A DNA stretch of 64,000 nucleotides from Pseudodesulfovibrio sp. S3 (lineage in GTDB: Bacteria; Desulfobacterota; Desulfovibrionia; Desulfovibrionales; Desulfovibrionaceae): assembly GCF_004025585.1 (NCBI RefSeq), contig NZ_QTZO01000005.1:124001-188000 (forward strand), read 5' to 3'. The notes under the pieces were generated by a model. That model was not told where the DNA came from and did no database searches. It was given only the letters and a program-made list of their open reading frames with translations. Of this stretch, positions 1 to 64,000 are shown piece after piece. The position numbers were made by a program, and so were the translations under genes. Within the stretch, counting starts at the first letter, position 1. Every line of letters begins with the position of its first letter.

Positions 1-1389
1 GGAATCGAAGAGCGGGATGCGGAAGTTGGAAACCAGGAAGACGGAAGCGTCCTGGACGTAGTCGAAATCGCGCGAGCGGTAGAGATCGATGTAGTGGACC
101 TGCTGGGCCTCATGGTTGTAGACCACGTTGTTGATGTTGAAATCGCCGTGGATGAAGACCGAAAAGGGCGCTTCCAGTTCGTTTTCGATATCGGCGCAGG
201 AGCTGAGCAGCCGTTCGGTGGATTTCACCTCGGAACCGCCCAGGGTCTTGGGGGTGCGCCAGAACTCCGGGTGGGTCTGGAGAACATCGTCCAGCCTGGA
301 CTGGAGTTGCCCGATGTAGTTTGTCTTGACCGGGAAATGTTCCATGGTCGTGGTCCAGGTCTCCAGCACCGTGCTTTCGAAGATGAACAGGGCGTTGCCC
401 ACGAACTCGTCGTCGCCGGACAGGACCACCTCGTCCAGGGTGCAGCCGTTGAGAAATTCCACCAGCATGGAGCCCTTGTCCGCTTCCTCGTGGAAACCGT
501 AGATGTCGGCCACCAGGTCGGGGAAGGCCTGCTTCCAACGCTTGATCGACTCCCGTTCCTTGCGGATCTTTTCCAGGTTGCCTTCCTTGTAGATGGACCC
601 CTGCTTCCTCCTTTTGGAGGTGTTCTCGGGGGTGTCGCGCGGTTCGACCTTGCCGATGCGGCAGCCGGACCGGGTACCCCAGATGGCGCTGAAGTCGATG
701 TCGGAAAAGGAGTCGCTGAACCCGGACTTGGACAGGGTCTGCTGCAGGGCTTCGAATTGCTCTATCTTGATCCGTTCGCCCAGAAGCGAGAATATGATCG
801 CCTCGCCGACATTCAGGAGTGCGTCGCCCACCCGCTCCAGATAGCGGAATATGAAGATCACGGTTATCAGGCTCTGTGCTTCCCGGCCCATGCCCATCTC
901 ATTCATCACCCGGTCAAACAGGACCTTGTATGCATCGTCCAGCAGGGGTTCGGCCTTGCAGATGAACAGGGCCTTGGACATGTTCTCGGTGCGGAAGGCC
1001 TCCAGGATGACGGCCAGTCGCCCCAGTATGATGTCGAAGACTTCGTTGAAGTCGTAGCGCAGGATGAACGACTGATCGTCGAGATATTGCATCTGCTTGA
1101 CGATGTTGACGAAATAATCGGCGATCTTCTCGAGATTCACGCACATGACCTGCATGGCGCGGATCTTGTTGAGCTGGTTCTTGTCCAGGGTGCGGTCCGA
1201 GTGGATGCGCGAGTAGCACTTGTTCTCGATGATGGTCTTGAGGTTGTCTATGTAGTCGTCGCGCGAGGTGATTTTCGAATACCGCTTCCTGGACGGTGAA
1301 GCCAGGAACTTGCGCGTGCTGCGTGCCTGATTTTCCACTTCGAGGACGATGAACTTGAAGTTCTCGTCCAGCCCTTCGAATGTGACCAT
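1..1389 (-). CDS. PhoU-domain / aminoglycoside-phosphotransferase-like fusion protein (partial, C-terminus off the window)
   Basis: This reading frame stays open from an ATG at 1389 to the left edge, so the C-terminus is missing. The first ~210 residues are helical and PhoU-like, with the pattern KIADYFVNIVKQ and a second copy around YLERVGDALLNVGEAI. A charged linker follows, then an APH/choline-kinase-type fold whose catalytic loop reads HGDFNINNVVY and is followed by YIDLYRSRDFDY, the usual metal-binding Asp region. PhoU domains sense or regulate phosphate transport; APH domains phosphorylate small molecules. The fusion suggests a regulated small-molecule kinase, but the substrate is unknown. 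It is the last visible gene of a four-gene minus-strand operon, 5 bases after the amphi-Trp gene, matching the GAK-type clusters of sulfate reducers. Confidence 0.8.
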   Translation of the reverse strand, partial: MVTFEGLDENFKFIVLEVENQARSTRKFLASPSRKRYSKITSRDDYIDNLKTIIENKCYSRIHSDRTLDKNQLNKIRAMQVMCVNLEKIADYFVNIVKQMQYLDDQSFILRYDFNEVFDIILGRLAVILEAFRTENMSKALFICKAEPLLDDAYKVLFDRVMNEMGMGREAQSLITVIFIFRYLERVGDALLNVGEAIIFSLLGERIKIEQFEALQQTLSKSGFSDSFSDIDFSAIWGTRSGCRIGKVEPRDTPENTSKRRKQGSIYKEGNLEKIRKERESIKRWKQAFPDLVADIYGFHEEADKGSMLVEFLNGCTLDEVVLSGDDEFVGNALFIFESTVLETWTTTMEHFPVKTNYIGQLQSRLDDVLQTHPEFWRTPKTLGGSEVKSTERLLSSCADIENELEAPFSVFIHGDFNINNVVYNHEAQQVHYIDLYRSRDFDYVQDASVFLVSNFRIPLFDS

Positions 1390-1394
1390 AATTG

Positions 1395-1661
1395 TCAGCT
1401 CACCGTGAGGGCGGTCGATTGCGAGGAGAGGGCCGATGCGTTCTCCTTCCAGGCAATTTTGATGGAGAGCTTGTTCTCATTGCCCTTTTTCCTGGCCTTG
1501 ACCGTGAAGCTGAGAAGACCCTTGGGGGAGAGGTGGATTTCGTCGCCGTTGGTATCCAGGGTGATGGAGCCCTTGTCGAACCCCTCGGTGAGTGCCTGCA
1601 AAAAAGCCTTGATGGTGTCGCTGTCCTGCAGCGAATCGAAAATGAACTTGTCATCTGCCAT
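1395..1661 (-). CDS. amphi-Trp domain protein
   Basis: An 88-residue acidic protein starting MADDKFIFDSLQDSDTIKAF. It has the typical amphi-Trp layout: an N-terminal helix, a short segment with LSPKGLLSFTVKARKKG, and a final strand ending KIAWKE with the conserved Trp. The start at 1661 is preceded by a GAGGAA ribosome site, and a longer upstream reading frame lacks such support. Amphi-Trp proteins are small, of unknown biochemical role, and recur beside kinase and CofD-like genes in the so-called GAK gene set. The gene lies 19 bases after the PHP-like gene and 5 bases before the PhoU-APH gene, so the three are very probably cotranscribed. Confidence 0.8.
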   Translation of the reverse strand: MADDKFIFDSLQDSDTIKAFLQALTEGFDKGSITLDTNGDEIHLSPKGLLSFTVKARKKGNENKLSIKIAWKENASALSSQSTALTVS

Positions 1662-1680
1662 GTCTGTGCTTCCTCGGGGA

Positions 1681-2841
1681 CTAGCCTGCCAGGCGGTCCG
1701 TGTATTCCTTGATGATGGTGCGTCTGGAAATGTTGTTGACGATGAGTTGCTTGCGAACACTCAGGTCGTCCCAGGCGGGTTGCAGCCCGATCTCGCGGGC
1801 TGCCTTGGCTTCATCCTGTTGATCCGCAGGTTTGGTTTTTTCGCCCATGTGGCAGTCGTCTCCCATGAACACGAGCATGTCGCGCCTGGAGTCGCGCCGC
1901 GCGTTTTGTTCGTTGACCACGGAGATGAGAAACTCGGTGTATTCCTGGGATTGCGGGTTCCAGACCTCGATGCCGTCCACGTCGTAGTTGCGGAGCAGGA
2001 TGGGCCAGAACTGTTCCGGGTGGGGGATGACGATGCATCCTCCCAGGGAGCGGACTTCTTCGATCACTTCGCTGGCCCGGTAGAAGAAGGACAGGTTGAA
2101 GCCCTGCTTGACCAGTTGCTTGACTTCCTTGAGGTAGGCCTGAATCCGGTCTACGGTGTTGTCGCCCAGGTCAGCCCGCATGGTGTCGAACCAGTTGCGC
2201 AGGAGCTTGTTTTTCACCGATTGGCGCGGAATGTCGGACCAGTTTTCATCCAGGAGCTGCTGTATCTTGGACACGTTGATGCGGACGAATTCAATGAGGT
2301 CGCTGTCCGCGCCCGTGGCCTTGGCCGCCCGGTCGATGCGCCCCTCCACCGGTTTGGTGATGGTGTCCATGAATTCGAAGAGTTGGCCCGAGCGGTATTT
2401 GAAGGTGTGCGCAAGCATGGATTTGAGCACGCCCGCGTCCTTGACCCTGTCGTTGGCGAAGTGGAGCAGCAACTGCACCTTGCGGTTGAAGCCGGACGAG
2501 AAGCAGTCCACCTCCACGCCGGAGTAGTCGCCCCAGCTCAGCAGTTCGTTGTGCTGGGTGGGGATGAGCAATTCGTCCGTGCGGTTGGGGAACATGGCGT
2601 CCACCCGTTTCCGGATGTGCTCCATGGGCACGAATTCCGGGTGCCAGTGCACGGCCAGCAGGGCTTCCTGGCGGGCATGGACTGCGGAGGGCGTGACCAC
2701 CTGCTCCACCTGCCACGGTGCCAGGTCTGTGGATACTACCTGGAGGAATCTGGTTTGGTCTTCCTCGGTTATCTCTTTGGCCGTTCCCGCGTTCAAGGCG
2801 CGGACTTCGAGTTCACTGTTTTCGGTCTTGATCAATTTCAT
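1681..2841 (-). CDS. PHP-like hydrolase-fold protein of the GAK-type cluster
   Basis: A 386-residue soluble protein with no signal peptide. Histidine-containing segments are consistent with a PHP (polymerase and histidinol phosphatase) metal-hydrolase fold: HWHPEF near residue 66, TQHNELLSWGDYSGVEVD near 97-113, VIPHPEQFW near 276, and GIEVWNP near 295 followed by a late FMGDDCHMG near 333. PHP enzymes hydrolyse phosphoesters using clustered His/Asp ligands, but whether all ligands are present cannot be judged by eye. It sits second in the operon, 24 bases after the XXXCH gene. Its ribosome site is weak, so translation may be coupled to its neighbour. The substrate is unknown. The family call is moderate; membership of the operon is firm. 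Confidence 0.6.
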   Translation of the reverse strand: MKLIKTENSELEVRALNAGTAKEITEEDQTRFLQVVSTDLAPWQVEQVVTPSAVHARQEALLAVHWHPEFVPMEHIRKRVDAMFPNRTDELLIPTQHNELLSWGDYSGVEVDCFSSGFNRKVQLLLHFANDRVKDAGVLKSMLAHTFKYRSGQLFEFMDTITKPVEGRIDRAAKATGADSDLIEFVRINVSKIQQLLDENWSDIPRQSVKNKLLRNWFDTMRADLGDNTVDRIQAYLKEVKQLVKQGFNLSFFYRASEVIEEVRSLGGCIVIPHPEQFWPILLRNYDVDGIEVWNPQSQEYTEFLISVVNEQNARRDSRRDMLVFMGDDCHMGEKTKPADQQDEAKAAREIGLQPAWDDLSVRKQLIVNNISRRTIIKEYTDRLAG

Positions 2842-2865
2842 TTGTATCGCTTTGGGTCGGGTGTT

Positions 2866-3393
2866 TCAGTCGAATTTGGCGTGGCAGCGGCTCTTCTCAT
2901 GGATCAGCACGTCCACGGACGCGTGCATCTTCTCGATGTCCCCGGAGTCGAACGCTTCCCTGAGTGCGGCGCAGGCCAGGGTGTAACTCTCGTAGTACTC
3001 GTCACCGAAACCGGCGTAGGTGACCATGAGTGCGGAGTCGGCAAGGAAGGATTCAACGGCCTCTTTCGGCGGAACAATGCCGTCGTGAATCATCTTGATC
3101 AGCACCCTGAAGCTTGATTTCATGCGCTTTTTGAGTGCGCTGTATTTCGGCTTTCCGTCCACGGCCTGCACGGTTTCGTCTTCGGATACCTCGCACGGCT
3201 TGGCCGACTTGACTCTGGCTTTGAGATTGATCTGTCCGAACTCGTTTTTCACACGGATCTTGATCTTCTTGAAATTGTCGATGCAGGCGAACTCGTCCTG
3301 TCCGCCTTTTTCAATGGCGTCGGCCAAGGTGCGGAAAAAGTCGGCCAGTTCTTTTTGATCCACATACCTGTTCAGCTTGTTGTCGTCGTTCAT
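2866..3393 (-). CDS. XXXCH-domain protein (GAK system type)
   Basis: A 175-residue charged protein that begins MNDDNKLNRYVDQKELADFF and ends with SRCHAKFD. The Cys-His pair close to the C-terminus is the hallmark of the XXXCH protein family defined for GAK gene clusters. The N-terminal ~75 residues (FRTLADAIEKGG, then IKIRVKNEFGQINLKARVK) resemble a small amphi-Trp-like module, so this may be an amphi-Trp/XXXCH two-domain protein. The ATG at 3393 has a GGAG site upstream. It is the first gene of the operon and is divergent from the nucleotidase gene. Function is unknown; the Cys-His tail could bind a metal or a cofactor, which is a guess. Confidence 0.75.
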   Translation of the reverse strand: MNDDNKLNRYVDQKELADFFRTLADAIEKGGQDEFACIDNFKKIKIRVKNEFGQINLKARVKSAKPCEVSEDETVQAVDGKPKYSALKKRMKSSFRVLIKMIHDGIVPPKEAVESFLADSALMVTYAGFGDEYYESYTLACAALREAFDSGDIEKMHASVDVLIHEKSRCHAKFD

Positions 3394-3585
3394 CAGGGGA
3401 CTCCGTTTAGAAAATTGATTCCACCTCAGTATCGTGAGTTTGGGCGTCAATACAATGGCCGCCGGGGAATCGTAACAATTCGTCACAGTGGCGAAAAAAA
3501 ACGAACGATTCCGATCCAGGATGCGCCGCACCCGTTTCCCTCGGTTTCAAATCCTGATATGCGCATGGGATGAAGGGAGGAGCTT
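3394..3585. other. Divergent intergenic region
   Basis: These 192 bases must hold the promoters of the leftward GAK-like operon and the rightward nucleotidase gene. A TACAAT hexamer (3451-3456) is the best -10-like string on the plus strand, but no convincing -35 partner was seen. No hairpin or operator stood out. Confidence 0.3.
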
Positions 3586-5313
3586 ATGTTTAAAATGATG
3601 AGCAGTTGTTTGTTGGCCCTTGTGATTGCTCTGGGGCCCCAGTGCGCATTGGCCTTTGATCTGACCGTGCTGCATGTCAACGATTCACATTCGTATCTTG
3701 ACGCCACCGGAGACAAGCTCGCACCCGGCGGAGCTTCGACGTATGTGCAGACGGGCGGCTGGGCCAGGTTGCAGACCGCCGTGGATGACGTGCGCGGAAA
3801 GCGGACGAACGTGGTCCTGCTTCATGCCGGAGACGCGGTGCAGGGTGATCTTTATTTCATGAAATACGGCGGCAAGCCGGAGATGGAACTACTGGATCGC
3901 CTGGGTTTTGCAGCCATGACCCTCGGCAACCACGAGTTCGACAAGGGGGCCGACTTCCTGGCCGGATTTCTCAAGTATACCAAGGTTCCGATCCTCTGTG
4001 CCAACATGGACGCGTCCGCTGTCCCTGCCCTGGCCGCCAGGGTCAAGCCGTATGTCGTCACCGAATTCCAGGGTGAGAAGGTCGGCATTATCGGCCTGAC
4101 CATCGAGGAAACGGCGACCATCTCCAGCCCCGGCAAGGTCACGTTTGCTGATGAGGCGAAGACCGCCTTAAAATATGTCCGAGAGCTTGAAGCCCTGGGC
4201 GTGAACAAGATCATCCTCCTGACCCATGTGGGGCTTGAGACCGACAAGAAGCTCGCTGCTTCAGTGCCGGGCGTGGACGTCATCGTGGGCGGTCATTCCC
4301 ATTCCCTGCTCGGCGGTTCCGAGGTGCTGGGCGCGTTGGGTCTGCATCCCGAGGCGGACTATCCCGTCGTGGTCAAGGGTGCGGACGGCAACGACGTCTA
4401 TGTGGTCACGGCCTGGAAATGGGGCCGCATCCTTGGCCGTCTGGACGTGACCTTTGATGATCAGGGCCATGCCACCGCCGCCCGGGGAAAGCCGGTCCTG
4501 ATCCTGGCCGACACCTTCAAGCGCAAAAACGAAGCGGGCAGGAAGGCCGAGCTTGCGGGCGCGCCCCGCGAGGAACTGCTGGCCCTGATCAAGGCCAATC
4601 CCATGGCCGAAGTGGTGGTTGCGGACAGTGGGGCTACGACCTTTCTCGGCCCCTTCAGCGAGGGCGTGGACGCCATGCGCAACGATGTCATCGGCACCGC
4701 CGCTGCAACGTTGACACATATCCGGGTGCCGGGCCTTACCGATTCCGGGGAATCCCTGCCCCACGGCAGCCTCATCGCCCCGATCGTCTGCCAGTCCATG
4801 CTCGCCAAGCTCGGCACGACCAAGGAACCGGCGGACATCGCCCTGATGAACGCGGGCGGCGTGCGTGATTCCGTCAGCCAGGGGAACATCACCGTGGGCA
4901 CGGCCTACACCCTTATGCCGTTCAACAATACCCTGATCCTTCTGACCCTGACCGGCGCGCAGGTGAAGACCGCCCTTGAGACCGGCGTGACGCGAAGTGG
5001 CGGGGCTTTTCCCTATATGAGCGGCGCCCGTTACACTGCGGACATGAACAGGGCCGAAGGCGAACGCATCACCGATGTGGAGGTTCTGGGCCGAGACGGC
5101 AAATGGGCCGGACTCGACCCGGCGCGGTCCTACCGGCTGGTCACCAACTCATTTCTCGCTTCCGGCGGCGACGGCTACGAGGTCATGAAGCAGGCAACAA
5201 GCAGCTATGACACGGGATTTGTCGATGCCGAGGCGTTCATCGAATACGTGCAGAAGGAAAAGACGCTTACGCCGCTCGCCGCATACGGCGTGACCTATAT
5301 CCCGGCACGGTAG
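3586..5313 (+). CDS. secreted 5'-nucleotidase / UshA-family metallophosphoesterase
   Basis: A 575-residue exported enzyme. Residues 1-23 form a signal peptide ending CALA before FDLTVLHVND. The calcineurin-type metal site is visible as HVNDSHS (30-36), GNHEFDKG (~114-121) and GGHSHS (~235-240). The C-terminal 5'-nucleotidase domain starts near 340 and carries MNAGGVRDS (~420) and the PFNNTL segment that shapes the nucleotide pocket. Family members hydrolyse extracellular nucleotides or UDP-sugars to nucleosides and phosphate in the periplasm. The nucleoside phosphorylase gene PpnP 1.2 kb downstream fits a salvage theme, although the gene between them is on the other strand. A GGGAGGAG ribosome site precedes the ATG. 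The exact substrate cannot be read from sequence. Confidence 0.9.
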   Translation: MFKMMSSCLLALVIALGPQCALAFDLTVLHVNDSHSYLDATGDKLAPGGASTYVQTGGWARLQTAVDDVRGKRTNVVLLHAGDAVQGDLYFMKYGGKPEMELLDRLGFAAMTLGNHEFDKGADFLAGFLKYTKVPILCANMDASAVPALAARVKPYVVTEFQGEKVGIIGLTIEETATISSPGKVTFADEAKTALKYVRELEALGVNKIILLTHVGLETDKKLAASVPGVDVIVGGHSHSLLGGSEVLGALGLHPEADYPVVVKGADGNDVYVVTAWKWGRILGRLDVTFDDQGHATAARGKPVLILADTFKRKNEAGRKAELAGAPREELLALIKANPMAEVVVADSGATTFLGPFSEGVDAMRNDVIGTAAATLTHIRVPGLTDSGESLPHGSLIAPIVCQSMLAKLGTTKEPADIALMNAGGVRDSVSQGNITVGTAYTLMPFNNTLILLTLTGAQVKTALETGVTRSGGAFPYMSGARYTADMNRAEGERITDVEVLGRDGKWAGLDPARSYRLVTNSFLASGGDGYEVMKQATSSYDTGFVDAEAFIEYVQKEKTLTPLAAYGVTYIPAR

Positions 5314-5329
5314 GTCGGATCGAATTCGT

Positions 5330-5369
5330 CCGGGGGGAGGGCCATGAAGTCCTCCCCCCGGTTTTATTT
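5330..5369 (+). terminator. Rho-independent terminator of the nucleotidase gene
   Basis: CCGGGGGGAGG and CCTCCCCCCGG form an 11-bp perfect stem with a 10-base loop, followed by TTTTATTT. It lies 16 bases after the stop codon and also sits at the 3' end of the converging oxidoreductase gene. Confidence 0.9.
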
Positions 5370-5375
5370 GCGTGG

Positions 5376-6371
5376 TCAGCAGGCCACCCATTGGCCGGTT
5401 TTGGCGCTTTTGACCAGGGTTTCCAGGACATGCATGTTGTTCAGGGCATCGCTGAGCGGGGTGGGTACGTCCGTGTTGTTGATCACGGCCATGGCAAAGC
5501 GGTCGGCCTGGATGGTGTACTGGTCGCAGGCGTCGAAGGAGATATTTTCCACGGTGTCTGTGGAGTCGTCCTGCAGAATGATCGTGCAGGGCTTGTCGGG
5601 CGGGGCGTTGAAAGGGATGAGAATTTCGATGCGGCCCGTGGTGCCGAGGATGTTCACCCTCTGGTATTCGGCCAGTTGGGTGGAGCAGGTGAAGGTGGAG
5701 ACCTTGCCTGCAAAATTCATCATGCCCGAAAAGAGGCGGTCCGTGCCGAAGGTCGGGTCCAGGTCCATGAACCCTGCCACGCGGTCGGGTTCCCGCCTGA
5801 AAAGGAAGCGCGACAGCGAGATGTTGTAGCAGCCGATGTCCATCAAGCCGCCCCCGCCGATGTCCGCCTTGTTGCGGATGTTTTCCGGGTTGGCGTTGTA
5901 ATAGGAAAAGAAGGACTGGATGGTGACCAGCTCGCCTATGGCTCCCGTGGTGACTAACTTTCCGGCTTCGATCCACTGCGGGTGGTGGCGGTACATGAAC
6001 GCCTCCATGATCTTGAGGTCCGGGTGTTTGGCGGCGGTGTCCATGAGGGTTCTGGCCTCGGCAGTGTTCAGTCCGATGGGCTTCTCGCACAGGACATGCT
6101 TGCCCGCTTCCAGTGCGGTCATGGCCCATTGGACATGCAGATGGTTGGGCAGGGGGATGTACACGGCGTCTATGTTCGGGTTGGCCAATAATTGTTCATA
6201 ACTGCCGTAGGCCTTGGGGATATTGAGTGCTTTTGCCGCGATGTGGGCCGATTTTTCGTTGCGGGAACAGATGGCGGTCACGTCGCAGTGCATGGATCGT
6301 TGCATGGCCGGAATGACTTTGGTCAGGCCTATCTTGGCGGTGGACAGAATTCCTATGCGAATTTTCTTCAT
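5376..6371 (-). CDS. Gfo/Idh/MocA-family NAD(P)-dependent oxidoreductase
   Basis: A 331-residue cytoplasmic dehydrogenase. The Rossmann fold opens with IRIGILSTAKIGLTKVIPAM, and the family signature CEKPIGLN lies near residue 90, with the EKP lysine as the expected catalytic residue. The C-terminal alpha/beta domain carries GGGGLMDIGCYNISLSRF, typical of the GFO_IDH_MocA_C region with its D-x-G-x-Y/H element. Such enzymes oxidise or reduce sugars, inositols or related polyols; the substrate is unknown here. The start at 6371 follows a GGGGG stretch and aligns with the Rossmann motif, whereas the longer frame adds 30 unlikely residues. It is a single-gene transcript convergent with the nucleotidase gene. 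Confidence 0.88.
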   Translation of the reverse strand: MKKIRIGILSTAKIGLTKVIPAMQRSMHCDVTAICSRNEKSAHIAAKALNIPKAYGSYEQLLANPNIDAVYIPLPNHLHVQWAMTALEAGKHVLCEKPIGLNTAEARTLMDTAAKHPDLKIMEAFMYRHHPQWIEAGKLVTTGAIGELVTIQSFFSYYNANPENIRNKADIGGGGLMDIGCYNISLSRFLFRREPDRVAGFMDLDPTFGTDRLFSGMMNFAGKVSTFTCSTQLAEYQRVNILGTTGRIEILIPFNAPPDKPCTIILQDDSTDTVENISFDACDQYTIQADRFAMAVINNTDVPTPLSDALNNMHVLETLVKSAKTGQWVAC

Positions 6372-6481
6372 GGGGCCCCCAGGGGTTGACGGTGGTTGCT
6401 GCCACTCAGTATAGCTGTATTTAGACCCCATGCAAGTGGGAATGTCCTTAAAATAATTCACCGCAAGCAGCCGGAGAGCCG

Positions 6482-6796
6482 ATGTCCGAATTCACCAATG
6501 TCACCGTGGCCAAAAAAGCCAACATCTACTTTGACGGTCAGGTCACCAGTCGTGCCGTCACCTTTGGGGACGGCAGCGTGAAAACGCTCGGCATCATGCT
6601 GCCCGGCGAATACGAGTTCGGTACGGGCAAGCCCGAGCTCATGGAGATCCAGGCCGGGGAGCTGACCGTCCAACTGCCCGGTTCCGACCAATGGGTGTCC
6701 GTTGTCGGCGGCCAGAGCTTCAATGTGCCCGGCGACGCCAAGTTCCGGCTCAGGGTCACGGCGGTCACCGATTACTGCTGCTCCTACCTGGACTAG
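6482..6796 (+). CDS. ppnP: pyrimidine/purine nucleoside phosphorylase PpnP
   Basis: A 104-residue single-domain cupin matching the YaiE/PpnP (DUF1255) family along its full length. It has the motifs [43 protein letters not shown] and [14 protein letters not shown]. The enzyme splits nucleosides with phosphate to give the base and (deoxy)ribose 1-phosphate in the cytoplasm. A GGAGAG ribosome site lies 8 bases before the ATG. The next gene starts 8 bases after the stop, so the two are probably cotranscribed. Together with the secreted 5'-nucleotidase upstream it suggests nucleotide scavenging, which is inference from position only. Confidence 0.95.
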
Positions 6797-6804
6797 GGGG
6801 GGAT

Positions 6805-7215
6805 ATGTCGGATCAGGACCAGAGAATCGAGTTCGGCGACAAGGGACCGTATCTGTTCCAGGAATTGTCCGTGGAGCCTCAGGCCATGCTCCTGGATGAA
6901 CATCAAGTCTGTCTGTTTCAGTTCGATCAGCTTTTTCTTCCTGTGGCGCTCGCTGCCTGTGGACCCCTGGCTGCGGCCCTCACCGAAATGAGCCAGGCCG
7001 TCATGGGCCCTGAGCGTGAGGGCATGATCCCCCTGGAGTTCGACCTGTCCGAGACCACCGAGTTGCCGCTTCTGACCGGCGTGGACGGTGACAGCTTTCA
7101 ACACGGCGATACAGTCTATCTGGATGTGTTCTTCGGGGCGACCCGGGCACGGATGTGTTTTTCCATATTGACCGCGGCTGCCGTCGGGCAGGTACTGTCC
7201 CAGGTGCCTGAATAG
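6805..7215 (+). CDS. uncharacterised small acidic protein
   Basis: A 136-residue soluble protein that I do not recognise. It is acidic, without signal peptide or membrane helix, and contains LLDEHQVCLFQFDQLFLPVALAA followed by a run of short hydrophobic blocks. A GGGGGGAT ribosome site sits directly before the ATG at 6805. It lies 8 bases after ppnP and 8 bases before the solute-binding protein, so it is the middle gene of a tight three-gene unit. Codon usage looks like that of its neighbours, so it is probably a real lineage-specific gene. Confidence 0.65.
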   Translation: MSDQDQRIEFGDKGPYLFQELSVEPQAMLLDEHQVCLFQFDQLFLPVALAACGPLAAALTEMSQAVMGPEREGMIPLEFDLSETTELPLLTGVDGDSFQHGDTVYLDVFFGATRARMCFSILTAAAVGQVLSQVPE

Positions 7216-7223
7216 GAGGTCTC

Positions 7224-8036
7224 ATGAGGAGCAGGGGAAGGCTCCGGGATATAACCGGATCATGCTGCCGGGTTGCGGCCGCATATGCACTTCTCCTGTT
7301 GCTGCTGCTGACCAGTCCGCTTGTCTCCATGGGGGCGGAGACCGTCCTGCTGACCACCGGTGAATGGCCTCCGTATTATTCGCAGAACCTCCCCCATGGC
7401 GGCCTCGGAAATCAGATCATCGCCGAAAGCTTCGCCCTTGAGGGCATCGAAGTCGTCTATGAATACCTGCCCTGGAGACGCGCCCTGAGCGAGGCCCGGA
7501 CCGGTCCTGCCGTCGGTTCCGCCGGTTGGTTGAGGCTTGATGAGCGGGAAAAGGATTTCCTGTTCAGCGAATCCCTCTTCGAATCCCAACGGGTATTTTT
7601 CCACAGGAAGGACAGGCCGTTCGACTGGACTGTCCTGACTGACGTTCAGGATCTGCGCGTGGGCGTGGCCCTGGGAAGCGCGGATGAGTATCCCCTGGAT
7701 GGAATAATGGCCTCGGGCAAGGGGACGCTGAATGTCGCAAGGAGCTATGCCTCGGGCATGAAGATGCTGGCGGCCGGACGTATCGATGTCTATGCCTGCA
7801 ACCTGGCTGTAGGACTGTACGAGATAAAGCACTCGCTGTCGGAGAAGGCCGCACGGTCCATCACCTATCATCCGCGTCCCATTTTCAAGGAAACTAATCA
7901 CCTTGTCCTGTCCCTGCGGGTGAAGGATGTCCAGAAGCTGATGGACCGTTTCAACCGGGGACTGCGTCGTCTGAAGGAATCCCCGCGCTACAACGAAATG
8001 GTCGAATTTCATTTGCCGATCGCTCGGTCGGAGTGA
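7224..8036 (+). CDS. periplasmic solute-binding protein, family 3 (amino-acid type)
   Basis: A 270-residue exported protein. After a basic start, a hydrophobic stretch (AAAYALLLLLLLTSPLVSMGA) serves as signal peptide. The mature part opens ETVLLTTGEWPPYYSQNLPHGGLGNQIIAESF, the usual first lobe of bacterial SBP family 3 (PF00497-like), followed by PWRRALSEA and a second lobe with VGVALGSADEYP. Many such proteins without a partner transporter act as sensors or bind polar metabolites; no permease or ATPase gene lies beside it. A perfect AGGAGG ribosome site precedes the ATG, 8 bases after the previous stop. The ligand is unknown. Confidence 0.82.
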   Translation: MRSRGRLRDITGSCCRVAAAYALLLLLLLTSPLVSMGAETVLLTTGEWPPYYSQNLPHGGLGNQIIAESFALEGIEVVYEYLPWRRALSEARTGPAVGSAGWLRLDEREKDFLFSESLFESQRVFFHRKDRPFDWTVLTDVQDLRVGVALGSADEYPLDGIMASGKGTLNVARSYASGMKMLAAGRIDVYACNLAVGLYEIKHSLSEKAARSITYHPRPIFKETNHLVLSLRVKDVQKLMDRFNRGLRRLKESPRYNEMVEFHLPIARSE

Positions 8037-8095
8037 TTTTGCCGGGGCTCGGTTATTCAGCATTTCCCTTCACCTGGATTGACATCATGATGCCT

Positions 8096-8113
8096 GACCG
8101 ATCGGGATCGGTC
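8096..8113. repeat. Short inverted repeat after the solute-binding protein
   Basis: GACCGATCGGGATCGGTC has 7-bp arms around a 4-base loop. It lacks a T-run, so it is at best a weak terminator or a protein-binding site. Confidence 0.4.
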
Positions 8114-8193
8114 CCGTCCGAAAAACGTGCGCACGGCGAAGGCACCCTGTGTATTTCCATGATGCACGGAGGTGATTATTCCGTGACGCCATA

Positions 8194-8255
8194 TTGACAA
8201 AAAAGTGTTTATATGGTGTTTTTTTTAACCGCAAACGTTTGCGGTAACGTTTGCG
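8194..8255 (+). promoter_or_regulatory. gal-operon control region with LacI-type operators
   Basis: A TTGACA box lies at 8194-8199. The -10 box is unclear, in the AT-rich stretch that follows. The perfect 18-bp palindrome ACCGCAAACGTTTGCGGT occupies 8228-8245 and is a classic LacI/GalR/PurR-type operator with the central CG step. A second, imperfect site (ACGTTTGCG at 8247-8255) has its centre 12 bp further on. Both lie just upstream of galT, and the operon encodes its own LacI-family regulator, so autoregulation is likely. Confidence 0.8.
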
Positions 8256-8322
8256 ATGCCATGCTGAAAGTCTGTGGCGTTGGCGTTCCGTGTTTTTCGA
8301 AGGGCGTATATCAGGGGAATCC

Positions 8323-9372
8323 ATGCAGTTCGAAGATCATCCACACAGGCGGTTGAATCAGCTCACCGGAGAGTGGGTTCTGGTGTCGCCGCACCGGACC
8401 AGGCGGCCCTGGCAGGGGCAGCAGGAAGAGCCTGACAGGGTGGCCCTGCCTGCCTATGACCCGGGTTGCTATCTCTGTCCCGGCAATGGCCGGGCCGGAG
8501 GAGCGGTCAATCCCGACTATGCGGATACCTTTGTCTTTACCAACGACTTTGCCGCGCTCCTGCCCGAACCGCCCGATGACTCCGGCAAAGACGCCGGTGC
8601 GGACGATCTGCTGGTGGCCGAGCCTGAAACAGGCGTCTGCCGGGTGATTTGCTACTCTCCTCGCCACGATCTGACCCTTGCCAGGCTTGGGGCCGGTCAG
8701 GCCGCCAGGGTGGTGGATGTCTGGTGCGCCGAATTTGCCGAGCTGGGCGGCCGCGCCGACATAGGATACGTCCAGATCTTCGAGAACCGGGGGGCCGCCA
8801 TGGGCTGTTCCAACCCCCATCCGCACGGCCAGATATGGGCCACCCGCAGCGTTCCCATGTACCCGGCGACCGAGGACGTCCGTCAGGCTGCGCACCTCCA
8901 TGACCGGGACCGGTGCCTGCTCTGCTCCTATCTGGAGACCGAACTGGCCCGGCAAGAGCGGGTCGTTTTCGAAAACGAATCCTTTGTGGCCCTGGTTCCC
9001 TTTTGGGCGCTCTGGCCTTTCGAGACCATGATCCTGCCCAAGGTGCACATGCGCAACATCCTGGAGATGACCCAGGCCCAGCGGGCCGATCTGGCAGACG
9101 CCATGGTCCGGCTCAACGTGCGCTACGACAATCTTTTCCAGACCTCGTTTCCCTATTCCATGGGCATCCATCAGGCCCCGACCGATGGCGTCGAATATCC
9201 GCACTGGCATTTCCACATCCATTACTATCCCCCGCTTCTGCGCTCGCAGTCGGTCAAGAAGTTCATGGTCGGGTACGAGATGCTGGCCATGCCCCAGCGC
9301 GACCTCACGGCGGAAGCCGCTGCCGCCCGTCTGCGGGAGCAGGCCGAGGTCCACTACATGGAGGCGGATTGA
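8323..9372 (+). CDS. galT: galactose-1-phosphate uridylyltransferase
   Basis: A 349-residue Leloir-pathway enzyme that exchanges UMP between UDP-glucose and galactose 1-phosphate. The nucleophile motif is [11 protein letters not shown] near residues 162-172, with the H-P-H-x-Q core. [22 protein letters not shown] at the N-terminus and [11 protein letters not shown] are family hallmarks, and the C-terminal [15 protein letters not shown] segment supplies the metal/His cluster. The ATG at 8323, preceded by AGGGGAA, is preferred because homology begins there. The stop overlaps the galK start (TGATG), implying translational coupling. It is the first gene of the operon behind the LacI-type operator. 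Confidence 0.95.
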
Positions 9373-10673
9373 TGCCGACCGCTGAAACCTATCTTCAGGC
9401 CCTTGATCGCGGCGGCCTGGATTCGACCCTGACCGAGTTGTACGGGACGGCCTCCCTGCCCGTGCAGCGGCAGCGGTACCATGATCTTCTGCGACGCATG
9501 GGGGAATGGCATCAAGGTTCGCCCGTTATTCTCGTCAACGTTCCGGGCAGGACCGAGCTGGGCGGCAACCACACCGACCACAACCATGGCATGGTCCTGG
9601 CTGCGGGCGTTCATTTCGACTGCCTGGCTGTGGCCGCTTCAACGGGCGGGACCCTTATCCGTGTTCGGTCAGAAGGCTTTTCCGAGGTTATCGAGGTGGA
9701 CTTTGAAGACCTCATGCCCCGCCCGGAAGAGGACGGCACCGCTCAGGCCCTGGTGCGCGGCGTGGCCGCCGGGTTCCGGTCGCGCGGCTGGCCTGTGGGC
9801 GGTTTCGATGCCTGCATCGCCAGCAGCGTGCCCATTGGGGCCGGGCTGAGTTCCTCGGCCGCCTTCGAGGTCTGCGTGGGGCAGATTTTCAATCATCTCT
9901 TCAATCGGGGAGAACGCACGTCCCTGGACCTGGCCATTGTCAGCCGGGAGGCGGAAAACGTCTTTTTCGGAAAACCCTGCGGGCTCATGGACCAGCTCGC
10001 CTGCGCCACCCAGGGCATATTGTCCATTGATTTCAAGGACCCTTCCGCGCCCGTGGTCACCGAATTGCCCTTTGATTTCGATCTGACAGAGTATCAACTC
10101 ACGGTTGTGGACACCGGGGGAAGCCACGCGGACCTGACGCCTGAGTACGCTGCCATCCCCAATGAGATGGGACTGGCCGCCAAGGCATTGGGGCAGGAAA
10201 AGGCACGTGGACTGACCATCCGGCAGGTGTTGGAACAGGTCGGGCGTGTCCGCGAGGCCGCCGGAGATCGGGGTGTGTTGCGGCTCATACATTTCATCGA
10301 GGAAAACGACCGGGCCCAGAAGCAGGCCGTTGCGCTCCGGGCCGGGGATATGCCCTATTTCCTGCGTCTGGTCAGGGAGGCCGGTGATTCTTCCTGGCGA
10401 TTGCTGCAGAACTGCATCTCCACCGCCAACTACCTGGAGCAGCCCATCCCCCTGGCCCTGGCCCTTACCGACAAGTTCCTGTCCGGCAACGGTGCCTGTC
10501 GGGTTCAGGGCGGCGGTTTTGCCGGGACCATTCAGGCCTATGTGCCCAAGGTCCGGTTCGGTGAGTACGGCCGGTTCATGGAAACGGTTTTTGGCCCGGG
10601 TTCGGTCATGCCGCTCAAGATCCGCAGACCCGGATTCGACTGCATCAGACTCGGCAAAGGGGTGAGCGGATGA
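9372..10673 (+). CDS. galK: galactokinase
   Basis: A 433-residue GHMP kinase that phosphorylates galactose at C1 using ATP. All three GHMP motifs are visible: PGRTELGGNHTDHNHG (galactokinase signature, ~56-71), IGAGLSSSAAFEV (ATP loop, ~155-167) and a C-terminal GACRVQGGGFAGTIQAYV. The last motif has GGGFAG instead of the more usual GAGFGG, a mild variation. At 433 residues it is somewhat longer than E. coli GalK (382) because of an extended N-terminus. It overlaps galT by one base and lacI by four bases (ATGA). Confidence 0.95.
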   Translation: MPTAETYLQALDRGGLDSTLTELYGTASLPVQRQRYHDLLRRMGEWHQGSPVILVNVPGRTELGGNHTDHNHGMVLAAGVHFDCLAVAASTGGTLIRVRSEGFSEVIEVDFEDLMPRPEEDGTAQALVRGVAAGFRSRGWPVGGFDACIASSVPIGAGLSSSAAFEVCVGQIFNHLFNRGERTSLDLAIVSREAENVFFGKPCGLMDQLACATQGILSIDFKDPSAPVVTELPFDFDLTEYQLTVVDTGGSHADLTPEYAAIPNEMGLAAKALGQEKARGLTIRQVLEQVGRVREAAGDRGVLRLIHFIEENDRAQKQAVALRAGDMPYFLRLVREAGDSSWRLLQNCISTANYLEQPIPLALALTDKFLSGNGACRVQGGGFAGTIQAYVPKVRFGEYGRFMETVFGPGSVMPLKIRRPGFDCIRLGKGVSG

Positions 10674-11689
10674 GCCAGTTCACCATCAAGGACCTCGCCC
10701 GCAAGCTCGGAGTCTCGCCGTCCACAGTGTCCCGGGCCCTGCGCGACCATCCCGACATCAGTTCGGCCACCAAACGGAGAGTGAACGAGGCCGCCGAGAA
10801 ACATCACTATCAGCCCAACCAACTGGCCCAGTCCCTGCAAAAAAAACGCAGCAACACCATCGGCGTTATCGTCCCGGAGATACGACATCATTTCTTCTCC
10901 AATGTCATCAGTGGCATAGAAGAAATAGCCTACGAGCACGGCTATACCATCATGGTCTGCCAGAGCTACGAGAATCTGGCCCGCGAGGTTCTCAACGTCC
11001 AGGCCCTGGTGGCGAACCGCGTGGCCGGGCTGCTTATTGCCATTTCTTCGGAGACGACCCGGTATGAACATTTGTCGGGCGTCATCCGGCAGAACGTTCC
11101 CCTGGTCCAGTTCGACAGGGTGGTGGAGGCGCTGGATACGGGCAAGGTGGTGGTGGACGACTATGCCGCCGCCTTCGGAGCCACCGAGCACCTCATAGCC
11201 TCCGGTTACCGGCGCATAGGCCATCTTGCAGGACAGGAGGGCATTGCCCTCAATCGGCATCGGTTCGAGGGATATCGTGACGCCCTGCATGCCCACGGCC
11301 TTGCCGTCGAGGAAAAATTTTATCTTCATGGAGGATACCGCGAGGAAGACGGCCGCAGAGGGGCCGAGCTTTATCTTGCCATGGATGAGCTGCCCGACGC
11401 CATCCTGGCCATCAACGATCCCGTGGCCGTGGGGGTGTTCATCCGGTTCAAGGAAGCCGGAATCCGCATCCCCGCTGACGTGGCCCTGGTGGGTTTTTCC
11501 GACACTCAGGCCGCCGCACTCATCGAACCCGCGCTGACCACGGTCTACCAGCCCGCCTTTGAGATGGGCCGCACGGCCGTGTCCCTGCTGCTTCGGCAGA
11601 TTGGGGAAGGTGTCGATTTCAAGCCGGAAACCGTGACCCTGGAGACCGAACTCATGGTTCGCGGTTCTTCGGCACCGAGGGGAAACTGA
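10670..11689 (+). CDS. LacI-family transcriptional regulator of the galactose operon
   Basis: A 339-residue repressor-type regulator. The N-terminal helix-turn-helix reads FTIKDLARKLGVSPSTVSRALRDHPDI with the hinge helix NQLAQSLQKKRSNTIG, followed by a periplasmic-binding-protein-like ligand domain from ~60 (VIVPEIRHHFFSNVISGIEEIA) to the end. It sits between galK and galM with overlapping start and stop codons, so it is made with the enzymes it probably controls. The likely targets are the CGTTTGCG palindromes at 8228-8255. The effector is presumably galactose or a galactoside, inferred from the operon content. Confidence 0.92.
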   Translation: MSQFTIKDLARKLGVSPSTVSRALRDHPDISSATKRRVNEAAEKHHYQPNQLAQSLQKKRSNTIGVIVPEIRHHFFSNVISGIEEIAYEHGYTIMVCQSYENLAREVLNVQALVANRVAGLLIAISSETTRYEHLSGVIRQNVPLVQFDRVVEALDTGKVVVDDYAAAFGATEHLIASGYRRIGHLAGQEGIALNRHRFEGYRDALHAHGLAVEEKFYLHGGYREEDGRRGAELYLAMDELPDAILAINDPVAVGVFIRFKEAGIRIPADVALVGFSDTQAAALIEPALTTVYQPAFEMGRTAVSLLLRQIGEGVDFKPETVTLETELMVRGSSAPRGN

Positions 11690-12744
11690 TGGGCATTGCG
11701 CAAAAACAATGGGGCGTCGCCCGCGACGGTACGCCCGTGGACCTGTTCACCCTGACTGCTGCGTCCGGCATGGAAGCGTCCATTGCATCCTATGGCGGAG
11801 TGGTCGTTCGCCTGACCGCCCCGGATCGGAAAGGCGTCATGGCCGACGTGACTTTGGGGTACCCGTCTCTGGACGGCTACCTCGATGATCAGTGTTTTTT
11901 CGGGTGTCTCGTGGGCCGGGTGGCCAATCGGATCGCCAATGCCAGATTTTTCCTGGACGGCCGGGAACACCGGCTCGATCAGAACCACGGCAGCCACCAT
12001 TTGCACGGCGGAGGCCGGGGATTTCATTCCCGTGTCTGGCGGGTCGAATCGGTGACCGACGGGGTGGAGCCGGAGTTGGTTCTGATGTATGCCAGCCTTG
12101 ACGGGGAGCAGGGGTATCCCGGCAATCTGGAGGCACGCGTTATGTATACCCTGACGGAGGACGGCCTGCGCCTGGATTTTTCGGCCACCACGGACAGGCT
12201 CACCGTGGTCAACATGACCAATCACAGTTATTTCAATCTGTCGGGTCAACCCGGCTCGGATTGTCTCGGCCATGTGCTGACTCTTCCGGCCCACAGATAT
12301 ATCGAGACCGACCGGGAGTTGATTCCCACGGGACGGCTGGCCGAGGTGGACGGAACCCCCCTTGATTTCACTGACGGCGTGAGCATGGGAAGCCGCATCG
12401 AGGCGAATTTCCCGGCGCTCTGCATCGGACAGGGGTATGACCATTTCTTCGTGCTTGATGACGACAGCGAGGGGGTCAAGCTGGCGGCTTCGGTCCATGA
12501 ACCCGTGTCCGGACGGGGCATGGAGGTCTGGACTGCCAACCCGGGCGTGCAGTTCTATTGCGGCAACCATATCCCGGAAAGGATGGCTGGCAAGGATGGA
12601 GCTGTTTATGGTAGAAGGTTCGGGTTCTGTCTGGAGGCGCAAGGATTCGTCGATGCTCCCAATCGGGCCGGGTTTCCCTCTGTGGCCCTGGAACCGGGAG
12701 CCGTGTATCGGCAGTCAATAATGTACAAGTTTTTTGTGAAGTAG
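11689..12744 (+). CDS. galM: aldose 1-epimerase (mutarotase)
   Basis: A 351-residue cytoplasmic enzyme interconverting alpha and beta anomers of galactose. GalM hallmarks are present: VGRVANRIANARF, NHGSHHLHGGGRGFHSRVW, the catalytic His in VNMTNHSYFNLSG (~180) and the catalytic Glu in FPSVALEPG near the C-terminus. The ATG overlaps the lacI stop (TGATG). It completes a Leloir set lacking galE, which must be encoded elsewhere. The ABC ATPase gene begins 36 bases downstream. Confidence 0.94.
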   Translation: MGIAQKQWGVARDGTPVDLFTLTAASGMEASIASYGGVVVRLTAPDRKGVMADVTLGYPSLDGYLDDQCFFGCLVGRVANRIANARFFLDGREHRLDQNHGSHHLHGGGRGFHSRVWRVESVTDGVEPELVLMYASLDGEQGYPGNLEARVMYTLTEDGLRLDFSATTDRLTVVNMTNHSYFNLSGQPGSDCLGHVLTLPAHRYIETDRELIPTGRLAEVDGTPLDFTDGVSMGSRIEANFPALCIGQGYDHFFVLDDDSEGVKLAASVHEPVSGRGMEVWTANPGVQFYCGNHIPERMAGKDGAVYGRRFGFCLEAQGFVDAPNRAGFPSVALEPGAVYRQSIMYKFFVK

Positions 12745-12780
12745 CACAGTACGCTGTGACAAGAAAAAGAGACGGATAGC

Positions 12781-13878
12781 ATGGCAAACGTACAATTGAG
12801 AAAAGTGGTCAAGCGGTTTGGTGACGTGGAAGTGGTCCACGGCATTGATCTCGACATCATGGACAGCGAGTTCATTGTCCTGGTGGGGCCGTCCGGGTGC
12901 GGCAAGTCCACGGTGTTGCGCATGATCGCGGGTCTGGAGGTCATCAGTTCCGGGGAAATTTCCATAGGTGACCGGGTTGTCAATCAGGTTTCGCCCAAGG
13001 ATCGCAACGTGGCCATGGTCTTCCAGAACTATGCCCTGTACCCGCACATGTCCGTGCGCGAGAATATGGGCTTTTCCCTGAAGATGCGCAAAGAGTCCGT
13101 GGCCGACATCGAGACAAAGGTGGACGAGGCTGCGCGTATTCTGGAGTTGGAGCCGTATCTTGATCGCAAACCGTCCGAGCTTTCCGGCGGACAGCGGCAG
13201 CGCGTGGCCATGGGCCGGGCTTTGGTCCGCAGCCCCGACGTGTTCCTGTTCGACGAGCCTCTTTCAAACCTGGACGCCCAGCTCCGCACCCAGATGCGCA
13301 TGGAGTTGAGGAAGATGCACCTGCGCCTGTCCACCACCACGGTATATGTCACCCATGACCAGATCGAGGCCATGACCTTGGCCGACCGTATCGTCATCCT
13401 CAAGGACGGCTACATCCAGCAGGTGGGCACGCCCATCGAGGTGTTCGAGCAGCCCGACAATGTTTTCGTGGCCCAGTTCATAGGCAATCCGCCCATGAAT
13501 ATTCTGGAGGGCACCTTCCGGGTTCTGGACGGAAAACGGTGCGTGGAAGTGGGCAAATCAAGATTTCCGGTCACGGACGGCAAGGCCGAGGCCTTGACGG
13601 ACGGTGCTCCCGTGCTGGCAGGGCTTAGGCCGGATTCCATCAAGATGGGCGAAGGAATCGAGAAGTTGCCCAAGGATTGGTGGTGTCAGGGCGAAGTGGT
13701 GGTCTCCGAGATTCTCGGCGGTCACTCCCACCTGGAGATCGTGATTGACGGAGAGAATGACCTTCTCGCCGAGGTGGAAGGGCGCGTGATCGCCCACCCG
13801 GGCGAGGTGGTTCCCATCGGCTTCGAGTTCGACCGCATGGTCCTGTTTGACCCGGAGACCACCTTGGCGATTCGTTGA
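12781..13878 (+). CDS. sugar ABC transporter ATPase, MalK/UgpC/MsmX type
   Basis: A 365-residue nucleotide-binding subunit. It has Walker [10 protein letters not shown] (~38-46), Q-loop [12 protein letters not shown], signature LSGGQRQR, Walker [13 protein letters not shown] and switch VTHDQ. These are followed by a C-terminal regulatory OB/TOBE domain (from ~240, [10 protein letters not shown]). It energises a CUT1-family importer for mono- or oligosaccharides at the inner membrane. It sits between galM and the binding-protein gene, in the same direction, so the transporter is expected to bring in the galactose or galactoside consumed by GalK/GalT/GalM. MalK-type subunits are sometimes shared by several importers. 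Confidence 0.93.
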
Positions 13879-13926
13879 GTTATTAATTGTGTAACCGGAT
13901 GAAGTAAATCGTTCCATGGAGGTATC

Positions 13927-15237
13927 ATGAAAAGGATTCTGACAAGTTTTTTGGTGTTAACAGCAGCGATGCTTCTGTTGTTGGGTTGTGGTGAAGAGCC
14001 GAAGGAACAGCAGGCCGAAGAAGCTCCGGCTCCGACGGCGGAAGCTCCCGCCCCTGCTCCGGCCAAAGGCAACGACCTGGAAATCTTCTCCTGGTGGGCT
14101 GGCGACGAAGGCCCTGCTCTGGAAGCTTTGATCGAGATCTACAAAAAACAGAACCCCGACGTGAACGTGATCAACGCCACCGTCACTGGCGGTTCCGGTG
14201 TCAATGCCAAGGCGGTTCTCAAGACCCGCATGCTCGGTGGTGAGCCGCCGGATTCCTTCCAGGTCCACGCCGGTCAGGAACTGATCGGCACATGGGTCAA
14301 GGCTGACCGCATGGAAGACCTGACCCCCCTGTTCGAAGAGCAGGGCTGGATGGACGCCTTTCCTGAAGGGCTGGTCAAGCTCATCGGCACCGACAAAGGC
14401 ATCTGGTCTGTTCCGGTCAACATCCACCGTTCCAACGTGATGTGGTATGTGCCCGCCAACCTGGAGAAATGGGGCGTGAATCCGCCCAAGACCTGGGACG
14501 AGTTCTTTGACGCCGCCGCCAAGCTGAAGGCCGCCGGGATCATTCCCCTGGCCCTGGCCGAGAACTGGACCGCCAACCATCTGTGGGAGTCCGTTGCCCT
14601 GGCCTCCATGGGTGCCGACAACTGGGACGCCCTGTGGTCCGGCAAGCTGGCCTTTGATTCCCCTGAAGGGGTCAAGGCGTGGAGCCTGTTCGGCAAGGTC
14701 CTTGAGAACACCAATGCCGACGCTTCCTCCCTGTCCTGGCAGCAGGCCACGGACATGGTCCTTGACGGCCGTGCAGCCTTCAACATCATGGGTGACTGGG
14801 CCGCCGGTTACATGACCACCACCAAGAAGCTGGTACCCGGCGAAGGCTACGGCTGGCTTTCCTCGCCCGGCACTTCCGGCCAGTTCATGTTCCTGGCCGA
14901 CTCCTTCGGTCTGCCCAAGGGATCGCCGCACCGTGACAACGCCATTGCCTGGCTCAAGGTGCTCGGTTCCAAGGAAGGCTCTGACACGTTCAACCCGCTC
15001 AAGGGTTCCATCTCTGCCCGTACCGACTCCGACCTGAGCAAGTACAACGGCTACCTGCAGTCCGCTGCCGCCGATTTCGGCAAGGACCGCGTGGTCGGTT
15101 CCCTGGCTCACGGCGTTGCCGCCAACGAGACCTTCATGGGCGGATTCGCTTCCGTCATGGAGATGTTCCTGAAGTCCAAGAGTCCTGAGGCTGCCGCCAA
15201 GGCGTGCGCCCAGCTGGCCGAGAAGGCCGGGATCTAA
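13927..15237 (+). CDS. sugar ABC transporter substrate-binding lipoprotein
   Basis: A 436-residue family-1 extracellular solute-binding protein. Residues 1-20 are a lipoprotein signal peptide ending LLLLGC, followed by a low-complexity Glu/Ala/Pro tether ([18 protein letters not shown]) that would hold the domain off the membrane. The mature fold starts [29 protein letters not shown], with later GDWAAGYM typical of sugar binders. A GGAGG ribosome site precedes the ATG. Codon choice looks strongly optimised compared with its neighbours, and a stable hairpin follows the gene. Both fit the high level of binding protein usually needed. The ligand is inferred as a galactose-containing sugar. Confidence 0.93.
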
Positions 15238-15254
15238 TTGAGTTAAAAGGCCCG

Positions 15255-15286
15255 CCGGCGCCGGGGGCGTCTGTCCCCGGCACCGG
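15255..15286 (+). terminator. Intra-operon hairpin between binding-protein and permease genes
   Basis: CCGGCGCCGGGG and CCCCGGCACCGG pair with one mismatch around an 8-base loop. There is no U-run. Such stems after binding-protein genes usually protect the upstream mRNA or attenuate transcription, which would give more binding protein than permease. Confidence 0.65.
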
Positions 15287-15321
15287 TGAGCCATGCATCA
15301 ACAGCGAGTGGGTTGAATATT

Positions 15322-16440
15322 ATGCGGGAAGCCTCGCACGACAGAATCAAGGCGTTTCTTACGTTGCTGCCTTCCATGATCCTCGTAGGCGTCTTTGTCT
15401 ACGGGTTCATCGGCAACACCATTTGGACCTCCATGACCGATTGGGGCGGCTCTGGCTCGCTGGCGCTTGAGCCGGAAAAGAATTTCATCGGCCTGGACAA
15501 CTATATCGACCTGTTCACCGGATTCCTGGGCAGCGGATTTCGCCAGGACCTGGTCAACGCGGTCTATTATTCCGTCCTGCTTCTGGCCGGAGCCGTAGGC
15601 CTGGGTATGTTCATCGCCATCCTGCTCGACCAGAAGCCCAGGGGCGAGGATGTCCTGCGGACCATATTCCTCTACCCCATGGCCCTTTCCTTCATCGTGT
15701 CCGGCACCATCTGGCGCTGGCTGCTCGCTCCCCAGGGCGGGATCAACATCCTGCCCACGTATGTGGGCCTCAAGCCCATGACCTTCAGCTGGCTCTCCAG
15801 TCAGGCCGCCATCCTGGTCTTCAACTGGCAGGATCTGTTACGCATCCTGCTCTTCATGGCCGCCTTCATCCTGATTCTGGTCGGCCTCTTCATGCTCAGG
15901 AGGGACCAGGGCCGGGCGATCGGGCGGTGGCTCATTCCGGGCATTGTCATCGGTGCGTTCGTCTGGCTGTTCGGGGACATCATCCCGGATGCCCTGTTCA
16001 TGGAAGAGGAGCACGGCTTCAACATGGCCACGCTCGGCATCATCATGGCCACCATCTGGCAGTATTCGGGCTATACCATGGCCCTCTACCTGGCCGGGTT
16101 CAACGGCATTTCCCAGGATCTGCGCGACGCGGCCATGCTCGACGGGGCCACCCAGGTGGGCTACTATCGGCACATCGCCATACCCATGCTCAAGCCCATC
16201 ACCATTTCCGCGGTCATCATCCTGTCCCACATCTCGCTCAAGATGTTCGACCTCATCTTTGCCATGACCGGACCGGACAATGCCCAAACAGGCCATCCGG
16301 CCCTGACCATGTATCTGACGACCTTCCGTTCCAACGACTTTGCCCGGGGCGCGGCCATTGCCATCGTGCTCTTCCTGATAGCGGCCATGTTCATCGTGCC
16401 GTATCTGGTCGGACAGTACCGGCAGCGGGGGAGGGACTAG
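15322..16440 (+). CDS. sugar ABC transporter permease 1 (MalF/UgpA type, enlarged)
   Basis: A 372-residue inner-membrane permease. Helix 1 is [19 protein letters not shown], and the coupling EAA loop reads [24 protein letters not shown]. Single-polypeptide CUT1 permeases are usually about 290-310 residues. Here roughly 70-80 extra residues sit between the third conserved helix and the EAA domain ([24 protein letters not shown], then [20 protein letters not shown]), apparently adding two helices. I chose the ATG at 15322 because the helix-1 context starts there; a GTG at 15286 lies inside the preceding hairpin. It pairs with the next permease and the MalK-type ATPase. Confidence 0.88.
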
Positions 16441-16441
16441 T

Positions 16442-17269
16442 ATGGTACGTTCCAAGATCACCCCCGGCAGCGTGTTCCTGTACAGCATCCTGACCGTGTT
16501 GGCCCTGTTTTTCCTCATGCCCGCCTATATGGCGGCCGTGACCGCCCTCAAGATGCCTGCGGACATCAGCCTGCCCTCGGCTTGGGAGCTGCCGCCCGTG
16601 TTCAACTGGGCCAGTTTTTCCGAGGCAATCGAACTGCTTCGGCCCAATTTCATCAATTCCATCATCCTGACCATTTGCGCTACCTTCGGTTCCACGATGC
16701 TGGGGTCGCTCAACGGGTACGTCTTCTCCAAGTGGAAATTCAAGGGGTCCGACATCGTCTTCACCCTGTTCCTGTTCGGCATGTTCATCCCGTACCAGGT
16801 CATCCTGATTCCCTTGTTCCAGACCCTGCGGGCCATGAATCTGTACGGCGGTCTGCCGGGCCTGATCCTGGCGCACATCGTTTACGGGCTGCCCATCACC
16901 TCGCTGATCTTCCGCAACTTCTATGCCCAGATTCCGACCGCGCTCATCGAGTCCGCCCGACTGGACGGCGCGGGCTTCTTCTCCATCTATCTGCGCATCG
17001 TGTTCCCGCTTTCCATTCCGGGATTCGTGGTCACGTCCCTGTGGCAGTTCACCCAGATATGGAACGAATTCCTCTGGGGCATCTGTCTGACGCGCCATGC
17101 GGACAACCCCATCACCGTGGGGCTGGCTCAACTGGCTGGCGGTCAGGCGGTTTCCTGGAACCTGCCCATGGCCGGTTCCATCATGGCTGCCGTGCCCGTA
17201 TTGTGCATCTATATCTTCCTTGGAAGATACTTCATTCGGGGGTTGTTGGCGGGTTCGGTGAAAGAATAG
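16442..17269 (+). CDS. sugar ABC transporter permease 2 (MalG/UgpE type)
   Basis: A 275-residue inner-membrane permease with about six helices, starting [28 protein letters not shown]. The EAA coupling loop reads [28 protein letters not shown], and [16 protein letters not shown] is the conserved MalG-type C-terminal helix. Length is normal for the family. The ATG follows the previous stop by one base, and the GGGGAGG ribosome site lies inside the end of permease 1. It is the last gene of the galactose/ABC operon, which spans about 9 kb. Confidence 0.93.
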
Positions 17270-17292
17270 AGGGGGCGGCTTGCGATAGCGGC

Positions 17293-17380
17293 GCATCTGC
17301 ACATTTTTCCCGTCCGATCCGATCCTCGCGTAGTCAGCCTACGCTGCGGTTGTCTCGGCCGGGAGAAAATGCGCAGCTAC
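17293..17380. repeat. Large imperfect palindrome with nested GCGTAG hairpin
   Basis: The outer arms (17293-17312 and 17359-17380) match imperfectly when inverted. Nested inside is a perfect GCGTAG/CTACGC stem (17328-17344, loop TCAGC). It lies in non-coding DNA after the operon and looks like an intergenic repeat element rather than a terminator, because no T-run follows. Other copies in the genome would confirm this. Confidence 0.5.
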
Positions 17381-17475
17381 ACCACTCTCACAAGCCTCAT
17401 CCGGTTGCTTCGTGAGAGGAGGAAGAGCCGTTGTCCGGATGCCTTGTACCCGAAGCCGTTCCAATCGTTGAAGAG

Positions 17476-17509
17476 AAAAGGCCTTGCCGTTTATACGGCA
17501 AGGCCTTTT
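17476..17509. terminator. Bidirectional rho-independent terminator
   Basis: AAAAGGCCTTGCCGT and ACGGCAAGGCCTTTT form a 15-bp perfect stem with a TTAT loop. A-run and T-run flank it on both sides. It ends the sugar operon from the left and the small Cys-protein gene from the right. Confidence 0.95.
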
Positions 17510-17527
17510 ATTTGGTGTTTCTCAGAG

Positions 17528-17644
17528 TTACTTTTCTTCTTCTTCAGAACGTTCGTCCTTGCTCTCCGTGATGTTTTCATCCCACAGCCCGCAGCTATGG
17601 TCGATGCAGGAGAGGCACGGTCCGGGGTAATCCATATTGGGCAT
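17528..17644 (-). CDS. 38-residue cysteine-rich small protein
   Basis: A tiny reading frame encoding MPNMDYPGPCLSCIDHSC followed by an acidic tail (ESKDERSEEEEK). The C-x-x-C-x-x-x-x-C pattern could bind zinc or an Fe-S cluster. The start at 17644 has a perfect AGGAGG site 5 bases upstream; an ATG 18 bases earlier would place that site inside the gene. A strong terminator lies 20 bases beyond the stop. Both signals favour a real gene. No homologue is recalled and the function is unknown. Confidence 0.6.
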   Translation of the reverse strand: MPNMDYPGPCLSCIDHSCGLWDENITESKDERSEEEEK

Positions 17645-17785
17645 AGGAGCCTCCTGGGTCATTGTATGGGAAACCGGCCTTCGCTTTTGGCCGAAAAAAT
17701 CACACATGAATACATGTTGAAAATATAGACATGCATCCGTGTTTGGCAAGGGGGGGAGTAAAAAAGGGGAGCCGGAGTCAGCTCG

Positions 17786-18562
17786 TCACATGTTTTTCCG
17801 GCAGTATTTGACGAATTTCTGTGCTTCGATAAAGCCCGGATTGATCTCCAGGGCGTGTTCCAGGTTGTCGACACACGGGCCGTATTGTCCCTTTTCAAAG
17901 AAGACCCGTGCCAGGTTGAAATAGACGTTTTCGTCCGTGTCCACGATCTCCAGGGATTTTTCATAATACCGTATGGATTCGTCATAGTGGCCGTTTTTGC
18001 GCAGGGATATGCCGAATTCGTTGAACTTCTGACGGAACTCATAGGTAAAGGCCTCGTCCAGGCCGAGCAGGGTGTCCAAGACTTTTTTCAGTTTGTCGAA
18101 TTCTTTTTTTTCGGAGTAGATTTCTCCCAGTCCGTAGTTTGCGTCGACGTTCTTGTCGTCGATCATCAGCGCCTTGATGAACTGGCGTTCGGCCTCGTCC
18201 AGTTTGCCTTCGGCAAAGGCTTCCTGGCCCATTTGGATTTTCCGCTTGAGCGTCTCAAGGGCGGGTACCGTGTGGATTCTATAAAAGGTCGGTTCGGGTG
18301 TGTATTGCTTGAGAAAATCCATTTCATTGAGGACGCTGCGGACCCCGGAAGGAACGTGGTGTGCGTTGAGCGGTTGGATTTCGAACTCCGTACCGGACAA
18401 CTGTCGGGCATACCAATAGGTGACGTTCTCATGCTTGGACGCAGTTCCACCGGTTCCCAACTCAGCGTCGAGTTGGAGGGAATACACGCCGAGTATTGTC
18501 GGATAATCGCTCACGGGCCAAAGCTCCCTGTCCTGCTCATTGTCTTTTTTTAGGAAATGCAT
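17786..18562 (-). CDS. tetratricopeptide-repeat protein
   Basis: A 258-residue cytoplasmic protein without signal peptide. The first ~100 residues form a module with VSDYPTILGVYSLQLDAELGTGG and WYARQLSGTEFEIQPLN. From ~105 onwards come about four TPR units (QMGQEAFAEGKLDEAERQFIKALMID, NYGLGEIYSEKKEF, GISLRKNGHYDESIRYYEKSLEI, NLARVFFEKGQYGPCVDNLEHALEI). TPRs mediate protein contacts. The gene stands alone between the Cys protein and the tad pseudopilin operon, in the same direction. The ribosome site is weak. Its partner is not apparent. Confidence 0.82.
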   Translation of the reverse strand: MHFLKKDNEQDRELWPVSDYPTILGVYSLQLDAELGTGGTASKHENVTYWYARQLSGTEFEIQPLNAHHVPSGVRSVLNEMDFLKQYTPEPTFYRIHTVPALETLKRKIQMGQEAFAEGKLDEAERQFIKALMIDDKNVDANYGLGEIYSEKKEFDKLKKVLDTLLGLDEAFTYEFRQKFNEFGISLRKNGHYDESIRYYEKSLEIVDTDENVYFNLARVFFEKGQYGPCVDNLEHALEINPGFIEAQKFVKYCRKNM

Positions 18563-18652
18563 CTTTTATGCATCTTGTAAAGAATATCGCAGGTTGGGAC
18601 ATAGATCAATGATTATTCATGCTTGATGTGCGACCCGTGCCTCGAAAAAGAG

Positions 18653-18673
18653 AAAGCCCCGGGGGGGGCTTTT
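18653..18673 (-). terminator. Terminator of the leftward tadE/tadG operon
   Basis: On the minus strand, AAAAGCCCC, a GC loop and GGGGCTTTCTCTTTTT make a short strong stem with a following T-rich tail, 20-40 bases after the last tadE-like stop codon. Confidence 0.75.
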
Positions 18674-18694
18674 CGTGGAGGGGAGGGGGGGTGG

Positions 18695-19162
18695 TTAATC
18701 GCAGGGCTTCCATGGTTCGTTGACCTTTCGGTCATAACCGCGCAGCGGGATGGTATCAGGGAGCAGCGGACTGACCAGCGGTGTAAAAGGCTCGTAGTTG
18801 TAAAGCACGGCTACCTCTGCCAGTTGGCAGGGTGCGCCGGGATCGTTGTCGATGCCGTCTCCCGTGGCCGTCAGGTCGGGCCAGGAGCGCACGGAGATGT
18901 CGATGGTGCCGTTTTTCAGGGCGGCCACTCCGGCTTCAGTGGTGGCGATGATCTGGCTCAAACGTGTGCCTTCCTCATCACCCCTGCCGGTCGCGGCGAA
19001 CCTGGCTCCGATCTGCGCGGCCTTCTGTACGGTCAGCCAGGAGTAATAGGCATTGCCGCCTTCTATGATGGCCATGACCAGCACGAACATGATGGGCAGG
19101 ATCAGGGCCATTTCCACAGCCGCAACCCCGGCGCGTCGGGAGTTCTTTTGGTTCTTGAGCAT
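18695..19162 (-). CDS. TadE-like pseudopilin (second copy)
   Basis: A 155-residue membrane protein with the TadE N-terminus: short basic head, then RRAGVAAVEMALILPIMFVLVMAIIEGGNAYYSW. This is one hydrophobic helix preceded by the G-x-A-A-V-E prepilin-like processing motif. TadE/TadF minor pseudopilins are cut by the prepilin peptidase and take part in Flp pilus assembly. The C-terminal periplasmic part is short and ends with two Cys-containing turns (APCQLA, EPWKPCD) that could form a disulfide. A GGGAGG site precedes the ATG. It is the third gene of the leftward arm of the tad locus. Confidence 0.85.
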   Translation of the reverse strand: MLKNQKNSRRAGVAAVEMALILPIMFVLVMAIIEGGNAYYSWLTVQKAAQIGARFAATGRGDEEGTRLSQIIATTEAGVAALKNGTIDISVRSWPDLTATGDGIDNDPGAPCQLAEVAVLYNYEPFTPLVSPLLPDTIPLRGYDRKVNEPWKPCD

Positions 19163-19175
19163 AATGGAAACCTCC

Positions 19176-20453
19176 CTAGAGCAGTCGCCAGCCGAGCTGC
19201 TTGCCGATCTGCTTGAAGATGTCGGGGATGTCATACACGGACGGGGCATTGAAATAGTGGTCGTCAGTGCCGGCCTTGCTTGATGCGATCTGTTTCATGA
19301 GGGCGATGTCCGTGTTGTCCGAGGTGCCGAAACGGATGGTGAAGATTTCGATGCCCGCGTCCTTGGCTGCCTGCGCTTCTGACAGCATGTCCGTGTTGAG
19401 CACGCCGCCGTCCTCGCAGTGGGCAGTATCCACGCCCATGCCGAAGTATGCATTGGTCCAGTAGTTGTTGGGTCGATAATAGGCGCGGTAGGGGCCGCCG
19501 CACTCGCCGTCCTCGGTGTCGCCGTCTGTCAGCACGATCATGATCTTGCGGAAGTCTTCCTTGTCGCCGCCCTGGGTGTAGGGGGCTTCACTGGTCAGGA
19601 TGTGACGGCCCCACTTGATGCCTTCGGGGATGACCGTGCCGGACGATGCTCCCGTAGCGGTCTGGGTGTTGATGGAGGAAATGATCAGATCCTTGTCCTG
19701 GCTCAGCGGCAGGGCCTCGGGCAGGTCGGAGCAGGTGTCCAGGGTGATGTATCTTCTATAATAATCGGACAGTGCCCAGTAGTCGTCCATGAAATCTTCA
19801 TGGATGCCTGTGTTGAGACTGCCGTCCGCATTGTGGCAACCGGGTTCAAAGCCTTCCACGCCTTCGCCGATGCGGACCTTGCCCCTGAAGGCGACCATGC
19901 CGACCTTGGTGTCGGGGGTGGCGCCGTCCGGGATGAGCAGTTCGGTCAGTTCGATGGATGCCTGTTTGACCATGTCGATGGGCGTGCCCTTCATGGAGCC
20001 GGAGTTGTCCACGACAAAGACCACCTCAAGCTTGTTGAATCCGGCTGAAGCATGGGCTTCGACGACACTGTCGGCAATGCCGAGGACTTCCATGAGCAGC
20101 ATCTTGACCTCGGCCTGGGCCATGACTTTCACACTGCGGATTTCTGTTCCGGCCACCACGGATATGACCACGGCGGATTCCATGTTGGCGGCGACCATGT
20201 CCTCGACCGCCTTTTTCACGATACCCTTGGAGAGGTCGGGGTCGTAAGGCAGCTCAAGGCTTCCGGCCAATGCCCCGGCATCCACCGAGGCCTGCAGCTT
20301 GGTGTGGGTCATGTATATGTTGCCCATATCAATGGCGATGCCCACAAACCCCAGGAGTACTGGGAGGAGCACTACAATCAGTATGCTTGCGGTTCCCTTG
20401 CGGGATTTATGGCATCGGCATGGTGGTCTGTGCGACAATCTGGAATGATTCAT
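19176..20453 (-). CDS. tadG: TadG-like protein with von Willebrand factor A domain
   Basis: A 425-residue protein anchored by an N-terminal helix (GTASILIVVLLPVLLGFVGIAIDMGNIYMT) preceded by a basic, Cys-containing head. From ~140 it has a VWA domain with a complete MIDAS start, VVFVVDNSGSMKG (D-x-S-x-S), and IMIVLTDGD further on. TadG proteins belong to Flp pilus systems and probably contribute adhesion or anchoring outside the inner membrane. The start at 20453 has a GGAGG site 5 bases upstream and overlaps the preceding tadE-like gene by 47 bases, so the two are translationally linked. Several cysteine pairs in the VWA part suggest periplasmic disulfides. Confidence 0.88.
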   Translation of the reverse strand: MNHSRLSHRPPCRCHKSRKGTASILIVVLLPVLLGFVGIAIDMGNIYMTHTKLQASVDAGALAGSLELPYDPDLSKGIVKKAVEDMVAANMESAVVISVVAGTEIRSVKVMAQAEVKMLLMEVLGIADSVVEAHASAGFNKLEVVFVVDNSGSMKGTPIDMVKQASIELTELLIPDGATPDTKVGMVAFRGKVRIGEGVEGFEPGCHNADGSLNTGIHEDFMDDYWALSDYYRRYITLDTCSDLPEALPLSQDKDLIISSINTQTATGASSGTVIPEGIKWGRHILTSEAPYTQGGDKEDFRKIMIVLTDGDTEDGECGGPYRAYYRPNNYWTNAYFGMGVDTAHCEDGGVLNTDMLSEAQAAKDAGIEIFTIRFGTSDNTDIALMKQIASSKAGTDDHYFNAPSVYDIPDIFKQIGKQLGWRLL

Positions 20454-20799
20454 CTTCGCCTCCGAGGATTGTTGCACCATTATCGCTTCCGAACGGTCGG
20501 TAATCATAAGAAACCTCTACTGTGATTGTATTGGCGACCGGGTCCGTGACCACCTTGGTGGACAGGTCCTGGGCATTGAGGTCGGCAACAAGAGCGTCAA
20601 CCAACGCCTCAACATCTGCTGCGTCCCCTTGCATGAGCACATGTCGCGCTCCCTCCCGACTGGCTTCTACCAGGGCGGAGTAAGTGTGCATGGCATTGGC
20701 CCCTTCAACCAAAAGCATGATCATGAGGGCCAGGACGGGAAGCAACAAGGCAAATTCGACGGCTGCGAGCCCTTGTCGTCTGTCGTCTCTCTTTCTCAT
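20407..20799 (-). CDS. tadE: TadE-like pseudopilin (first copy)
   Basis: A 130-residue pseudopilin with the N-terminal pattern RRQGLAAVEFALLLPVLALMIMLLVEGANAMHTYSALVEASREGARHV. This has the prepilin-peptidase-type motif, then one hydrophobic helix and the EGAR signature of TadE proteins. The ATG at 20799 has an AAGGAG site 7 bases upstream. It is the first gene of the leftward operon and follows a sigma-54 promoter by about 50 bases. It likely works with the Flp pilin encoded on the opposite arm. Confidence 0.88.
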   Translation of the reverse strand: MRKRDDRRQGLAAVEFALLLPVLALMIMLLVEGANAMHTYSALVEASREGARHVLMQGDAADVEALVDALVADLNAQDLSTKVVTDPVANTITVEVSYDYRPFGSDNGATILGGEDESFQIVAQTTMPMP

Positions 20800-20856
20800 T
20801 CCCGTTCTCCTTGCGTTCCGTTTTTCCCCGGCTGGATTCCGGGGTAATCCTATATG

Positions 20857-20872
20857 AGCATTGTACGTGCCA
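20857..20872 (-). promoter_or_regulatory. Sigma-54 promoter of the leftward tadE-tadG operon
   Basis: Read on the minus strand the site is TGGCACGTACAATGCT: -24 box TGGCAC, 5-base spacer, -12 box ATGC (consensus TTGC). Transcription would start near 20846, giving a leader of about 47 bases before the tadE ATG. The divergent neighbour is an NtrC-type activator. Confidence 0.82.
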
Positions 20873-21061
20873 AAGTTTCTTGAACAGGGTGTGCAGTGGT
20901 TGTATCTCAATAAAATAATTGAAATAATATTTTGAAACACCAACCAGGAGTGCCGGTTTGGTAGACGGTGAATGATGCGGCAGTCTATTTTTTGTGGATA
21001 AGGGTCTCTGATTCGTGTAGGATTATGCTGCGCGGGAAAAATACATCGTAGGAGAAGGATT

Positions 21062-22447
21062 GTGCCGGAAAGAATACTTGTAGTCGATGACGATCGAGCC
21101 TTCCAGGGGATGCTGGTCGAAGTGTTGGCCGACAAGGGCTATGAAGTGGACACCGCGTCGACCGCCGAAGATGGCTTGAAAAAGGCCGGGGCGAGCAATT
21201 TCGATCTCATCCTCCATGACATCCAGTTGCCCGGCATGTCCGGGCTGGAAGCCCTCAAGCATTTGACCAAGGTTGCTCCGGGCGTCGACGTCATCGTCAT
21301 GACCGGCTATGCATCCAAGGATTCCGGGGTCACGGCCATGCAGCAGGGGGCCTACGACTATTTCGAAAAGCCTTTCTCCCTGCGGGAAATGGAAGTGGTG
21401 GTGCGCCGTGCCCTGGAAAAGCGTCGGCTCCAGGTGGAGTTGTCCGAACTGAAGCGCCGTGGCGGGACCAGTCCGTTGAACAACATCATCGGCCAATCCG
21501 CGCCCATGATGGAGGTCAAGGAGCGCATTGCCCGGATCGCCGGACTCAATGCCGATGTCCTGATCATGGGCGAGACAGGAACCGGCAAGGAGCTGGTGGC
21601 GGATACGATCCATTCCCTGAGTTCCCGCGCCAAGGCTCCGTTCGTCAAGATCAACTGCGCGGCCATTCCCGAAAGCCTCATCGAGTCCGAGCTTTTCGGC
21701 CATGAGAAGGGGGCCTTTACCGGGGCCACCAGCATGAAGCAGGGCAAGTTCGAGCTGGCCGAGGGCGGCTCGCTCATGCTCGACGAAATCGGCGACATGC
21801 CGCTCCATCTGCAACCCCGTTTGCTTCGGGCCGTGGAGCAGAAACAGGCCGGGCGTGTGGGCGGTGCCAAGCCCATCAAGTATGACGTGCGCATCATTGC
21901 GGCCACCAACCAGGAGTTGGAGCAGCACGTGCAGCAAGGCAAGTTCCGCAGCGATCTATACTATAGATTGAATGTGGCCACCCTTATCCTGCCGCCGCTC
22001 AGGGACCGCAAGTCCGACCTGCCGCAACTGGCGGAATTCTTCCTGGATCGGGCCAACCGCAGGCTCGGGACCGACATCGTCGCCGTGTCTTCCGAGGCCA
22101 TGGAGATCTTCTACAACTACGACTGGCCGGGCAATGTGCGCCAGTTCGCCAATGCCGTGGAGCGTGCCGCCATCTTCTGCACCTCCACACGGATCACGCC
22201 CGCCGAGGTGGATCAGGCCTTTTCCAACACCCGCCCTGCGGCCGATGCAGGAATGACCCTGCCCACGGGCGAGGGGTTGCCCCTCAAGCAGGCCCTCAAC
22301 CAGTACGAAAAGATGCTCATAGAAAGCTCGCTCCGGGCCTGCGGCGGCACCCAGACCGAGGCAGCGAGCGCGCTGGGCGTGTCTGCCAAGAATCTGTGGA
22401 ACAAGCTCAAGAAGCACGGCATCAATCCGGTATTATTTAAGAATTAG
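21062..22447 (+). CDS. sigma-54-dependent response regulator (NtrC type) of the tad locus
   Basis: A 461-residue activator. Receiver domain 1-120 has VVDDD and the phospho-accepting Asp near 53 (LILHDIQLPG). The AAA+ domain has Walker A GETGTGKE (~170), the sigma-54 contact loop GAFTGA (~217-222) and LDEIGDMP. A Fis-type helix-turn-helix at the C-terminus reads GTQTEAASALGVSAKNLWNKLKK. It starts with GTG after an AGGAG site. It lies between the two arms of the tad locus, each of which has a sigma-54 promoter, so it is the expected activator of both. Its probable kinase is the hybrid kinase at the end of the rightward arm. Confidence 0.93.
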   Translation: MPERILVVDDDRAFQGMLVEVLADKGYEVDTASTAEDGLKKAGASNFDLILHDIQLPGMSGLEALKHLTKVAPGVDVIVMTGYASKDSGVTAMQQGAYDYFEKPFSLREMEVVVRRALEKRRLQVELSELKRRGGTSPLNNIIGQSAPMMEVKERIARIAGLNADVLIMGETGTGKELVADTIHSLSSRAKAPFVKINCAAIPESLIESELFGHEKGAFTGATSMKQGKFELAEGGSLMLDEIGDMPLHLQPRLLRAVEQKQAGRVGGAKPIKYDVRIIAATNQELEQHVQQGKFRSDLYYRLNVATLILPPLRDRKSDLPQLAEFFLDRANRRLGTDIVAVSSEAMEIFYNYDWPGNVRQFANAVERAAIFCTSTRITPAEVDQAFSNTRPAADAGMTLPTGEGLPLKQALNQYEKMLIESSLRACGGTQTEAASALGVSAKNLWNKLKKHGINPVLFKN

Positions 22448-22901
22448 ATTTCCTCTCTCCTCCAGGACCCTCTGCCGCTCCGGGCAGAATCTCTCCTTAT
22501 CCATCTTTTATGGGCTGTTGTCAGCCCGGTACATTGCCGTGGCGGACAATACGCAGCCTTTGTTCGTGTTTAGCGTGGGCGGGTGCTTCTGAAACAGCCG
22601 TATCTATTTTTAATAGATCAATGCAATATACTGAATATAAACAGTTTTTTCATCAATTCTTGACCTTTGAGGTTTGTTTTTAGTCCATAAATATTAGATT
22701 TCCCCTTTGCTGAAAATGGTGGGTTCTTGCGCCTGAATCCTCAGGAATAAAATTTTATCATGTTATTTAAGCGAGTTGCTCATGGTGGTGTCGAGTGGTT
22801 TCTCGTTGTGGCACACCGGTTGCTATATGGTGAGCGTGGCTGATGCTGAGATGCAACAAAACAAATTTGAAATTCTTTGAAACAAACTAAGGAGAATGAC
22901 A
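22448..22901. other. Non-coding upstream region of flp
   Basis: About 450 bases, much more AT-rich than the flanking genes, between the activator and flp. It contains a GGGCTG/CAGCCC hairpin near 22511-22527, an AT-rich stretch suitable for DNA bending and activator binding, and the sigma-54 promoter at 22809-22824. No open reading frame is supported. Confidence 0.6.
22809..22824 (+). promoter_or_regulatory. Sigma-54 promoter of flp and the main tad operon
   Basis: TGGCACACCGGTTGCT matches the -24/-12 consensus (TGGCAC-N5-TTGCW) exactly. The predicted start is about 22836, 66 bases before the flp ATG. The adjacent NtrC-type gene supplies the likely activator. Confidence 0.92.
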
Positions 22902-23081
22902 ATGACGAAGCTTATGAACCTTATCCGGGATGAAGAAGGCGCAACCGCGATTGAATACGGTTTGATTGCCGCCCTGATCGCCGCCGGTATTGCGACTGCT
23001 ACCACCGCCCTGGGCGATCAGGTTGTCGCGACCTTTACCTACGTCAAGGACAAGATGTCTGGCGCCATGGTCACGCCGTAG
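22902..23081 (+). CDS. flp: Flp/Fap-type pilin (major pilin)
   Basis: A 59-residue type IVb pilin: MTKLMNLIRDEEGATAIEYG, then LIAALIAAGIATATTALGDQ and a short polar tail. Prepilin peptidase would cut after the Gly of EEG, leaving ATAIEYG at the mature N-terminus, the Flp hallmark with Glu at +4 and Tyr at +5. The ATG at 22902 is chosen because AAGGAG is 7 bases upstream; the ATG at 22896 abuts that site. A hairpin after the gene suggests most transcripts stop here, so pilin is made in excess over the assembly machinery. Confidence 0.95.
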   Translation: MTKLMNLIRDEEGATAIEYGLIAALIAAGIATATTALGDQVVATFTYVKDKMSGAMVTP

Positions 23082-23126
23082 ATCGAAACAGAGCTAACCG
23101 TTTAACGGAAGCAGCCAGAGCAGCCG

Positions 23127-23163
23127 AACCGGGGCTTGCGGGACGGTCCCGTCAGCCCCGGTT
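23127..23163 (+). terminator. Attenuating hairpin after flp
   Basis: AACCGGGGCT and AGCCCCGGTT form a 10-bp outer stem around an inner GGGAC/GTCCC stem, followed by TTG. It can act as a partial terminator between the pilin gene and the assembly genes, a common arrangement in flp operons. Confidence 0.8.
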
Positions 23164-23223
23164 TTGTCTTCGAGGGAAAGCGAAGACAGCAAGACAGGTT
23201 GGCATTGGCAGATCGGGGGAACC

Positions 23224-23772
23224 ATGGATATTCTCGTCACCATCGTGCTCGCAGTGGCACTCATCACTGCTACCATCACGGACATAAGGTGCCAGCGTAT
23301 TTACAACTGGCTCACCTTCCCGCTCATTCTGGCCGGGTTCGCCACGCACACCGTGTTCGGCGGCCTTGAGGGCTTGAAGTTCGCGGCAAGCGGGTTCGCT
23401 CTGGGGTTCATCGCCATGGCCATTCCCTATTTCATGGGCGTGATGGGCGCGGGCGATGTCAAGCTCATGGCGGGTGTGGGTGCCTGGCTCGGCCTGGAAG
23501 CGACCTTCACCGCCTTCCTGTTCACGTCCATGGCTGGCGGAATCTATGCCCTCGGCGTCCTGGCATTCAATCGCCAGGTGCTGAAGGCCGTTTTGCACAA
23601 TATTGCAGGCACTTTTTATGTCTTCATGGCAACCCGCAAGTTCGACTTCGACCCTGTAACCACTGAAAAGGTCATACCCCGGCTCTGCTACGGTGTGGCC
23701 ATCGCCGTTGGAACCGCTCTCGCCATGGGTATGTATGCCTGGCAGACCGGTTCCATCCACAGCGGGTATTAA
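23224..23772 (+). CDS. tadV: Flp prepilin peptidase (TadV/CpaA)
   Basis: A 182-residue inner-membrane aspartyl protease, about five helices. It has the two catalytic Asp motifs, TDIRCQRIYNWLT (~20) and the G-x-G-D motif in MGAGDVKLMAGVGAW (~77). It lacks the N-methyltransferase half found in larger PilD enzymes, as is usual for TadV. It cleaves Flp and the TadE-type pseudopilins at the inner membrane. The GGGGGA site before the ATG at 23224 supports that start. The next gene starts 12 bases downstream. Confidence 0.93.
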   Translation: MDILVTIVLAVALITATITDIRCQRIYNWLTFPLILAGFATHTVFGGLEGLKFAASGFALGFIAMAIPYFMGVMGAGDVKLMAGVGAWLGLEATFTAFLFTSMAGGIYALGVLAFNRQVLKAVLHNIAGTFYVFMATRKFDFDPVTTEKVIPRLCYGVAIAVGTALAMGMYAWQTGSIHSGY

Positions 23773-23784
23773 AGGAGAGATGTC

Positions 23785-24594
23785 ATGAGCAAGTCAACCA
23801 GAGCATTGGTGCAGATCAGCCTGTCGCTGATTCTTGCCATGGTCGCGGGAGTCCTCATTTTCATGTGGGTCAGCAATATGAAGCAGGCCGCTCCGGTGGC
23901 CGCTGTCGAAAGCACGGTGCCTGTGATGGTGGCCAAGTCGGACCTGAAGCGCGGTGTCAAGCTGACCGAGGAAATGATCGAGGTCCGCAAGTTTACCACC
24001 GATTCCCGTCCCTCCGGTGCCTTTTCCGACCCGGAGAAGCTGGCTGGACGTGTGCTCAACCAGGACGTGAGTGCCAACGAGGCCGTCACCGCCAACAAGT
24101 TGGCCGACGAATCCGTTATCGGCGGCGGAGTTTCCGCGCTCATCGAGCCCGGCAAGCGGGCCATGGCCGTCAAGGGCAACGCCGTTATGGGACTTTCCGG
24201 GTTTGTTCGTCCCGGCGACCGGGTGGACGTCATTGTCTCCATGACCAAGGGGTCGAATGAAGAACCGGTTACCAAGCTCGTTCTTGAACAGATCAAGGTT
24301 ATTGCGACCGGTACCCAGCTTGCTCCGCCCGACGAGGATGGAGAGGCCGCCTCTGTCGATGTCTATACGCTGGAACTGACCCCTGAGGAATCTGAGCGTC
24401 TGGCCCTGGCCGCCACCCGGGGAACCCTTCATTTCGCGTTGCGCAACGAGCAGGACAAGGAAAACATACTGACCACAGGTTCCTCCGTTCCCAAGACCTT
24501 GGCAGCCCTGCGGCCCAAGGCCAAGGTTCGTCCCAACAGGGCGTCAAAGGTCGAGGTCATTACCGGCGGCAACAGCTTCTCGGTGAAGTTCTAG
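23785..24594 (+). CDS. cpaB: Flp pilus assembly protein CpaB/RcpC
   Basis: A 269-residue protein with one N-terminal helix (ISLSLILAMVAGVLIFMWV) and a periplasmic SAF domain (VPVMVAKSDLKRGVKLTEEMIEVRKF). The RcpC/CpaB core follows (KRAMAVKGNAVMGLSGFVRPGDRVDVIVS). CpaB links the inner-membrane assembly platform to the outer-membrane secretin. A GGAGAG site precedes the ATG. The C-terminal tail is basic and Pro-rich. Order cpaA-cpaB-cpaC is the canonical one. Confidence 0.93.
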   Translation: MSKSTRALVQISLSLILAMVAGVLIFMWVSNMKQAAPVAAVESTVPVMVAKSDLKRGVKLTEEMIEVRKFTTDSRPSGAFSDPEKLAGRVLNQDVSANEAVTANKLADESVIGGGVSALIEPGKRAMAVKGNAVMGLSGFVRPGDRVDVIVSMTKGSNEEPVTKLVLEQIKVIATGTQLAPPDEDGEAASVDVYTLELTPEESERLALAATRGTLHFALRNEQDKENILTTGSSVPKTLAALRPKAKVRPNRASKVEVITGGNSFSVKF

Positions 24595-24604
24595 GAGATC
24601 GACC

Positions 24605-26035
24605 ATGCAGAATATACGCTCCATAACAACCGTTTACGCCGCCCTGATAGTGCTGGTGGTCCTTCTGGCTGCCGTTACTGTTCAGGCTGCGGTGTATGAG
24701 ACCGAAGCCCAGGAGGAGATTCGACTGGTGGTGGGCAAGTCCACGGTCATCAACACCGAGTCAAGAATAAGCCGCGTCTCGGTCGGGTCCGAAACCGTGG
24801 TTTCCATCGTGGTTCTTTCTCCCCGACAGATTTATCTTACCGGCACCGCACTCGGCTCCACCACCTTGACCCTGTGGACCGACGGGCAGGTGTCCGATGT
24901 CTTCGATGTGGCGGTCATTCCTGACGTTACCCACCTGAAGCGGATGATCCACGAGATCTTACCCGCAGAACAGAACGTCAAGGTGTTGTCTTCCGGCGAT
25001 TCAGTCACCTTGTCAGGGTATGTTTCCAGCACTTCCAGCCTGACTTCGGTGCTCGCCCTGGCCCAGGCAGCCGCCCCGGACAAGGTGGTCAACCTCCTGA
25101 GCGTGGACGGCATCCACCAGGTGATGTTGGAGGTCCGTGTGGCCGAGATGTCCCGTGCCGTGACCAAGCGGCTGGGCATCAACTTTGCGGCCATAGGCTC
25201 CAATTTCTCCATTTATTCCATCATCAACAACCTGACCAGCTACGATGCTGAAAAGGGCATTTTCAATCTGACCGACAGAATCAACTTCACCGGTGGCTAC
25301 AGGTCCGGCAGTACGACCATCCACGGCATGATAGACGCGCTCAAGTCCAACGGGCTGGTGCGCATGTTGGCCGAGCCCAATCTGACCTGCATCTCCGGCG
25401 AATCCGCCGAGTTCCTGGTCGGCGGCGAGGTGCCAATCCCCATGCCTGGCTCACTGGGTACCATCGCCATCGAATACAAGCCCTACGGCATTGGTCTTAA
25501 GTTCACGGCCACGGTCATGAATTCCGGCCGCATCAACCTCCAGGTCAATCCCGAAGTCTCCGAACTGGATTATTCCAAGTCGGTACCAGTGGCCGGTTAC
25601 GAAGTGCCGACCATCTCCACGCGCCGCGCCAACACCGTGGTGGAATTGGGTGACGGCCAGAGTTTCGTTATCGCGGGTCTTATCAGCGACTCCCTGAAGG
25701 AAAACTCCCACAAGTTCCCGGGATTGGGCGAGATCCCGGTGCTGGGTGCCCTGTTCAGTTCCAAGGATTTTTCCAGCAACAAGACCGAGCTGGTGGTCCT
25801 GGTGACCGCCCACCTGGCCAAGCCCGTGGACAGGGATTCCCAGACCTTGCCCACTGACGGGTTCCAGGAACCCGACGACAAGGAGTTCTATCTCTTCGGC
25901 CTGTTGGAAGGGCAGGACAGCAACAAGGGAACCAAGGCCGCGCACACGGCGCAAGTGGGTGCTGCCGAACCTGGAACCGTTGTCCGTCCCGAATCAGGAT
26001 TCGACGGGGAGTTCGGCCATTCCTGGCCCAAGTAA
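24605..26035 (+). CDS. cpaC: Flp pilus outer-membrane secretin CpaC/RcpA
   Basis: A 476-residue secretin. A signal peptide (AALIVLVVLLAAVTVQAA) precedes the pilus-secretin N domain (EEIRLVVGKSTVINTESRISRVSVG...TALGSTTLTLW), a BON-like module (~120-160) and the secretin core from ~250. The core carries LAEPNLTCISGESAEFLVGGEVPIP and LGEIPVLGALFSSKDF, which are the standard secretin signatures. It forms the gated outer-membrane channel through which the Flp pilus exits. The C-terminus has an extra ~70-residue Gly/Pro/Glu tail after VLVTAHLAKPV, which may bind the neighbouring lipoprotein as a pilotin, a speculation. Confidence 0.93.
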   Translation: MQNIRSITTVYAALIVLVVLLAAVTVQAAVYETEAQEEIRLVVGKSTVINTESRISRVSVGSETVVSIVVLSPRQIYLTGTALGSTTLTLWTDGQVSDVFDVAVIPDVTHLKRMIHEILPAEQNVKVLSSGDSVTLSGYVSSTSSLTSVLALAQAAAPDKVVNLLSVDGIHQVMLEVRVAEMSRAVTKRLGINFAAIGSNFSIYSIINNLTSYDAEKGIFNLTDRINFTGGYRSGSTTIHGMIDALKSNGLVRMLAEPNLTCISGESAEFLVGGEVPIPMPGSLGTIAIEYKPYGIGLKFTATVMNSGRINLQVNPEVSELDYSKSVPVAGYEVPTISTRRANTVVELGDGQSFVIAGLISDSLKENSHKFPGLGEIPVLGALFSSKDFSSNKTELVVLVTAHLAKPVDRDSQTLPTDGFQEPDDKEFYLFGLLEGQDSNKGTKAAHTAQVGAAEPGTVVRPESGFDGEFGHSWPK

Positions 26036-26057
26036 TTTTGAGAGCGGAGGAAGCGTC

Positions 26058-26333
26058 ATGCAGAACTTTATGATCTATCTCGCTATCGTGGGAATCATGC
26101 TCCAGGCCGGTTGCGGTGCCATTTTCCCGAAGGAATCAACGCCGCCGTTCGGCAGCTCGGTCCGCATGGCCGTGGCCAGCCAGACCGCCAATCCCGAGGC
26201 CGGTTCCGATGCCCTGGTGGTGGGCTTGGACGGCAAGTACGCTGCGGCAGCGGCTGAAAAGCATCAGGCCGGTCCCAAGGAAAAGTCAGAGCGGAATTTC
26301 GGATCAATTTTCGGTGTGGTGGAGGATAAGTGA
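26058..26333 (+). CDS. small lipoprotein of the tad operon
   Basis: A 91-residue protein with a lipoprotein signal peptide (FMIYLAIVGIMLQAGC, lipobox LQAGC) and a short, low-complexity mature part. The position right after the secretin gene and the small size suggest a pilotin or accessory lipoprotein comparable in place, not in sequence, to RcpB or CpaD. The GGAGGAA site precedes the ATG at 26058, and the stop overlaps the next small gene (TGATG). No known family is recognised. Confidence 0.75.
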   Translation: MQNFMIYLAIVGIMLQAGCGAIFPKESTPPFGSSVRMAVASQTANPEAGSDALVVGLDGKYAAAAAEKHQAGPKEKSERNFGSIFGVVEDK

Positions 26334-26485
26334 TGCGCGGTCAGGGGCGGTTCGAATACTGGCCTGAGCTGGTGTTGGTGCTCCTGATGTTGTCCGTGCT
26401 GGTTCTTGATCTGACATTGTACGAAAATCTGCGGCCTTATGGGGAAAACGGTAGCCAGTCGGTCACTGTCATTAAGGCCAACTAG
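26333..26485 (+). CDS. 50-residue single-pass membrane protein of the tad operon
   Basis: A short frame beginning MRGQGRFEYWPELVLVLLML with one hydrophobic helix (LVLVLLMLSVLVLDLTL) and a polar tail ending VTVIKAN. It starts within the stop codon of the lipoprotein gene (TGATG) and ends 24 bases before tadZ, inside an otherwise gapless operon. That tight coupling and the clear helix are the evidence that it is real. No family is known to me. Confidence 0.65.
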   Translation: MRGQGRFEYWPELVLVLLMLSVLVLDLTLYENLRPYGENGSQSVTVIKAN

Positions 26486-26509
26486 AAAATACGGGGGAAA
26501 GGGGGAACC

Positions 26510-27697
26510 ATGAACAACAGAATAATACCGGTTTCGCTGGCTATCAGCGACAAGGAGCAGCGTCTGCGGATCGAGCAGTTGATCTCGGCCAACTCCATGG
26601 TCCGTCTCGTGGAAGACGAGGCCGACGAGATGGGCGTGCTCATTTACGAACCGGGCGATAACGTTGCCGAGGACATGCCCCACATCATCCAGGCCCTGGA
26701 ATCGGGGCAGGCTGAGGATGTCTATCTGGCGGGCAATGTGGCCGACCCCGAAATCCTCATCCGGGCCATGCGCAGCGGCGTCCGTGAATATCTTAAGTTC
26801 CCTGTTGACGAAAACGACTTCCGTGCCGCCATCGTGCGCACTGCCATGCGTTCCAGCCTGGGGTGCGACGAGGGCGAGAAGGGCAAGATTTTCACCCTGC
26901 TCGGCAGCAAGGCCGGACTTGGTTCCACCACGTTGGCCGTCAGTCTGGCCTGCGCCCTGAACGCTCGCGAACCGGGCCGCACCGTGCTGTTCGACCTGCG
27001 CCATCCCGTGGGCGAAGTGCCTTATTTCCTGGATCTCAAGTACGAATACACCTGGGGCGATCTGGTGCACGACATTTCCCGTCTTGACGCCACCTACCTG
27101 CGCAGCGTCATGGCCGAGCACGAGTCCGGCCTGCATGTCCTGCCCGCACCCGGCAATGCGGAACGACCGAGCAATCACAATCTGTTCCTCATTCTGGAGC
27201 AGCTCAGAAGCAGCTACGACTATGTGGTGGTGGACACCGCCCACACCGGTGATGACGACCTGCCCAAGGAAATCGAACTGGCCAACTCCATCCTGATTGC
27301 CATGCAGTTGTCACTGCCGTGTCTGGCCCGGACCTCCCGCCTGATGGACGCCATTCGCAGCCAGGACCCGGACGCGGACAGGCGTATGCAGCTCGTGGCC
27401 ACCCGTGTGTCCAGGAATTCCAGCATAGGTGTGTCCGAGGCGGCTGAAGTTCTGGGACGGCAGATTGCCTGGGTGATCCCTGAGGACGGCGATTCCGTGC
27501 TTTCCTCCATCAACCAGGGGACGCCCCTGGCATTGGCCTATCCCAAGTCTCCGGTTTCCAGGGTCATTGAAGGCATAGCCAAGTCCCTGGCTCCCCGGCC
27601 CGTCAAGACCCGTAAGGGTTTCTCGTTCGGTTCCCTGTTCCGCAAGAAGAGCAGGGGGGCGGACGCCAGCGACACCTTTGCAGGAGCCACCTTATGA
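26510..27697 (+). CDS. tadZ: pilus assembly/localisation ATPase TadZ/CpaE
   Basis: A 395-residue protein with an atypical receiver-like domain (1-115, no clear phospho-Asp; ends [17 protein letters not shown]) and a MinD/ParA-type domain from ~125. The deviant Walker A reads [10 protein letters not shown] (132-141): the P-loop lysine before Ser/Thr is replaced by Ser while the signature Lys 134 is kept, a variation known in TadZ proteins. [14 protein letters not shown] is the Walker B region. TadZ places the pilus machine in the cell. The last ~25 residues are basic. It overlaps tadA (ATGA). Confidence 0.92.
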
Positions 27698-29088
27698 ACC
27701 TCGCAGAACGACTGAACAGAAATGCCGCCAAGCGCGGCCCGGTTGTCTCAGGCAAGGCGGAAGCGCAGACCCGAACCTCCAAGGTTGAGGCTGCCGACCA
27801 TTATTTCGACATCAAGACCCGTATTCATGACCGGCTCATCGACATGATCGACCTTTCGCTCCTGGATTCCCTGAGCGAGACCGAGATGCGTTCTGAAATC
27901 GCCAAGGTGACCGAAGGCCTGCTCTGGGACGAGTTCCAGAACGCGCCTTTGAACCTGGCCGAGCGCAAGCGGATGCTGGCCGAAATCCAGGACGAGGTCA
28001 TCGGCCTCGGCCCTCTGGAGCCCTTTGTCCAGGACCCCACGGTCAACGATATCCTGGTCAACGGCTACAGGCATATCTATGTGGAGCGTTCCGGCAAGCT
28101 GGAACGGGCCCAGGCCCGGTTCAAGGATGATGACCACCTGCGCAAGATCATCGACCGCATCGTCAACATGGTCGGACGCCGCATCGACGAATCGCAGCCC
28201 CTCTGCGATGCCCGCCTGCTGGACGGCTCCCGCGTCAACGCGGTCATCCCGCCGCTGGCCATAGACGGCCCGTCGCTCTCCATTCGTAAGTTTTCCAAGG
28301 ACCCCCTGGAAGTGGCCGACCTGATCGGCTTCAATTCCCTGAATCCGCAGATGGCCGAACTCATGCACGGCATCGTCAAGACGCAGCTCAATGTGCTCAT
28401 TTCAGGCGGTACGGGTTCCGGCAAGACCACGCTGCTGAACTGCCTGTCGCGCAGTGTGCCCGAGGAAGAGCGCATCGTCACCATCGAGGACGCGGCGGAA
28501 CTCCAGCTCAAGCAGGAACATGTTGTCCGTTTGGAGACCCGCCCGGCCAATATCGAGGGCAAGGGCGAGATCACCATGCGTGACCTGGTCAAGAATTGCC
28601 TGCGCATGCGCCCTGACCGCATCATCGTGGGCGAGGTCCGTTCTTCCGAGGCACTGGACATGCTCCAGGCCATGAACACCGGTCATGACGGCTCCCTGAC
28701 CACCATCCACGCCAACACCCCGCGCGATGCACTGATGCGGCTTGAGACCATGATCTCCATGGCCGGTCTGAATCTGAATCCCCTGTCCATGAAGCGGTAC
28801 ATTTCTTCGGCTATCGACGTCATCATCCAGGCCACCCGCATGGTGGACGGTACCAGGAAGGTCATTTCCATTCAGGAAGTGACCGGCATGGAAGGGGAGA
28901 TGATCACCATGCAGGAAATCTTCGCCTACGAGCAGACTGGCGTGAGTTCAGCGGGCAAGGTCGAAGGGTATTTCACCGCCCGCGGCATACGGCCCAAGTT
29001 CGCCGAACGTCTGGAGCGCATGGGCTGTCCGTTCACATCGGGCATGTTCGATCTCTCGCCCCAGGCCCTGGCCGGGATGAAGGGGTAA
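27694..29088 (+). CDS. tadA: Flp pilus secretion ATPase TadA/CpaF
   Basis: A 464-residue hexameric traffic ATPase of the secretion superfamily. An N-terminal domain ([23 protein letters not shown]) is followed by the motor. Walker A is GGTGSGKTT (~235-243), the Asp box is [10 protein letters not shown], Walker B is [16 protein letters not shown] and the His box is [18 protein letters not shown]. It powers pilin extrusion from the cytoplasmic face of the inner membrane, with TadB and TadC as platform. The start overlaps tadZ by four bases, and tadB begins 3 bases after its stop. Confidence 0.96.
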
Positions 29089-29091
29089 GGC

Positions 29092-30063
29092 ATGTCACTG
29101 ACCATCATCATTTCCGTTGTGGCCGTGTTCATCGTCTTCATGCTCATCATGGGCATAGGTTCCCTCATGCAGTCGGGATCGGACAAGGCCGAGCGCCGCG
29201 TCAAGAGCCGTCTCAAGGCCCTGGCCATGTCGGATGTCGATCCAGACATCGTGGACCTGGTTCTGCGCGAGACTTCCATGAGCGAGGTGCCCCTGTTCAA
29301 CCGCCTGCTCGAAAGCATGCGCTGGTCAGCCAGGTTCAGCAGACTCATGTATCAGGCCGATGCCAAGGGTTCGGCAGGCGCATATCTGCTTGCTTGCGCC
29401 CTGCTGGCCGTGATCGGTTTCTATGTCGGGACCTTTTCCGGCAGGGTATGGGTCAGTCTGGCCGCAACCATTCTGCTCGGGTACATCCCTCTCTGGCGAC
29501 TTCAGTCCATGAAGCGCAAGCGTATGGATCAGTTTCAAAAGCAGCTTCCGGAAGCGCTGGACCTCATGGCCCGCGCCCTCAAGGCGGGACACACCTTCGG
29601 CGGCGGTATGCGCATGGTGGCCAATGAGTTCGATGCTCCCATAGGTCCCGAATTCGGAAAGACTCTGGACGAGATAAACTACGGCATGAACGTGGACCGG
29701 GCCCTTGCCAATCTCCAGAAGCGGGTGGATTGCCCGGACCTGAAGTTCTTTGTCGTGTCGGTGAACATCCAGCGCGAAACCGGCGGCAACCTGGCCGAGA
29801 TCATCGCCAAGATCGCCAGTCTGGTGCGCGAACGGTTCGCCCTGTTCGGCAAGATCAAGATCCTGTCGGCCGAAGGGCGTATTTCCGCCTACATTCTGGT
29901 GGCGCTTCCCTTTGTTCTTGGCGGCATTCTTTATGCGGTTAATCCCGATTACGTCAGTCTTTTGTGGACCCGCGAACTGGGTCAAAACATGACTTGGGGC
30001 GCTGTAATATCCATGGTCTTCGGCTCGATCATCATCAGCCGGATCATCAAGATAAAGGTCTAG
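29092..30063 (+). CDS. tadB: Flp pilus platform protein TadB
   Basis: A 323-residue polytopic inner-membrane protein. It has an N-terminal helix (IIISVVAVFIVFMLIMGIG), a pair of helices around 95-140 and the T2SSF/GspF-like cytoplasmic domain with QLPEALDLMARALKAGHTFGGGMRMVANEF. Two C-terminal helices follow. Together with TadC it forms the inner-membrane base that couples TadA to the growing pilus. Length and topology are typical. Confidence 0.94.
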   Translation: MSLTIIISVVAVFIVFMLIMGIGSLMQSGSDKAERRVKSRLKALAMSDVDPDIVDLVLRETSMSEVPLFNRLLESMRWSARFSRLMYQADAKGSAGAYLLACALLAVIGFYVGTFSGRVWVSLAATILLGYIPLWRLQSMKRKRMDQFQKQLPEALDLMARALKAGHTFGGGMRMVANEFDAPIGPEFGKTLDEINYGMNVDRALANLQKRVDCPDLKFFVVSVNIQRETGGNLAEIIAKIASLVRERFALFGKIKILSAEGRISAYILVALPFVLGGILYAVNPDYVSLLWTRELGQNMTWGAVISMVFGSIIISRIIKIKV

Positions 30064-30072
30064 GAGGGTGGC

Positions 30073-31026
30073 ATGAATGAACAAATGATCCCCCTGTTCG
30101 CGGCGAGTATCGGTTTCGTTTCCGTTCTCCTGGCCGGGTACGGCCTCATAGGCTACCTGAGCGGCGCAAATGAATCGGCCAGGCTCAAGGAGCGTGTGTC
30201 CGGCACCACGGTCAAGCGGTCTGCCGCTCTGGTTGCGCCGCTTTCCGTTGTGCTCGGCAACGTTGTTGACTTCTTCGGCCGTCTCGGCACCAAGATAGGT
30301 CCCTCCGAGACCGCTGAAATCGACAAGAGCCGTATGCGCCTGGTTCAGGCCGGTCTGCGCAAGCCCGATTCCTACAAGGTCTTTCAGGGCCTCAAGGGAT
30401 GCCTGGCCGTGGTTTTTGCAGGCATATTCCTGGCTGCCCGTTACCTGATAATTACTGACACGAGCCTGGCCGTAACCGCATTTGGTGCCGTGCTTCTGGC
30501 TGCCTTGGGTGTCTACGGACCGGAATATTGGCTGTCAAAGAAGATCGCCAGGCGAAAGGCGGAGCTCAGCGACGAGCTGCCCGACGCCCTCGATCTGCTG
30601 GTGGTCTGTGTGGAGTCCGGCATGGGGCTGGACCAGGCCGTGGATCGGGTCTGCCACGAAATGCGGACCTCCGGCCCGATCATCAGTTCGGAGTTCAAGC
30701 TGCTGACACTGGAACTTCGTGCGGGAAAATCCCGCGTGGAGGCCCTTCGGTCCCTGGCGCTCAGGGCGGGGTTGGACGATTTGAACAGCCTGACCTCGCT
30801 GCTCATCCAGGCCGATTCTTTCGGCATAAGCGTTGGTAGAACTCTTCGTGTCTATTCCGATGCAATGCGCCTCCAGCGCTCTCAGCGCGCAGAGGAGAAG
30901 GCGGCCAAGATGCCTGTGTTGCTGCTTCTTCCCCTTATTCTGTTTATCCTGCCGACCCTCTTCGTGACTATCCTTGGACCAGCAGTGATCATGTGTATGG
31001 ACATGTTCATTGTGATGAACAAGTAG
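30073..31026 (+). CDS. tadC: Flp pilus platform protein TadC
   Basis: A 317-residue inner-membrane protein paralogous to TadB. The T2SSF-type domain carries ELSDELPDALDLLVVCVESGMGLDQAVDRVCHEM, and the C-terminal helix pair (LLLLPLILFILPTLFVTILGPAV) is characteristic of TadC. It starts 9 bases after tadB behind a GGAGGG site. It partners TadB as the pilus assembly platform. Confidence 0.94.
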   Translation: MNEQMIPLFAASIGFVSVLLAGYGLIGYLSGANESARLKERVSGTTVKRSAALVAPLSVVLGNVVDFFGRLGTKIGPSETAEIDKSRMRLVQAGLRKPDSYKVFQGLKGCLAVVFAGIFLAARYLIITDTSLAVTAFGAVLLAALGVYGPEYWLSKKIARRKAELSDELPDALDLLVVCVESGMGLDQAVDRVCHEMRTSGPIISSEFKLLTLELRAGKSRVEALRSLALRAGLDDLNSLTSLLIQADSFGISVGRTLRVYSDAMRLQRSQRAEEKAAKMPVLLLLPLILFILPTLFVTILGPAVIMCMDMFIVMNK

Positions 31027-31051
31027 GCCCGAAGAGCCAAGGAGATTTATC

Positions 31052-32398
31052 ATGCACAAGACTATTTTCATCACCATGACCCTTCTTGCCGGGTTCGTTC
31101 TTTCCGGCTGCATGGGCAAGTCCCATGACGACAAGACATTTGACCAACTCGCCTACGGCGAAGACTCTTCCATCAACCTTTCCAGTGAGCAGCATGAGCA
31201 GGTGGGCGACGGGTACGTTCGGCGTTCCCAGCCGGAAATGGCCCTCGTGCATTTCAACAAGGCCATCGAACTAGACGGGGACAACCTGGATGTGCGCGTC
31301 AAGCGGGGCAACCTGCTGACGGATCAGGGGCTGGAAGAGCAGGCTTTGGCCGAGTTCAACAACGTCCTGGAAAAGGACCCTGATCACGCCATTGCCAACG
31401 AGGCCGCCGGAGGCGTCTATTTCAGGGCCGGCCTGTACACCGAAGCCGAGGCCCATCTGGTCAAGGCCGTGGCCTTGAACCCGATGCTCTGGAAGGCCAA
31501 CAACTATCTGGGCATCCTCTATGACCGCGAGTCCGAACACGGTCGGGCCATCGAGCATTTCAACAGTGCGTTGGAACTGCACCAGGGCAATGATGTCGAC
31601 GATATCTACAACAATCTTGGCGTGGTGCATATTGCCCGCGAGGAATATGGCAAGGCTGTGGAGGCGTTCCGCCTGGCCCTGCAATCCGGCGGCGTGTCCG
31701 CCCGTACTTACAACAATCTGGGGCTGGCCCTGACCCGTATGGGTCGGTTCGACGAGGCCCTCGAATCCTTCAAGTATGCCGGTGGCGAAGCCAAGGCCAA
31801 CAACAATCTCGGATACGTTCTGCTGACGGACAATATGCCCGCCAAGGCCGTGCCGTATTTCGAGAAGGCCATTGAATTATCCACCAGCTATTACGTGAAG
31901 GCCGCCGACAATCTGAAGCGCGCGCGTCTGGCCGCCCGCTTCCAGGATAACGGCACCCAAATCAGCGGTTCCACCCCGAACCCTCTGCTTCGTCAGTCTT
32001 TCCCCGACGCGAAGCAGAACCCCGGCGAGCCTGCGGCATCTCCCGCGTCCGCAGGCTCGCCACCCCGTACCTCCGATATCCAGAAGGTATCGTTTGAGCA
32101 GCCGGGTTCCGGGGCAGACACTATACTTGAAAAGTCCTTTGGCCTGCACGTCAGTTCCTGGCGCGACCACGAAAGCGCCTTCAACCATTGTGCGGATCTG
32201 AGAAAGCAGGGCTTTGACATTTGGATCAATCAGGTGAACCTTGGAGACAAGGGCATCTGGTACAGAGTTCTGGTCGGCAATTTCGTTTCGATCGACGAGG
32301 CCAAGGCCGAGCGTCCCGACGTGCTGGCCGTTCTGAACCTCGAACGCGCGCCGGTCTTCGAGCGCGTTGTCCCCAAGGTGGAAGGGTTCCATTTGTAA
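31052..32398 (+). CDS. tadD: TadD-like TPR lipoprotein with C-terminal SPOR-like domain
   Basis: A 448-residue outer-membrane-type lipoprotein: signal peptide with lipobox LSGC (~18-21), then seven or so TPR units from ~45 to 290. A Pro/Ser-rich linker follows, then a C-terminal SPOR-like domain (FGLHVSSWRDHESAFNHCADLRKQGFDIWI...WYRVLVGNF). TadD is normally a TPR lipoprotein needed for secretin assembly. The added SPOR domain, which binds denuded peptidoglycan in other proteins, is an unusual fusion and could tether the machine to the cell wall. An AAGGAG site precedes the ATG. Confidence 0.9.
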   Translation: MHKTIFITMTLLAGFVLSGCMGKSHDDKTFDQLAYGEDSSINLSSEQHEQVGDGYVRRSQPEMALVHFNKAIELDGDNLDVRVKRGNLLTDQGLEEQALAEFNNVLEKDPDHAIANEAAGGVYFRAGLYTEAEAHLVKAVALNPMLWKANNYLGILYDRESEHGRAIEHFNSALELHQGNDVDDIYNNLGVVHIAREEYGKAVEAFRLALQSGGVSARTYNNLGLALTRMGRFDEALESFKYAGGEAKANNNLGYVLLTDNMPAKAVPYFEKAIELSTSYYVKAADNLKRARLAARFQDNGTQISGSTPNPLLRQSFPDAKQNPGEPAASPASAGSPPRTSDIQKVSFEQPGSGADTILEKSFGLHVSSWRDHESAFNHCADLRKQGFDIWINQVNLGDKGIWYRVLVGNFVSIDEAKAERPDVLAVLNLERAPVFERVVPKVEGFHL

Positions 32399-32410
32399 GG
32401 CGGGAAGTTT

Positions 32411-34732
32411 ATGAAAGACAAGAAGGATATCGGCACCGGCGGTACCTCGGACGGACAGGCTGACCCTGTCCGTTCCGGGGTGCCTGTGTTTGAACCGAAC
32501 CTTCCCTTTTCCGATGGATTTCATTATGTTTCCTCGCGGAGTAAGACAACGACCTGGGGCTTGAGCCGATTAGGGAGACGCTTCTTGGCAGCCGATATGA
32601 TCACGCGTTTTCGCGTTCTTGCCGTGGATCACGACGAGTATATGCTCACGTTTTATCGCGATATCCTCTGCTATGAAGTCGAGGAGCCGTCCGCGCTGGA
32701 AGCGCTGTTCTGTGATGATGCAAGGCTCCCGTCCAGGGAGGAGATCGATGAGGACGCCGGCAAGCCTGTGTTTGAGATCGATTTTGCGACTGTCGGGGAT
32801 GAAGCCAAGGAGGCCATGTCCAGTGCCCTTGAGATCGCTTGTCCCTTTGCCATTGCCCTTATCGACATTCACCTGTCCGATGATGGCAAATCCCTGGCCG
32901 GACTGGATCTTGCCAAGGAAATCCGGGCCATGGACCCGAATATCGAGATCGTGCTCTTTTCGTCCAGTCATACCGTGCCCCTGAAGGAGATCAACAAGCG
33001 CGTTCAGCCGCCCGAAAAGCTGTTGTTCATCCAGAAACCCTTTCGCTCACCCGAACTCAAGCAGATTGTCCTGTCGCTCGGGTCCAAGTGGGATGCCCAG
33101 AACCGGCTGCGCGACCTCAATGAAACCCTGGCCGTCAAGGTCGAGGCCCGCACCAGTGAGCTCAATGCGGCCAACCGTCGGCTGCGGCTCGATATCTCCA
33201 AACGCGCCGCCGTGTTGCGTGAACTTCAGGCCAGCGAGCAGCGCTACAGGCTGCTCTTTGAAAAAAACGTTACCGGCAACTTTGCGGCAGACAGGGACGG
33301 GCTCATCCTGGAGTGCAACGTGGCCTTTGCCGATCTGTTCCATTTCATCTCGCCACAGGATGCGTACGGTTCAAACATCTTCGATCTGTGGGATCAGGCA
33401 GGGGCTTCGGAATCCTTGAGTGATCTTGTGTCCGGTGCCGGACGCCTGGCCAATCATGAAGTGGTTTTTTCCCAAGGCATGCTTCGGCGGCACCTGCTCG
33501 TCAGTTGCGATACGGTGACCGATTCCGATGGAAATGTGGAGGAGTTGCGCGGCTATCTTTTTGATATTTCTGAGCCGAAGCGACTGGAGGAGCAGCTTCG
33601 TCAGTCCCAAAAGATGGAAGCACTGGGAACCCTGGCTGGCGGTATCGCCCACGATTTCAACAACATTCTGGGCGTCATTCTCGGCTACGCCGAGATCATC
33701 GAGTCCAGTGCCGAGCCCGACTCCGGTCTGGACCGTCGCATCGGGGAGATTTCCCGTGCGGGCCGCCGTGCCCGTGATCTGGTCACCCAGATCCTCAATT
33801 TTTCCCGGCAGGGTCCGCAGGAGCGGCATGCCATGACGCTCACGCCGCTCATCAAGGAAGCCCTCAAGCTGCTCAGGGCCAGCGTGCCCACCAATGTCGA
33901 GATCATCTCCCGCATGGAGACCGACCAGGACCATGTCATGGCCGACCCGACGCAGATACATCAGATTATGCTCAATCTGTGCGGCAACGCGTCTTACGCC
34001 ATGCAGGAAAGCGGCGGCACCCTTACCGTCACTTTGGCCGACGTTTCCCCGGACGATGCTGTCATCCCGCCGGAAGATCTCGGCAGGGCGGAACGGTTTG
34101 TGCGCCTGACCGTGTCCGATACCGGTCCCGGCATTGATCCCGACGTGGTCGACCGGGTGTTCGATCCCTTCTTCACGACCAAGAAGCAGGGCGAGGGAAC
34201 GGGCATGGGGCTGGCCATGGTGCATGGCATCGTCAAGCGGCACGACGGGTATCTGGATCTGGTGAATCTTCCGGGGCAGGGGGCCACCTTCCATGTCTTC
34301 TTACCCAGGAGTTCTCAAGTGGAGCGTGGAGACCTGGAGATGCCCACGGAACTCGTGTTTCGCGAAGGACGTATCCTGTTTGTGGACGACGAAAAGCCTC
34401 TCGTCGATATCGGGCGGGAGATTCTCGAATCCTGTGGTTTCGAGGTCGTCACCCGAACATCCAGCATCGAGGCCCTGGAAGCATTCAAGTTCAAGGCCAC
34501 GGATTTCGATCTGATCGTCACTGATCAGACCATGCCCAACATGACCGGCATGGAGTTCGCCCGCGAGGTGCTCAAGATTCGGCCGGATATCCCAATTATC
34601 CTGTGTACGGGGTTTTCGGATGCCGTTTCCTACGACCGGTTGCGCGACATCGGCATCGGCGATTTCATCATGAAACCGATTCTGAAGAACGACCTCGTGG
34701 CCTCCATCAGCCGTTTGCTTTCCCAAAAATAG
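32411..34732 (+). CDS. hybrid sensor histidine kinase of the tad operon
   Basis: A 773-residue soluble kinase with no membrane helices. Residues ~65-220 resemble a receiver domain with an insertion (VLAVDHDEYMLTFYRDIL, ALIDIHLSDDG near 150, ending LLFIQKPFRSPEL). A coiled coil and PAS domain follow (~270-395), then HisKA with the phospho-His in LAGGIAHDFNNILGVILGYAE (~413), HATPase_c (TGPGIDPDVVDRVFDPFFTTKKQGEGTGMGLAMVHG) and a C-terminal receiver with Asp ~704 (LIVTDQTMP). It lies 12 bases after tadD, last in the pilus operon. It is the obvious partner for the NtrC-type regulator at 21062, giving feedback between pilus expression and its regulation. Confidence 0.88.
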   Translation: MKDKKDIGTGGTSDGQADPVRSGVPVFEPNLPFSDGFHYVSSRSKTTTWGLSRLGRRFLAADMITRFRVLAVDHDEYMLTFYRDILCYEVEEPSALEALFCDDARLPSREEIDEDAGKPVFEIDFATVGDEAKEAMSSALEIACPFAIALIDIHLSDDGKSLAGLDLAKEIRAMDPNIEIVLFSSSHTVPLKEINKRVQPPEKLLFIQKPFRSPELKQIVLSLGSKWDAQNRLRDLNETLAVKVEARTSELNAANRRLRLDISKRAAVLRELQASEQRYRLLFEKNVTGNFAADRDGLILECNVAFADLFHFISPQDAYGSNIFDLWDQAGASESLSDLVSGAGRLANHEVVFSQGMLRRHLLVSCDTVTDSDGNVEELRGYLFDISEPKRLEEQLRQSQKMEALGTLAGGIAHDFNNILGVILGYAEIIESSAEPDSGLDRRIGEISRAGRRARDLVTQILNFSRQGPQERHAMTLTPLIKEALKLLRASVPTNVEIISRMETDQDHVMADPTQIHQIMLNLCGNASYAMQESGGTLTVTLADVSPDDAVIPPEDLGRAERFVRLTVSDTGPGIDPDVVDRVFDPFFTTKKQGEGTGMGLAMVHGIVKRHDGYLDLVNLPGQGATFHVFLPRSSQVERGDLEMPTELVFREGRILFVDDEKPLVDIGREILESCGFEVVTRTSSIEALEAFKFKATDFDLIVTDQTMPNMTGMEFAREVLKIRPDIPIILCTGFSDAVSYDRLRDIGIGDFIMKPILKNDLVASISRLLSQK

Positions 34733-34917
34733 CTCTTTTTCCCGCAACGCATCGGGGCATTCCACGGCTTCCGTGTTACAGTCGCCACTTGCGCCGTAAC
34801 CCAAAGTTTTCCTTGTTGCCGCCATCCTGCAATGTGAACGATTTCGGGTCCATGCTATATGTTTATGGATTACTTGTTGTTTCCATATGCACTTTTTACT
34901 GATTCCCGGAGGAAACC

Positions 34918-36162
34918 ATGCGTTTGCGTTTTGCTTTCATTGTGGGGATGGTTGCTGTCTGCCTGATGGGCGGCTCCCTTGTGGCGTCCGCTGGTGACGC
35001 TGTCCAGCTCGGCCCCAGGCCTTTTTATCTTGTGGACAACATGGATGACGGGCCGCTGAAGGATTCCCTCAAGATGTGTGCGGACGGGCCGTTCAAGAAG
35101 ACCGACTTTTCCATCGGCCATCGGGGTGCGCCCATGCAGTTCCCGGAGCATACCCGCGAGAGTTACGAGGCCGCCGCCCGTATGGGCGCCGGTGTGCTCG
35201 AATGCGATGTGGCCTTTACCAAGGATCGCCAGTTGGTCTGCCGCCATTCCCAGTGTGATCTGGCCACTACCACCGATATCCTGGCCATCCCCGAATTGGC
35301 CGCCAAGTGCTCCAAGCCGTTCCGGCCCGCCAGGATCGACGCCGCCACCGGCAAGGTACTGGAACCAGCCACCGCCATGTGCTGCACCAGCGACCTGACT
35401 GTGGAAGAGTTCAAGCGGCTCAAGGGCAAAATGGACGCTTCCGATCCAGCCGCCACCACGGTCGAGGCGTTCATGAAAGGCACGCCTGCCTGGCGCACCG
35501 ATCTGTATACGGCCACCGGCACCGTGCTTACCCACGCCGAGTCCATTGAACTGTTCAAGAAGCTGGGGGTGAAGATGACGCCTGAACTGAAGACTCCCAG
35601 CGTGGACATGCCCTACCAGGGCGATTACACGCAGGAAAAATACGCCCAGCAGATGATTGACGAGTACAAGGCCGCAGGCGTGGATGCATCCATGGTCTAT
35701 GCCCAGTCCTTCAAGTTGGATGACATCCTGTACTGGCTCAGGAACGAGCCAGAGTTCGGCAGACAGGCCGTGTTCCTTGATGAGGATGGGCTTGAGGGTT
35801 TTGACAACAACAAGCCAGAGACATGGTCTCCGACCATCGACGAGCTCAAGGCCGAGGGCGTGAAGATCGTGGCTCCGCCCCTGTGGTTTCTGGTCACTGT
35901 CGAGAACGGCAAGATCAGGCCTTCGGAGTACGCCAGGCAGGCCAAGGCCGCCGGTCTGGGTATCATCACATGGTCGCTGGAGCGGTCCGGCCTGCTGGCC
36001 GACGGCGGCGGGTGGTACTACCAGTCGATCAAGGACGTGATCCGCAAGCCCGGCGACATGATGACCCTGGTGGACGTGCTGGCCCAGCAGGTGGGGGTCA
36101 TCGGGATATTCAGCGACTGGCCCGCCACCGTGACCTACTACGCCAACTGTAAGGGGCTGTAA
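34918..36162 (+). CDS. secreted glycerophosphodiester phosphodiesterase family protein
   Basis: A 414-residue exported enzyme with signal peptide ([22 protein letters not shown]). The GDPD TIM-barrel active-site motif is intact: [38 protein letters not shown], holding the H-R-G, E-H-T and E-x-D residues, then HSQCDL. Compared with GlpQ it has a long insertion (~115-200) with several Cys ([25 protein letters not shown]), possibly disulfide-bonded. GDPDs release glycerol 3-phosphate and an alcohol from deacylated phospholipids in the periplasm. A GGAGG site precedes the ATG, and a terminator follows. Confidence 0.88.
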
Positions 36163-36187
36163 CAAGCCCTGTGACATGAAGAGGAAT

Positions 36188-36218
36188 GCGGGCCGGATGA
36201 TTCCGGTCCGCTTTTTTT
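36188..36218 (+). terminator. Terminator of the GDPD gene
   Basis: GCGGGCCGG and CCGGTCCGC pair (one G-U) around a 6-base loop and are followed by TTTTTTTG, 25 bases after the stop. Confidence 0.92.
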
Positions 36219-36266
36219 GTCTGTCCGGTTCGGGGTGCGGACTGTCGGGGAAAAGCCGGAAAACTG

Positions 36267-37556
36267 CTAGAGGGTAGGGTCCACGAAATAGGTGATTCGT
36301 GTCCTCGGCGAAAGATATTCGTACATTTCCCTGGAGAGTTGGGCCAGTCGGATGGATTTTTCCACTCGCAGGTCAGGCTCGTCCGCCAGGTCCACGATGA
36401 GGGCTTCCTTCTTGGGAACGTTCGGATCGTAGAGCATGATGCTTGGATTGAGTTGGTTCTTCGGATTCACTGCCATGACCATGCCGACTTCGCCGTTGGT
36501 AATTTCTACGACGGTTCCGGGCGGGTACACGCCGAGACAGCGGATGAGCAGGGCGAGGGCCTCCACGTCAAAGAGGTGTTTTTGCTGGCCGAACAGGTAG
36601 GACAGGGCCAGGTACGGAGTCAGCGACTCCATGGGGTCGTCATGGTTGCAATGGTTGTCGTAGGCGTTGGCAATGGCCATGATCCGGGCCAGGCGGTCAA
36701 TTTCGTTTCCCTTCAATCCTTCAGGGTATCCCGAACCGTCCATGCGCTCATGATGCTGGGCCACGATCTGGCCGACCTTTTTGGGGAAGATGTCGATCTT
36801 GTCCAGCAGGCCTGCGCCGAACAAAGGGTGTTGTTCAATAATGTCCTGTTCGGGGCGGGTCAGTTCGCTCTTTTTTTTCAGGAGCATCTTGGGGATGCGA
36901 TCCTTGCCGATGTCATGGAACAGGGCTCCCAATCCGAGCGTGGTCATTTCGGTCTTGTCCAGGCCGGCCTCCTTGCCCACGATCAGGGAAAGGACGGCCA
37001 CGTTCATGGGATGGGAATAGCTCGATTCCGCCTTGTCCATGACGTTCATGAGATGCAGGGTGGATTCCTTGTCTCCCAGGAAATAGTTCGAGAGCCTGTC
37101 GACGAATTCCACAGCGGCTTCCGACGACTCGACGTTACCGCTGAGCACCCCCTTGAGGATGCCTTTGAAAGCCTTGATGCAGATGTTGAACCGTTTTTCG
37201 CACAGGGCGATCTGCTCTTTTTTTTCCTTGAGGCGTCGGGTCCGTTCCTTTTTAATTACCCATAAGTGGTCAATGACTTCCTGGGAAAGTTGTTTTTCCT
37301 TTGGCAGTGCATCGGGCTTTTCTTCCACCTGGGGACTGGCGGGCAGGACATCTGATTTTTCAGGAATGCAGAGAACATGCGTGATGCCCAGCCTTTTGAT
37401 CAGGGCTATCTGGTCGAAGTCTTTAATTTTGAAATTGCTGAACAGGAAAGGGTGGTCGAACCAGCCGGTTTTTTCGAGCCGAATGAAGACGCCGGGTCGG
37501 AGCTGGTCCACGGATATGCGGTATTCAGGAGTGTTTTTATCCACCATGATGAACAA
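36267..37556 (-). CDS. HD-GYP domain cyclic-di-GMP phosphodiesterase (DUF3391 N-terminus)
   Basis: A 429-residue cytoplasmic protein. The N-terminal ~70 residues (RISVDQLRPGVFIRLEKTGWFDHPFLFSNFKI) match the DUF3391 module often joined to HD-GYP. A charged coiled segment rich in Lys/Glu follows. The HD-GYP domain (~175-340) has SHPMNVAVLS, GLGALFHDIGKDRIP and the full signature HHERMDGSGYPEGLKG, so it should hydrolyse c-di-GMP. A ~80-residue C-terminal extension ends the protein. Start is 37556 or the ATG at 37547; neither has a strong ribosome site. It is monocistronic, divergent from the next gene. Confidence 0.92.
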   Translation of the reverse strand: MFIMVDKNTPEYRISVDQLRPGVFIRLEKTGWFDHPFLFSNFKIKDFDQIALIKRLGITHVLCIPEKSDVLPASPQVEEKPDALPKEKQLSQEVIDHLWVIKKERTRRLKEKKEQIALCEKRFNICIKAFKGILKGVLSGNVESSEAAVEFVDRLSNYFLGDKESTLHLMNVMDKAESSYSHPMNVAVLSLIVGKEAGLDKTEMTTLGLGALFHDIGKDRIPKMLLKKKSELTRPEQDIIEQHPLFGAGLLDKIDIFPKKVGQIVAQHHERMDGSGYPEGLKGNEIDRLARIMAIANAYDNHCNHDDPMESLTPYLALSYLFGQQKHLFDVEALALLIRCLGVYPPGTVVEITNGEVGMVMAVNPKNQLNPSIMLYDPNVPKKEALIVDLADEPDLRVEKSIRLAQLSREMYEYLSPRTRITYFVDPTL

Positions 37557-37812
37557 TTTTACATCATAGGAAGATGCCAGACAACTGTTTTGATGCGTGG
37601 AGGGATTATAAATACTTAGTAAGATAGAGTTTTTAATTGGAAAGTATTGAATTTAGCAATACGCGGACGATGATGACATCTTGGGGCGGACTTGTGGAAG
37701 CGGGGTATTAAAACAATTTGCCAAGAACCGTAAAATATTATAAAAACCAGAATGAAAATATGTTTTCCACATGCTTTCCTACCGGATATAATGAATTTTA
37801 AGGCGGTGTATA

Positions 37813-38301
37813 ATGGTTTCCAAGAGGGCGAGGACCGGGAAACAGTTCCCGGTCGGTGTGTATGTTGTGGCCCTGTTCCTGGTTGCAGGAGTCGGGTTGT
37901 TTTTTTTCAAGACCCAGTTGTTTCAGAGACAGGCGGCTGGGGGGTTGTCCGGTCTGGTCTCGGTCAGGGGATCGGTTTCCCTGGAGCAATTGCGTTTGAC
38001 CACCCAGGAAGTGGGTATTATCAACAAGGTTGTCAGCGAACACCGGAATACCTTTACCAGGGTTGACCTGACCGTGAATGCGGTCGGTTCCGTCGATGAG
38101 ATCAACGAGTCCACGGTGTTGGAATTCGCCGTGTCCCTGCAGACCAACGAGGATTTGGTTGTCAAGTCGTGGAATCGGAAAATTCAGCGCGGCAAGATGA
38201 TCGCGCAACTGGTCGCCTACATGCAGAAAGCAGCCGGGGAATACGAGGAATTCAAGCGGTATCCCGACGTGAAACAGAATTTCAAGACGCTCTATATCTA
38301 A
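37813..38301 (+). CDS. single-pass membrane protein of unknown function
   Basis: A 162-residue protein with a basic head (MVSKRARTGKQFPVG), one helix (VYVVALFLVAGVGLFFF) and a ~120-residue periplasmic domain with alternating beta-type sequence (VDLTVNAVGSVDEINESTVLEFAVSLQTNEDLVV). Topology and size recall FliL-like or other small anchored periplasmic proteins, but no motif confirms this. The ribosome site is poor. It converges on the DUF2721 gene with a shared terminator. Function not recognised. Confidence 0.7.
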   Translation: MVSKRARTGKQFPVGVYVVALFLVAGVGLFFFKTQLFQRQAAGGLSGLVSVRGSVSLEQLRLTTQEVGIINKVVSEHRNTFTRVDLTVNAVGSVDEINESTVLEFAVSLQTNEDLVVKSWNRKIQRGKMIAQLVAYMQKAAGEYEEFKRYPDVKQNFKTLYI

Positions 38302-38322
38302 GGCGCATTCCGTTTTTTTATG

Positions 38323-38350
38323 GGCCCCGGCAGTGACCGGGGCCTTTTTT
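38323..38350. terminator. Terminator between converging genes
   Basis: GGCCCCGG and CCGGGGCC form an 8-bp perfect stem with a 6-base loop and a following TTTTTT. It serves the rightward gene; the converging DUF2721 stop codon overlaps its tail. Confidence 0.9.
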
Positions 38351-38738
38351 ATTGCTCCATGTCCTTGAGCAGGATGTCCAGGGCCTTGATGGAAATGCGT
38401 ATCTCCATGAAGGAGTAGACCAGGGAGATGATCAGGAAGATCAGGCTCAGGCCAAACAGGATCTGCCCGGCCAGCAGCCATTCCTGAAAGATGCAGACCA
38501 TGGAAAAGATGCAGGCGAGCATGGACATGACGCCGTACCCCTGCATGTGGCGGATCATGTGCACGCGTACGCGCAGGTTCTCGATCTGGGCGCGGATGCC
38601 GGCATCCCCGGATTTCATGTACTGGTCGTGAAGGCTGCGGATGCGGCCTCCCAGGGACAGGAACCGGTTGGTAAAGGCAAGCATGAAGAGCGAGATGGCC
38701 GGGAAAAGCAGGGCCGGGGTCGTGACGGTCATTTGCAT
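38349..38738 (-). CDS. DUF2721-family membrane protein
   Basis: A 129-residue inner-membrane protein with three helices: TPALLFPAISLFMLAFTNRF, VMSMLACIFSMVCIFQEWLL and ILFGLSLIFLIISLVYSFMEI. The pattern RFLSLGGRIRSLHDQYMKSGD after helix 1 is typical of DUF2721, and the protein ends RISIKALDILLKDMEQ. The ATG at 38738 follows AAGGGAT; a second ATG lies 6 bases later. The role of the family is unknown. It stands alone and converges on the previous gene. Confidence 0.82.
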   Translation of the reverse strand: MQMTVTTPALLFPAISLFMLAFTNRFLSLGGRIRSLHDQYMKSGDAGIRAQIENLRVRVHMIRHMQGYGVMSMLACIFSMVCIFQEWLLAGQILFGLSLIFLIISLVYSFMEIRISIKALDILLKDMEQ

Positions 38739-38935
38739 GGGGATATCCCTTGTTGTTTCTGAATTTCCTTGTTCCGAGGAAAATGGCTTCCCGGGCACTT
38801 TGGTCGGCCCTGCCGGAAGCGGTCTGATTTACGATATTCCGATTGCCCGCCAAAGGGCCGGCCGTTGTTCCGTTGTTAACATGGTGACAGAGATCATATG
38901 ATGTTAGCATTTACCTGTGCAATAACAATTCGGGG

Positions 38936-38979
38936 GGGGGACACCATGTCTATCTGTAAAAAAAAGGTAAAGTGTCCCC
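38936..38979. repeat. REP-like inverted pair GGGGACAC ... GTGTCCCC
   Basis: Two inverted copies of the GGGGACAC core are separated by 28 bases containing an A-run. The same core recurs at 39078 (inverted), 44462, 46203, 49285 and 49301. Confidence 0.7.
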
Positions 38980-38986
38980 ATAAGTT

Positions 38987-39073
38987 GGGAATATTGACTT
39001 TGTGGAGAAAACTGAACGGCTTCTCAGGAAATTGTTATTGCCTGGGCAGCCTGGGCGGCCAAAGATAAAATAG
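38987..39073 (+). pseudogene. remnant of a REP-associated tyrosine transposase C-terminus
   Basis: In one frame these 29 codons read GNIDFVEKTERLLRKLLLPG followed by QPGRPKIK and a stop. This is the style of the C-terminal tail of Y1/RAYT transposases (F-V-E-x-x-E-x-L then a GRP-K basic end). There is no start codon and no upstream domain. A GTGTCCCC repeat follows the stop by a few bases, as expected for the terminal repeat of such an element. The match is by pattern only. Confidence 0.45.
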
Positions 39074-39382
39074 GATTGTGTCCCCCCAGATTTGAGATTT
39101 CCCATATTTTCTGCCCCTCTGTATTCCCAAGGCGGAAACGCCTCTCCTGCCTGATCCGTCACCACCCCGGCTATGCATACCGTCTCTTCTTTTGCCTTAT
39201 TCCATACTGTGTATGTCTGAAATTCAGGAAGTGTTTCAGTGTGTTGTAATCTGTTTATGCACTTGTAATTGTTTTCTCCATTTCATAGAGTTCAGACAAA
39301 CCCTTCATTGATAGCAACGGGGGCGTGTCTTTACAAACAGCTTGTTTGTTTGATTTTTAACAGTTTTTTCGGCGGAAAACTG

Positions 39383-39392
39383 TGTCCGGACA
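39383..39392. promoter_or_regulatory. TGTCCGGACA palindrome upstream of the activator gene
   Basis: A perfect 10-bp palindrome with the same TGTCC/GGACA half-sites that occur three times upstream of the alcohol dehydrogenase. It is a candidate binding site for the activator on its own gene. Confidence 0.6.
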
Positions 39393-39445
39393 ATACGTCA
39401 GTGCTGGGCAGCAGGGTACTGGGATTCTATCTGTGAGGTTGTTCA

Positions 39446-41407
39446 ATGGGAAAAAGAGTCTGGTCTCCTTTGTCACATGATCGAAGATCTGCAATAACAA
39501 AGCAATGGCAACGCTTTCAGGCCCGGTGTCCAGTGGACCCCAGTGTGGTGCGCCCGGTGATCCACAGTTCCTGGGAACGCTGCCGCCGAGCCAATATGCC
39601 CAGTGGTTCCCTGCCGCTATGCCCCATTGATACGCCCGCCCTGGAAAAGGCCATTGCCTTCAATCGACATCTGGTGGAAAGCGCAAAACTCATCATGGAC
39701 AAGTTGGCGCACTCCATTCATTTGTCGAAAAGCGTTGTCACGCTGGTCGATACAACCGGACTGGTGCTCTACGCCTCGGCAACAAGCCAGGACCTCGACA
39801 ATGTTCCCTACGGCATGCCGGGACGGCGATGCGACGAAGCCACCATCGGCACCAACGGCATGGGGCTGTGTATTATCGAAAAAAAGGCGATCCATGTTGT
39901 TGCTTCGGAGCATTACAGTTCCTCGCTGCACTATCTCAGCTGTTCTGCTTCTCCCATTCATGATCCCGACGGACAATTTGTCGGCGCGCTCAATCTGGCC
40001 ATCGATACGGAGAATTTCCATCAGCATACCTTGGGGCTGGTGGAAGCAGCCACCCACGCCATCGAGGAACAGCTCCGGTTGCGAAGTCTGGTACACAACC
40101 AAAAGGTTATTCTGGAACAACTGGACGAAGGCGTCATCGTCCTCGGATGCGACGGCGTCATCACCAGCATCAACCCTCAGGCAAGCAAGATGCTCGGTCT
40201 GGACACCCAGCCCGTAGGCGACAGAATACAGATATACATACCTTCCAGCACGGTACTCCAATCCATCCTGGCCGATCGAAACGCTTTTCACGACCGGGAG
40301 GTCTCATTCGAATTGCGTGAGGGGAAACTTTTCTGCACCTTGTCCTGTGTCCCCTTCGGAGACTCCGGGGTGATCTTGACTCTGCGGGGCGTCAAACGCA
40401 TGCGCCACTATGCGGCACGGGTGGCAGGGGCCAAGGCGGTCTATACCTTTGACAATATCGTCGGGGGTTCCGCTGCCTTGCATGAGACACTGCGCCTGAC
40501 GCAGGTCGCGTCACAGAGCGGAGCCACCACGCTGCTGGTTGGTGAATCGGGCACGGGCAAGGAGTTGTTTGCCCAGGCCATCCACAACGCCAGCAACCGG
40601 CGCAAAGAGCCGTTTGTGGTGGTCAACTGCGGCGCACTGCCGCGTAACCTCGTGCAGAGCGAGCTGTTCGGATACGTGGCCGGAGCCTTTTCCGGGGCAC
40701 TGAAGGAGGGCAGTCCGGGTAAATTCGAACTGGCGGACGGCGGAACATTGTTTCTTGACGAGATCGGCGAAATGCCTCTGGAGGCACAGGTGAGCCTGTT
40801 GCGCCTGCTCCAGGAAAGCGAAGTCACCCGGTTGGGCGGTAAACAGGCCAAGCGCATCGATGTCCGCATTATTGCGGCAACCAACAAAGACCTTCCCGGC
40901 GCCGTTCGCAACAAGGCCTTTCGTGAAGACCTTTATTACCGCCTGAATGTCCTGACCATCACGATCCCCCCTTTGCGCCAGCGCTACGGCGATGTGGAAC
41001 TGCTGATTCAGGTTTTCCTGAACAAATTCGTCACGACCCTGCGAAAAAAACCGCTGCAGCTCTCCGATGAAGCCATGACCGCCCTGAAGACATACCAGTG
41101 GCCGGGCAATATCCGTGAACTGGAAAACTGCATGGAACGGTTGGTGAATGTGGCCCAAGGCAATACCATCGACGTTGTTGACCTGCCCCAGGATATTGTT
41201 GCCGGTGAGAAGCAGGAATCTCTCACAGGGCCCGGTGGCGGCGCTCTGTCGCTCAAAGGATTCCAAAAATCGATCATTCAGGAGACATTGCGTGAAACCA
41301 ATGGCAATTTGCGCCGTGCCTCGACAATTCTCAACATCTCCCGAACCACCATGTATGCCAAACTCAAGCAGTATCGCATCGAGGTGGATGCATTCCGCGA
41401 AGCGTAA
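39446..41407 (+). CDS. sigma-54-dependent transcriptional activator (GAF-PAS-AAA-Fis, AcoR-like)
   Basis: A 653-residue activator. The N-terminal part (~30-215) has the AcoR-type start (VIHSSWERCRRANMP) and a GAF domain (ATIGTNGMGLCIIEKKAIHVVASEHY). A PAS domain follows (~220-330), then the AAA+ domain with Walker A GESGTGKE (~366) and a GAFSGA loop (~412) in place of GAFTGA. The Fis helix-turn-helix is GNLRRASTILNISRTTMYAKLKQ. AcoR-type proteins activate catabolic genes from sigma-54 promoters on sensing small metabolites. The next gene, an alcohol dehydrogenase, has both a sigma-54 promoter and matching repeats, so it is the presumed target. Confidence 0.92.
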   Translation: MGKRVWSPLSHDRRSAITKQWQRFQARCPVDPSVVRPVIHSSWERCRRANMPSGSLPLCPIDTPALEKAIAFNRHLVESAKLIMDKLAHSIHLSKSVVTLVDTTGLVLYASATSQDLDNVPYGMPGRRCDEATIGTNGMGLCIIEKKAIHVVASEHYSSSLHYLSCSASPIHDPDGQFVGALNLAIDTENFHQHTLGLVEAATHAIEEQLRLRSLVHNQKVILEQLDEGVIVLGCDGVITSINPQASKMLGLDTQPVGDRIQIYIPSSTVLQSILADRNAFHDREVSFELREGKLFCTLSCVPFGDSGVILTLRGVKRMRHYAARVAGAKAVYTFDNIVGGSAALHETLRLTQVASQSGATTLLVGESGTGKELFAQAIHNASNRRKEPFVVVNCGALPRNLVQSELFGYVAGAFSGALKEGSPGKFELADGGTLFLDEIGEMPLEAQVSLLRLLQESEVTRLGGKQAKRIDVRIIAATNKDLPGAVRNKAFREDLYYRLNVLTITIPPLRQRYGDVELLIQVFLNKFVTTLRKKPLQLSDEAMTALKTYQWPGNIRELENCMERLVNVAQGNTIDVVDLPQDIVAGEKQESLTGPGGGALSLKGFQKSIIQETLRETNGNLRRASTILNISRTTMYAKLKQYRIEVDAFREA

Positions 41408-41492
41408 GATGAACATCCTGCCCGCCAGGCCAGAACGCCTGGCGGGCCCCGTTGGCCTCTCCTAAAATAGACGCGCAAAACCCGTAGCATTG

Positions 41493-41540
41493 TGTCCAGC
41501 TTGCCGACATGTCCAGTGGACATGTTCAGTTTCTGGACAT
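41493..41540. promoter_or_regulatory. Upstream activator sites (TGTCC/GGACA cluster)
   Basis: Three sites fall within 48 bases: TGTCCAG (41493-41499), the perfect 19-base palindrome ACATGTCCAGTGGACATGT (41507-41525) and CTGGACAT (41533-41540). They end about 86 bases before the sigma-54 promoter, the usual enhancer distance. The same TGTCCAGTGGAC string recurs at 39528-39539 inside the activator gene. Confidence 0.75.
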
Positions 41541-41625
41541 TGGTGCCAGCCGCAGCCTTCTCTTCTGGTTTTTCTATCATACTAAAATAACAGACCAATA
41601 TAAAATATCATGGCGCCGAGCAGGG

Positions 41626-41641
41626 TGGCCTGCCTTTTGCT
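41626..41641 (+). promoter_or_regulatory. Sigma-54 promoter of the alcohol dehydrogenase gene
   Basis: TGGCCTGCCTTTTGCT has GG at -24 and TTGC at -12 with the correct spacing (consensus TGGCAC-N5-TTGCW). The start would be near 41653, leaving a leader of ~205 bases before the ATG at 41859. Confidence 0.8.
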
Positions 41642-41858
41642 TTCAGGTGTGTGACCTTGAACAGGATGTTGCCCACCTTCTGTACACGCTTATCCTGAAG
41701 AGCTTCAAGTTGCGGGATTCGGATAGAAAAGGAGGGGACAGGTTTGAACGACATCCACAGAGGGCATGTTCGTCACTGTACGGCATGGATGTTCCATGCG
41801 ATCCGACTGGCAGTGGCGGCGTGTTCATGAACAGCTCCAACAGACTCAGGAGGTAGTA

Positions 41859-43040
41859 ATGGCGCTTCAAGAACAGGTGTACGGCTTTTTTATTCCCAGC
41901 ATGACATTGATAGGTATTGGCGCATCCAAGCAGATACCTGAAAAGATCAAAGCGCTCGGTGGCAGCAAGCCTCTGCTCGTTACCGACAAAGGCGTCGTGG
42001 CTGTCGGCGTCTGCAAACAGGTAACCGATCTGCTCGACGCCGCATCCATGGAATACGTCGTATATGATGAAACCGTCCCGAACCCCACGGACAAGAACGT
42101 CGAGGACGGTATTGCACTTTACAAGAAAAACAAGTGTGACAGCCTCATCACGCTGGGTGGCGGTTCCTCGCACGACTGCGGCAAGGGCATAGGGCTAATT
42201 GTCTCAAACGGAGGCAAAATCCACGACTATGAAGGCATTGACAAGGCCACCAAACCATTGATGCCTTACCTGGCAGTCAACACCACGGCTGGAACAGCCT
42301 CGGAAATGACCCGTTTTGCGGTTATTACGGATACATCACGCCACGTCAAAATGGCCATTGCAGACTGGCGCATCACTCCGGGCATCGCTATTGACGATCC
42401 CGTTCTCATGGTCGGCATGCCGCCTGCCCTTACGGCTTCCACCGGCATGGATGCCTTGACCCACTCAGTGGAGGCGTTTGTTTCCACGATCGCAACCCCC
42501 ATCACCAATGCCTGCGCCACTGAGTCGATCAAGCTGATATTCAAGTACCTGCGCAGGGCAGTGGCAAACGGACAGGATCTGGAAGCCCGTGAAGGCATGT
42601 GTTTTGCCCAGTACCTGGCCGGCATGGCATTCAATAACGCCAGCCTTGGCTATGTGCATGCCATGGCCCATCAGCTTGGCGGTCTCTATAACCTGCCGCA
42701 TGGCGAATGCAATGCCCTGCTCCTGCCCTATATCGAAGAGTTCAATCTGATCGCAAAGGTCGAAGAGTTTGCCGAAATGGCAGAGATCATGGGGGAGAAT
42801 ACGGACGGTCTGTCACCCCGCGACGCTGCCGAACTGGCATTGAAGGCCATCCGTCAGTTGTCGGTCGATGTCGGTATCCCGGAGACCCTGACAGAACTGG
42901 GCAAACGCTATGGCAAAGAAGTCAAGGCATCCGATATTCCCATCATGACGGCCAATGCCCAGCTGGATATCTGCAAGTTCACCAATCCGCGTTGCGCCAC
43001 GGATGATGAAATCACGGAAATATACCTCAAGGCGCTGTAA
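41859..43040 (+). CDS. iron-containing (type III) alcohol dehydrogenase
   Basis: A 393-residue cytoplasmic NAD(P)-dependent dehydrogenase. The dinucleotide region has LGGGSSHDCGKGIG (~94-107) and NTTAGTASEMTRFAVIT. Iron ligands lie in MGMPPALTASTGMDALTHSVEAFVS and GYVHAMAHQLGGLYNLPHGECNALLLPY. It oxidises or forms short-chain alcohols or diols, a standard reaction in ethanol-using sulfate reducers. The ATG at 41859 has a perfect AGGAGG site. A long leader and a sigma-54 promoter with activator sites precede it. A 13-bp hairpin follows the stop. Confidence 0.94.
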   Translation: MALQEQVYGFFIPSMTLIGIGASKQIPEKIKALGGSKPLLVTDKGVVAVGVCKQVTDLLDAASMEYVVYDETVPNPTDKNVEDGIALYKKNKCDSLITLGGGSSHDCGKGIGLIVSNGGKIHDYEGIDKATKPLMPYLAVNTTAGTASEMTRFAVITDTSRHVKMAIADWRITPGIAIDDPVLMVGMPPALTASTGMDALTHSVEAFVSTIATPITNACATESIKLIFKYLRRAVANGQDLEAREGMCFAQYLAGMAFNNASLGYVHAMAHQLGGLYNLPHGECNALLLPYIEEFNLIAKVEEFAEMAEIMGENTDGLSPRDAAELALKAIRQLSVDVGIPETLTELGKRYGKEVKASDIPIMTANAQLDICKFTNPRCATDDEITEIYLKAL

Positions 43041-43381
43041 ACAGACTTGCATCAGAAGGATTCCGGAAGGACGCCCCTTCCGGAATCCAGAACAGCAACA
43101 GAAATAGGCTGAGCGTTCCTCTGCGCCGTGCGCACGAACGCTCTTTGCGCAGACTGCAGCAGTGATCTACGAACCAGGCTGGCAGAATGGAGAACAATAA
43201 CGTTGCCAAATGTGCGTCTTCGCCCCTCCTCTCTCTAGAGAACCCGGCGTCCAAAGGGGGCGTTCCCAACAAACAGGAGCGTAATCGTGCAATTGTCCAG
43301 GCAAGCCTGGACTAGGGTCGGTGCTAGTATGAAAGAAGTGGGTTTTAAGCCTTGTAATTCAAGGCCTGTCCCGGTTCCCTG
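43041..43381. other. 341-base non-coding region with two palindromes
   Basis: A perfect 13-bp stem (43058-43088, GGATTCCGGAAGG/CCTTCCGGAATCC, 5-base loop) probably ends the dehydrogenase transcript although no T-run follows. A second palindrome, GTCCAGGCAAGCCTGGAC (43295-43312), resembles the TGTCC/GGACA activator sites. No gene was supported in the remainder. Confidence 0.6.
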
Positions 43382-44290
43382 TTACTGGCGACCTGTGATG
43401 CATTGATTGAATTTATGTAATGTTTCCGGATCATTATTGAGCCTGGTTCGCACCGGGCGGCTCAACTCCACATGGATAAAACCTTCCTGCCTCGCCTTAC
43501 GCATGATCCTGCCGGTAATGTTGGTCGTTCCCCCCAACTCGTCCACATGGTCAGGATATGTGCGCGTTAAGAAGGGGGTGGTGTTGGAAAGGCTGTCCGA
43601 GATTTTTTTCACCACAGGCAGCAAAGGCCGTTGTCCCGAACTGATGATTATCTCTGCTTCACGTGCTTCCGGAGTCTTCTGGTGTCCTTGTTCGTATCCG
43701 TGAAGCTGGACAACTCTCGGTGAGCCTGTCTGCTTGGCGATGGCATGCGATAGTGCGGTGAAATATGTCCCGGTCAAATGAGCCATGTCCTGGTTCAATT
43801 TGACATTCCCGTCGACACGAGACCTTTTTTCAGTATTGAAAGCCGTGAGAGAAAAGCCTCCCAGTTCCACCAGCTTGAGCGCGATGCGGCCTGTATGGAT
43901 ATCCGTGAATGAATGAGGAGCCATGAGATATGCGGAGGCCGGCGCTGCATCGCAGTGCACATACAATCCTCGCCCGGTCTTCCGGTCTTTTGCCTCGCGT
44001 ATGACGGTCAGCGTGTCCCCCTCATGTTCCAGGGGGACCATTTCCATGTGGAGCGAATCAAGCAGTGCTTCGAATGCCTTGGTATTCTTTTTCCCGGCGA
44101 GCAGAAGCTCGAAGAGGAGTTGGGCCTCGGCCAGTTCTCCATGGGTCGGCATGGCAAATCGTCCACCTGAAGCAGCCTCTTTGAAGATCGTCTGAAGTGA
44201 CTGCCCCCAGGATGGGGAGCAATGAAACAGTGCGCCGACAAAAAGCAAAAGGCCCAGGGAAAACGTACTGATTTTATTGTAGAGCTTCAC
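43382..44290 (-). CDS. secreted protein of unknown function
   Basis: A 302-residue exported protein. The GTG at 44290 (AGAGG site 7 bases upstream) gives a classic signal peptide (KLYNKISTFSLGLLLFVGALFHCSPSWG); an ATG at 44308 adds six residues with a poorer site. The mature part has several spaced His/Asp/Glu clusters: YVHCDAAPASAYLMAPHSFTDIHTGRIALKL, DMAHLTGTYFTALSHAIA, VVQLHGYEQGHQK and EIIISSGQRP. The pattern suggests a periplasmic metal-dependent hydrolase, but I recognise no family. It is monocistronic. Confidence 0.7.
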   Translation of the reverse strand: MKLYNKISTFSLGLLLFVGALFHCSPSWGQSLQTIFKEAASGGRFAMPTHGELAEAQLLFELLLAGKKNTKAFEALLDSLHMEMVPLEHEGDTLTVIREAKDRKTGRGLYVHCDAAPASAYLMAPHSFTDIHTGRIALKLVELGGFSLTAFNTEKRSRVDGNVKLNQDMAHLTGTYFTALSHAIAKQTGSPRVVQLHGYEQGHQKTPEAREAEIIISSGQRPLLPVVKKISDSLSNTTPFLTRTYPDHVDELGGTTNITGRIMRKARQEGFIHVELSRPVRTRLNNDPETLHKFNQCITGRQ

Positions 44291-44343
44291 GTAACAACCT
44301 CTTCGCATGGAATTTTCTGGGGCATTATATCCTGTGGTGGCGC

Positions 44344-44616
44344 GTGGAAATGCGCGGTTACCCCTTTTTTAAGGACACGGGTAGAGAACTGTTTTTAGCA
44401 ATCCTTGATGCCGTATCCGGTAGGTACCCCTTTATTTTCCATGCTTATGCTTTGTCAATCTGGGGACACAATACTTTTTTATTCTTGGTAGCCAAGGTCT
44501 CCCAGGAAACAGCTTTACTACTTACCCCCAGCTGGTGGGGGAGCATGAGAAAGTTGCTTACAGGCCACCACAGAGTCTCCATTTTAAATGGCCCAAAATC
44601 AATGCCGGAACAATAG
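44344..44616 (+). pseudogene. truncated N-terminus of a REP-associated tyrosine transposase, fused to repeat DNA
   Basis: The frame starts MRGYPFFKDTGRELFLAILD and continues AVSGRYPFIFHAYAL. This matches the opening of Y1/RAYT transposases (R-G x5 F-F-x-D x2 R-E-x-F-L, then the H-A-Y-x-L strand). It then runs directly into the repeat GGGGACACAATACT (44462-44475), where the conserved N-H-x-H-x-L catalytic motif should be. The protein is therefore cut just before its active site and cannot be functional. The rest of the region to 44736 shows no supported gene. Confidence 0.55.
44462..44482. repeat. REP-like GGGGACACAATACT copy
   Basis: A GGGGACAC core followed by AATACTTTTTT. The same extended core GGGGA(C/T)AC(A/G)ATACT appears in both arms of the hairpin at 47291-47339. 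Confidence 0.55.
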
Positions 44617-44736
44617 AGTCGTTAGTTAAATTCTTCAGATATGCTGGATGGTTAAACTGTCCTCATAAATCTTGCTGCCCACCTGTTCGAGCAACCGGGA
44701 CAACCTCTGTTTACAAGGCAAAACGAACGCTTTTCA

Positions 44737-45972
44737 CTATTTTTTCTCAATCATGGCCATATAATCTTCACCCACAACGCTGGGGTCATAAAGGGCGGGA
44801 AAGTAGAAGGAAAGGGCCTTTGATGGAAGTGCCACCTTCAAAGAGGATTTTGGCGAATCCGATGTAAGCAGGCCTGCCTCGATGAGTTCTTTTACAATTT
44901 TCCTGGCCGTGGAGGTTGCCTTGTTGAGAATCTTACCGGCTTCACCCCTGGGGACTTCTCCCTGCATAAAAGCAGCCCGGAGCAAACGGGACGAATCAGG
45001 ATGTAAACTCCCCCCATGCTTTTTTGAATTTGCATGAACATACCACTCAATACGCCCTTCAATCGTTTCAAGGGAAAGCAGCCCGCTCATGAATTGAATT
45101 TGATCCAAGCAGACCTCAAACATGAATTCGATGAAGTCTGCAAGCACCTCACTTGGGGTATGCACGGACACTTCCCCCTTTCGGACAGGGTCACACGAGA
45201 ACAGATTAATCATGTACGCATCTTTATTTTTCGACAATCCCCGGGACAAAGACCACAGGTTGGCTTTGTTGACTCCGCAGCGGGCCATATAGAGAGTCGA
45301 AAAAAGCCTGCTTACACGGCCATTCCCATCTCTGAATGGGTGTAGCCATGTCAAACGATGATGTGAGGCAGCCATTGCAACAAGCCGCTCGTCACCAAAG
45401 AAATGGCTGGAGCCATAGTCGTCTGCGAATTGCTGCAACGCTCTCTCCAACTCTTCGGGAGAAGGACCGATAGAGGCTCCCACCGCTGCATTGGGCCCCA
45501 CCGAAATAAGCCTGTCACGGAATTCACCGGGTAAAACCGGTATATCCGTGAACCCCTCTCGGTCATGAGTAAAAAGATGATCAGCAGAAAGGTGGCTGTA
45601 AAATCGTGAATGGATGAGTTTCAACGAGGCAGGACTTGCAACATCACCGATGGTCCCGTTCTCAAGGTCCGCCATCAATTCTTTTTCGGCCAACACGTGA
45701 GCGGCACACAGATCCTGGGCATACCGTTTCTCTACATTGGCATCGAAGCGCTTATTCATTGCGTCCTCAATGCCCCGAAGCGTCGATTTGTGACCTTCAA
45801 TGAGATTGCTGTAATAACTGTTGATCAGCCGAAGGTGGCCGCCAAGAATTCTAGCGGTCTCGGGCGCAACCCTGCCTTCCAGAGAAGCAGAGGAGGCTAC
45901 CAGATCCTGGGCGATATCTTTCAAACGTCCAAGGTCCTGGCTTTCAGGGACTATCAAGGACCAATTTTGCAT
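44737..45972 (-). CDS. Fic-domain protein (AMPylator type, class II)
   Basis: A 411-residue cytoplasmic protein. The Fic core motif HPFRDGNGRV is at 211-220 and is complete (H-x-F-x-D/E-G-N-G-R), so AMP transfer to a protein hydroxyl is expected. An inhibitory-helix motif S-x-x-x-E-G lies at 55-60 (SNLIEG), N-terminal to the core, placing it in class II, where the enzyme restrains itself. A C-terminal winged-helix-like region (~330-400) has GEVPRGEAGKILNKATSTARKIVKELIEAGLL and could bind DNA. It is monocistronic with no separate antitoxin gene. Two 25-bp direct repeats lie upstream. Confidence 0.92.
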   Translation of the reverse strand: MQNWSLIVPESQDLGRLKDIAQDLVASSASLEGRVAPETARILGGHLRLINSYYSNLIEGHKSTLRGIEDAMNKRFDANVEKRYAQDLCAAHVLAEKELMADLENGTIGDVASPASLKLIHSRFYSHLSADHLFTHDREGFTDIPVLPGEFRDRLISVGPNAAVGASIGPSPEELERALQQFADDYGSSHFFGDERLVAMAASHHRLTWLHPFRDGNGRVSRLFSTLYMARCGVNKANLWSLSRGLSKNKDAYMINLFSCDPVRKGEVSVHTPSEVLADFIEFMFEVCLDQIQFMSGLLSLETIEGRIEWYVHANSKKHGGSLHPDSSRLLRAAFMQGEVPRGEAGKILNKATSTARKIVKELIEAGLLTSDSPKSSLKVALPSKALSFYFPALYDPSVVGEDYMAMIEKK

Positions 45973-45990
45973 ACTCCCTCCAAAAAAAAC

Positions 45991-46106
45991 GAGCGTTTCG
46001 AATAGCGATCTTGTTGTTACCTTAATTGGCTAATTACACTGTTTTTTCTGCCTTGCCAAATCCAGGTGATATTATATTTTTGAGCGTTTCAAATAGCGAT
46101 CTTGTT
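45991..46106. repeat. Pair of 25-bp direct repeats upstream of fic
   Basis: 45991-46015 and 46082-46106 differ at one base (GAGCGTTTCGAATAGCGATC versus GAGCGTTTCAAATAGCGATC, both followed by TTGTT). They are 91 bp apart start to start; the first begins 19 bases before the fic ATG. The position suggests operator sites, possibly for the Fic protein's own winged-helix domain. Confidence 0.7.
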
Positions 46107-46202
46107 CAATCCGTACCGGGCTCTCTCGATGAGGGGCTTTTCGCAAACACCTGCCTTCTCGAAGGACAAAGGATCGGCGTGAAATTTCACGGCTGAAAAT
46201 AT

Positions 46203-46219
46203 GGGGACACCATATTGTT
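46203..46219. repeat. REP-like GGGGACACCATATTG copy
   Basis: A GGGGACACCATAT string in the gap between the fic repeats and the hydrolase gene, similar to the copies at 49285 and 49301. The rest of 45973-46261 shows no gene. Confidence 0.55.
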
Positions 46220-46261
46220 TTTATTGGTGTTATATTTCCAGGGTTTTCATATTCTGGGTCT

Positions 46262-47158
46262 TCATTCTACCTCTGATCCACTCGCTCGGCGGAGCAACAG
46301 GTTCTCCCGCGCACCAAGAAAATGCTCAACCTCCAAGGCCAGGTCTTTTCCGGCCTGATACATCAACCAGTGGTCCGCCCCTTTGAATCGGACGAGCCAT
46401 GCCCCCTTGATGAGACCGACGGCAGCCAGGGCCTGATCCGGGGGCGTAATCCGGTCATCCTGTCCCACAACAACGAGTGTATCCTTGTCCATCAAAGCGA
46501 GCCGTTCTCTGGTCCCGGACCAGTTGGTCAAGGCTTCATATTGTCGTTGGACAACTTCAAGCGGCGGTGCAATGGCGGGCGAAGGGAGTTGGGAATATAT
46601 ATCGGGATGCAGTTCTTTCCAGGCGTCGGGGAACAGTTGAGCCACAAATTCCTCATGGCTCAGGGCTCCCATTCCATCCAATGCGGCTTTGACCGGGGCC
46701 GAATCCACGGCCGTTGCATAGAGCACGACCTTGCCGACCCTGTCCGGGTACGCGAGCGCCATTTCCTGGGCGATGATCGACCCCATGGACCATCCCATGA
46801 CGTCGGCCCGCTCGATTCCGATGGCATCCAGCAAAGCCGCTGCGTCCGAGGCCATCAGCTTCATGCTTAACGGCGTGTCGTCAATGGTTGAATGTCCCAT
46901 GCCGCGGTTGTCGAACAGGATTACGGCCCTCTGTCGCGCCAATTCCCCCACCATGTCGGCATCCCACACGTCCATGGTTCCGGCATAGCCCATGATCAAC
47001 AAGAGAGGGGGGCCGCTGCCGATAATACGGTATCCAAGCTGCACGCCGTTGACGCTGGCTGTCTGCTCCTGGACAGTCTGCCGGTCCTGACGGGCAACAC
47101 AACCGCAAGAGGCAAACAGAACCAACGCACAAAGAAAGAGTATAAATCGCTGCTGCAT
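46262..47158 (-). CDS. alpha/beta-hydrolase, probably exported lipoprotein
   Basis: A 298-residue alpha/beta-hydrolase. The N-terminus QQRFILFLCALVLFASCGC looks like a lipoprotein signal (lipobox FASC). The fold begins SVNGVQLGYRIIGSGPPLLLIMGYAG, with oxyanion region FDNRGMGHS. The nucleophile elbow is GWSMGS, the acid lies in VVGQDDRITPP and the His in FKGADHWLMYQ, so the triad is complete. The closest recalled relatives are small esterases and C-C hydrolases of the HsaD/BioH type; substrate unknown. The ATG at 47158 follows AAGGA. It is monocistronic, with REP-like DNA at both ends. Confidence 0.85.
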   Translation of the reverse strand: MQQRFILFLCALVLFASCGCVARQDRQTVQEQTASVNGVQLGYRIIGSGPPLLLIMGYAGTMDVWDADMVGELARQRAVILFDNRGMGHSTIDDTPLSMKLMASDAAALLDAIGIERADVMGWSMGSIIAQEMALAYPDRVGKVVLYATAVDSAPVKAALDGMGALSHEEFVAQLFPDAWKELHPDIYSQLPSPAIAPPLEVVQRQYEALTNWSGTRERLALMDKDTLVVVGQDDRITPPDQALAAVGLIKGAWLVRFKGADHWLMYQAGKDLALEVEHFLGARENLLLRRASGSEVE

Positions 47159-47290
47159 GCGGACTGTCCTTGCAAGAGGGGGGGGCACCCTTTTGGCTTG
47201 TCACAGATAGATGCATGAGGCAAGTCCGCGCCAAAAGGAACGACGAACTCGTGGTGGACTCCTTACGGAAGTCCCTGCCTCTTGAATGCA

Positions 47291-47339
47291 AAATCCGGGG
47301 ATACGATACTGTTTTCATGAGTATTGTATCCCCGGATTT
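47291..47339. repeat. Long REP-like hairpin, 20-bp stem
   Basis: AAATCCGGGGATACGATACT pairs with AGTATTGTATCCCCGGATTT (one G-T wobble) around a 9-base loop. Its GGGGATAC-ATACT core resembles the GGGGACACAATACT repeat at 44462. Confidence 0.75.
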
Positions 47340-47403
47340 AGCGCCGTGGGCATTCACGAATCAAAGGACGCCCTGGCCGGATGAACCAATGGGTCCGAAG
47401 CAA

Positions 47404-47567
47404 GGGGTCAGGTCTTTTATCTTAGCATTTGCTGTGCTACGGATCATAAATGGCAAGCCCGCTTCGGATATGGTTATAAGCAGCAGGAAATCGCAAATCA
47501 CACAGGCCTTCATTATAGTGGGGTCAGTAGGCTTAATGGATATTGCCTCACCATTTGGGGCTCATGA
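47404..47567 (+). pseudogene. GGGGTCAGGTC repeat plus helix-turn-helix remnant of a transposase
   Basis: The repeat GGGGTCAGGTCTTTTATCTTAGC (47404 onward) leads straight into an open frame (47421-47567). This frame contains YGYKQQEIANHTGLHYSGVS followed by RLN and then a stop. It is the C-terminal helix-turn-helix typical of larger Y1/REP-associated transposases (Y-x-x-K-E-I-A-x-x-L-G-x-H-Y-S-x-V-S-R). Nothing of the catalytic domain remains. The identification is by pattern, and the frame has no start codon. Confidence 0.55.
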
Positions 47568-47696
47568 AGACCTTATTAGCTCCGTAAAGTCGCAGGTATT
47601 TCCTGATCAAAATTTAAAATATATTCAACTAGAGCCTGGCCTCCATGAGCCGATCGTCAAGGAGCTGTAGCTGAGCGCTAAAAGAGGTTTAAGCTT

Positions 47697-48299
47697 TTGC
47701 GAAAATTAGCCGCACCAAAATACTGCTTTGTCTATAGGTATACGCTGTCAATATTAGTTGCGCTTGCATCAATCGCATTATATTCGACATTCCACTCTTT
47801 TTTGTTTGCATCTATAGCGCTGTCACTGATTCCACTTTCCTTATCAATTGACAGTAGGAGTCATTTTAGATGCACAAAGACAATCCCAATTAACAGAAAA
47901 ATGCTATCATTCGCAGACAATACGATGCCGATATCAGGCATATTTCTCTTAATTTCATATATATTTCTTACAGTTGTGACGTTTTGTTTTCAAGAAACAC
48001 CATTTAATGTTCGACTTTCTACATTTAGCGCATTGTTGCTGTATATTATATTACAGGGCATATTTATTTTTTCCCAAAATAAATACGTCAAATATTGTGC
48101 GAGCATTAATAGTGGCTCGTTAAAGTTGAAGCACAATAAAAAAACAGTGCTAATAGCTACTTTAGTTTTTTACGTTACCGTCGCATTGCTAACGGCAATA
48201 AAACAGCATTTTGATATTTACGACTCAATATTTATGCTACTCTCAGCGTGCATGATTTGTGAATTCACAATAAGAGTGCATTATAGTAGGAAATTTTAA
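47697..48299 (+). CDS. AT-rich polytopic membrane protein, unknown
   Basis: A 200-residue protein with about five hydrophobic helices (YTLSILVALASIALYSTFHSFLFASIALSL, ISGIFLLISYIFLTVVTFCF, FSALLLYIILQGIFIF, TVLIATLVFYVTVALLTAI). It starts with TTG after an AAGAGG site. Base composition is strikingly AT-rich against GC-rich neighbours, and codon use differs, so it was probably acquired recently. It is flanked by transposase debris on the left and a repeat hairpin on the right. No family or partner is recognised; the coding call rests on length, hydrophobic pattern and ribosome site. Confidence 0.55.
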   Translation: MRKLAAPKYCFVYRYTLSILVALASIALYSTFHSFLFASIALSLIPLSLSIDSRSHFRCTKTIPINRKMLSFADNTMPISGIFLLISYIFLTVVTFCFQETPFNVRLSTFSALLLYIILQGIFIFSQNKYVKYCASINSGSLKLKHNKKTVLIATLVFYVTVALLTAIKQHFDIYDSIFMLLSACMICEFTIRVHYSRKF

Positions 48300-48324
48300 T
48301 TTACCCCATACAACATGTAAGAGC

Positions 48325-48387
48325 GGGGTCAGGTCTTGTATTTCAGCTTTTCCCATTCTAAAAGGCTAAAATATAAGACCTGACCCC
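48325..48387. repeat. REP-like inverted pair GGGGTCAGGTC ... GACCTGACCCC
   Basis: GGGGTCAGGTCTTGTATTTCAGC is mirrored by an almost exact inverted copy (48360-48387) across a short spacer. It makes a hairpin of more than 20 bp between two converging genes and may serve both as terminator. Related single copies are at 47404 and 49171. Confidence 0.8.
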
Positions 48388-48397
48388 ATTTGCCTGT

Positions 48398-48874
48398 TTA
48401 GTTACCGCTTCGGACAGGCCACACATATGAGTAGATTCCTACAGGGCGATGTACTTCTACTTTCCCTGAGTGCATATCTACAAAATACTGACACCCATCA
48501 CAAAAACCACGATCGTAAGCAGTACTCGACCAGTGCGGGATAGATGAAGGGAATCCCATATCAAAGGGATTACTGCCGCTATTCAAATGAGAATAAAGTT
48601 CCTCAAGTTCCTCTTTGGTCGGAACCCGCCAGCCGCCTTTCCCGCCAAAGCTGCTGGATGAGGCTATGGACTTAGCCTGCTCCCACTGAACAGGCCCACC
48701 AGGAGCCGGTTTTTTTGACCACATCAATCCGGACATTGTATCCGTAACCGTGCCATCATTATTGTCGACAAATGATTCCGCAAACCCAGCCCCGGCACTG
48801 ACAACGAGCATTGCCACGCACAATAAAACAACTTGGGCAATCAGCCGCGTATCCTTCAATGAAATAATCCGCAT
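48398..48874 (-). CDS. exported DUF1566 (Lcl C-terminal domain) protein
   Basis: A 158-residue secreted protein: signal peptide (LIAQVVLLCVAMLVVSAGAGFA) followed by one DUF1566/Lcl_C domain. Hallmarks are FVDNNDGTVTDTMSGLMWSK, WEQAKSIASSSSFGGKGGWRVPTKEELEELY, WSSTAYD and a final VWPVRSGN. Two Cys in RGFCDGCQYF could bind a ligand or form a disulfide. The ATG at 48874 has a perfect AGGAGG site. DUF1566 domains occur in surface proteins of many delta-proteobacteria; biochemical role unknown. It is monocistronic. Confidence 0.88.
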   Translation of the reverse strand: MRIISLKDTRLIAQVVLLCVAMLVVSAGAGFAESFVDNNDGTVTDTMSGLMWSKKPAPGGPVQWEQAKSIASSSSFGGKGGWRVPTKEELEELYSHLNSGSNPFDMGFPSSIPHWSSTAYDRGFCDGCQYFVDMHSGKVEVHRPVGIYSYVWPVRSGN

Positions 48875-49170
48875 AATTCCTCCTGTTTTTTTATCCGCCA
48901 CATAAAAGGTAGGGGCACCGACAAAAAATACATAGCCCCCCCGCCAAACAGTTCATGGCTACACAACAAGTAAACGCATTTACGACTCTCCGGTCAATTT
49001 GATTCCATGTGAATACAAGTGAATACAACTATGCGAAGCATCTCCCGCTGTTTTTTTCAAATAAAATACAGCCCATACGATGTTCTAGGCGATACGTATT
49101 CACTCTCGTCCCGATTCACACAATTCAGCTTAACTCCAGGAATTCACGTTCTTTCACGTGTAGGAAGAAA

Positions 49171-49193
49171 GGGGTCAGGTCTTATATTTTAGC
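49171..49193. repeat. REP-like GGGGTCAGGTCTTATATTTTAGC copy
   Basis: Single copy of the repeat family also seen at 47404 and as an inverted pair at 48325-48387. Confidence 0.7.
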
Positions 49194-49263
49194 TTTTTCG
49201 CGTAATATTGCTAATGGTTGTATTGTGAAGACTTATGTGATCTGCGGTTTTTGTTTATAGCCG

Positions 49264-49308
49264 GGAATTAGGGGTGGGAATTAGGGGGACACGGAATTAG
49301 GGGGACAC
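49264..49308. repeat. Tandem GGAATTAGGGGGACAC repeats
   Basis: A partial unit (49264-49274) and two full 16-bp units (49277-49292, 49293-49308) in tandem. The last is followed by CATAC. They carry the GGGGACAC core of the other repeats. Confidence 0.75.
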
Positions 49309-49326
49309 CATACATATCTATTAGCT

Positions 49327-49355
49327 GGAAAGGCCCGGTCAAACCGGGCCTTTCC
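49327..49355. terminator. Hairpin GGAAAGGCCCGG/CCGGGCCTTTCC
   Basis: A 12-bp perfect stem with a 5-base loop and a following TTTGCTCTTT on the plus strand. It lies within the accessory non-coding region and would stop read-through in either direction. Confidence 0.8.
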
Positions 49356-49424
49356 TTTGCTCTTTGACCTAGCCTGCTCATGGCCGGCGTGAGAATCCCC
49401 CTCCGCAAAAAAAGTTCTGAAAAA

Positions 49425-49463
49425 CCGCTCCTGGCTTGCTCTTTTTACGAGCGCCAGAAGCGG
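49425..49463 (-). terminator. Terminator of the GlmS-like gene
   Basis: On the minus strand a stem formed by GCCGCTTCTGGCGCTC and GAGCAAGCCAGGAGCGGT (with small bulges) is followed by TTTTTCAGAACTTTTTTT, about 60 bases after the gene's stop. Confidence 0.75.
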
Positions 49464-49520
49464 CTTTTGTTAACAACTTTATTACTTGCTATAGAACTTT
49501 ATTACTTTCCCACAAGTTGT

Positions 49521-52346
49521 CTACCCTTGCGGTCGGCTTATGCCCACGGTCACGGTCTTGGCTTGGTGGCGGATGGTGTCGATGGGCCGGGTCATTTCCT
49601 CTATGGCCTTGTTCAGGATGGTCAGGATGTCGGCCAGTCTGGCTTCGGAGGCGCAGATGGCTTCGGACTGGTTGACCAGCCAGAGCATGTAGTTGGACAG
49701 GGATGCCGCCACCCGTGCGGGCAGGGCAGAGTCCGTGGCCCCGGAGGCTATGCGGTCTATGCAGTTGTTGAGGGCCACCAGCAGTTCCTTGCGGTCCCAT
49801 TTCGCCGTGTCCTCGATCACCTTGCCGAGGAGCACGCGGGCCGCGCGGAAGGGCTCGGCATGGCTGTCGATGGCCTTGGCCGCGCACACGCCCCACCAGT
49901 GACCGGCAACGGTTTCCAGGACGAAGTCCAGGCCGCCGCCCACCCGGGGTACCTTGATGACTGCCTCGGCCACATGGTCGAAGCGGGTTTCATCCCCGGC
50001 GCAGAACACGATGGGCGAACCGTTGTGTGCCTTGAAGATGGTCACTTCCTTGACCGTGTCCATGACAACCATTTCAGGCAGGTCCGAGGCCATGACCAGG
50101 GTCAGCGGTTCGGTGGACAGGTCAATGTGTTTTTTGTCTTCGGTCACGTCGCAGGGGATGGACTTGTAGCACAGTTCAGAGAGCTTGATGCGCACTTCCT
50201 GGGCCGCGATGCAGTTCCGGCCATTGCCGACCAGCGCCCAATAGCGGTGGACCGGGGCGTATTTCTTCGCCACTTCGGCGATGGAGTCCTTCCCGGTCAG
50301 CACTTCGTCGATCTTGCCGGGCAAGGCTTCCAGAGCCTGGATCTCGGTGAGGATGGCCTTTTTTCCCATGGTCTTGAGCACGTCGGCCAGCCAAAGGGAA
50401 AGGAGCTTGCCCGCAGCGATCTGCGAGTAGAAGGCCTTGGTGGAGGCCACGGCCATTTCCACGTCGCGGCCATTGCTGGTGTAGATGTAGGAGTCGGATT
50501 TTTGGACCAGAGGCGAATTGCGCCGGTTGACGATGCAGTTCACCCAGGCGCCGCGGTCGCGGCACAGGTCCACCACCCGGTTGGTGTCCGTGGTGGTACC
50601 GCTCTGCGAGACCGGGATCAGGAAGACGTCGTCCATGCGTTCGTCGCCCATGAAACCGACCAGTTCGGACCCGGTGTAGGATTCGATTCGTATGTCGGTG
50701 TCGGCCAGGGTGCGCCTGAGCAGCTGGGCTACGGCCATACCTGCCACGGCAGCGGTACCCTGACCCACGCAGATGATCCGCTTAATGGGCTTGTCGGTAT
50801 CCCGGAACCGTTTTACCAGGGCCGGGCCTTTGCCGAACCCTTCGGGAAGGAACTCCACGCCACCGTTTTTCTTGAGATATTTTCCGTGCAGGGTGTTGCG
50901 CACGGAATCGGATGCCTCGTGGATTTCCTTTTCGATGTAGTGAGTGTAATCGCCCCGGAAAATGTCTCTGGAGAAAATTTCGATTTTTTCTTCGGCCAGC
51001 TTCACGGATTTGCCGGAGTCCAGATACCGGGCCGTGGGGATGCTGCCTGCCGGGTCCGAATCCTTGAGCACCACCGAGACTCCGCCCTGCTGGTGTATGG
51101 CGATGGGGTAGGAGGAACGCGCGCGGGCGGCCATGCCGTAGGCTTCGGAAGCCACCAGCCAGCCGTCCCGGGTCAGTCCGATGTAGAAGGACTGGCCTGA
51201 TCCCTTCTGGGCGAGGAACTGGGAGTCGAAGTCGCTCAGGTTCTGCATGACCACGGCCAGGGAGCCGTCGCACTGCTTGAGCACGCTGCGGAACCGCTCC
51301 TCGGCATCGCCGTTTTCGTCCACGCCCAGGTGGAAAAGCACGGGCAGGATCTTGGCGTCCGTGGAGATTACGGACGGGATATGCGCGCCCTTGGAGAGGA
51401 CGGTTTCCTCAACCAGGGTCCGGTAGTTGTCCACGTCACCGTTGAGCACGAACATGGTCTTTTCCAGGCCGGTGGAGATGTCGCCCTCGACCAACCCGTC
51501 CACCGGGTGGCAGTTGGGCACGGAGATGATGCCGTTGGAGGCCCAGCGGGTGTGGGCAATGATATTCAGGGTTTCCAGTCCCTCGGACATGGACCAGAGC
51601 AGTTCGTCGTTTCTGATGAAGTCGCGCAGGGCGCTGCCGTTGTCCCCGAGCTGTCCCACCAGCTGTGCCACCTTGTACAGGAAGCGGCAGGCGGTCCGGC
51701 CATCGGGCAGTTTGCGCACGAGCACCTGGCGAGTGTCGGCGTTGCCGATGGAGCAGCGGTCGCACAGCTCCGTCTTCTGTTCCTTGGTCAGGGCGAGTTC
51801 CGGGTCCTTGTCCCTGGGCAGGATGAAGGCCACGGCCACGCCAGCGGAGTCCCGGCCGCGCACTTCGAGCTTGTCTATGGCCTGAAGTACCTGTTCCGTT
51901 CCCCAGGCCAGGAACTGACGATCGCGGGCGTCCGTGTTCCGGGACAGGGCTTCGGGCATGAGGGCCAGGGTGCGGTCCGCGTTGGTCAGGACCTCCTGGT
52001 CGATCTGCCAGAGATAGTCGTCCAGGGTTTCGCGCAGTGCTTCCAATTCGTCGGTGCGCGGCCCCTGTTCCAGTTTGACCGCCGCGGCGTTGCGCAGATT
52101 CCTGATGGTGTCGCGGATGCCGGTGACAGCGCGTCTGGTGTCGGGGTCGGCCACGAGCAGCAGGTGCAGGCCAAAGGCCATGAGTTCATAGAAATGGTCG
52201 GCCAGGGCCGTCATGGGAACGGCGGCCTCAAGCAGATCATTGGTGTTGCGGATGTCGTCGAAGGCGGTTTCAAGAGTGAAGAGCCAGTCGGTGTCTGGCC
52301 TGTCCAACCATTTGTTGTTGCTTAAAAAACTGGCGATGCCACACAT
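49521..52346 (-). CDS. oversized GlmS-like glutamine amidotransferase / SIS-domain protein
   Basis: A 941-residue relative of glucosamine-6-phosphate synthase (normally ~610). The N-terminus is MCGIASF, so Cys2 would be the Ntn glutaminase nucleophile. About 150 helical residues are inserted before the next conserved block, DKLEVRGRDSAGVAV. IIAHTRWASNG and NGDVDNYRTL complete the glutaminase. Two SIS sugar-isomerase domains follow: IICVGQGTAAVAG...PVSQSGTTTDTNRVV...MAVASTKAFYSQ, and WALVGNGRNCIAAQEVRIKLSELCYK. The C-terminus extends ~150 residues beyond the usual end. I chose 52346 because it exposes Cys2; an ATG at 52355 has better ribosome-site proximity but would bury it. It is monocistronic; the reaction may be GlmS-like or altered. 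Confidence 0.8.
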   Translation of the reverse strand: MCGIASFLSNNKWLDRPDTDWLFTLETAFDDIRNTNDLLEAAVPMTALADHFYELMAFGLHLLLVADPDTRRAVTGIRDTIRNLRNAAAVKLEQGPRTDELEALRETLDDYLWQIDQEVLTNADRTLALMPEALSRNTDARDRQFLAWGTEQVLQAIDKLEVRGRDSAGVAVAFILPRDKDPELALTKEQKTELCDRCSIGNADTRQVLVRKLPDGRTACRFLYKVAQLVGQLGDNGSALRDFIRNDELLWSMSEGLETLNIIAHTRWASNGIISVPNCHPVDGLVEGDISTGLEKTMFVLNGDVDNYRTLVEETVLSKGAHIPSVISTDAKILPVLFHLGVDENGDAEERFRSVLKQCDGSLAVVMQNLSDFDSQFLAQKGSGQSFYIGLTRDGWLVASEAYGMAARARSSYPIAIHQQGGVSVVLKDSDPAGSIPTARYLDSGKSVKLAEEKIEIFSRDIFRGDYTHYIEKEIHEASDSVRNTLHGKYLKKNGGVEFLPEGFGKGPALVKRFRDTDKPIKRIICVGQGTAAVAGMAVAQLLRRTLADTDIRIESYTGSELVGFMGDERMDDVFLIPVSQSGTTTDTNRVVDLCRDRGAWVNCIVNRRNSPLVQKSDSYIYTSNGRDVEMAVASTKAFYSQIAAGKLLSLWLADVLKTMGKKAILTEIQALEALPGKIDEVLTGKDSIAEVAKKYAPVHRYWALVGNGRNCIAAQEVRIKLSELCYKSIPCDVTEDKKHIDLSTEPLTLVMASDLPEMVVMDTVKEVTIFKAHNGSPIVFCAGDETRFDHVAEAVIKVPRVGGGLDFVLETVAGHWWGVCAAKAIDSHAEPFRAARVLLGKVIEDTAKWDRKELLVALNNCIDRIASGATDSALPARVAASLSNYMLWLVNQSEAICASEARLADILTILNKAIEEMTRPIDTIRHQAKTVTVGISRPQG

Positions 52347-52612
52347 GGCGGTCATAAACTCCTGATGGATGGTTTCGGATCGTGGGACAATATGCGGCGA
52401 CGGTCGCATGGTGCGCGCCGGGCATCCTGCGTTCGGTTGAAGAATTACTGCACATGGCAGGCCTTTGCAAGCTCGAAGGGTGGTCGGAACAAAGTCTGGA
52501 CAGGGATGGTCTTGGAAGGGGAGACGGCGGGTTTCCTGAGTGCTTTTTTGGTTCTAACTGTCTTTTCAATAATGAAATGAAATGCTATGCAATAAAGAAA
52601 TAGGACAAATTC
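52347..52612. other. Divergent intergenic region
   Basis: Separates the GlmS-like gene from the binding-protein/kinase operon. TTTTCA (52563-52568) and TATGCA (52586-52591), 17 bases apart, are a weak sigma-70-type candidate on the plus strand. No repeat or operator was noticed. Confidence 0.3.
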
Positions 52613-53899
52613 GTGAATCAGATTGAAAAAGCAGGCGCTTGCAGTGCAAACTGTGTCTCTTGGAAGTTGCGGCTGCCATTGCTGTGCGTCCTTGGCCTGC
52701 TTTGTTTTTTTGTTTGGGGTCAGCCAGCCCGTGCCTTCGATAAGTACGTACTCGGTATGTCAGCCGCATTCACCGGCCCAAGCGACGGGCTCGGTGTGGA
52801 GGTCTACCGTGGGGCCATGGCGTACTTCACACACCTCAATCATCAGGGCGGCATCAATGGCAAAATGGTGACCGTTCAAACCCTGGACGACGGGTACCAG
52901 CCCGATCCGGCCATAAAGAATACCATCGATTTTCTGGAAGAGAGTGAAGTCTTGTGCCTGTTCAACTATGTCGGAACGCCCACGGTGACCCGCGTTCTTC
53001 CTCTTCTCAAGGGATACGGGGAATATCAGAAACTCATGTTCTTTCCCTTTACCGGGGCCGAGCCGCAGCGGCAGCCTCCTTACGTCGACTATGTTTTCAA
53101 CCTGAGAGCTTCCTATCGGCAGGAACTGTCCGGCCTGGTCGACAGGTTCGCCGATCTCGGTCGTAATCGCCTGGCGGTTTTCTATCAGGTCGACGCTTAC
53201 GGCCGCAGTGGATGGGACGGGGCTCGCCGCGCCCTGGCCGCCAGGGGACTGCAACTGGCGAGCGAAGCCACCTACAGGCGCGGGGCGCCGTTTGGCACGT
53301 CCATGAAACAGCAGGTGGAAATCATCATGCGCTCCAACCCCGACGCAGTGCTGTCCATCGGCTCCTATGCCGCCTGCGCCGCCTTTGTCCGCGATGCCCG
53401 GAACATGGGCCTGGACGTTCCCATTGCCAATGTCTCGTTTGTGGGCAGTGAAAATCTGCTCAAACTGCTGGTGGCGGCTGGAGAAGCGGCCGGACGGGAC
53501 TATACGGTCGACCTCATCAATACCCAGGTGGTCCCCAGTTACGAGGATGTGAGCTTGCCCGCTGTCCGGGAATATCGCGATTTCATGGACCGGTTCATGC
53601 CGGTGCCGCCGGTGCTGGCCGAAAAGCATTACACGCCCCTGCGCTACAGTTTTACCAGTTTTGAGGGATTCCTCAACGCCAAGGTCATGGCATGCATTCT
53701 GAAAACATATGACGGCAATCCCTCAAAAGGACTCAAACATGCGGCCGAATCCATACGGGAAGCGGATCTTGGCATAGACGTCCCGGTGAGTTTCGGCCCT
53801 GAAAGGCATCAGGGACTGGATCGGGTCTATTTTACCACGGTCAATGATCGGAAGTTCGTTCCCATTGACGCGGAGCAGTGGCAGACATGGCAGAAATAA
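52613..53899 (+). CDS. periplasmic binding protein (amino-acid/urea HAAT type), sensor-associated
   Basis: A 428-residue exported protein. The GTG start gives a signal peptide (LRLPLLCVLGLLCFFVWGQPARA). The mature fold is Peripla_BP_6 type, opening FDKYVLGMSAAFTGPSDGLGVEVYRGAMAYFTHLNHQGGINGKMV with the usual DDGYQPDPAIKNT. Such proteins bind branched-chain amino acids, amides or urea. No ABC permease or ATPase is nearby; instead the 3' end overlaps the start of a membrane histidine kinase. I infer it delivers a ligand signal to that kinase rather than to a transporter. The ligand is unknown. Confidence 0.88.
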   Translation: MNQIEKAGACSANCVSWKLRLPLLCVLGLLCFFVWGQPARAFDKYVLGMSAAFTGPSDGLGVEVYRGAMAYFTHLNHQGGINGKMVTVQTLDDGYQPDPAIKNTIDFLEESEVLCLFNYVGTPTVTRVLPLLKGYGEYQKLMFFPFTGAEPQRQPPYVDYVFNLRASYRQELSGLVDRFADLGRNRLAVFYQVDAYGRSGWDGARRALAARGLQLASEATYRRGAPFGTSMKQQVEIIMRSNPDAVLSIGSYAACAAFVRDARNMGLDVPIANVSFVGSENLLKLLVAAGEAAGRDYTVDLINTQVVPSYEDVSLPAVREYRDFMDRFMPVPPVLAEKHYTPLRYSFTSFEGFLNAKVMACILKTYDGNPSKGLKHAAESIREADLGIDVPVSFGPERHQGLDRVYFTTVNDRKFVPIDAEQWQTWQK

Positions 53900-56412
53900 G
53901 GGGCATGTCTCTGTTCAAGAAGACCGGTCTTCTTGCGTTCTGTCTGTTCGGAGTCATTTCCACCCTGACCTCTGCGCTTGCGGCCTGGACCCTGCATGAG
54001 CACATGACCCGCGAATATATCAGCAAGGGGATCGCCATAGCCAGGTCCATTGCCGGAGCCAGTCAGGAAATCCTGCTGAACCGCGATGCGGCCACGGTGC
54101 AGGCCATGATCGATCAGTACCACGAGATCGACGGCGTGGCCTACGTCTTTGTCGTGGACAGGGAAGGATTCGTGGTTTCGCATACCTTTGTCCCTGAAAT
54201 GCCTTCCATTCTGCGCGAGTTCCGCAATTCGGAACATGCACATACCCTTTCGGACATCGAGATCAAACCCTACGGTCGGGTGATCGACATTTGCGAGCCC
54301 ATTCTGGCGGGCGTGGCCGGGTACGTGCACGTGGGCATGGATAGGGAACTGATCATGAGCTATTTCTGGCAGGCGGTGATCAGAATGCAGGGCCTGCTGT
54401 TTTTTGTCTTTTGGGGTTGCGTCGGCATCCTCTATCTGATGTCCCGCCGAATTTCCCGCCCGCTTCATCAGTTGACGGAGTATGCCAGGAGGTTGGCGGC
54501 ACATGATTTTTCCGCTTCCATCGACATCAGGACCAAGGACGAACTCGACCTGCTCGGCAGAGCCATGCAGTCCATGGGCCAGGAACTTTCATTGCTTTTT
54601 TCAGAGATGGAGAGCGAGGTGGACAAGGCAACCGTGGGACTGCGGGATCACATGGCCTACCTCGCAGCCATCATCGACAACCTGGCGGACGGTCTGCTGG
54701 TGGTCGGCGTGAGCGGGGAGATATCGGTCATCAACCCGGCAATGCGGGAGTTTTTCGATCTCAAGGCTCCGTCGTATGCGGGATTGGCCTCGTCCGTGGT
54801 CTTTCCGCCCGAGGTCGTGGGCATAACCAGGAAGATCAGGAAGTGCGACAGCGAGATACTGTCCGCCGAGATCCCCCTGTCCAGGGGCAGGACCGGCAAG
54901 GCCGTGGGGTCTTCCATCTTCATCGAGGAACCGAACCGGCAGTGTCTCGGCGGGGTCATTCTCATCCGGGACATCACCCGCGAAAAGGAGCTGGATCAGC
55001 TCAAGACGGACTTCATATCAACGGTGTCCCATGAATTGAGAACGCCCATGACATCGGTGCTCGGCTTTTCCAAGATCATCAAGAAGAAGCTGGAGCAGGT
55101 CATCTTCCCGCTTCTGGCGGACAATGCGGAAGTCGTGAAGCCCGTCAATCAGGTGCGCGGCAACATGGAGATCATAGTCTCCGAGGCCGAGCGGCTGACG
55201 GAATTGATCAATGATGTCCTGGACATCGCCAGGATGGAGGCAGGGGAACTGATGTGGCGGGACGGGAACGTCTCCATGTCCAAGATCCTGGAGCAGTCCA
55301 AGGAAGCCACACGGGGGCTGTGGGGCGCCAAGAACCTTCTGGTCGAGACCCGCGTAGAGGACGGCCTGCCGGAAGTGTACGGCGATTACGACCGCTTGGT
55401 GCAGGTGGTGGTCAACCTTATTTCCAATGCCGTCAAGTTCACGGAATCAAGCCCTATCGTCTGTACGGCCGTTCTGGACGGCGGATCGGTGCTGGTGTCG
55501 GTGGCCGACAAGGGTTCCGGCATTGAACTGGCGGAACTGGACCTGGTCTTTGACAAGTTCAAGCAGGTGGGAGACACCTTGACCGGCAAACCCGAAGGCT
55601 CAGGGCTGGGGCTGCCTATCTGCCGCCAGATCGTGGAACGCCATGGCGGGCGTATCTGGGCAGAGAGTCTCCCCGGCAAGGGCAGCATATTTCATTTTTC
55701 CATCCCTGTCAGTGGAATGCCTCCGGCGATCGGGGCCGAAGGCAAGGCCGTCTGCCAGGTCGAGGACCATCGCAGGTCGCAGGGCCGGGGCTGCGGACGG
55801 GAGGGTGCCGCCAGTTCCCTGATCATGGTCGTGGACGACGACCCTTCCCTGACCCGTTTTTTGGCACAGGTTTTCGAGGAACAGGGCTTCAGGGTCTGTG
55901 AAGTCCTGAATGGCCCGGACGCCATAAAGACGGCTCAGGAAATACTGCCGGACCTGATCACCATGGATCTCATGATGCCGGGTATGGACGGTCATGAGGT
56001 CATCCGCAGGCTGCGCCTTATTCCGGCCACACGGCATATTCCCATTCTGGTGATCACGGCGCTGAGCGGCTTTGAGGGCGAGGCCGGCGACATGGCACTG
56101 GTCAAGCCGGTGGATGAGATCAAACTGAATCAGGCCGCCCGCATCCTGCTCAGGGAAAAGGAATGCTGCAAGTCGTGCATTGTGCTCGGGAACAAGCAGG
56201 AATGTGATCTGGATGGGCTGATGATCCTGTGCACGGGTGAAGTGACTTTCTCTTCCACGGAAGAGTTTTGGGGTATGGTAGACCGAGGGTTTACCGGAAC
56301 GGTTTTTATTCCTAACGCAGAAATCGACAGGATCGAGTTGGAGAGGCTGACCCATCTGCCGGGGGTTGCCGTCATCATCCTGCCAGCCTATTCTGGAAGA
56401 ATAACGGATTAA
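53887..56412 (+). CDS. membrane hybrid sensor histidine kinase
   Basis: An 841-residue kinase. Helix 1 (GLLAFCLFGVISTLTSALAAWTL) and helix 2 (GLLFFVFWGCVGILYLM) bracket a ~135-residue periplasmic sensor domain. HAMP, coiled coil and PAS (~255-365) follow. HisKA has FISTVSHELRTPMTSVLGFSKIIKKK, HATPase_c has NAVKFTESS, DKGSGI and GSGLGLPICRQIVERHGG, and a receiver has MVVDDDPSLTRFL and LITMDLMMPGMDG. About 95 more residues with several Cys (EKECCKSCIVLGNKQECDLDG) end the protein. The start overlaps the binding-protein gene by 13 bases; an ATG at 53905 is an alternative. It probably reads the binding protein's ligand state. Confidence 0.88.
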   Translation: MAEIRGMSLFKKTGLLAFCLFGVISTLTSALAAWTLHEHMTREYISKGIAIARSIAGASQEILLNRDAATVQAMIDQYHEIDGVAYVFVVDREGFVVSHTFVPEMPSILREFRNSEHAHTLSDIEIKPYGRVIDICEPILAGVAGYVHVGMDRELIMSYFWQAVIRMQGLLFFVFWGCVGILYLMSRRISRPLHQLTEYARRLAAHDFSASIDIRTKDELDLLGRAMQSMGQELSLLFSEMESEVDKATVGLRDHMAYLAAIIDNLADGLLVVGVSGEISVINPAMREFFDLKAPSYAGLASSVVFPPEVVGITRKIRKCDSEILSAEIPLSRGRTGKAVGSSIFIEEPNRQCLGGVILIRDITREKELDQLKTDFISTVSHELRTPMTSVLGFSKIIKKKLEQVIFPLLADNAEVVKPVNQVRGNMEIIVSEAERLTELINDVLDIARMEAGELMWRDGNVSMSKILEQSKEATRGLWGAKNLLVETRVEDGLPEVYGDYDRLVQVVVNLISNAVKFTESSPIVCTAVLDGGSVLVSVADKGSGIELAELDLVFDKFKQVGDTLTGKPEGSGLGLPICRQIVERHGGRIWAESLPGKGSIFHFSIPVSGMPPAIGAEGKAVCQVEDHRRSQGRGCGREGAASSLIMVVDDDPSLTRFLAQVFEEQGFRVCEVLNGPDAIKTAQEILPDLITMDLMMPGMDGHEVIRRLRLIPATRHIPILVITALSGFEGEAGDMALVKPVDEIKLNQAARILLREKECCKSCIVLGNKQECDLDGLMILCTGEVTFSSTEEFWGMVDRGFTGTVFIPNAEIDRIELERLTHLPGVAVIILPAYSGRITD

Positions 56413-56466
56413 TGCGTGATTCCGATTGCGAGGTCAAACCCTCTTGTGGCATAACTTATTGTGATG

Positions 56467-56481
56467 GTCATTAATAATGAC
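56467..56481. promoter_or_regulatory. Small palindrome before the CheY-like gene
   Basis: GTCATTAATAATGAC has perfect 7-bp arms around one base, 36 bases upstream of the ATG at 56517. It is a candidate operator in an AT-rich pocket. Confidence 0.4.
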
Positions 56482-56516
56482 AATTTGTTTCAACCGGCTT
56501 CTTAAGGAGTTTTGCA

Positions 56517-56897
56517 ATGACCAAGAGAATCCTCATAGTCGATGACGAGGTGCATATCAAAATGTTGCTGGAGCAGACGCTTGAGGAACTCGAAGACGAG
56601 TTCGAGGTCGAACTGTTCACGGCTTCCGACGGGGAGGAGGGTCTTGAGTTCATTCGCAGCAAGCGTCCTGATCTGGTTTTTTTGGATATAATGATGCCCA
56701 AAATGAACGGGTACGAGGTCTGCCGCATCGTCAAGGATGACAGCAATCTTCAGGATGTGAAGATCATTCTGCTCACGGCAAAGGGGCAGGAAGTGGACCG
56801 CAAGCAGGGGCTGAAGCTGGGAGCCATGATGTATATGACCAAGCCTTTTGATCCCGACGAGATTTTGCGGGTTTCGAAAGAACTGCTAGAGCTGTAA
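56517..56897 (+). CDS. stand-alone CheY-like response regulator
   Basis: A 126-residue single receiver domain: ILIVDDE at the acidic pocket, phospho-Asp in DLVFLDIMMPKMNGYEVC (~57), the conserved Thr in ILLTAKG (~88) and Lys in MMYMTKPFDPDE (~109). It has no output domain. An AAGGAG site precedes the ATG. It lies between the hybrid kinase and the HD-GYP gene, 31 bases from the latter, and may shuttle phosphate from the kinase to a partner such as the HD-GYP protein. Confidence 0.93.
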   Translation: MTKRILIVDDEVHIKMLLEQTLEELEDEFEVELFTASDGEEGLEFIRSKRPDLVFLDIMMPKMNGYEVCRIVKDDSNLQDVKIILLTAKGQEVDRKQGLKLGAMMYMTKPFDPDEILRVSKELLEL

Positions 56898-56928
56898 ACC
56901 ATTTTTTCCCGGTGCTGCTGAATTCCCT

Positions 56929-58668
56929 ATGACCCCGTTAAAAAAATACATCCGTCCGGGCGTGTTGCGGAATTTTCTGCGCAAGGCCCATGAGATGGCT
57001 GGCGGCGAATGCCCTTTGGCCATGAAGTATGACGGCGAAGTGGTCATCGTGGAAGGCACTGATTCCATGACGGGCTTCGGAGAGAACGAACCCGGCGTGC
57101 TTGTCGCGCCGCTTCAGTATGACGATATTCATTCCGGGTGTGTTGCCATTCGAGTTGCGCCGTCCTGCTCTTCGACCGATTTTGGGCGGTTGCTTGATTT
57201 CATAGCCTATTCCATTCAAGAACTCATCGACATGGAGCGGGCCAGACGGTCCATAGCCGAGGAAGCCCTGGCCAAGTACCGTGAGTTGGCCCTGCTGCAT
57301 CGGTCGGTTCCGAATATCAACACATCCCTGCACATGCGCGATGTGGTCAGCGCACTCATCGACGAATGCCGCCTGGAAAACTACCCCGGCGAGCGCGGCA
57401 TGATTTTTCTGTTGGAACCGGGCAGAAAGATGTTCCGCCTGGCCGTTCAATTCGGCTTTCCTTTTGGCAGTTATTTACAACCCATGGCCGAAAGCGCCCT
57501 GTTCAACGAGGTGGTTCATTCGGGCCACGGTGAGATCGTCAACGACCTGGCCAAGGAAAAGCGGTGGGACAACGAACTGCCCGGCTTGTCTTCCATGATC
57601 CTCATTCCCATCAGTTCCCCCAACCGTTGCGAGGGAGTGCTCATCCTGGCATCGGAGAATACCGGTGTGTTCGAAGCCGCCCATCGGCGCAGCCTGTCCA
57701 CGTTGGCCTCGGTGGCAGGCATTTCCGTGAGCAACTCATTCAATTTCGAGGGCATTCAGAAACTGATGAACGCCATCCTGCAGGCGTTGGCCGAAGCCAT
57801 TGACTCCAGGGACCCGTTCACGGCTGGTCACTCCGAGCGTGTGGCTCACCTGGCCGTGGCGTTTGCCCATGCCATGAACGAGGATGGCGGTCACAAAGGG
57901 ACTGTATTCTCCGACGATGAACTGCGTGAGATATATTATGCCGGAATCCTGCATGACGTCGGCAAGATAGGCATCAAGGAGGAGGTGCTGACCAAGCGCA
58001 CCCGCCTGTCTGAACGGCGTATGGAAGTCGTCCGGGCCCGTTTCCAACTCATGGGACAATTCGACAATTTCAATTGGGCCGAGGCCTATGAATGTCTATG
58101 CGATGTGAACAAGGCCATGACGCCGGAATCCAAGGATCTGGAATTCATCAAGAGTCTGGGATCGCGGGCTATGCGCAAGGGGGAGACGAACCTGCCGTAT
58201 CTGCACGAAGACGAACTGGAGCATCTTTTGTTGTCCTACGGCAACCTGACCAAGGACGAGCGCAAGGAAATCCAACGCCATCCGGCGGAAAGTGAACGCA
58301 TCCTGCAACACATCCCCATGCACGACAACTACAGCAATATGCTGACCATCATTCGCCAACATCACGAGCGCATGGACGGATCAGGTTACCCCGACGGGCT
58401 GAAAGGGGATGAGCTGCTGATTCAGAGCCGCTTGATGGCTATCGTCGATATCTATGACGCCGTTACCCAGGAACGGCACTACAAGCCTGCTTATACCCGG
58501 AGCGAGGCAGTGAAAATCCTGCGCGAGGAAGTGGCGACAGGCAAGCTGGACGCCGATCTGACGGCTTTTTTCCTGAACAACATCGAGCGCATCGAAACCC
58601 TGTCCGACCAAGTCAAGGTGACCAAGGCCACGCACATATCGGCCCTGGGCAATCTCTCCGGTCTCTAA
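56929..58668 (+). CDS. GAF / HD-GYP cyclic-di-GMP phosphodiesterase
   Basis: A 579-residue cytoplasmic protein. A ~100-residue N-terminal module is followed by a GAF domain (~130-280; GLSSMILIPISSPNRCEGVLILASENTGVF) and an HD-GYP domain from ~285. The HD-GYP has SRDPFTAGHSERVAHLAVAFA, YYAGILHDVGKIGIKEEVL and HHERMDGSGYPDGLKGDELL, all metal and GYP residues intact. Between the HD and GYP parts is an insertion of about 80 residues (RMEVVRARFQLMGQFDNFNWAEAYECLCDV...). It should hydrolyse c-di-GMP in response to the kinase/regulator encoded upstream and so change motility or attachment. Confidence 0.92.
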   Translation: MTPLKKYIRPGVLRNFLRKAHEMAGGECPLAMKYDGEVVIVEGTDSMTGFGENEPGVLVAPLQYDDIHSGCVAIRVAPSCSSTDFGRLLDFIAYSIQELIDMERARRSIAEEALAKYRELALLHRSVPNINTSLHMRDVVSALIDECRLENYPGERGMIFLLEPGRKMFRLAVQFGFPFGSYLQPMAESALFNEVVHSGHGEIVNDLAKEKRWDNELPGLSSMILIPISSPNRCEGVLILASENTGVFEAAHRRSLSTLASVAGISVSNSFNFEGIQKLMNAILQALAEAIDSRDPFTAGHSERVAHLAVAFAHAMNEDGGHKGTVFSDDELREIYYAGILHDVGKIGIKEEVLTKRTRLSERRMEVVRARFQLMGQFDNFNWAEAYECLCDVNKAMTPESKDLEFIKSLGSRAMRKGETNLPYLHEDELEHLLLSYGNLTKDERKEIQRHPAESERILQHIPMHDNYSNMLTIIRQHHERMDGSGYPDGLKGDELLIQSRLMAIVDIYDAVTQERHYKPAYTRSEAVKILREEVATGKLDADLTAFFLNNIERIETLSDQVKVTKATHISALGNLSGL

Positions 58669-58705
58669 CCCCGTTTGGGGTATTCTCCGAATAGTATTGG
58701 GTCTG

Positions 58706-60295
58706 TTACAGATTTGTTTTGCGTCTGATGCAGGAAAAGGGCAGTTGCCCCCCGGCAAAGAGCGTCTTGCAGAACGGGCCGAGGTCCATTTTCCATTCCT
58801 TTCGGAGGGCCGTTATTTCGTGCAGGCCCAGAATAGGCATGGCCTTCTTGGCTGGGGCGAGACGGATGGTCCGAATGGTGCCGAGTCCTTCTCCACGCGA
58901 AAACCCCGCTTCGCTCAGAATTTCCAGACAGCGGTCCTGGTCCAGGGTATTCATGGCCAGCCCGGCATCAATCTTTGCCAATGTGGCCCGGCGCAGACCG
59001 CGCACATGATGAACCAGCCGGTCAAGGGGGGCCTCTAGATACCCCAACTCTTCAAGCAGGTTTTCGGAAAAAGCCAGCCACCCGGCCATGAACAGCGGAT
59101 TGGTCACCTGGGAGAGCGGAGATTCGCCCAGAAGCCGGCGTTGTGAATCGAGCAGGTGTCGGCCTGGATAGGTCTGCGCGGCGGCCATGAAAGGGAATTC
59201 CTTGCGCATACGGGCCAGGCGGTCGGGGGTGTCCCTGAACCGGTTCCCGGAAAATAACTGCGGGCTGACGTAGCAGCGTGAAAATTCATTTTCCCATGCG
59301 CCCAGTGCCGGGTCAAGATGGATGGGGCGCAGGGTGGAAGCCATGTGCAGGGGCTGCGGGTCCACGCGCAGTCCGGTGTCGGCAAAGGTGTCCGCAAGGG
59401 GGCCGTTTTGCACGAAGCTGCGGAGCCGGTGAATCTCGCGGACGATGAGATCAAGGGCTTCCAGGTTGTCGGTGGGCGGTCCCTGATACTCGTTGTAGAG
59501 GGTTTTCCAGTCTCCCCCCCCGATTTTTGTTTGGAGCCAATGCAGGGATTGGAGCCTTCGTTCGATTTCTTCTTCGGCCAGGGCAAGGATGTCCTGCGGT
59601 GCCTTGTCCGTGCCGAATACGTTTTTTGTGATGTGCTGGAAGGATGGCCCTTCATTGTCGGGTGTCTCCGTGCGGCTGGTCACAAACCGGTCGTATTCCT
59701 TGAGAGCTTCCAGGGCGTCTGCCAGGAAGTGGGGGGCCTTGCCGACCCGGCCCAGTTGGTGATTGCCCAGCTCGGTCAGATAGCGGGCACAATCCCGTAT
59801 CATGGTCTGGGAGGTGGCTCGGCTGGTGGCGCTGATGGTTTCGATGTTCCCCGGAGCGTGCTCCAGGAGGGCAGGGATGGACCGGAGTCGTTTTATGAAC
59901 CGTTTTTGCCGCAGTCGATCGCTCTTGGCGGGCATGTCTGCCGCCTGTTCAAGGCCGGTAAAGGCGACGAGCAGGTAATGCTCCGGGGCCCGTTCCCAGG
60001 CCCGGATGTCGTGCAGTTCGGTGATGGCGCCGCCAACGCTCAGGGTGAGGGCGAGGGCCTCTGCTTTTTCCTCCTGTCCTGCTGCCCGGTCCGCTGCCGT
60101 AAGGAAATCCGTTTTGAAGTCGTTCAAGGCGGTCAGATGCCGTTCAATGCCTTTTGAGGAAAGGTCGTCCAGGCGATCCATCCATTTGGAGGAATCCGAT
60201 ACGGGCGGCATCAGGGGAAAAGCCCCGGAAGCACACATGACTGGAAAGTGCTTGGCCACGTAGGCAAAGAACTTCTTGGCGGTTTTGTTTTTCAT
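58706..60295 (-). CDS. DUF885-family protein
   Basis: A 529-residue protein, predominantly helical, with the spacing of DUF885 proteins (distant relatives of M3/M32 metallopeptidases). A helical N-terminal half is followed by YPGRHLLDSQRRLLGESPLSQVTNPLFMAGWLAFSENLLEELGYL and a C-terminal ATLAKIDAGLAMNTLDQDRCLEILSEAGFS. The usual H-x-x-x-H zinc site is not obvious: YPGRHLLD stands where YPGHH is expected, so activity may be lost or altered. The ATG at 60295 lacks a clear ribosome site; a TTG at 60328 overlaps the cheV stop (TTGA). It is therefore likely cotranscribed with cheV. Confidence 0.72.
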   Translation of the reverse strand: MKNKTAKKFFAYVAKHFPVMCASGAFPLMPPVSDSSKWMDRLDDLSSKGIERHLTALNDFKTDFLTAADRAAGQEEKAEALALTLSVGGAITELHDIRAWERAPEHYLLVAFTGLEQAADMPAKSDRLRQKRFIKRLRSIPALLEHAPGNIETISATSRATSQTMIRDCARYLTELGNHQLGRVGKAPHFLADALEALKEYDRFVTSRTETPDNEGPSFQHITKNVFGTDKAPQDILALAEEEIERRLQSLHWLQTKIGGGDWKTLYNEYQGPPTDNLEALDLIVREIHRLRSFVQNGPLADTFADTGLRVDPQPLHMASTLRPIHLDPALGAWENEFSRCYVSPQLFSGNRFRDTPDRLARMRKEFPFMAAAQTYPGRHLLDSQRRLLGESPLSQVTNPLFMAGWLAFSENLLEELGYLEAPLDRLVHHVRGLRRATLAKIDAGLAMNTLDQDRCLEILSEAGFSRGEGLGTIRTIRLAPAKKAMPILGLHEITALRKEWKMDLGPFCKTLFAGGQLPFSCIRRKTNL

Positions 60296-60324
60296 GAGGT
60301 GGTGTGTGTTGGAGGCAGTCCGGG

Positions 60325-61278
60325 TCAAGTTCTGGACGCGCTAAGTAATTTCAGAGCCTTGGATGCGAGTTCTCCGAGTTCAGCCTTTGAGATCTGTTCG
60401 TCGGCCCCCACGGCAATGCCCTTGTGATGCAGGGTCTTGGTTATGATGGAAGAGCACAGGATTACCGGGAGCGTTTTCAGCAGGGCATCCTCTTTGATGT
60501 GGCGGGTGAGGGTATGCCCGTCCATGGCTGGCATTTCGATGTCTGATACGACAAGGTTGACGAAATTTTCGAGTGGTTTGTTTTCGGCTTCGGCCTTGGC
60601 CTTGAGTTTGAGCAGGTATTTCCAGGCCAGCTCCCCGTTTTCCTCGGTGTGGACCTTGAAGCCGGTTGAGGTCATGATGTTGGCGATCATCTTGCGAGCC
60701 ATGTTGGAGTCGTCGACCAGGACCACCCTGATATCCTTTTGGGTGATTTCCTGTTTGACCGATTCTACGGGTTCGAGAACAGGCTCCCCCTCGGGGTTGA
60801 GTTCCATGCAGATCTTTTCCATGTCCAGGATGAAGATGATGCGGGAAGTGAATTTTACTACTCCCGTGATGGAATTGACCGTCAGTGAGGAGACATAATT
60901 GGTAGGTGCTTCGACTTCATGCCAGTTGATGCGGTGGATTCGGGTCACGCCCGAGACAAGAAAAGCGCTTTTGGTGCGGTTGAATTCGGTGACGATGACC
61001 TTGGGTGCATCGTTTTCGGAACGTTTTTTATGCAGCCAGCCTGCCAGGTCGATGAGCGGAATGATCTCGTTGCGCAGGTTGAAGGCACCCATTACCGATT
61101 CATGTGCGGCTTCGGGCATTTCCGTCAGGTTGGGCATTTGAATGATTTCCAGCACCTTGGCCACGTTGATGCCGTAATAGCCACGGTAATTCCCGGAGGC
61201 GCGCGTCTCGTCCAGATAAAACTCGACAATTTCGAGTTCGTTGGTGCCGGATTCAAGCAGGATATTGGTTTCGCTCAT
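60325..61278 (-). CDS. cheV: chemotaxis coupling protein CheV (CheW-receiver fusion)
   Basis: A 317-residue cytoplasmic protein. Residues ~10-175 form a CheW domain (LEIVEFYLDETRASGNYRGYYGINVAKVLEIIQMPNLTEMPEA, GAFNLRNEIIPLIDLAGWL). Residues ~190-315 form a receiver domain with VVLVDDSNMARKMI, phospho-Asp in LVVSDIEMPAMDGHTL and the Lys near ADEQISKAEL. CheV links chemoreceptors to CheA and adapts the signal by phosphorylation. A GGAG site lies 9 bases before the ATG at 61278. It shows that the organism is chemotactic. Same direction as the two-component pair upstream on this strand. Confidence 0.94.
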   Translation of the reverse strand: MSETNILLESGTNELEIVEFYLDETRASGNYRGYYGINVAKVLEIIQMPNLTEMPEAAHESVMGAFNLRNEIIPLIDLAGWLHKKRSENDAPKVIVTEFNRTKSAFLVSGVTRIHRINWHEVEAPTNYVSSLTVNSITGVVKFTSRIIFILDMEKICMELNPEGEPVLEPVESVKQEITQKDIRVVLVDDSNMARKMIANIMTSTGFKVHTEENGELAWKYLLKLKAKAEAENKPLENFVNLVVSDIEMPAMDGHTLTRHIKEDALLKTLPVILCSSIITKTLHHKGIAVGADEQISKAELGELASKALKLLSASRT

Positions 61279-61394
61279 GAACGGTGTCTCCAGGGAAATC
61301 CACAAAGTTGGGCAGTGTCCAGACCCAATACATATACAAGGGGTTTGCCGGGCGCAACCCTGTGTGTTCGGCTCAGTGGAAATACTGACAGGGT

Positions 61395-62777
61395 CTATGC
61401 CTCTGTATTGTCGATTCCGTATTTCTTGATTTTGTAGTGAATGGCCCTGCGGCTGATGCCGAGCCGGTCTGCAGCCACCTTCTTGACGCCTTTTGACGCA
61501 TCCAGAGCATGGATGATGGCCTCCCGTTCGCTGTCTTCCAGAGACAGGCCGTGGACTCTGGCTGCGGGTGAACCGGCAGGAGGCTCCTCGATGTTGAGAT
61601 CATCGGCCTGGATGGTGTCTCCCCGACAGAAGACCAGGGCGGCCTCCAGGGTGTTCTTCAGTTCGCGGACGTTGCCGGGCCATGGGTGGGTGGTCAGGAT
61701 GTCCATGGCGCCTGAAGAGATGACCACTGGAGGGCGTTCCTGATGGGCGCACAATTCGGCAACAAATCCTTTTGCCAGGGCGGGAATGTCCTCCTTGCGC
61801 TCGCGCAGGGGTGGGATGGTCAGGGTGACGACCTTGAGCCGGTAGTAGAGGTCTTCGCGGAATTGGCCTTGGGCGACCATGTGCGGCAGGTTCGCATTGG
61901 TGGCGGCAACGACTCGGCAGGTCACTGATCGTTCGGCATTGTCTCCCACCCGTCGAATGGTGCCCTCCTGTAGAAAACGGAGTAACCTGGTCTGCATGTC
62001 CGGGGAAATGTTGCCGATCTCGTCCAGAAACAGGGTGCCGCCGTCCGCCGCTTCGATCAGTCCTTTCTTGTCCTTGACCGCGTGGGTGAAGGATCCCTTG
62101 ACATGTCCGAATAGTTCGCTCTCCAGCAACGTGGGCTGGGTCGAGCCGCAGTCCACCACAACGAACGGCCCGTCGGCGCGGGGGCTGGCGTCATGCAGTC
62201 TTCGCGCCGCCTTTTCCTTGCCTGTGCCGGACTCGCCGAACAATAGGACCAGGGCCGTGGACCGGGCCACGCGTTCGAGCAATTCCAGGAACCGGGCCAT
62301 GGACGGGGCTTTGCCGCCCAGCAAGCCGTTTACAGCGGCCGGAGAATGTCCGGTCGGGGCCGCATCAATCGATTTCCCGCTGCTTGGGGCCGTGGTTCGG
62401 CGTTCTTCCAGCCTGGCCCTGACCCGGCGTACCAGCTCCTTGCCGTCAAAGGGCTTGGTCAGGTAGTCGGCGGCACCGGCCTGGATGGACCCGACCGCAT
62501 CGGGGATGGTCCCATGGGCCGTGAGCATGATGATGGGAATGTGCGGCCAGTTTTCCATCACTTCCTTGAGCAATCCCTGGCCGCCCATGCCCGGCATCTT
62601 CACGTCGGATATGATCAGATCCACGGGCTCATAGGCCAACATTTCAAGGGCGGTTTCAGCCCGGTCGGCCAGCAGGGGGGTCAGGCCCGAGGAAAGGAGT
62701 CTGGCCTCAAGCACCTGGAGGATATTCTCGTCATCGTCCACCACCAGGATGGTCGGGATGTCAATTTTTTTGCTCAT
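61395..62777 (-). CDS. NtrC-family response regulator with altered GAFTGA loop
   Basis: A 460-residue regulator. Receiver domain 1-120 has phospho-Asp 58 (LIISDVKMPG). The AAA+ domain has Walker A GESGTGKE (181-188) and LDEIGNISPDMQ. A Fis-type helix-turn-helix ends the protein (GVKKVAADRLGISRRAIHYKIKKYGI). The sigma-54 contact loop reads GSFTHA (228-233) instead of GAFTGA; changes at this loop usually weaken or abolish sigma-54 activation. It may thus be a repressor/activator of another type, or use a divergent contact. The start overlaps the kinase stop (ATGA), so the two form an operon. Confidence 0.9.
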   Translation of the reverse strand: MSKKIDIPTILVVDDDENILQVLEARLLSSGLTPLLADRAETALEMLAYEPVDLIISDVKMPGMGGQGLLKEVMENWPHIPIIMLTAHGTIPDAVGSIQAGAADYLTKPFDGKELVRRVRARLEERRTTAPSSGKSIDAAPTGHSPAAVNGLLGGKAPSMARFLELLERVARSTALVLLFGESGTGKEKAARRLHDASPRADGPFVVVDCGSTQPTLLESELFGHVKGSFTHAVKDKKGLIEAADGGTLFLDEIGNISPDMQTRLLRFLQEGTIRRVGDNAERSVTCRVVAATNANLPHMVAQGQFREDLYYRLKVVTLTIPPLRERKEDIPALAKGFVAELCAHQERPPVVISSGAMDILTTHPWPGNVRELKNTLEAALVFCRGDTIQADDLNIEEPPAGSPAARVHGLSLEDSEREAIIHALDASKGVKKVAADRLGISRRAIHYKIKKYGIDNTEA

Positions 62778-64000
62778 GCGATGTCCTTTGCGGGAGTGGA
62801 GGGCAGGGAAAAAAAGAAGTTCGAGCCTTGCCCTGGTTCGCTTTCTACCCAGATGCGGCCGCCGTGGGCCAAGATGATGCGCTTGGAAATGGCCAGTCCG
62901 AGTCCTGCGCCGTCAATGGAGTCACGTACCCCTGGTTCGCGGTAGTATTTATGGAAGACCCGGTCCTGTTCCTCGGGGGGAATGCCGGGACCGTTGTCCC
63001 GCACACAGAACAGGATGTCGTTGCGGCGTCCGGTTCCGGTGACGCTGACATGGCCTCCTTCCGGGGAAAACTTGATGCCGTTGCCGACCAGGTTCATGAG
63101 CACCTGACGGATGTGCCCGGTGTCCGCCGTCAGGGTCAGGGCGTCGTCGGCCTGGGATTCAAGGGTGACGGATTTGGCCCTGGCCGCAGGCAGCAGCCGT
63201 TCCAATGTGGATTCGATGAGCCGTTTCCCGTCCATGCTTTCGGGCCGGAGCACCAGCTCCTCGGACTCCATGCGGGAGACCGAGAGCAGCCGCGTCAGCA
63301 GGTCGGACAGTCGAGCCGATTCCTTTTCCGCAATCCTGAGGAACTGCCGCTGCTTTTCGTTGACCTCGCCGAAGGCGCCGGTCTCGATCAAGTCCACGGC
63401 CTCCCGGACCGAGGTCAGCGGCGTCCTGATCTCGTGGGAGAGCATGGCGATGAAGTCGGCGCGCATACGTTCCTCCCGGCGCAGACGGGCGGCCATGGCG
63501 TTGAAGGCCAGGGCGAGTTCGCCCAGTTCGTCGTTGGAAAGGATGCGTACGTCGCGGGGGGTGGCACCCGTGCCCAGTTCCCGGATGCCCGTGCGTACTT
63601 CGGCCAGGGAGCGGTTCAGGGTGTAGGCAAGGAGCAGGCTTCCTCCCACGCCCAGAATCAGGCAGGCAATGAGTCCGTACAGGCCGATATCCGCCGCCTG
63701 TTGCCCTGCTTCATGAAGCCTGGTCAGCCGGGCCTGCATGTCGGTCACGTTGTCGAGCAGGGATTGTTCCAGGATGTCGGTCCAGTCCCGGACAGTCACG
63801 TTTGGGGTCAGGTTGTCGCCCAACGTCTCGCCCGGGCCCAGGGTTATTTCGTATTCCGAAGTCAGTTCCTGCCATTCAGCCGTGTATTGGGGATGCTTTT
63901 TCAGAGTCTCGTTGAGGATTTCGCCGAACCGGGAGAGGTCTTCCACGATGAATCCGACGGCGGCTTCGTCTCCTCCCAGAAGTCGGTAGCGCCGGATGTT
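62774..64000 (-). CDS. membrane sensor histidine kinase (partial, N-terminus off the window)
   Basis: The frame is open to the right edge; 408 residues are visible. A helical sensor region leads to a membrane helix (IGLYGLIACLILGVGGSLLLAYTL), HAMP (NRSLAEVRTGIRELGTG...NDELGELALAFNAMAARLR), HisKA with the phospho-His in FIAMLSHEIRTPLTSVREAVDLIE and HATPase_c (NLVGNGIKFSPEGG, DNGPGIPPEEQD, GAGLGLAISKRIILAHGG). It overlaps the NtrC-type regulator by four bases and is its cognate kinase, comparable in layout to GlrK/GlrR. The signal is unknown. Confidence 0.92.
   Translation of the reverse strand, partial: NIRRYRLLGGDEAAVGFIVEDLSRFGEILNETLKKHPQYTAEWQELTSEYEITLGPGETLGDNLTPNVTVRDWTDILEQSLLDNVTDMQARLTRLHEAGQQAADIGLYGLIACLILGVGGSLLLAYTLNRSLAEVRTGIRELGTGATPRDVRILSNDELGELALAFNAMAARLRREERMRADFIAMLSHEIRTPLTSVREAVDLIETGAFGEVNEKQRQFLRIAEKESARLSDLLTRLLSVSRMESEELVLRPESMDGKRLIESTLERLLPAARAKSVTLESQADDALTLTADTGHIRQVLMNLVGNGIKFSPEGGHVSVTGTGRRNDILFCVRDNGPGIPPEEQDRVFHKYYREPGVRDSIDGAGLGLAISKRIILAHGGRIWVESEPGQGSNFFFSLPSTPAKDIA

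Follow-up and report, generated by a model that had tools for sequence, protein, structure and literature searches.

The locus raises the question of what a periplasmic binding protein (PBP) does when no transporter is encoded beside it and its gene runs, by 22 nt, into that of a sensor kinase. The window, that is, the whole stretch of DNA that was analyzed (64,000 nt from Pseudodesulfovibrio sp. S3, contig NZ_QTZO01000005.1, positions 124,001 to 188,000), carries the genes of the PBP, a hybrid kinase, a lone receiver (REC), and a GAF-HD-GYP protein in this order (Table 1). A preliminary description had placed these four genes and their domain types and had remarked on the missing transporter genes; the open reading frames, all on the plus strand, and the Pfam matches agree with it, and the flanking genes (GlmS-like and DUF885) are nontransporters.

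We put the probability at roughly two in three that the PBP, loaded with a small organic acid, switches the sCache kinase and, through the lone receiver, the GAF-HD-GYP protein, as an exchangeable input on a fixed output. In such a relay, the PBP carrying the presumed organic acid would dock on the sCache_3 domain of the co-encoded kinase, and docking would alter kinase autophosphorylation at H385. The phosphate would move to the lone receiver, by a direct route or under tuning by the fused receiver; the lone receiver would in turn act on the GAF-HD-GYP protein, either raising or lowering c-di-GMP breakdown.

Table 1. Features of the four-gene locus and its neighbors (window coordinates)
Feature	Position	Strand	Basis or remark
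HAAT-type periplasmic binding protein (PBP), Peripla_BP_6, 428 aa	52613..53899	+	Pfam 1.9e-35; signal peptide by eye
Hybrid sensor kinase TM-sCache_3_2-TM-HAMP-PAS-HisKA-HATPase-REC with unannotated C-terminal tail, 844 aa	53878..56412	+	Pfam
sCache_3_2 periplasmic sensor domain of kinase	53995..54369	+	VVSHTFVP loop; Arg absent three residues before His
Lone CheY-like receiver (REC), 126 aa	56517..56897	+	Pfam Response_reg 1.7e-29
GAF-HD-GYP, predicted c-di-GMP phosphodiesterase, 579 aa	56929..58668	+	Pfam GAF_2, HD, HD_5; insert ~357-427
GlmS-like SIS/amidotransferase gene, divergent left neighbor	49521..52409	-	Context, outside the relay
DUF885, CheW-REC (CheV-like), sigma-54 regulator, and kinase genes, convergent right neighbors	58706..63946	-	Context

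Domain content and catalytic residues

The PBP belongs to the HAAT/Peripla_BP_6 family by its family match (123.6 bits against a cutoff of 31.7) and by its type I PBP fold; its predicted structure (pLDDT 89.8) has 4kv7 as the closest solved structure (Z 47.3, 360 aligned residues, rmsd 3.3). In the kinase, sCache_3_2 (PF17203; 44.6 bits against a cutoff of 28.4), HAMP, HisKA, HATPase_c, and Response_reg exceeded their cutoffs and PAS fell slightly below, and an unannotated tail of ~100 residues follows the fused receiver. H385 and D697 are intact in all 24 genus sequences and K743 in 23 of them. The lone REC, the most conserved of the four proteins, keeps its acidic pair (D9, D10), phospho-Asp (D57), T/S position (T87), and lysine (K109) in 24/24. 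Transfer from a hybrid kinase to a second receiver usually requires an Hpt protein, and the cluster contains none.

Further analysis of the HD-GYP protein showed that H301, H342-D343, H451, H478-H479, G486-Y487-P488, and D507 are invariant in all 30 aligned orthologues (out of 36); from PmGH, we take the HD, HH, and D residues to be metal-site residues. An insert of ~70 residues (357 to 427) lies between the two Pfam matches of the HD-GYP domain; its model (mean pLDDT 78.9) shows helices and a hairpin. The protein is predicted from these residues to be a c-di-GMP phosphodiesterase. In D. vulgaris Hildenborough, which is also a sulfate reducer and related, three HD-GYP proteins are reported to be Mn-dependent c-di-GMP phosphodiesterases (PMC4114195), with receiver and HD-GYP fused in one protein, whereas the locus has two. 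Another sulfate-reducer HD-GYP protein linked to c-di-GMP and to a Cache input, DvhD, carries SQ instead of HD and is described as binding c-di-GMP without hydrolysis (PMC13090378). With HD and HH both preserved in the present protein, a dead receptor of the DvhD type was rejected.

Promoter logic was dropped because site counts did not exceed shuffled or chance levels: one sigma-70 promoter-like site was found against a shuffled mean of 3.0, positions 52300 to 52700 held no sigma-54-like match, and the sigma-54 total was not above chance.

An exchangeable input on a fixed output

The preliminary description had named lack of conservation of the gene order in related genomes as an argument against the relay. 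The proposal withstood this check, as the order PBP-kinase-REC-HD-GYP was found in 24 of 36 Pseudodesulfovibrio genomes. Of these 24, the 23 complete loci other than that of the window share its order and strand, and 20 of the 23 share the 22-nt overlap; therefore, the arrangement is beyond chance. REC and HD-GYP keep their place in the remaining 12 genomes: a contig end truncates the PBP in one, a kinase with a different sensor stands there without a PBP in six, and a kinase is lacking there in five. The HD-GYP gene is present in 36/36, with one copy frame-broken. The sensors of the five alternative kinases (out of six) that were scanned whole matched no Pfam family and look helical by eye.

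PBP and sCache kinase, on the other hand, come and go together. They co-occur in all 25 genomes that have either one (24 complete, one with the PBP cut at the contig end), and the other 11 either lack both or have them replaced, with at least seven state changes of the input forced on the HD-GYP-plus-REC tree. The PBP gene is thus genetically tied to the kinase sensor by joint presence and by joint loss or replacement. Because the 12 noncomplete loci keep REC and HD-GYP, PBP and sCache sensor are one exchangeable input on a fixed REC-HD-GYP core. This means that the proposed four-gene relay holds for the tie between PBP and sCache kinase, and it does not hold as an obligate unit, since REC and HD-GYP persist without this input in 11 genomes. 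The locus is a natural series in which the output stays put while the sensor is swapped or lost.

The persistence of REC and HD-GYP without a kinase (five genomes) or with another one (six) means that the receiver has other inputs and that the kinase may have other targets. PBP and kinase could then act together on a true target elsewhere, the cluster being a shared locus whose receiver is served by other kinases. In one genome of the family (G097), a PBP relative (62% identical) and its sCache kinase lie on a contig separate from either HD-GYP copy. Several observations make this alternative unlikely. First, PBP and kinase are adjacent in all 24 complete genus loci. Second, among 20 family loci hand-chosen for genus spread from 34 matching genomes outside Pseudodesulfovibrio, REC directly precedes HD-GYP in all 20; PBP and sCache kinase are linked to them in another order (REC-HD-GYP-PBP-HK) in two sister-genus loci, and a different Peripla_BP_6 protein with a Cache_2 kinase fills the slot before REC-HD-GYP in two. 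Third, seven Nitrospirota loci have a lone REC behind a kinase of this type; another locus (L101) has a kinase of Nitrospirota length and no lone REC match.

The relay through the co-encoded kinase also has to be weighed against service to a transporter, the preliminary description having named a distant ABC permease as the alternative that would undo its proposal. A scan of genome contigs with a single PBP query gave zero matches, and a scan with a 19-sequence PBP alignment confirmed at least 580 relatives. Only the best 80 were retained, and fractions of 80 therefore refer to the nearest relatives alone; these include three Pseudodesulfovibrio repeats of genus genomes (L087 to L089). An sCache_3 gene lies beside the PBP gene or one gene away in 79 of these 80 loci from many phyla (divergent and one gene away in L095, L097, and L102), and L118 is the exception, without an sCache match. 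None of the 80 had a Liv-type permease match in the fetched stretch, and four had a distant ABC ATPase match (24 to 29% identical). In the window genome, three Liv clusters own a PBP (C1 and C20 by Pfam, and C5, at ~50 kb, by eye). A transporter-associated PBP was therefore dropped. It is very improbable that the PBP works with an ABC permease encoded elsewhere and lies in one operon with the kinase only by coincidence, even with 17 BPD_transp_2 permease matches in the window genome that were not each assigned a PBP and a 5.5-kb contig (C37) whose Liv-type permease shows no PBP, perhaps because the contig is cut.

The sCache sensor and its probable binding-protein partner

The loop of the window sCache domain reads VVSHTF and lacks the arginine three residues before the conserved histidine, by which other sCache_3 domains respond to carboxylates on their own. 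The arginine is missing in 24/24 genus kinases, which have V, I, L, or A instead. DcuS, of the same sCache_3_2 family, carries R-x-x-H in its sequence. Atu0526, also of this family, is reported to need R115 for its formate response, with R115 at the DcuS arginine position according to an alignment described in the text (PMC8698456). In contrast to both, the genus kinases combine the missing arginine with an HTF loop.

Some trends were apparent when these motifs were set against the neighboring genes. First, among 31 sCache_3_2 loci not selected through a PBP (29 best matches from a sample of the class, together with L192 and L193 from the window genome), 17 have a PBP directly upstream. Arginine at -3 or -2 occurs in none of these 17, compared to 11 of the 14 unpaired loci, which include two partial chemoreceptor-type matches (L220 and L193). 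Second, in the set used for the tree, with L220 removed by hand and L193 left out, the arginine is absent from 33/33 PBP-paired sCaches, 13 of which are far-phylum rows found through their PBP and thus paired by design, and present in 12/13 unpaired ones. Two of the 79 sCache partners of the PBP relatives were too short for the motif to be read. The arginine is also missing from an unpaired domain just under the Pfam cutoff (L223), which reads VVAHTN. Third, the paired sCaches fall on one side of a single tree branch, so the arginine may have been lost in a single event. In the sets examined, nearly all unpaired sCache_3 domains can be told from PBP-paired ones by the missing arginine and the HTF loop of the latter. 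This suggests that the paired sCache senses a docked PBP, with the HTF loop probably helping docking. The rule could predict PBP partners in many phyla. Gene neighborhood by itself has misled before: the sensor of AgtS is reported to bind neither AgtB nor PA0602, so that a binding protein gene next to a kinase gene need not encode its partner (PMC11113362). A sequence search of the PDB with the paralogue C sCache domain yielded no more than chance matches.

The sCache domain could instead bind the ligand itself through other residues. The PBP would then deliver or concentrate it, or be a scavenger that stands in the operon for historical reasons. Direct sensing of carboxylates is known for sCache domains (PMC8698456, PMC12501870, PMC12415202), and BarA, a kinase of E. 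coli, reportedly binds acetate via a hydrophobic pocket (PMC8639471). The Atu0526 R115A variant is reported to bind formate more tightly, and absence of the arginine is thus no proof that an sCache cannot bind; however, chemotaxis is abolished in this variant, i.e., the receptor binds but signaling is lost (PMC8698456). Together with the arginine counts and the joint loss or replacement of PBP and sCache in the genus, this makes direct sensing quite unlikely. A further point against it came from L254, which has REC-HD-GYP-sCache kinase-REC without the PBP and with HTF changed to RAA.

Docking of a loaded PBP on the sCache domain may also extend beyond this PBP family. In L254, a phosphonate-type binding protein at the left edge directly precedes another sCache kinase, which has the HTF motif and lies ~8 kb from the RAA kinase; a second REC directly precedes the HD-GYP gene. 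Second-messenger enzymes recur behind PBP and sCache pairs, for example, in paralogue B of the window genome (PBP plus sCache-PAS-GGDEF-EAL). We tentatively propose, at somewhat less than even odds, a phylum-spanning receptor class in which the Cache domain gave up its own ligand and reads a docked binding protein via the H-T-F loop. The class would use at least two unrelated PBP folds (Peripla_BP_6 and phosphonate-type) and, as outputs, HD-GYP or nucleotide cyclase via kinase and receiver, GGDEF-EAL, SpoIIE, or a sigma-54 activator. One output-less clade, with a lactate-type MFS carrier, would be a binding-protein-assisted secondary transporter.

Related systems and the ligand

NspS is a polyamine sensor, and MbaA alters c-di-GMP itself. 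In TorT-TorS, LuxP-LuxQ, and XylFII-LytS, a solute-binding protein switches a kinase. The locus would share with these three and BctC-BctE a binding protein that acts on the periplasmic sensor of a kinase; it differs in its arginine-less sCache_3_2, in its HD-GYP output via a lone receiver, and in the exchangeability of the pair. Known examples of such kinases are few, with about 10 cases of a binding protein as ligand of a kinase periplasmic domain reported as characterized by 2022 (PMC9602780). In Vibrio cholerae, NspS-MbaA is described as a periplasmic binding protein that controls c-di-GMP turnover via a membrane receptor (PMC8967002, PMC9993111, PMC5646818), and the same overall path is proposed here, except that kinase, receiver, and separate HD-GYP protein intervene and that the PBP is a Peripla_BP_6 protein. 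Paralogue B is the closer architectural match to it. In a literature search of titles and the starts of abstracts, with most subscription journals beyond its reach, this arrangement was unreported.

An amino acid, amide, or urea had been expected as the ligand. This expectation derives from the family name, and the neighbors of PBP relatives indicate small carboxylates instead. LivJ was used to examine the pocket, whose residues we take to be S79, T102, Y202, and E226. In a low-identity alignment too rough to argue against amino acids, T102 falls on an invariant glycine (G148), E226 falls on a gap, and the Y202 column is S/T/P/A in the PBPs, one column before a tyrosine of the window PBP. A small carboxylate is more likely than an amino acid or urea; if this lead is true, these sulfate reducers would link a substrate like formate or lactate to c-di-GMP and hence to swimming versus biofilm. 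An L-lactate-type MFS gene adjoins 56 of the 57 output-less PBP relatives. The lead is indirect because the MFS-linked PBPs form one side of one branch, in a tree where six PBP rows are stateless (partner cut, missing, or broken), and because the closest MFS protein in the window genome is only 33% identical. Formate-dehydrogenase-like genes lie near 10 of the 22 paralogue C loci.

Conservation of the locus in the genus and exchange of its input module

Open reading frames and Pfam matches confirmed the four genes where the preliminary description had placed them (see the table). The genes of the periplasmic binding protein (PBP) and the kinase overlap by 22 nt. In the structure model, the insert of the HD-GYP domain consists of helices and a hairpin, with moderate confidence.

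Features of the four-gene locus and of related loci
Feature	Position	Strand	Content
Four-gene locus	window 52613-58668	+	genes 1 to 4, filling the interval
Gene 1		+	Peripla_BP_6 periplasmic binding protein (Pfam)
Gene 2		+	hybrid kinase, sCache_3_2-HAMP-weak PAS-HisKA-HATPase-REC and tail (Pfam)
Kinase tail	window 56068-56412 (residues about 731-844)		behind REC, unannotated; GF-x-G-[TV]-V-x-[IV]-P-like pattern
Gene 3		+	lone receiver, REC (Pfam)
Gene 4		+	GAF-HD-GYP protein (Pfam)
HD-GYP insert	window 57997-58209 (residues about 357-427)		separates two domain halves
Left neighbor			GlmS-like gene, divergent
Right neighbors			DUF885, CheW-REC, sigma-54 regulator, kinase genes; convergent
L078, genus copy	G012 C1, about 2845-2847 kb		HD-GYP gene frame-broken, split over two frames
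L062, window genome			PBP; sCache-PAS-GGDEF-EAL
L063, window genome	contig C5, about 271 kb	one strand	contiguous formate-dehydrogenase-like genes, lipoprotein PBP, sCache-PAS-kinase, REC-STAS
L192, window genome	contig C2, L192:2011-2982	-	phosphonate-type PBP directly before HTF sCache_3 kinase
L254, left edge	L254:2-2892	+	phosphonate-type PBP directly before another sCache kinase
L098, Symploca	L098:3999-5405	+	GAF-nucleotide cyclase
G053 frame	C309:10818-12986		two tandem PBP matches in one 779-aa open frame

The HD-GYP protein was found in all 36 Pseudodesulfovibrio genomes (35 relatives and the window genome), at 51 to 80% identity outside the window genome, and the receiver was the most conserved of the four proteins (80 to 93%). 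Three states were seen upstream of the REC and HD-GYP genes in the fetched genus loci. First, the PBP and sCache kinase were present in the window and 23 complete loci with identical order and strand, so that the conserved gene order on which the proposed relay depended was borne out; in one more locus (L076) the PBP was truncated by a contig end. Second, six loci (L077, L078, L080, L082, L084, and L085) carried another hybrid kinase and no PBP. The five of these kinases that were scanned had HAMP, HATPase, REC, PAS_7, and a HisKA with the same long spacing as in the sCache kinase, and no recognized sensor; the tails of the alternative kinases resembled those of the sCache kinases, the GF-x-G-like pattern being common to both. 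Third, five loci (L075, L079, L081, L083, and L086) had no kinase homolog before REC and HD-GYP. None of the 36 genomes had just one of the two, this PBP or the sCache kinase, and the input state switched at least seven times on supported branches of the HD-GYP and REC tree. Because of this joint presence and absence and these repeated changes, the PBP and sCache sensor behave like a single unit, with REC and HD-GYP as the fixed output.

Outside the genus, 34 of 119 genomes searched had an HD-GYP match at E 1e-80, and REC lay directly upstream in all 20 family loci taken. Two loci (L256 and L258) held the genus parts, with HTF motifs, in the altered order REC-HD-GYP-PBP-kinase, and in two (L257 and L269) the order was PBP-kinase-REC-HD-GYP, the Peripla_BP_6 protein being a different one and the kinase of the Cache_2 type. 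L254 had the L256/L258 order with about 350 nt replacing the PBP (REC-HD-GYP-sCache kinase-REC); its 13-kb stretch gave no match to six Peripla_BP_6 queries, and the closest relative of this PBP in its genome (99% complete) was only 34% identical.

Pairing of binding proteins with sCache sensors

The window genome contains two further PBP/sCache_3 pairs (L062 and L063), and two transporter PBPs of the Peripla_BP_6 family adjoin Liv permeases. Among the best 80 of at least 580 PBP relatives, which were found by contig search in many phyla, 79 had an sCache_3 gene close by: in 76 it followed on the same strand at no more than 442 nt, and in three it was divergent and one gene away. Service to a distant ABC permease, the alternative raised in the preliminary description, is unlikely: none of these 80 loci matched three Liv permeases of the window genome, and a distant ABC ATPase match appeared in four. 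The partner had its own output domain in 18 loci (kinase, kinase-REC, kinase-REC-REC-Hpt, SpoIIE, or sigma-54 activator by Pfam). In 57 others it measured about 250 residues and had no output domain, the L105 copy being probably broken; it was cut in four loci and absent in one. The 779-aa frame of G053 is perhaps a fused double binding protein.

The paired sensors share a signature. DcuS has an Arg three residues before the conserved His; the aligned R115 of Atu0526 (the alignment includes CitA) is reported as required for the formate response, with R115A binding formate more tightly (PMC8698456), and R142 changes affect formate binding in PacF (PMC12501870). A set of 31 sCache_3_2 loci chosen independently of PBPs (the 29 best class-sample matches, L195 to L223, plus L192 and L193) had a PBP gene directly upstream in 17, 14 of them Peripla_BP_6 and three phosphonate-type. 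None of these 17 had Arg at -3 or -2; the motif was [V/I]-x-x-[H/N]-T-[F/L/M] and once V-x-x-H-S-S. The 14 loci without a PBP showed R-x-x-H in seven, R-G-H in four, and an unreadable loop in two; the last, L223, just below the Pfam cutoff, had VVAHTN and no Arg. HTF without Arg at -3 was also found in all 24 genus kinases and in 77 of 77 readable partners from the best 80 loci (two of the 79 were too short). In L254, the kinase without a PBP reads S-R-A-A-A-P at the loop, and the one behind the phosphonate-type PBP reads A-H-T-F. Since the phosphonate-type PBPs of L192 and L254 precede HTF sCache_3 kinases, Cache domains of this kind also have partners from a second PBP fold, unrelated to the first. 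The Arg loss may be a single event because the paired domains fall on one side of a branch with moderate support (84), the phosphonate-type partners at two places. Our reading of these motifs is that the paired sCache domain may have turned into a docking platform for the PBP.

The likely ligand class

The PBP model (pLDDT 89.8) has a type I PBP fold, closest to 4kv7 (Z 47.3, rmsd 3.3, 360 aligned), with 3lop at Z 43.2 (rmsd 2.5, 349 aligned) and lower matches to entries with 3-hydroxybenzoate, leucine, or p-coumarate bound. The modeled fold alone names no ligand. Within the best 80, an MFS gene lay beside 56 of 57 output-less partners, compared to 0 of 18 partners with outputs; 53 were on the same strand, 0 to 143 nt behind, and three between the PBP and a divergent sCache gene. 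Three of four MFS proteins tested exceeded the NCBIfam L-lactate transporter cutoff, and the fourth was 4 bits short. This link counts only once because a single branch (support 98) sets the MFS-linked PBPs apart from the others. Among the 22 paralog loci of the L063 type, all with PBP and sCache kinase and 21 with REC-STAS, formate-dehydrogenase-like genes occurred in the fetched stretch at 10, directly upstream in three (L063, L074, and L176); the tested pieces best matched FDH-beta and formate-DH-alpha, under whole-protein cutoffs. Known sCache ligands are described as mostly organic acids (PMC8698456), lactate and formate among them (PMC12415202). These neighbors and ligands point to a small carboxylate (probability about 0.6), and the amino acid, amide, or urea originally proposed is now unlikely.

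The combination of an output-less TM-sCache_3-TM protein (about 250 aa), a PBP, and an L-lactate-type MFS was seen in L095, L106, L126, L146, and 52 other loci, from Gemmatimonadota, Acidobacteria, Latescibacterota, Gammaproteobacteria, and others. Judged by its genes, it is possibly a binding-protein-assisted secondary transporter.

Proposed relay and known systems

The loaded PBP would dock on sCache and alter kinase activity; phosphate from H385 would pass to the lone receiver, the fused REC serving as sink or timer, and the lone receiver would act on the GAF-HD-GYP enzyme. Seven Nitrospirota loci (L090, L091, L093, L094, L096, L099, and L113) have a kinase of 620 to 641 residues with a lone REC immediately next; because these kinases are too short for a fused receiver, the arrangement favors a direct transfer from kinase to lone REC. 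L101 has a kinase of this length and no lone REC. The HD-GYP metal residues were invariant in 30 of 30 aligned orthologs, and c-di-GMP hydrolysis is a plausible output of the predicted enzyme since in D. vulgaris three response regulators with an HD-GYP domain hydrolyze c-di-GMP in vitro, a fourth being inactive (PMC4114195). Because REC and HD-GYP persist without this kinase, the receiver must also answer to other inputs, and the relay is nonexclusive.

Kinases switched by binding proteins are a known kind (PMC9602780), as is a c-di-GMP receptor controlled by one, NspS-MbaA (PMC8967002, PMC9993111, and PMC5646818). A sentence in a 2022 review, referring to domains inside c-di-GMP proteins, names SBP_bac_3 as the only PBP-clan family studied in c-di-GMP networks (PMC8846402). 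As far as the literature was searched, the sCache_3 signature of PBP-paired domains, the exchange of inputs at a fixed REC and HD-GYP locus, and the output-less MFS-linked group are new. Finally, in the cyanobacterial locus L098, the cyclase gene lies between the PBP/sCache kinase pair and a lone REC (60% identical), an equivalent set of parts in which the second-messenger enzyme is a different one.
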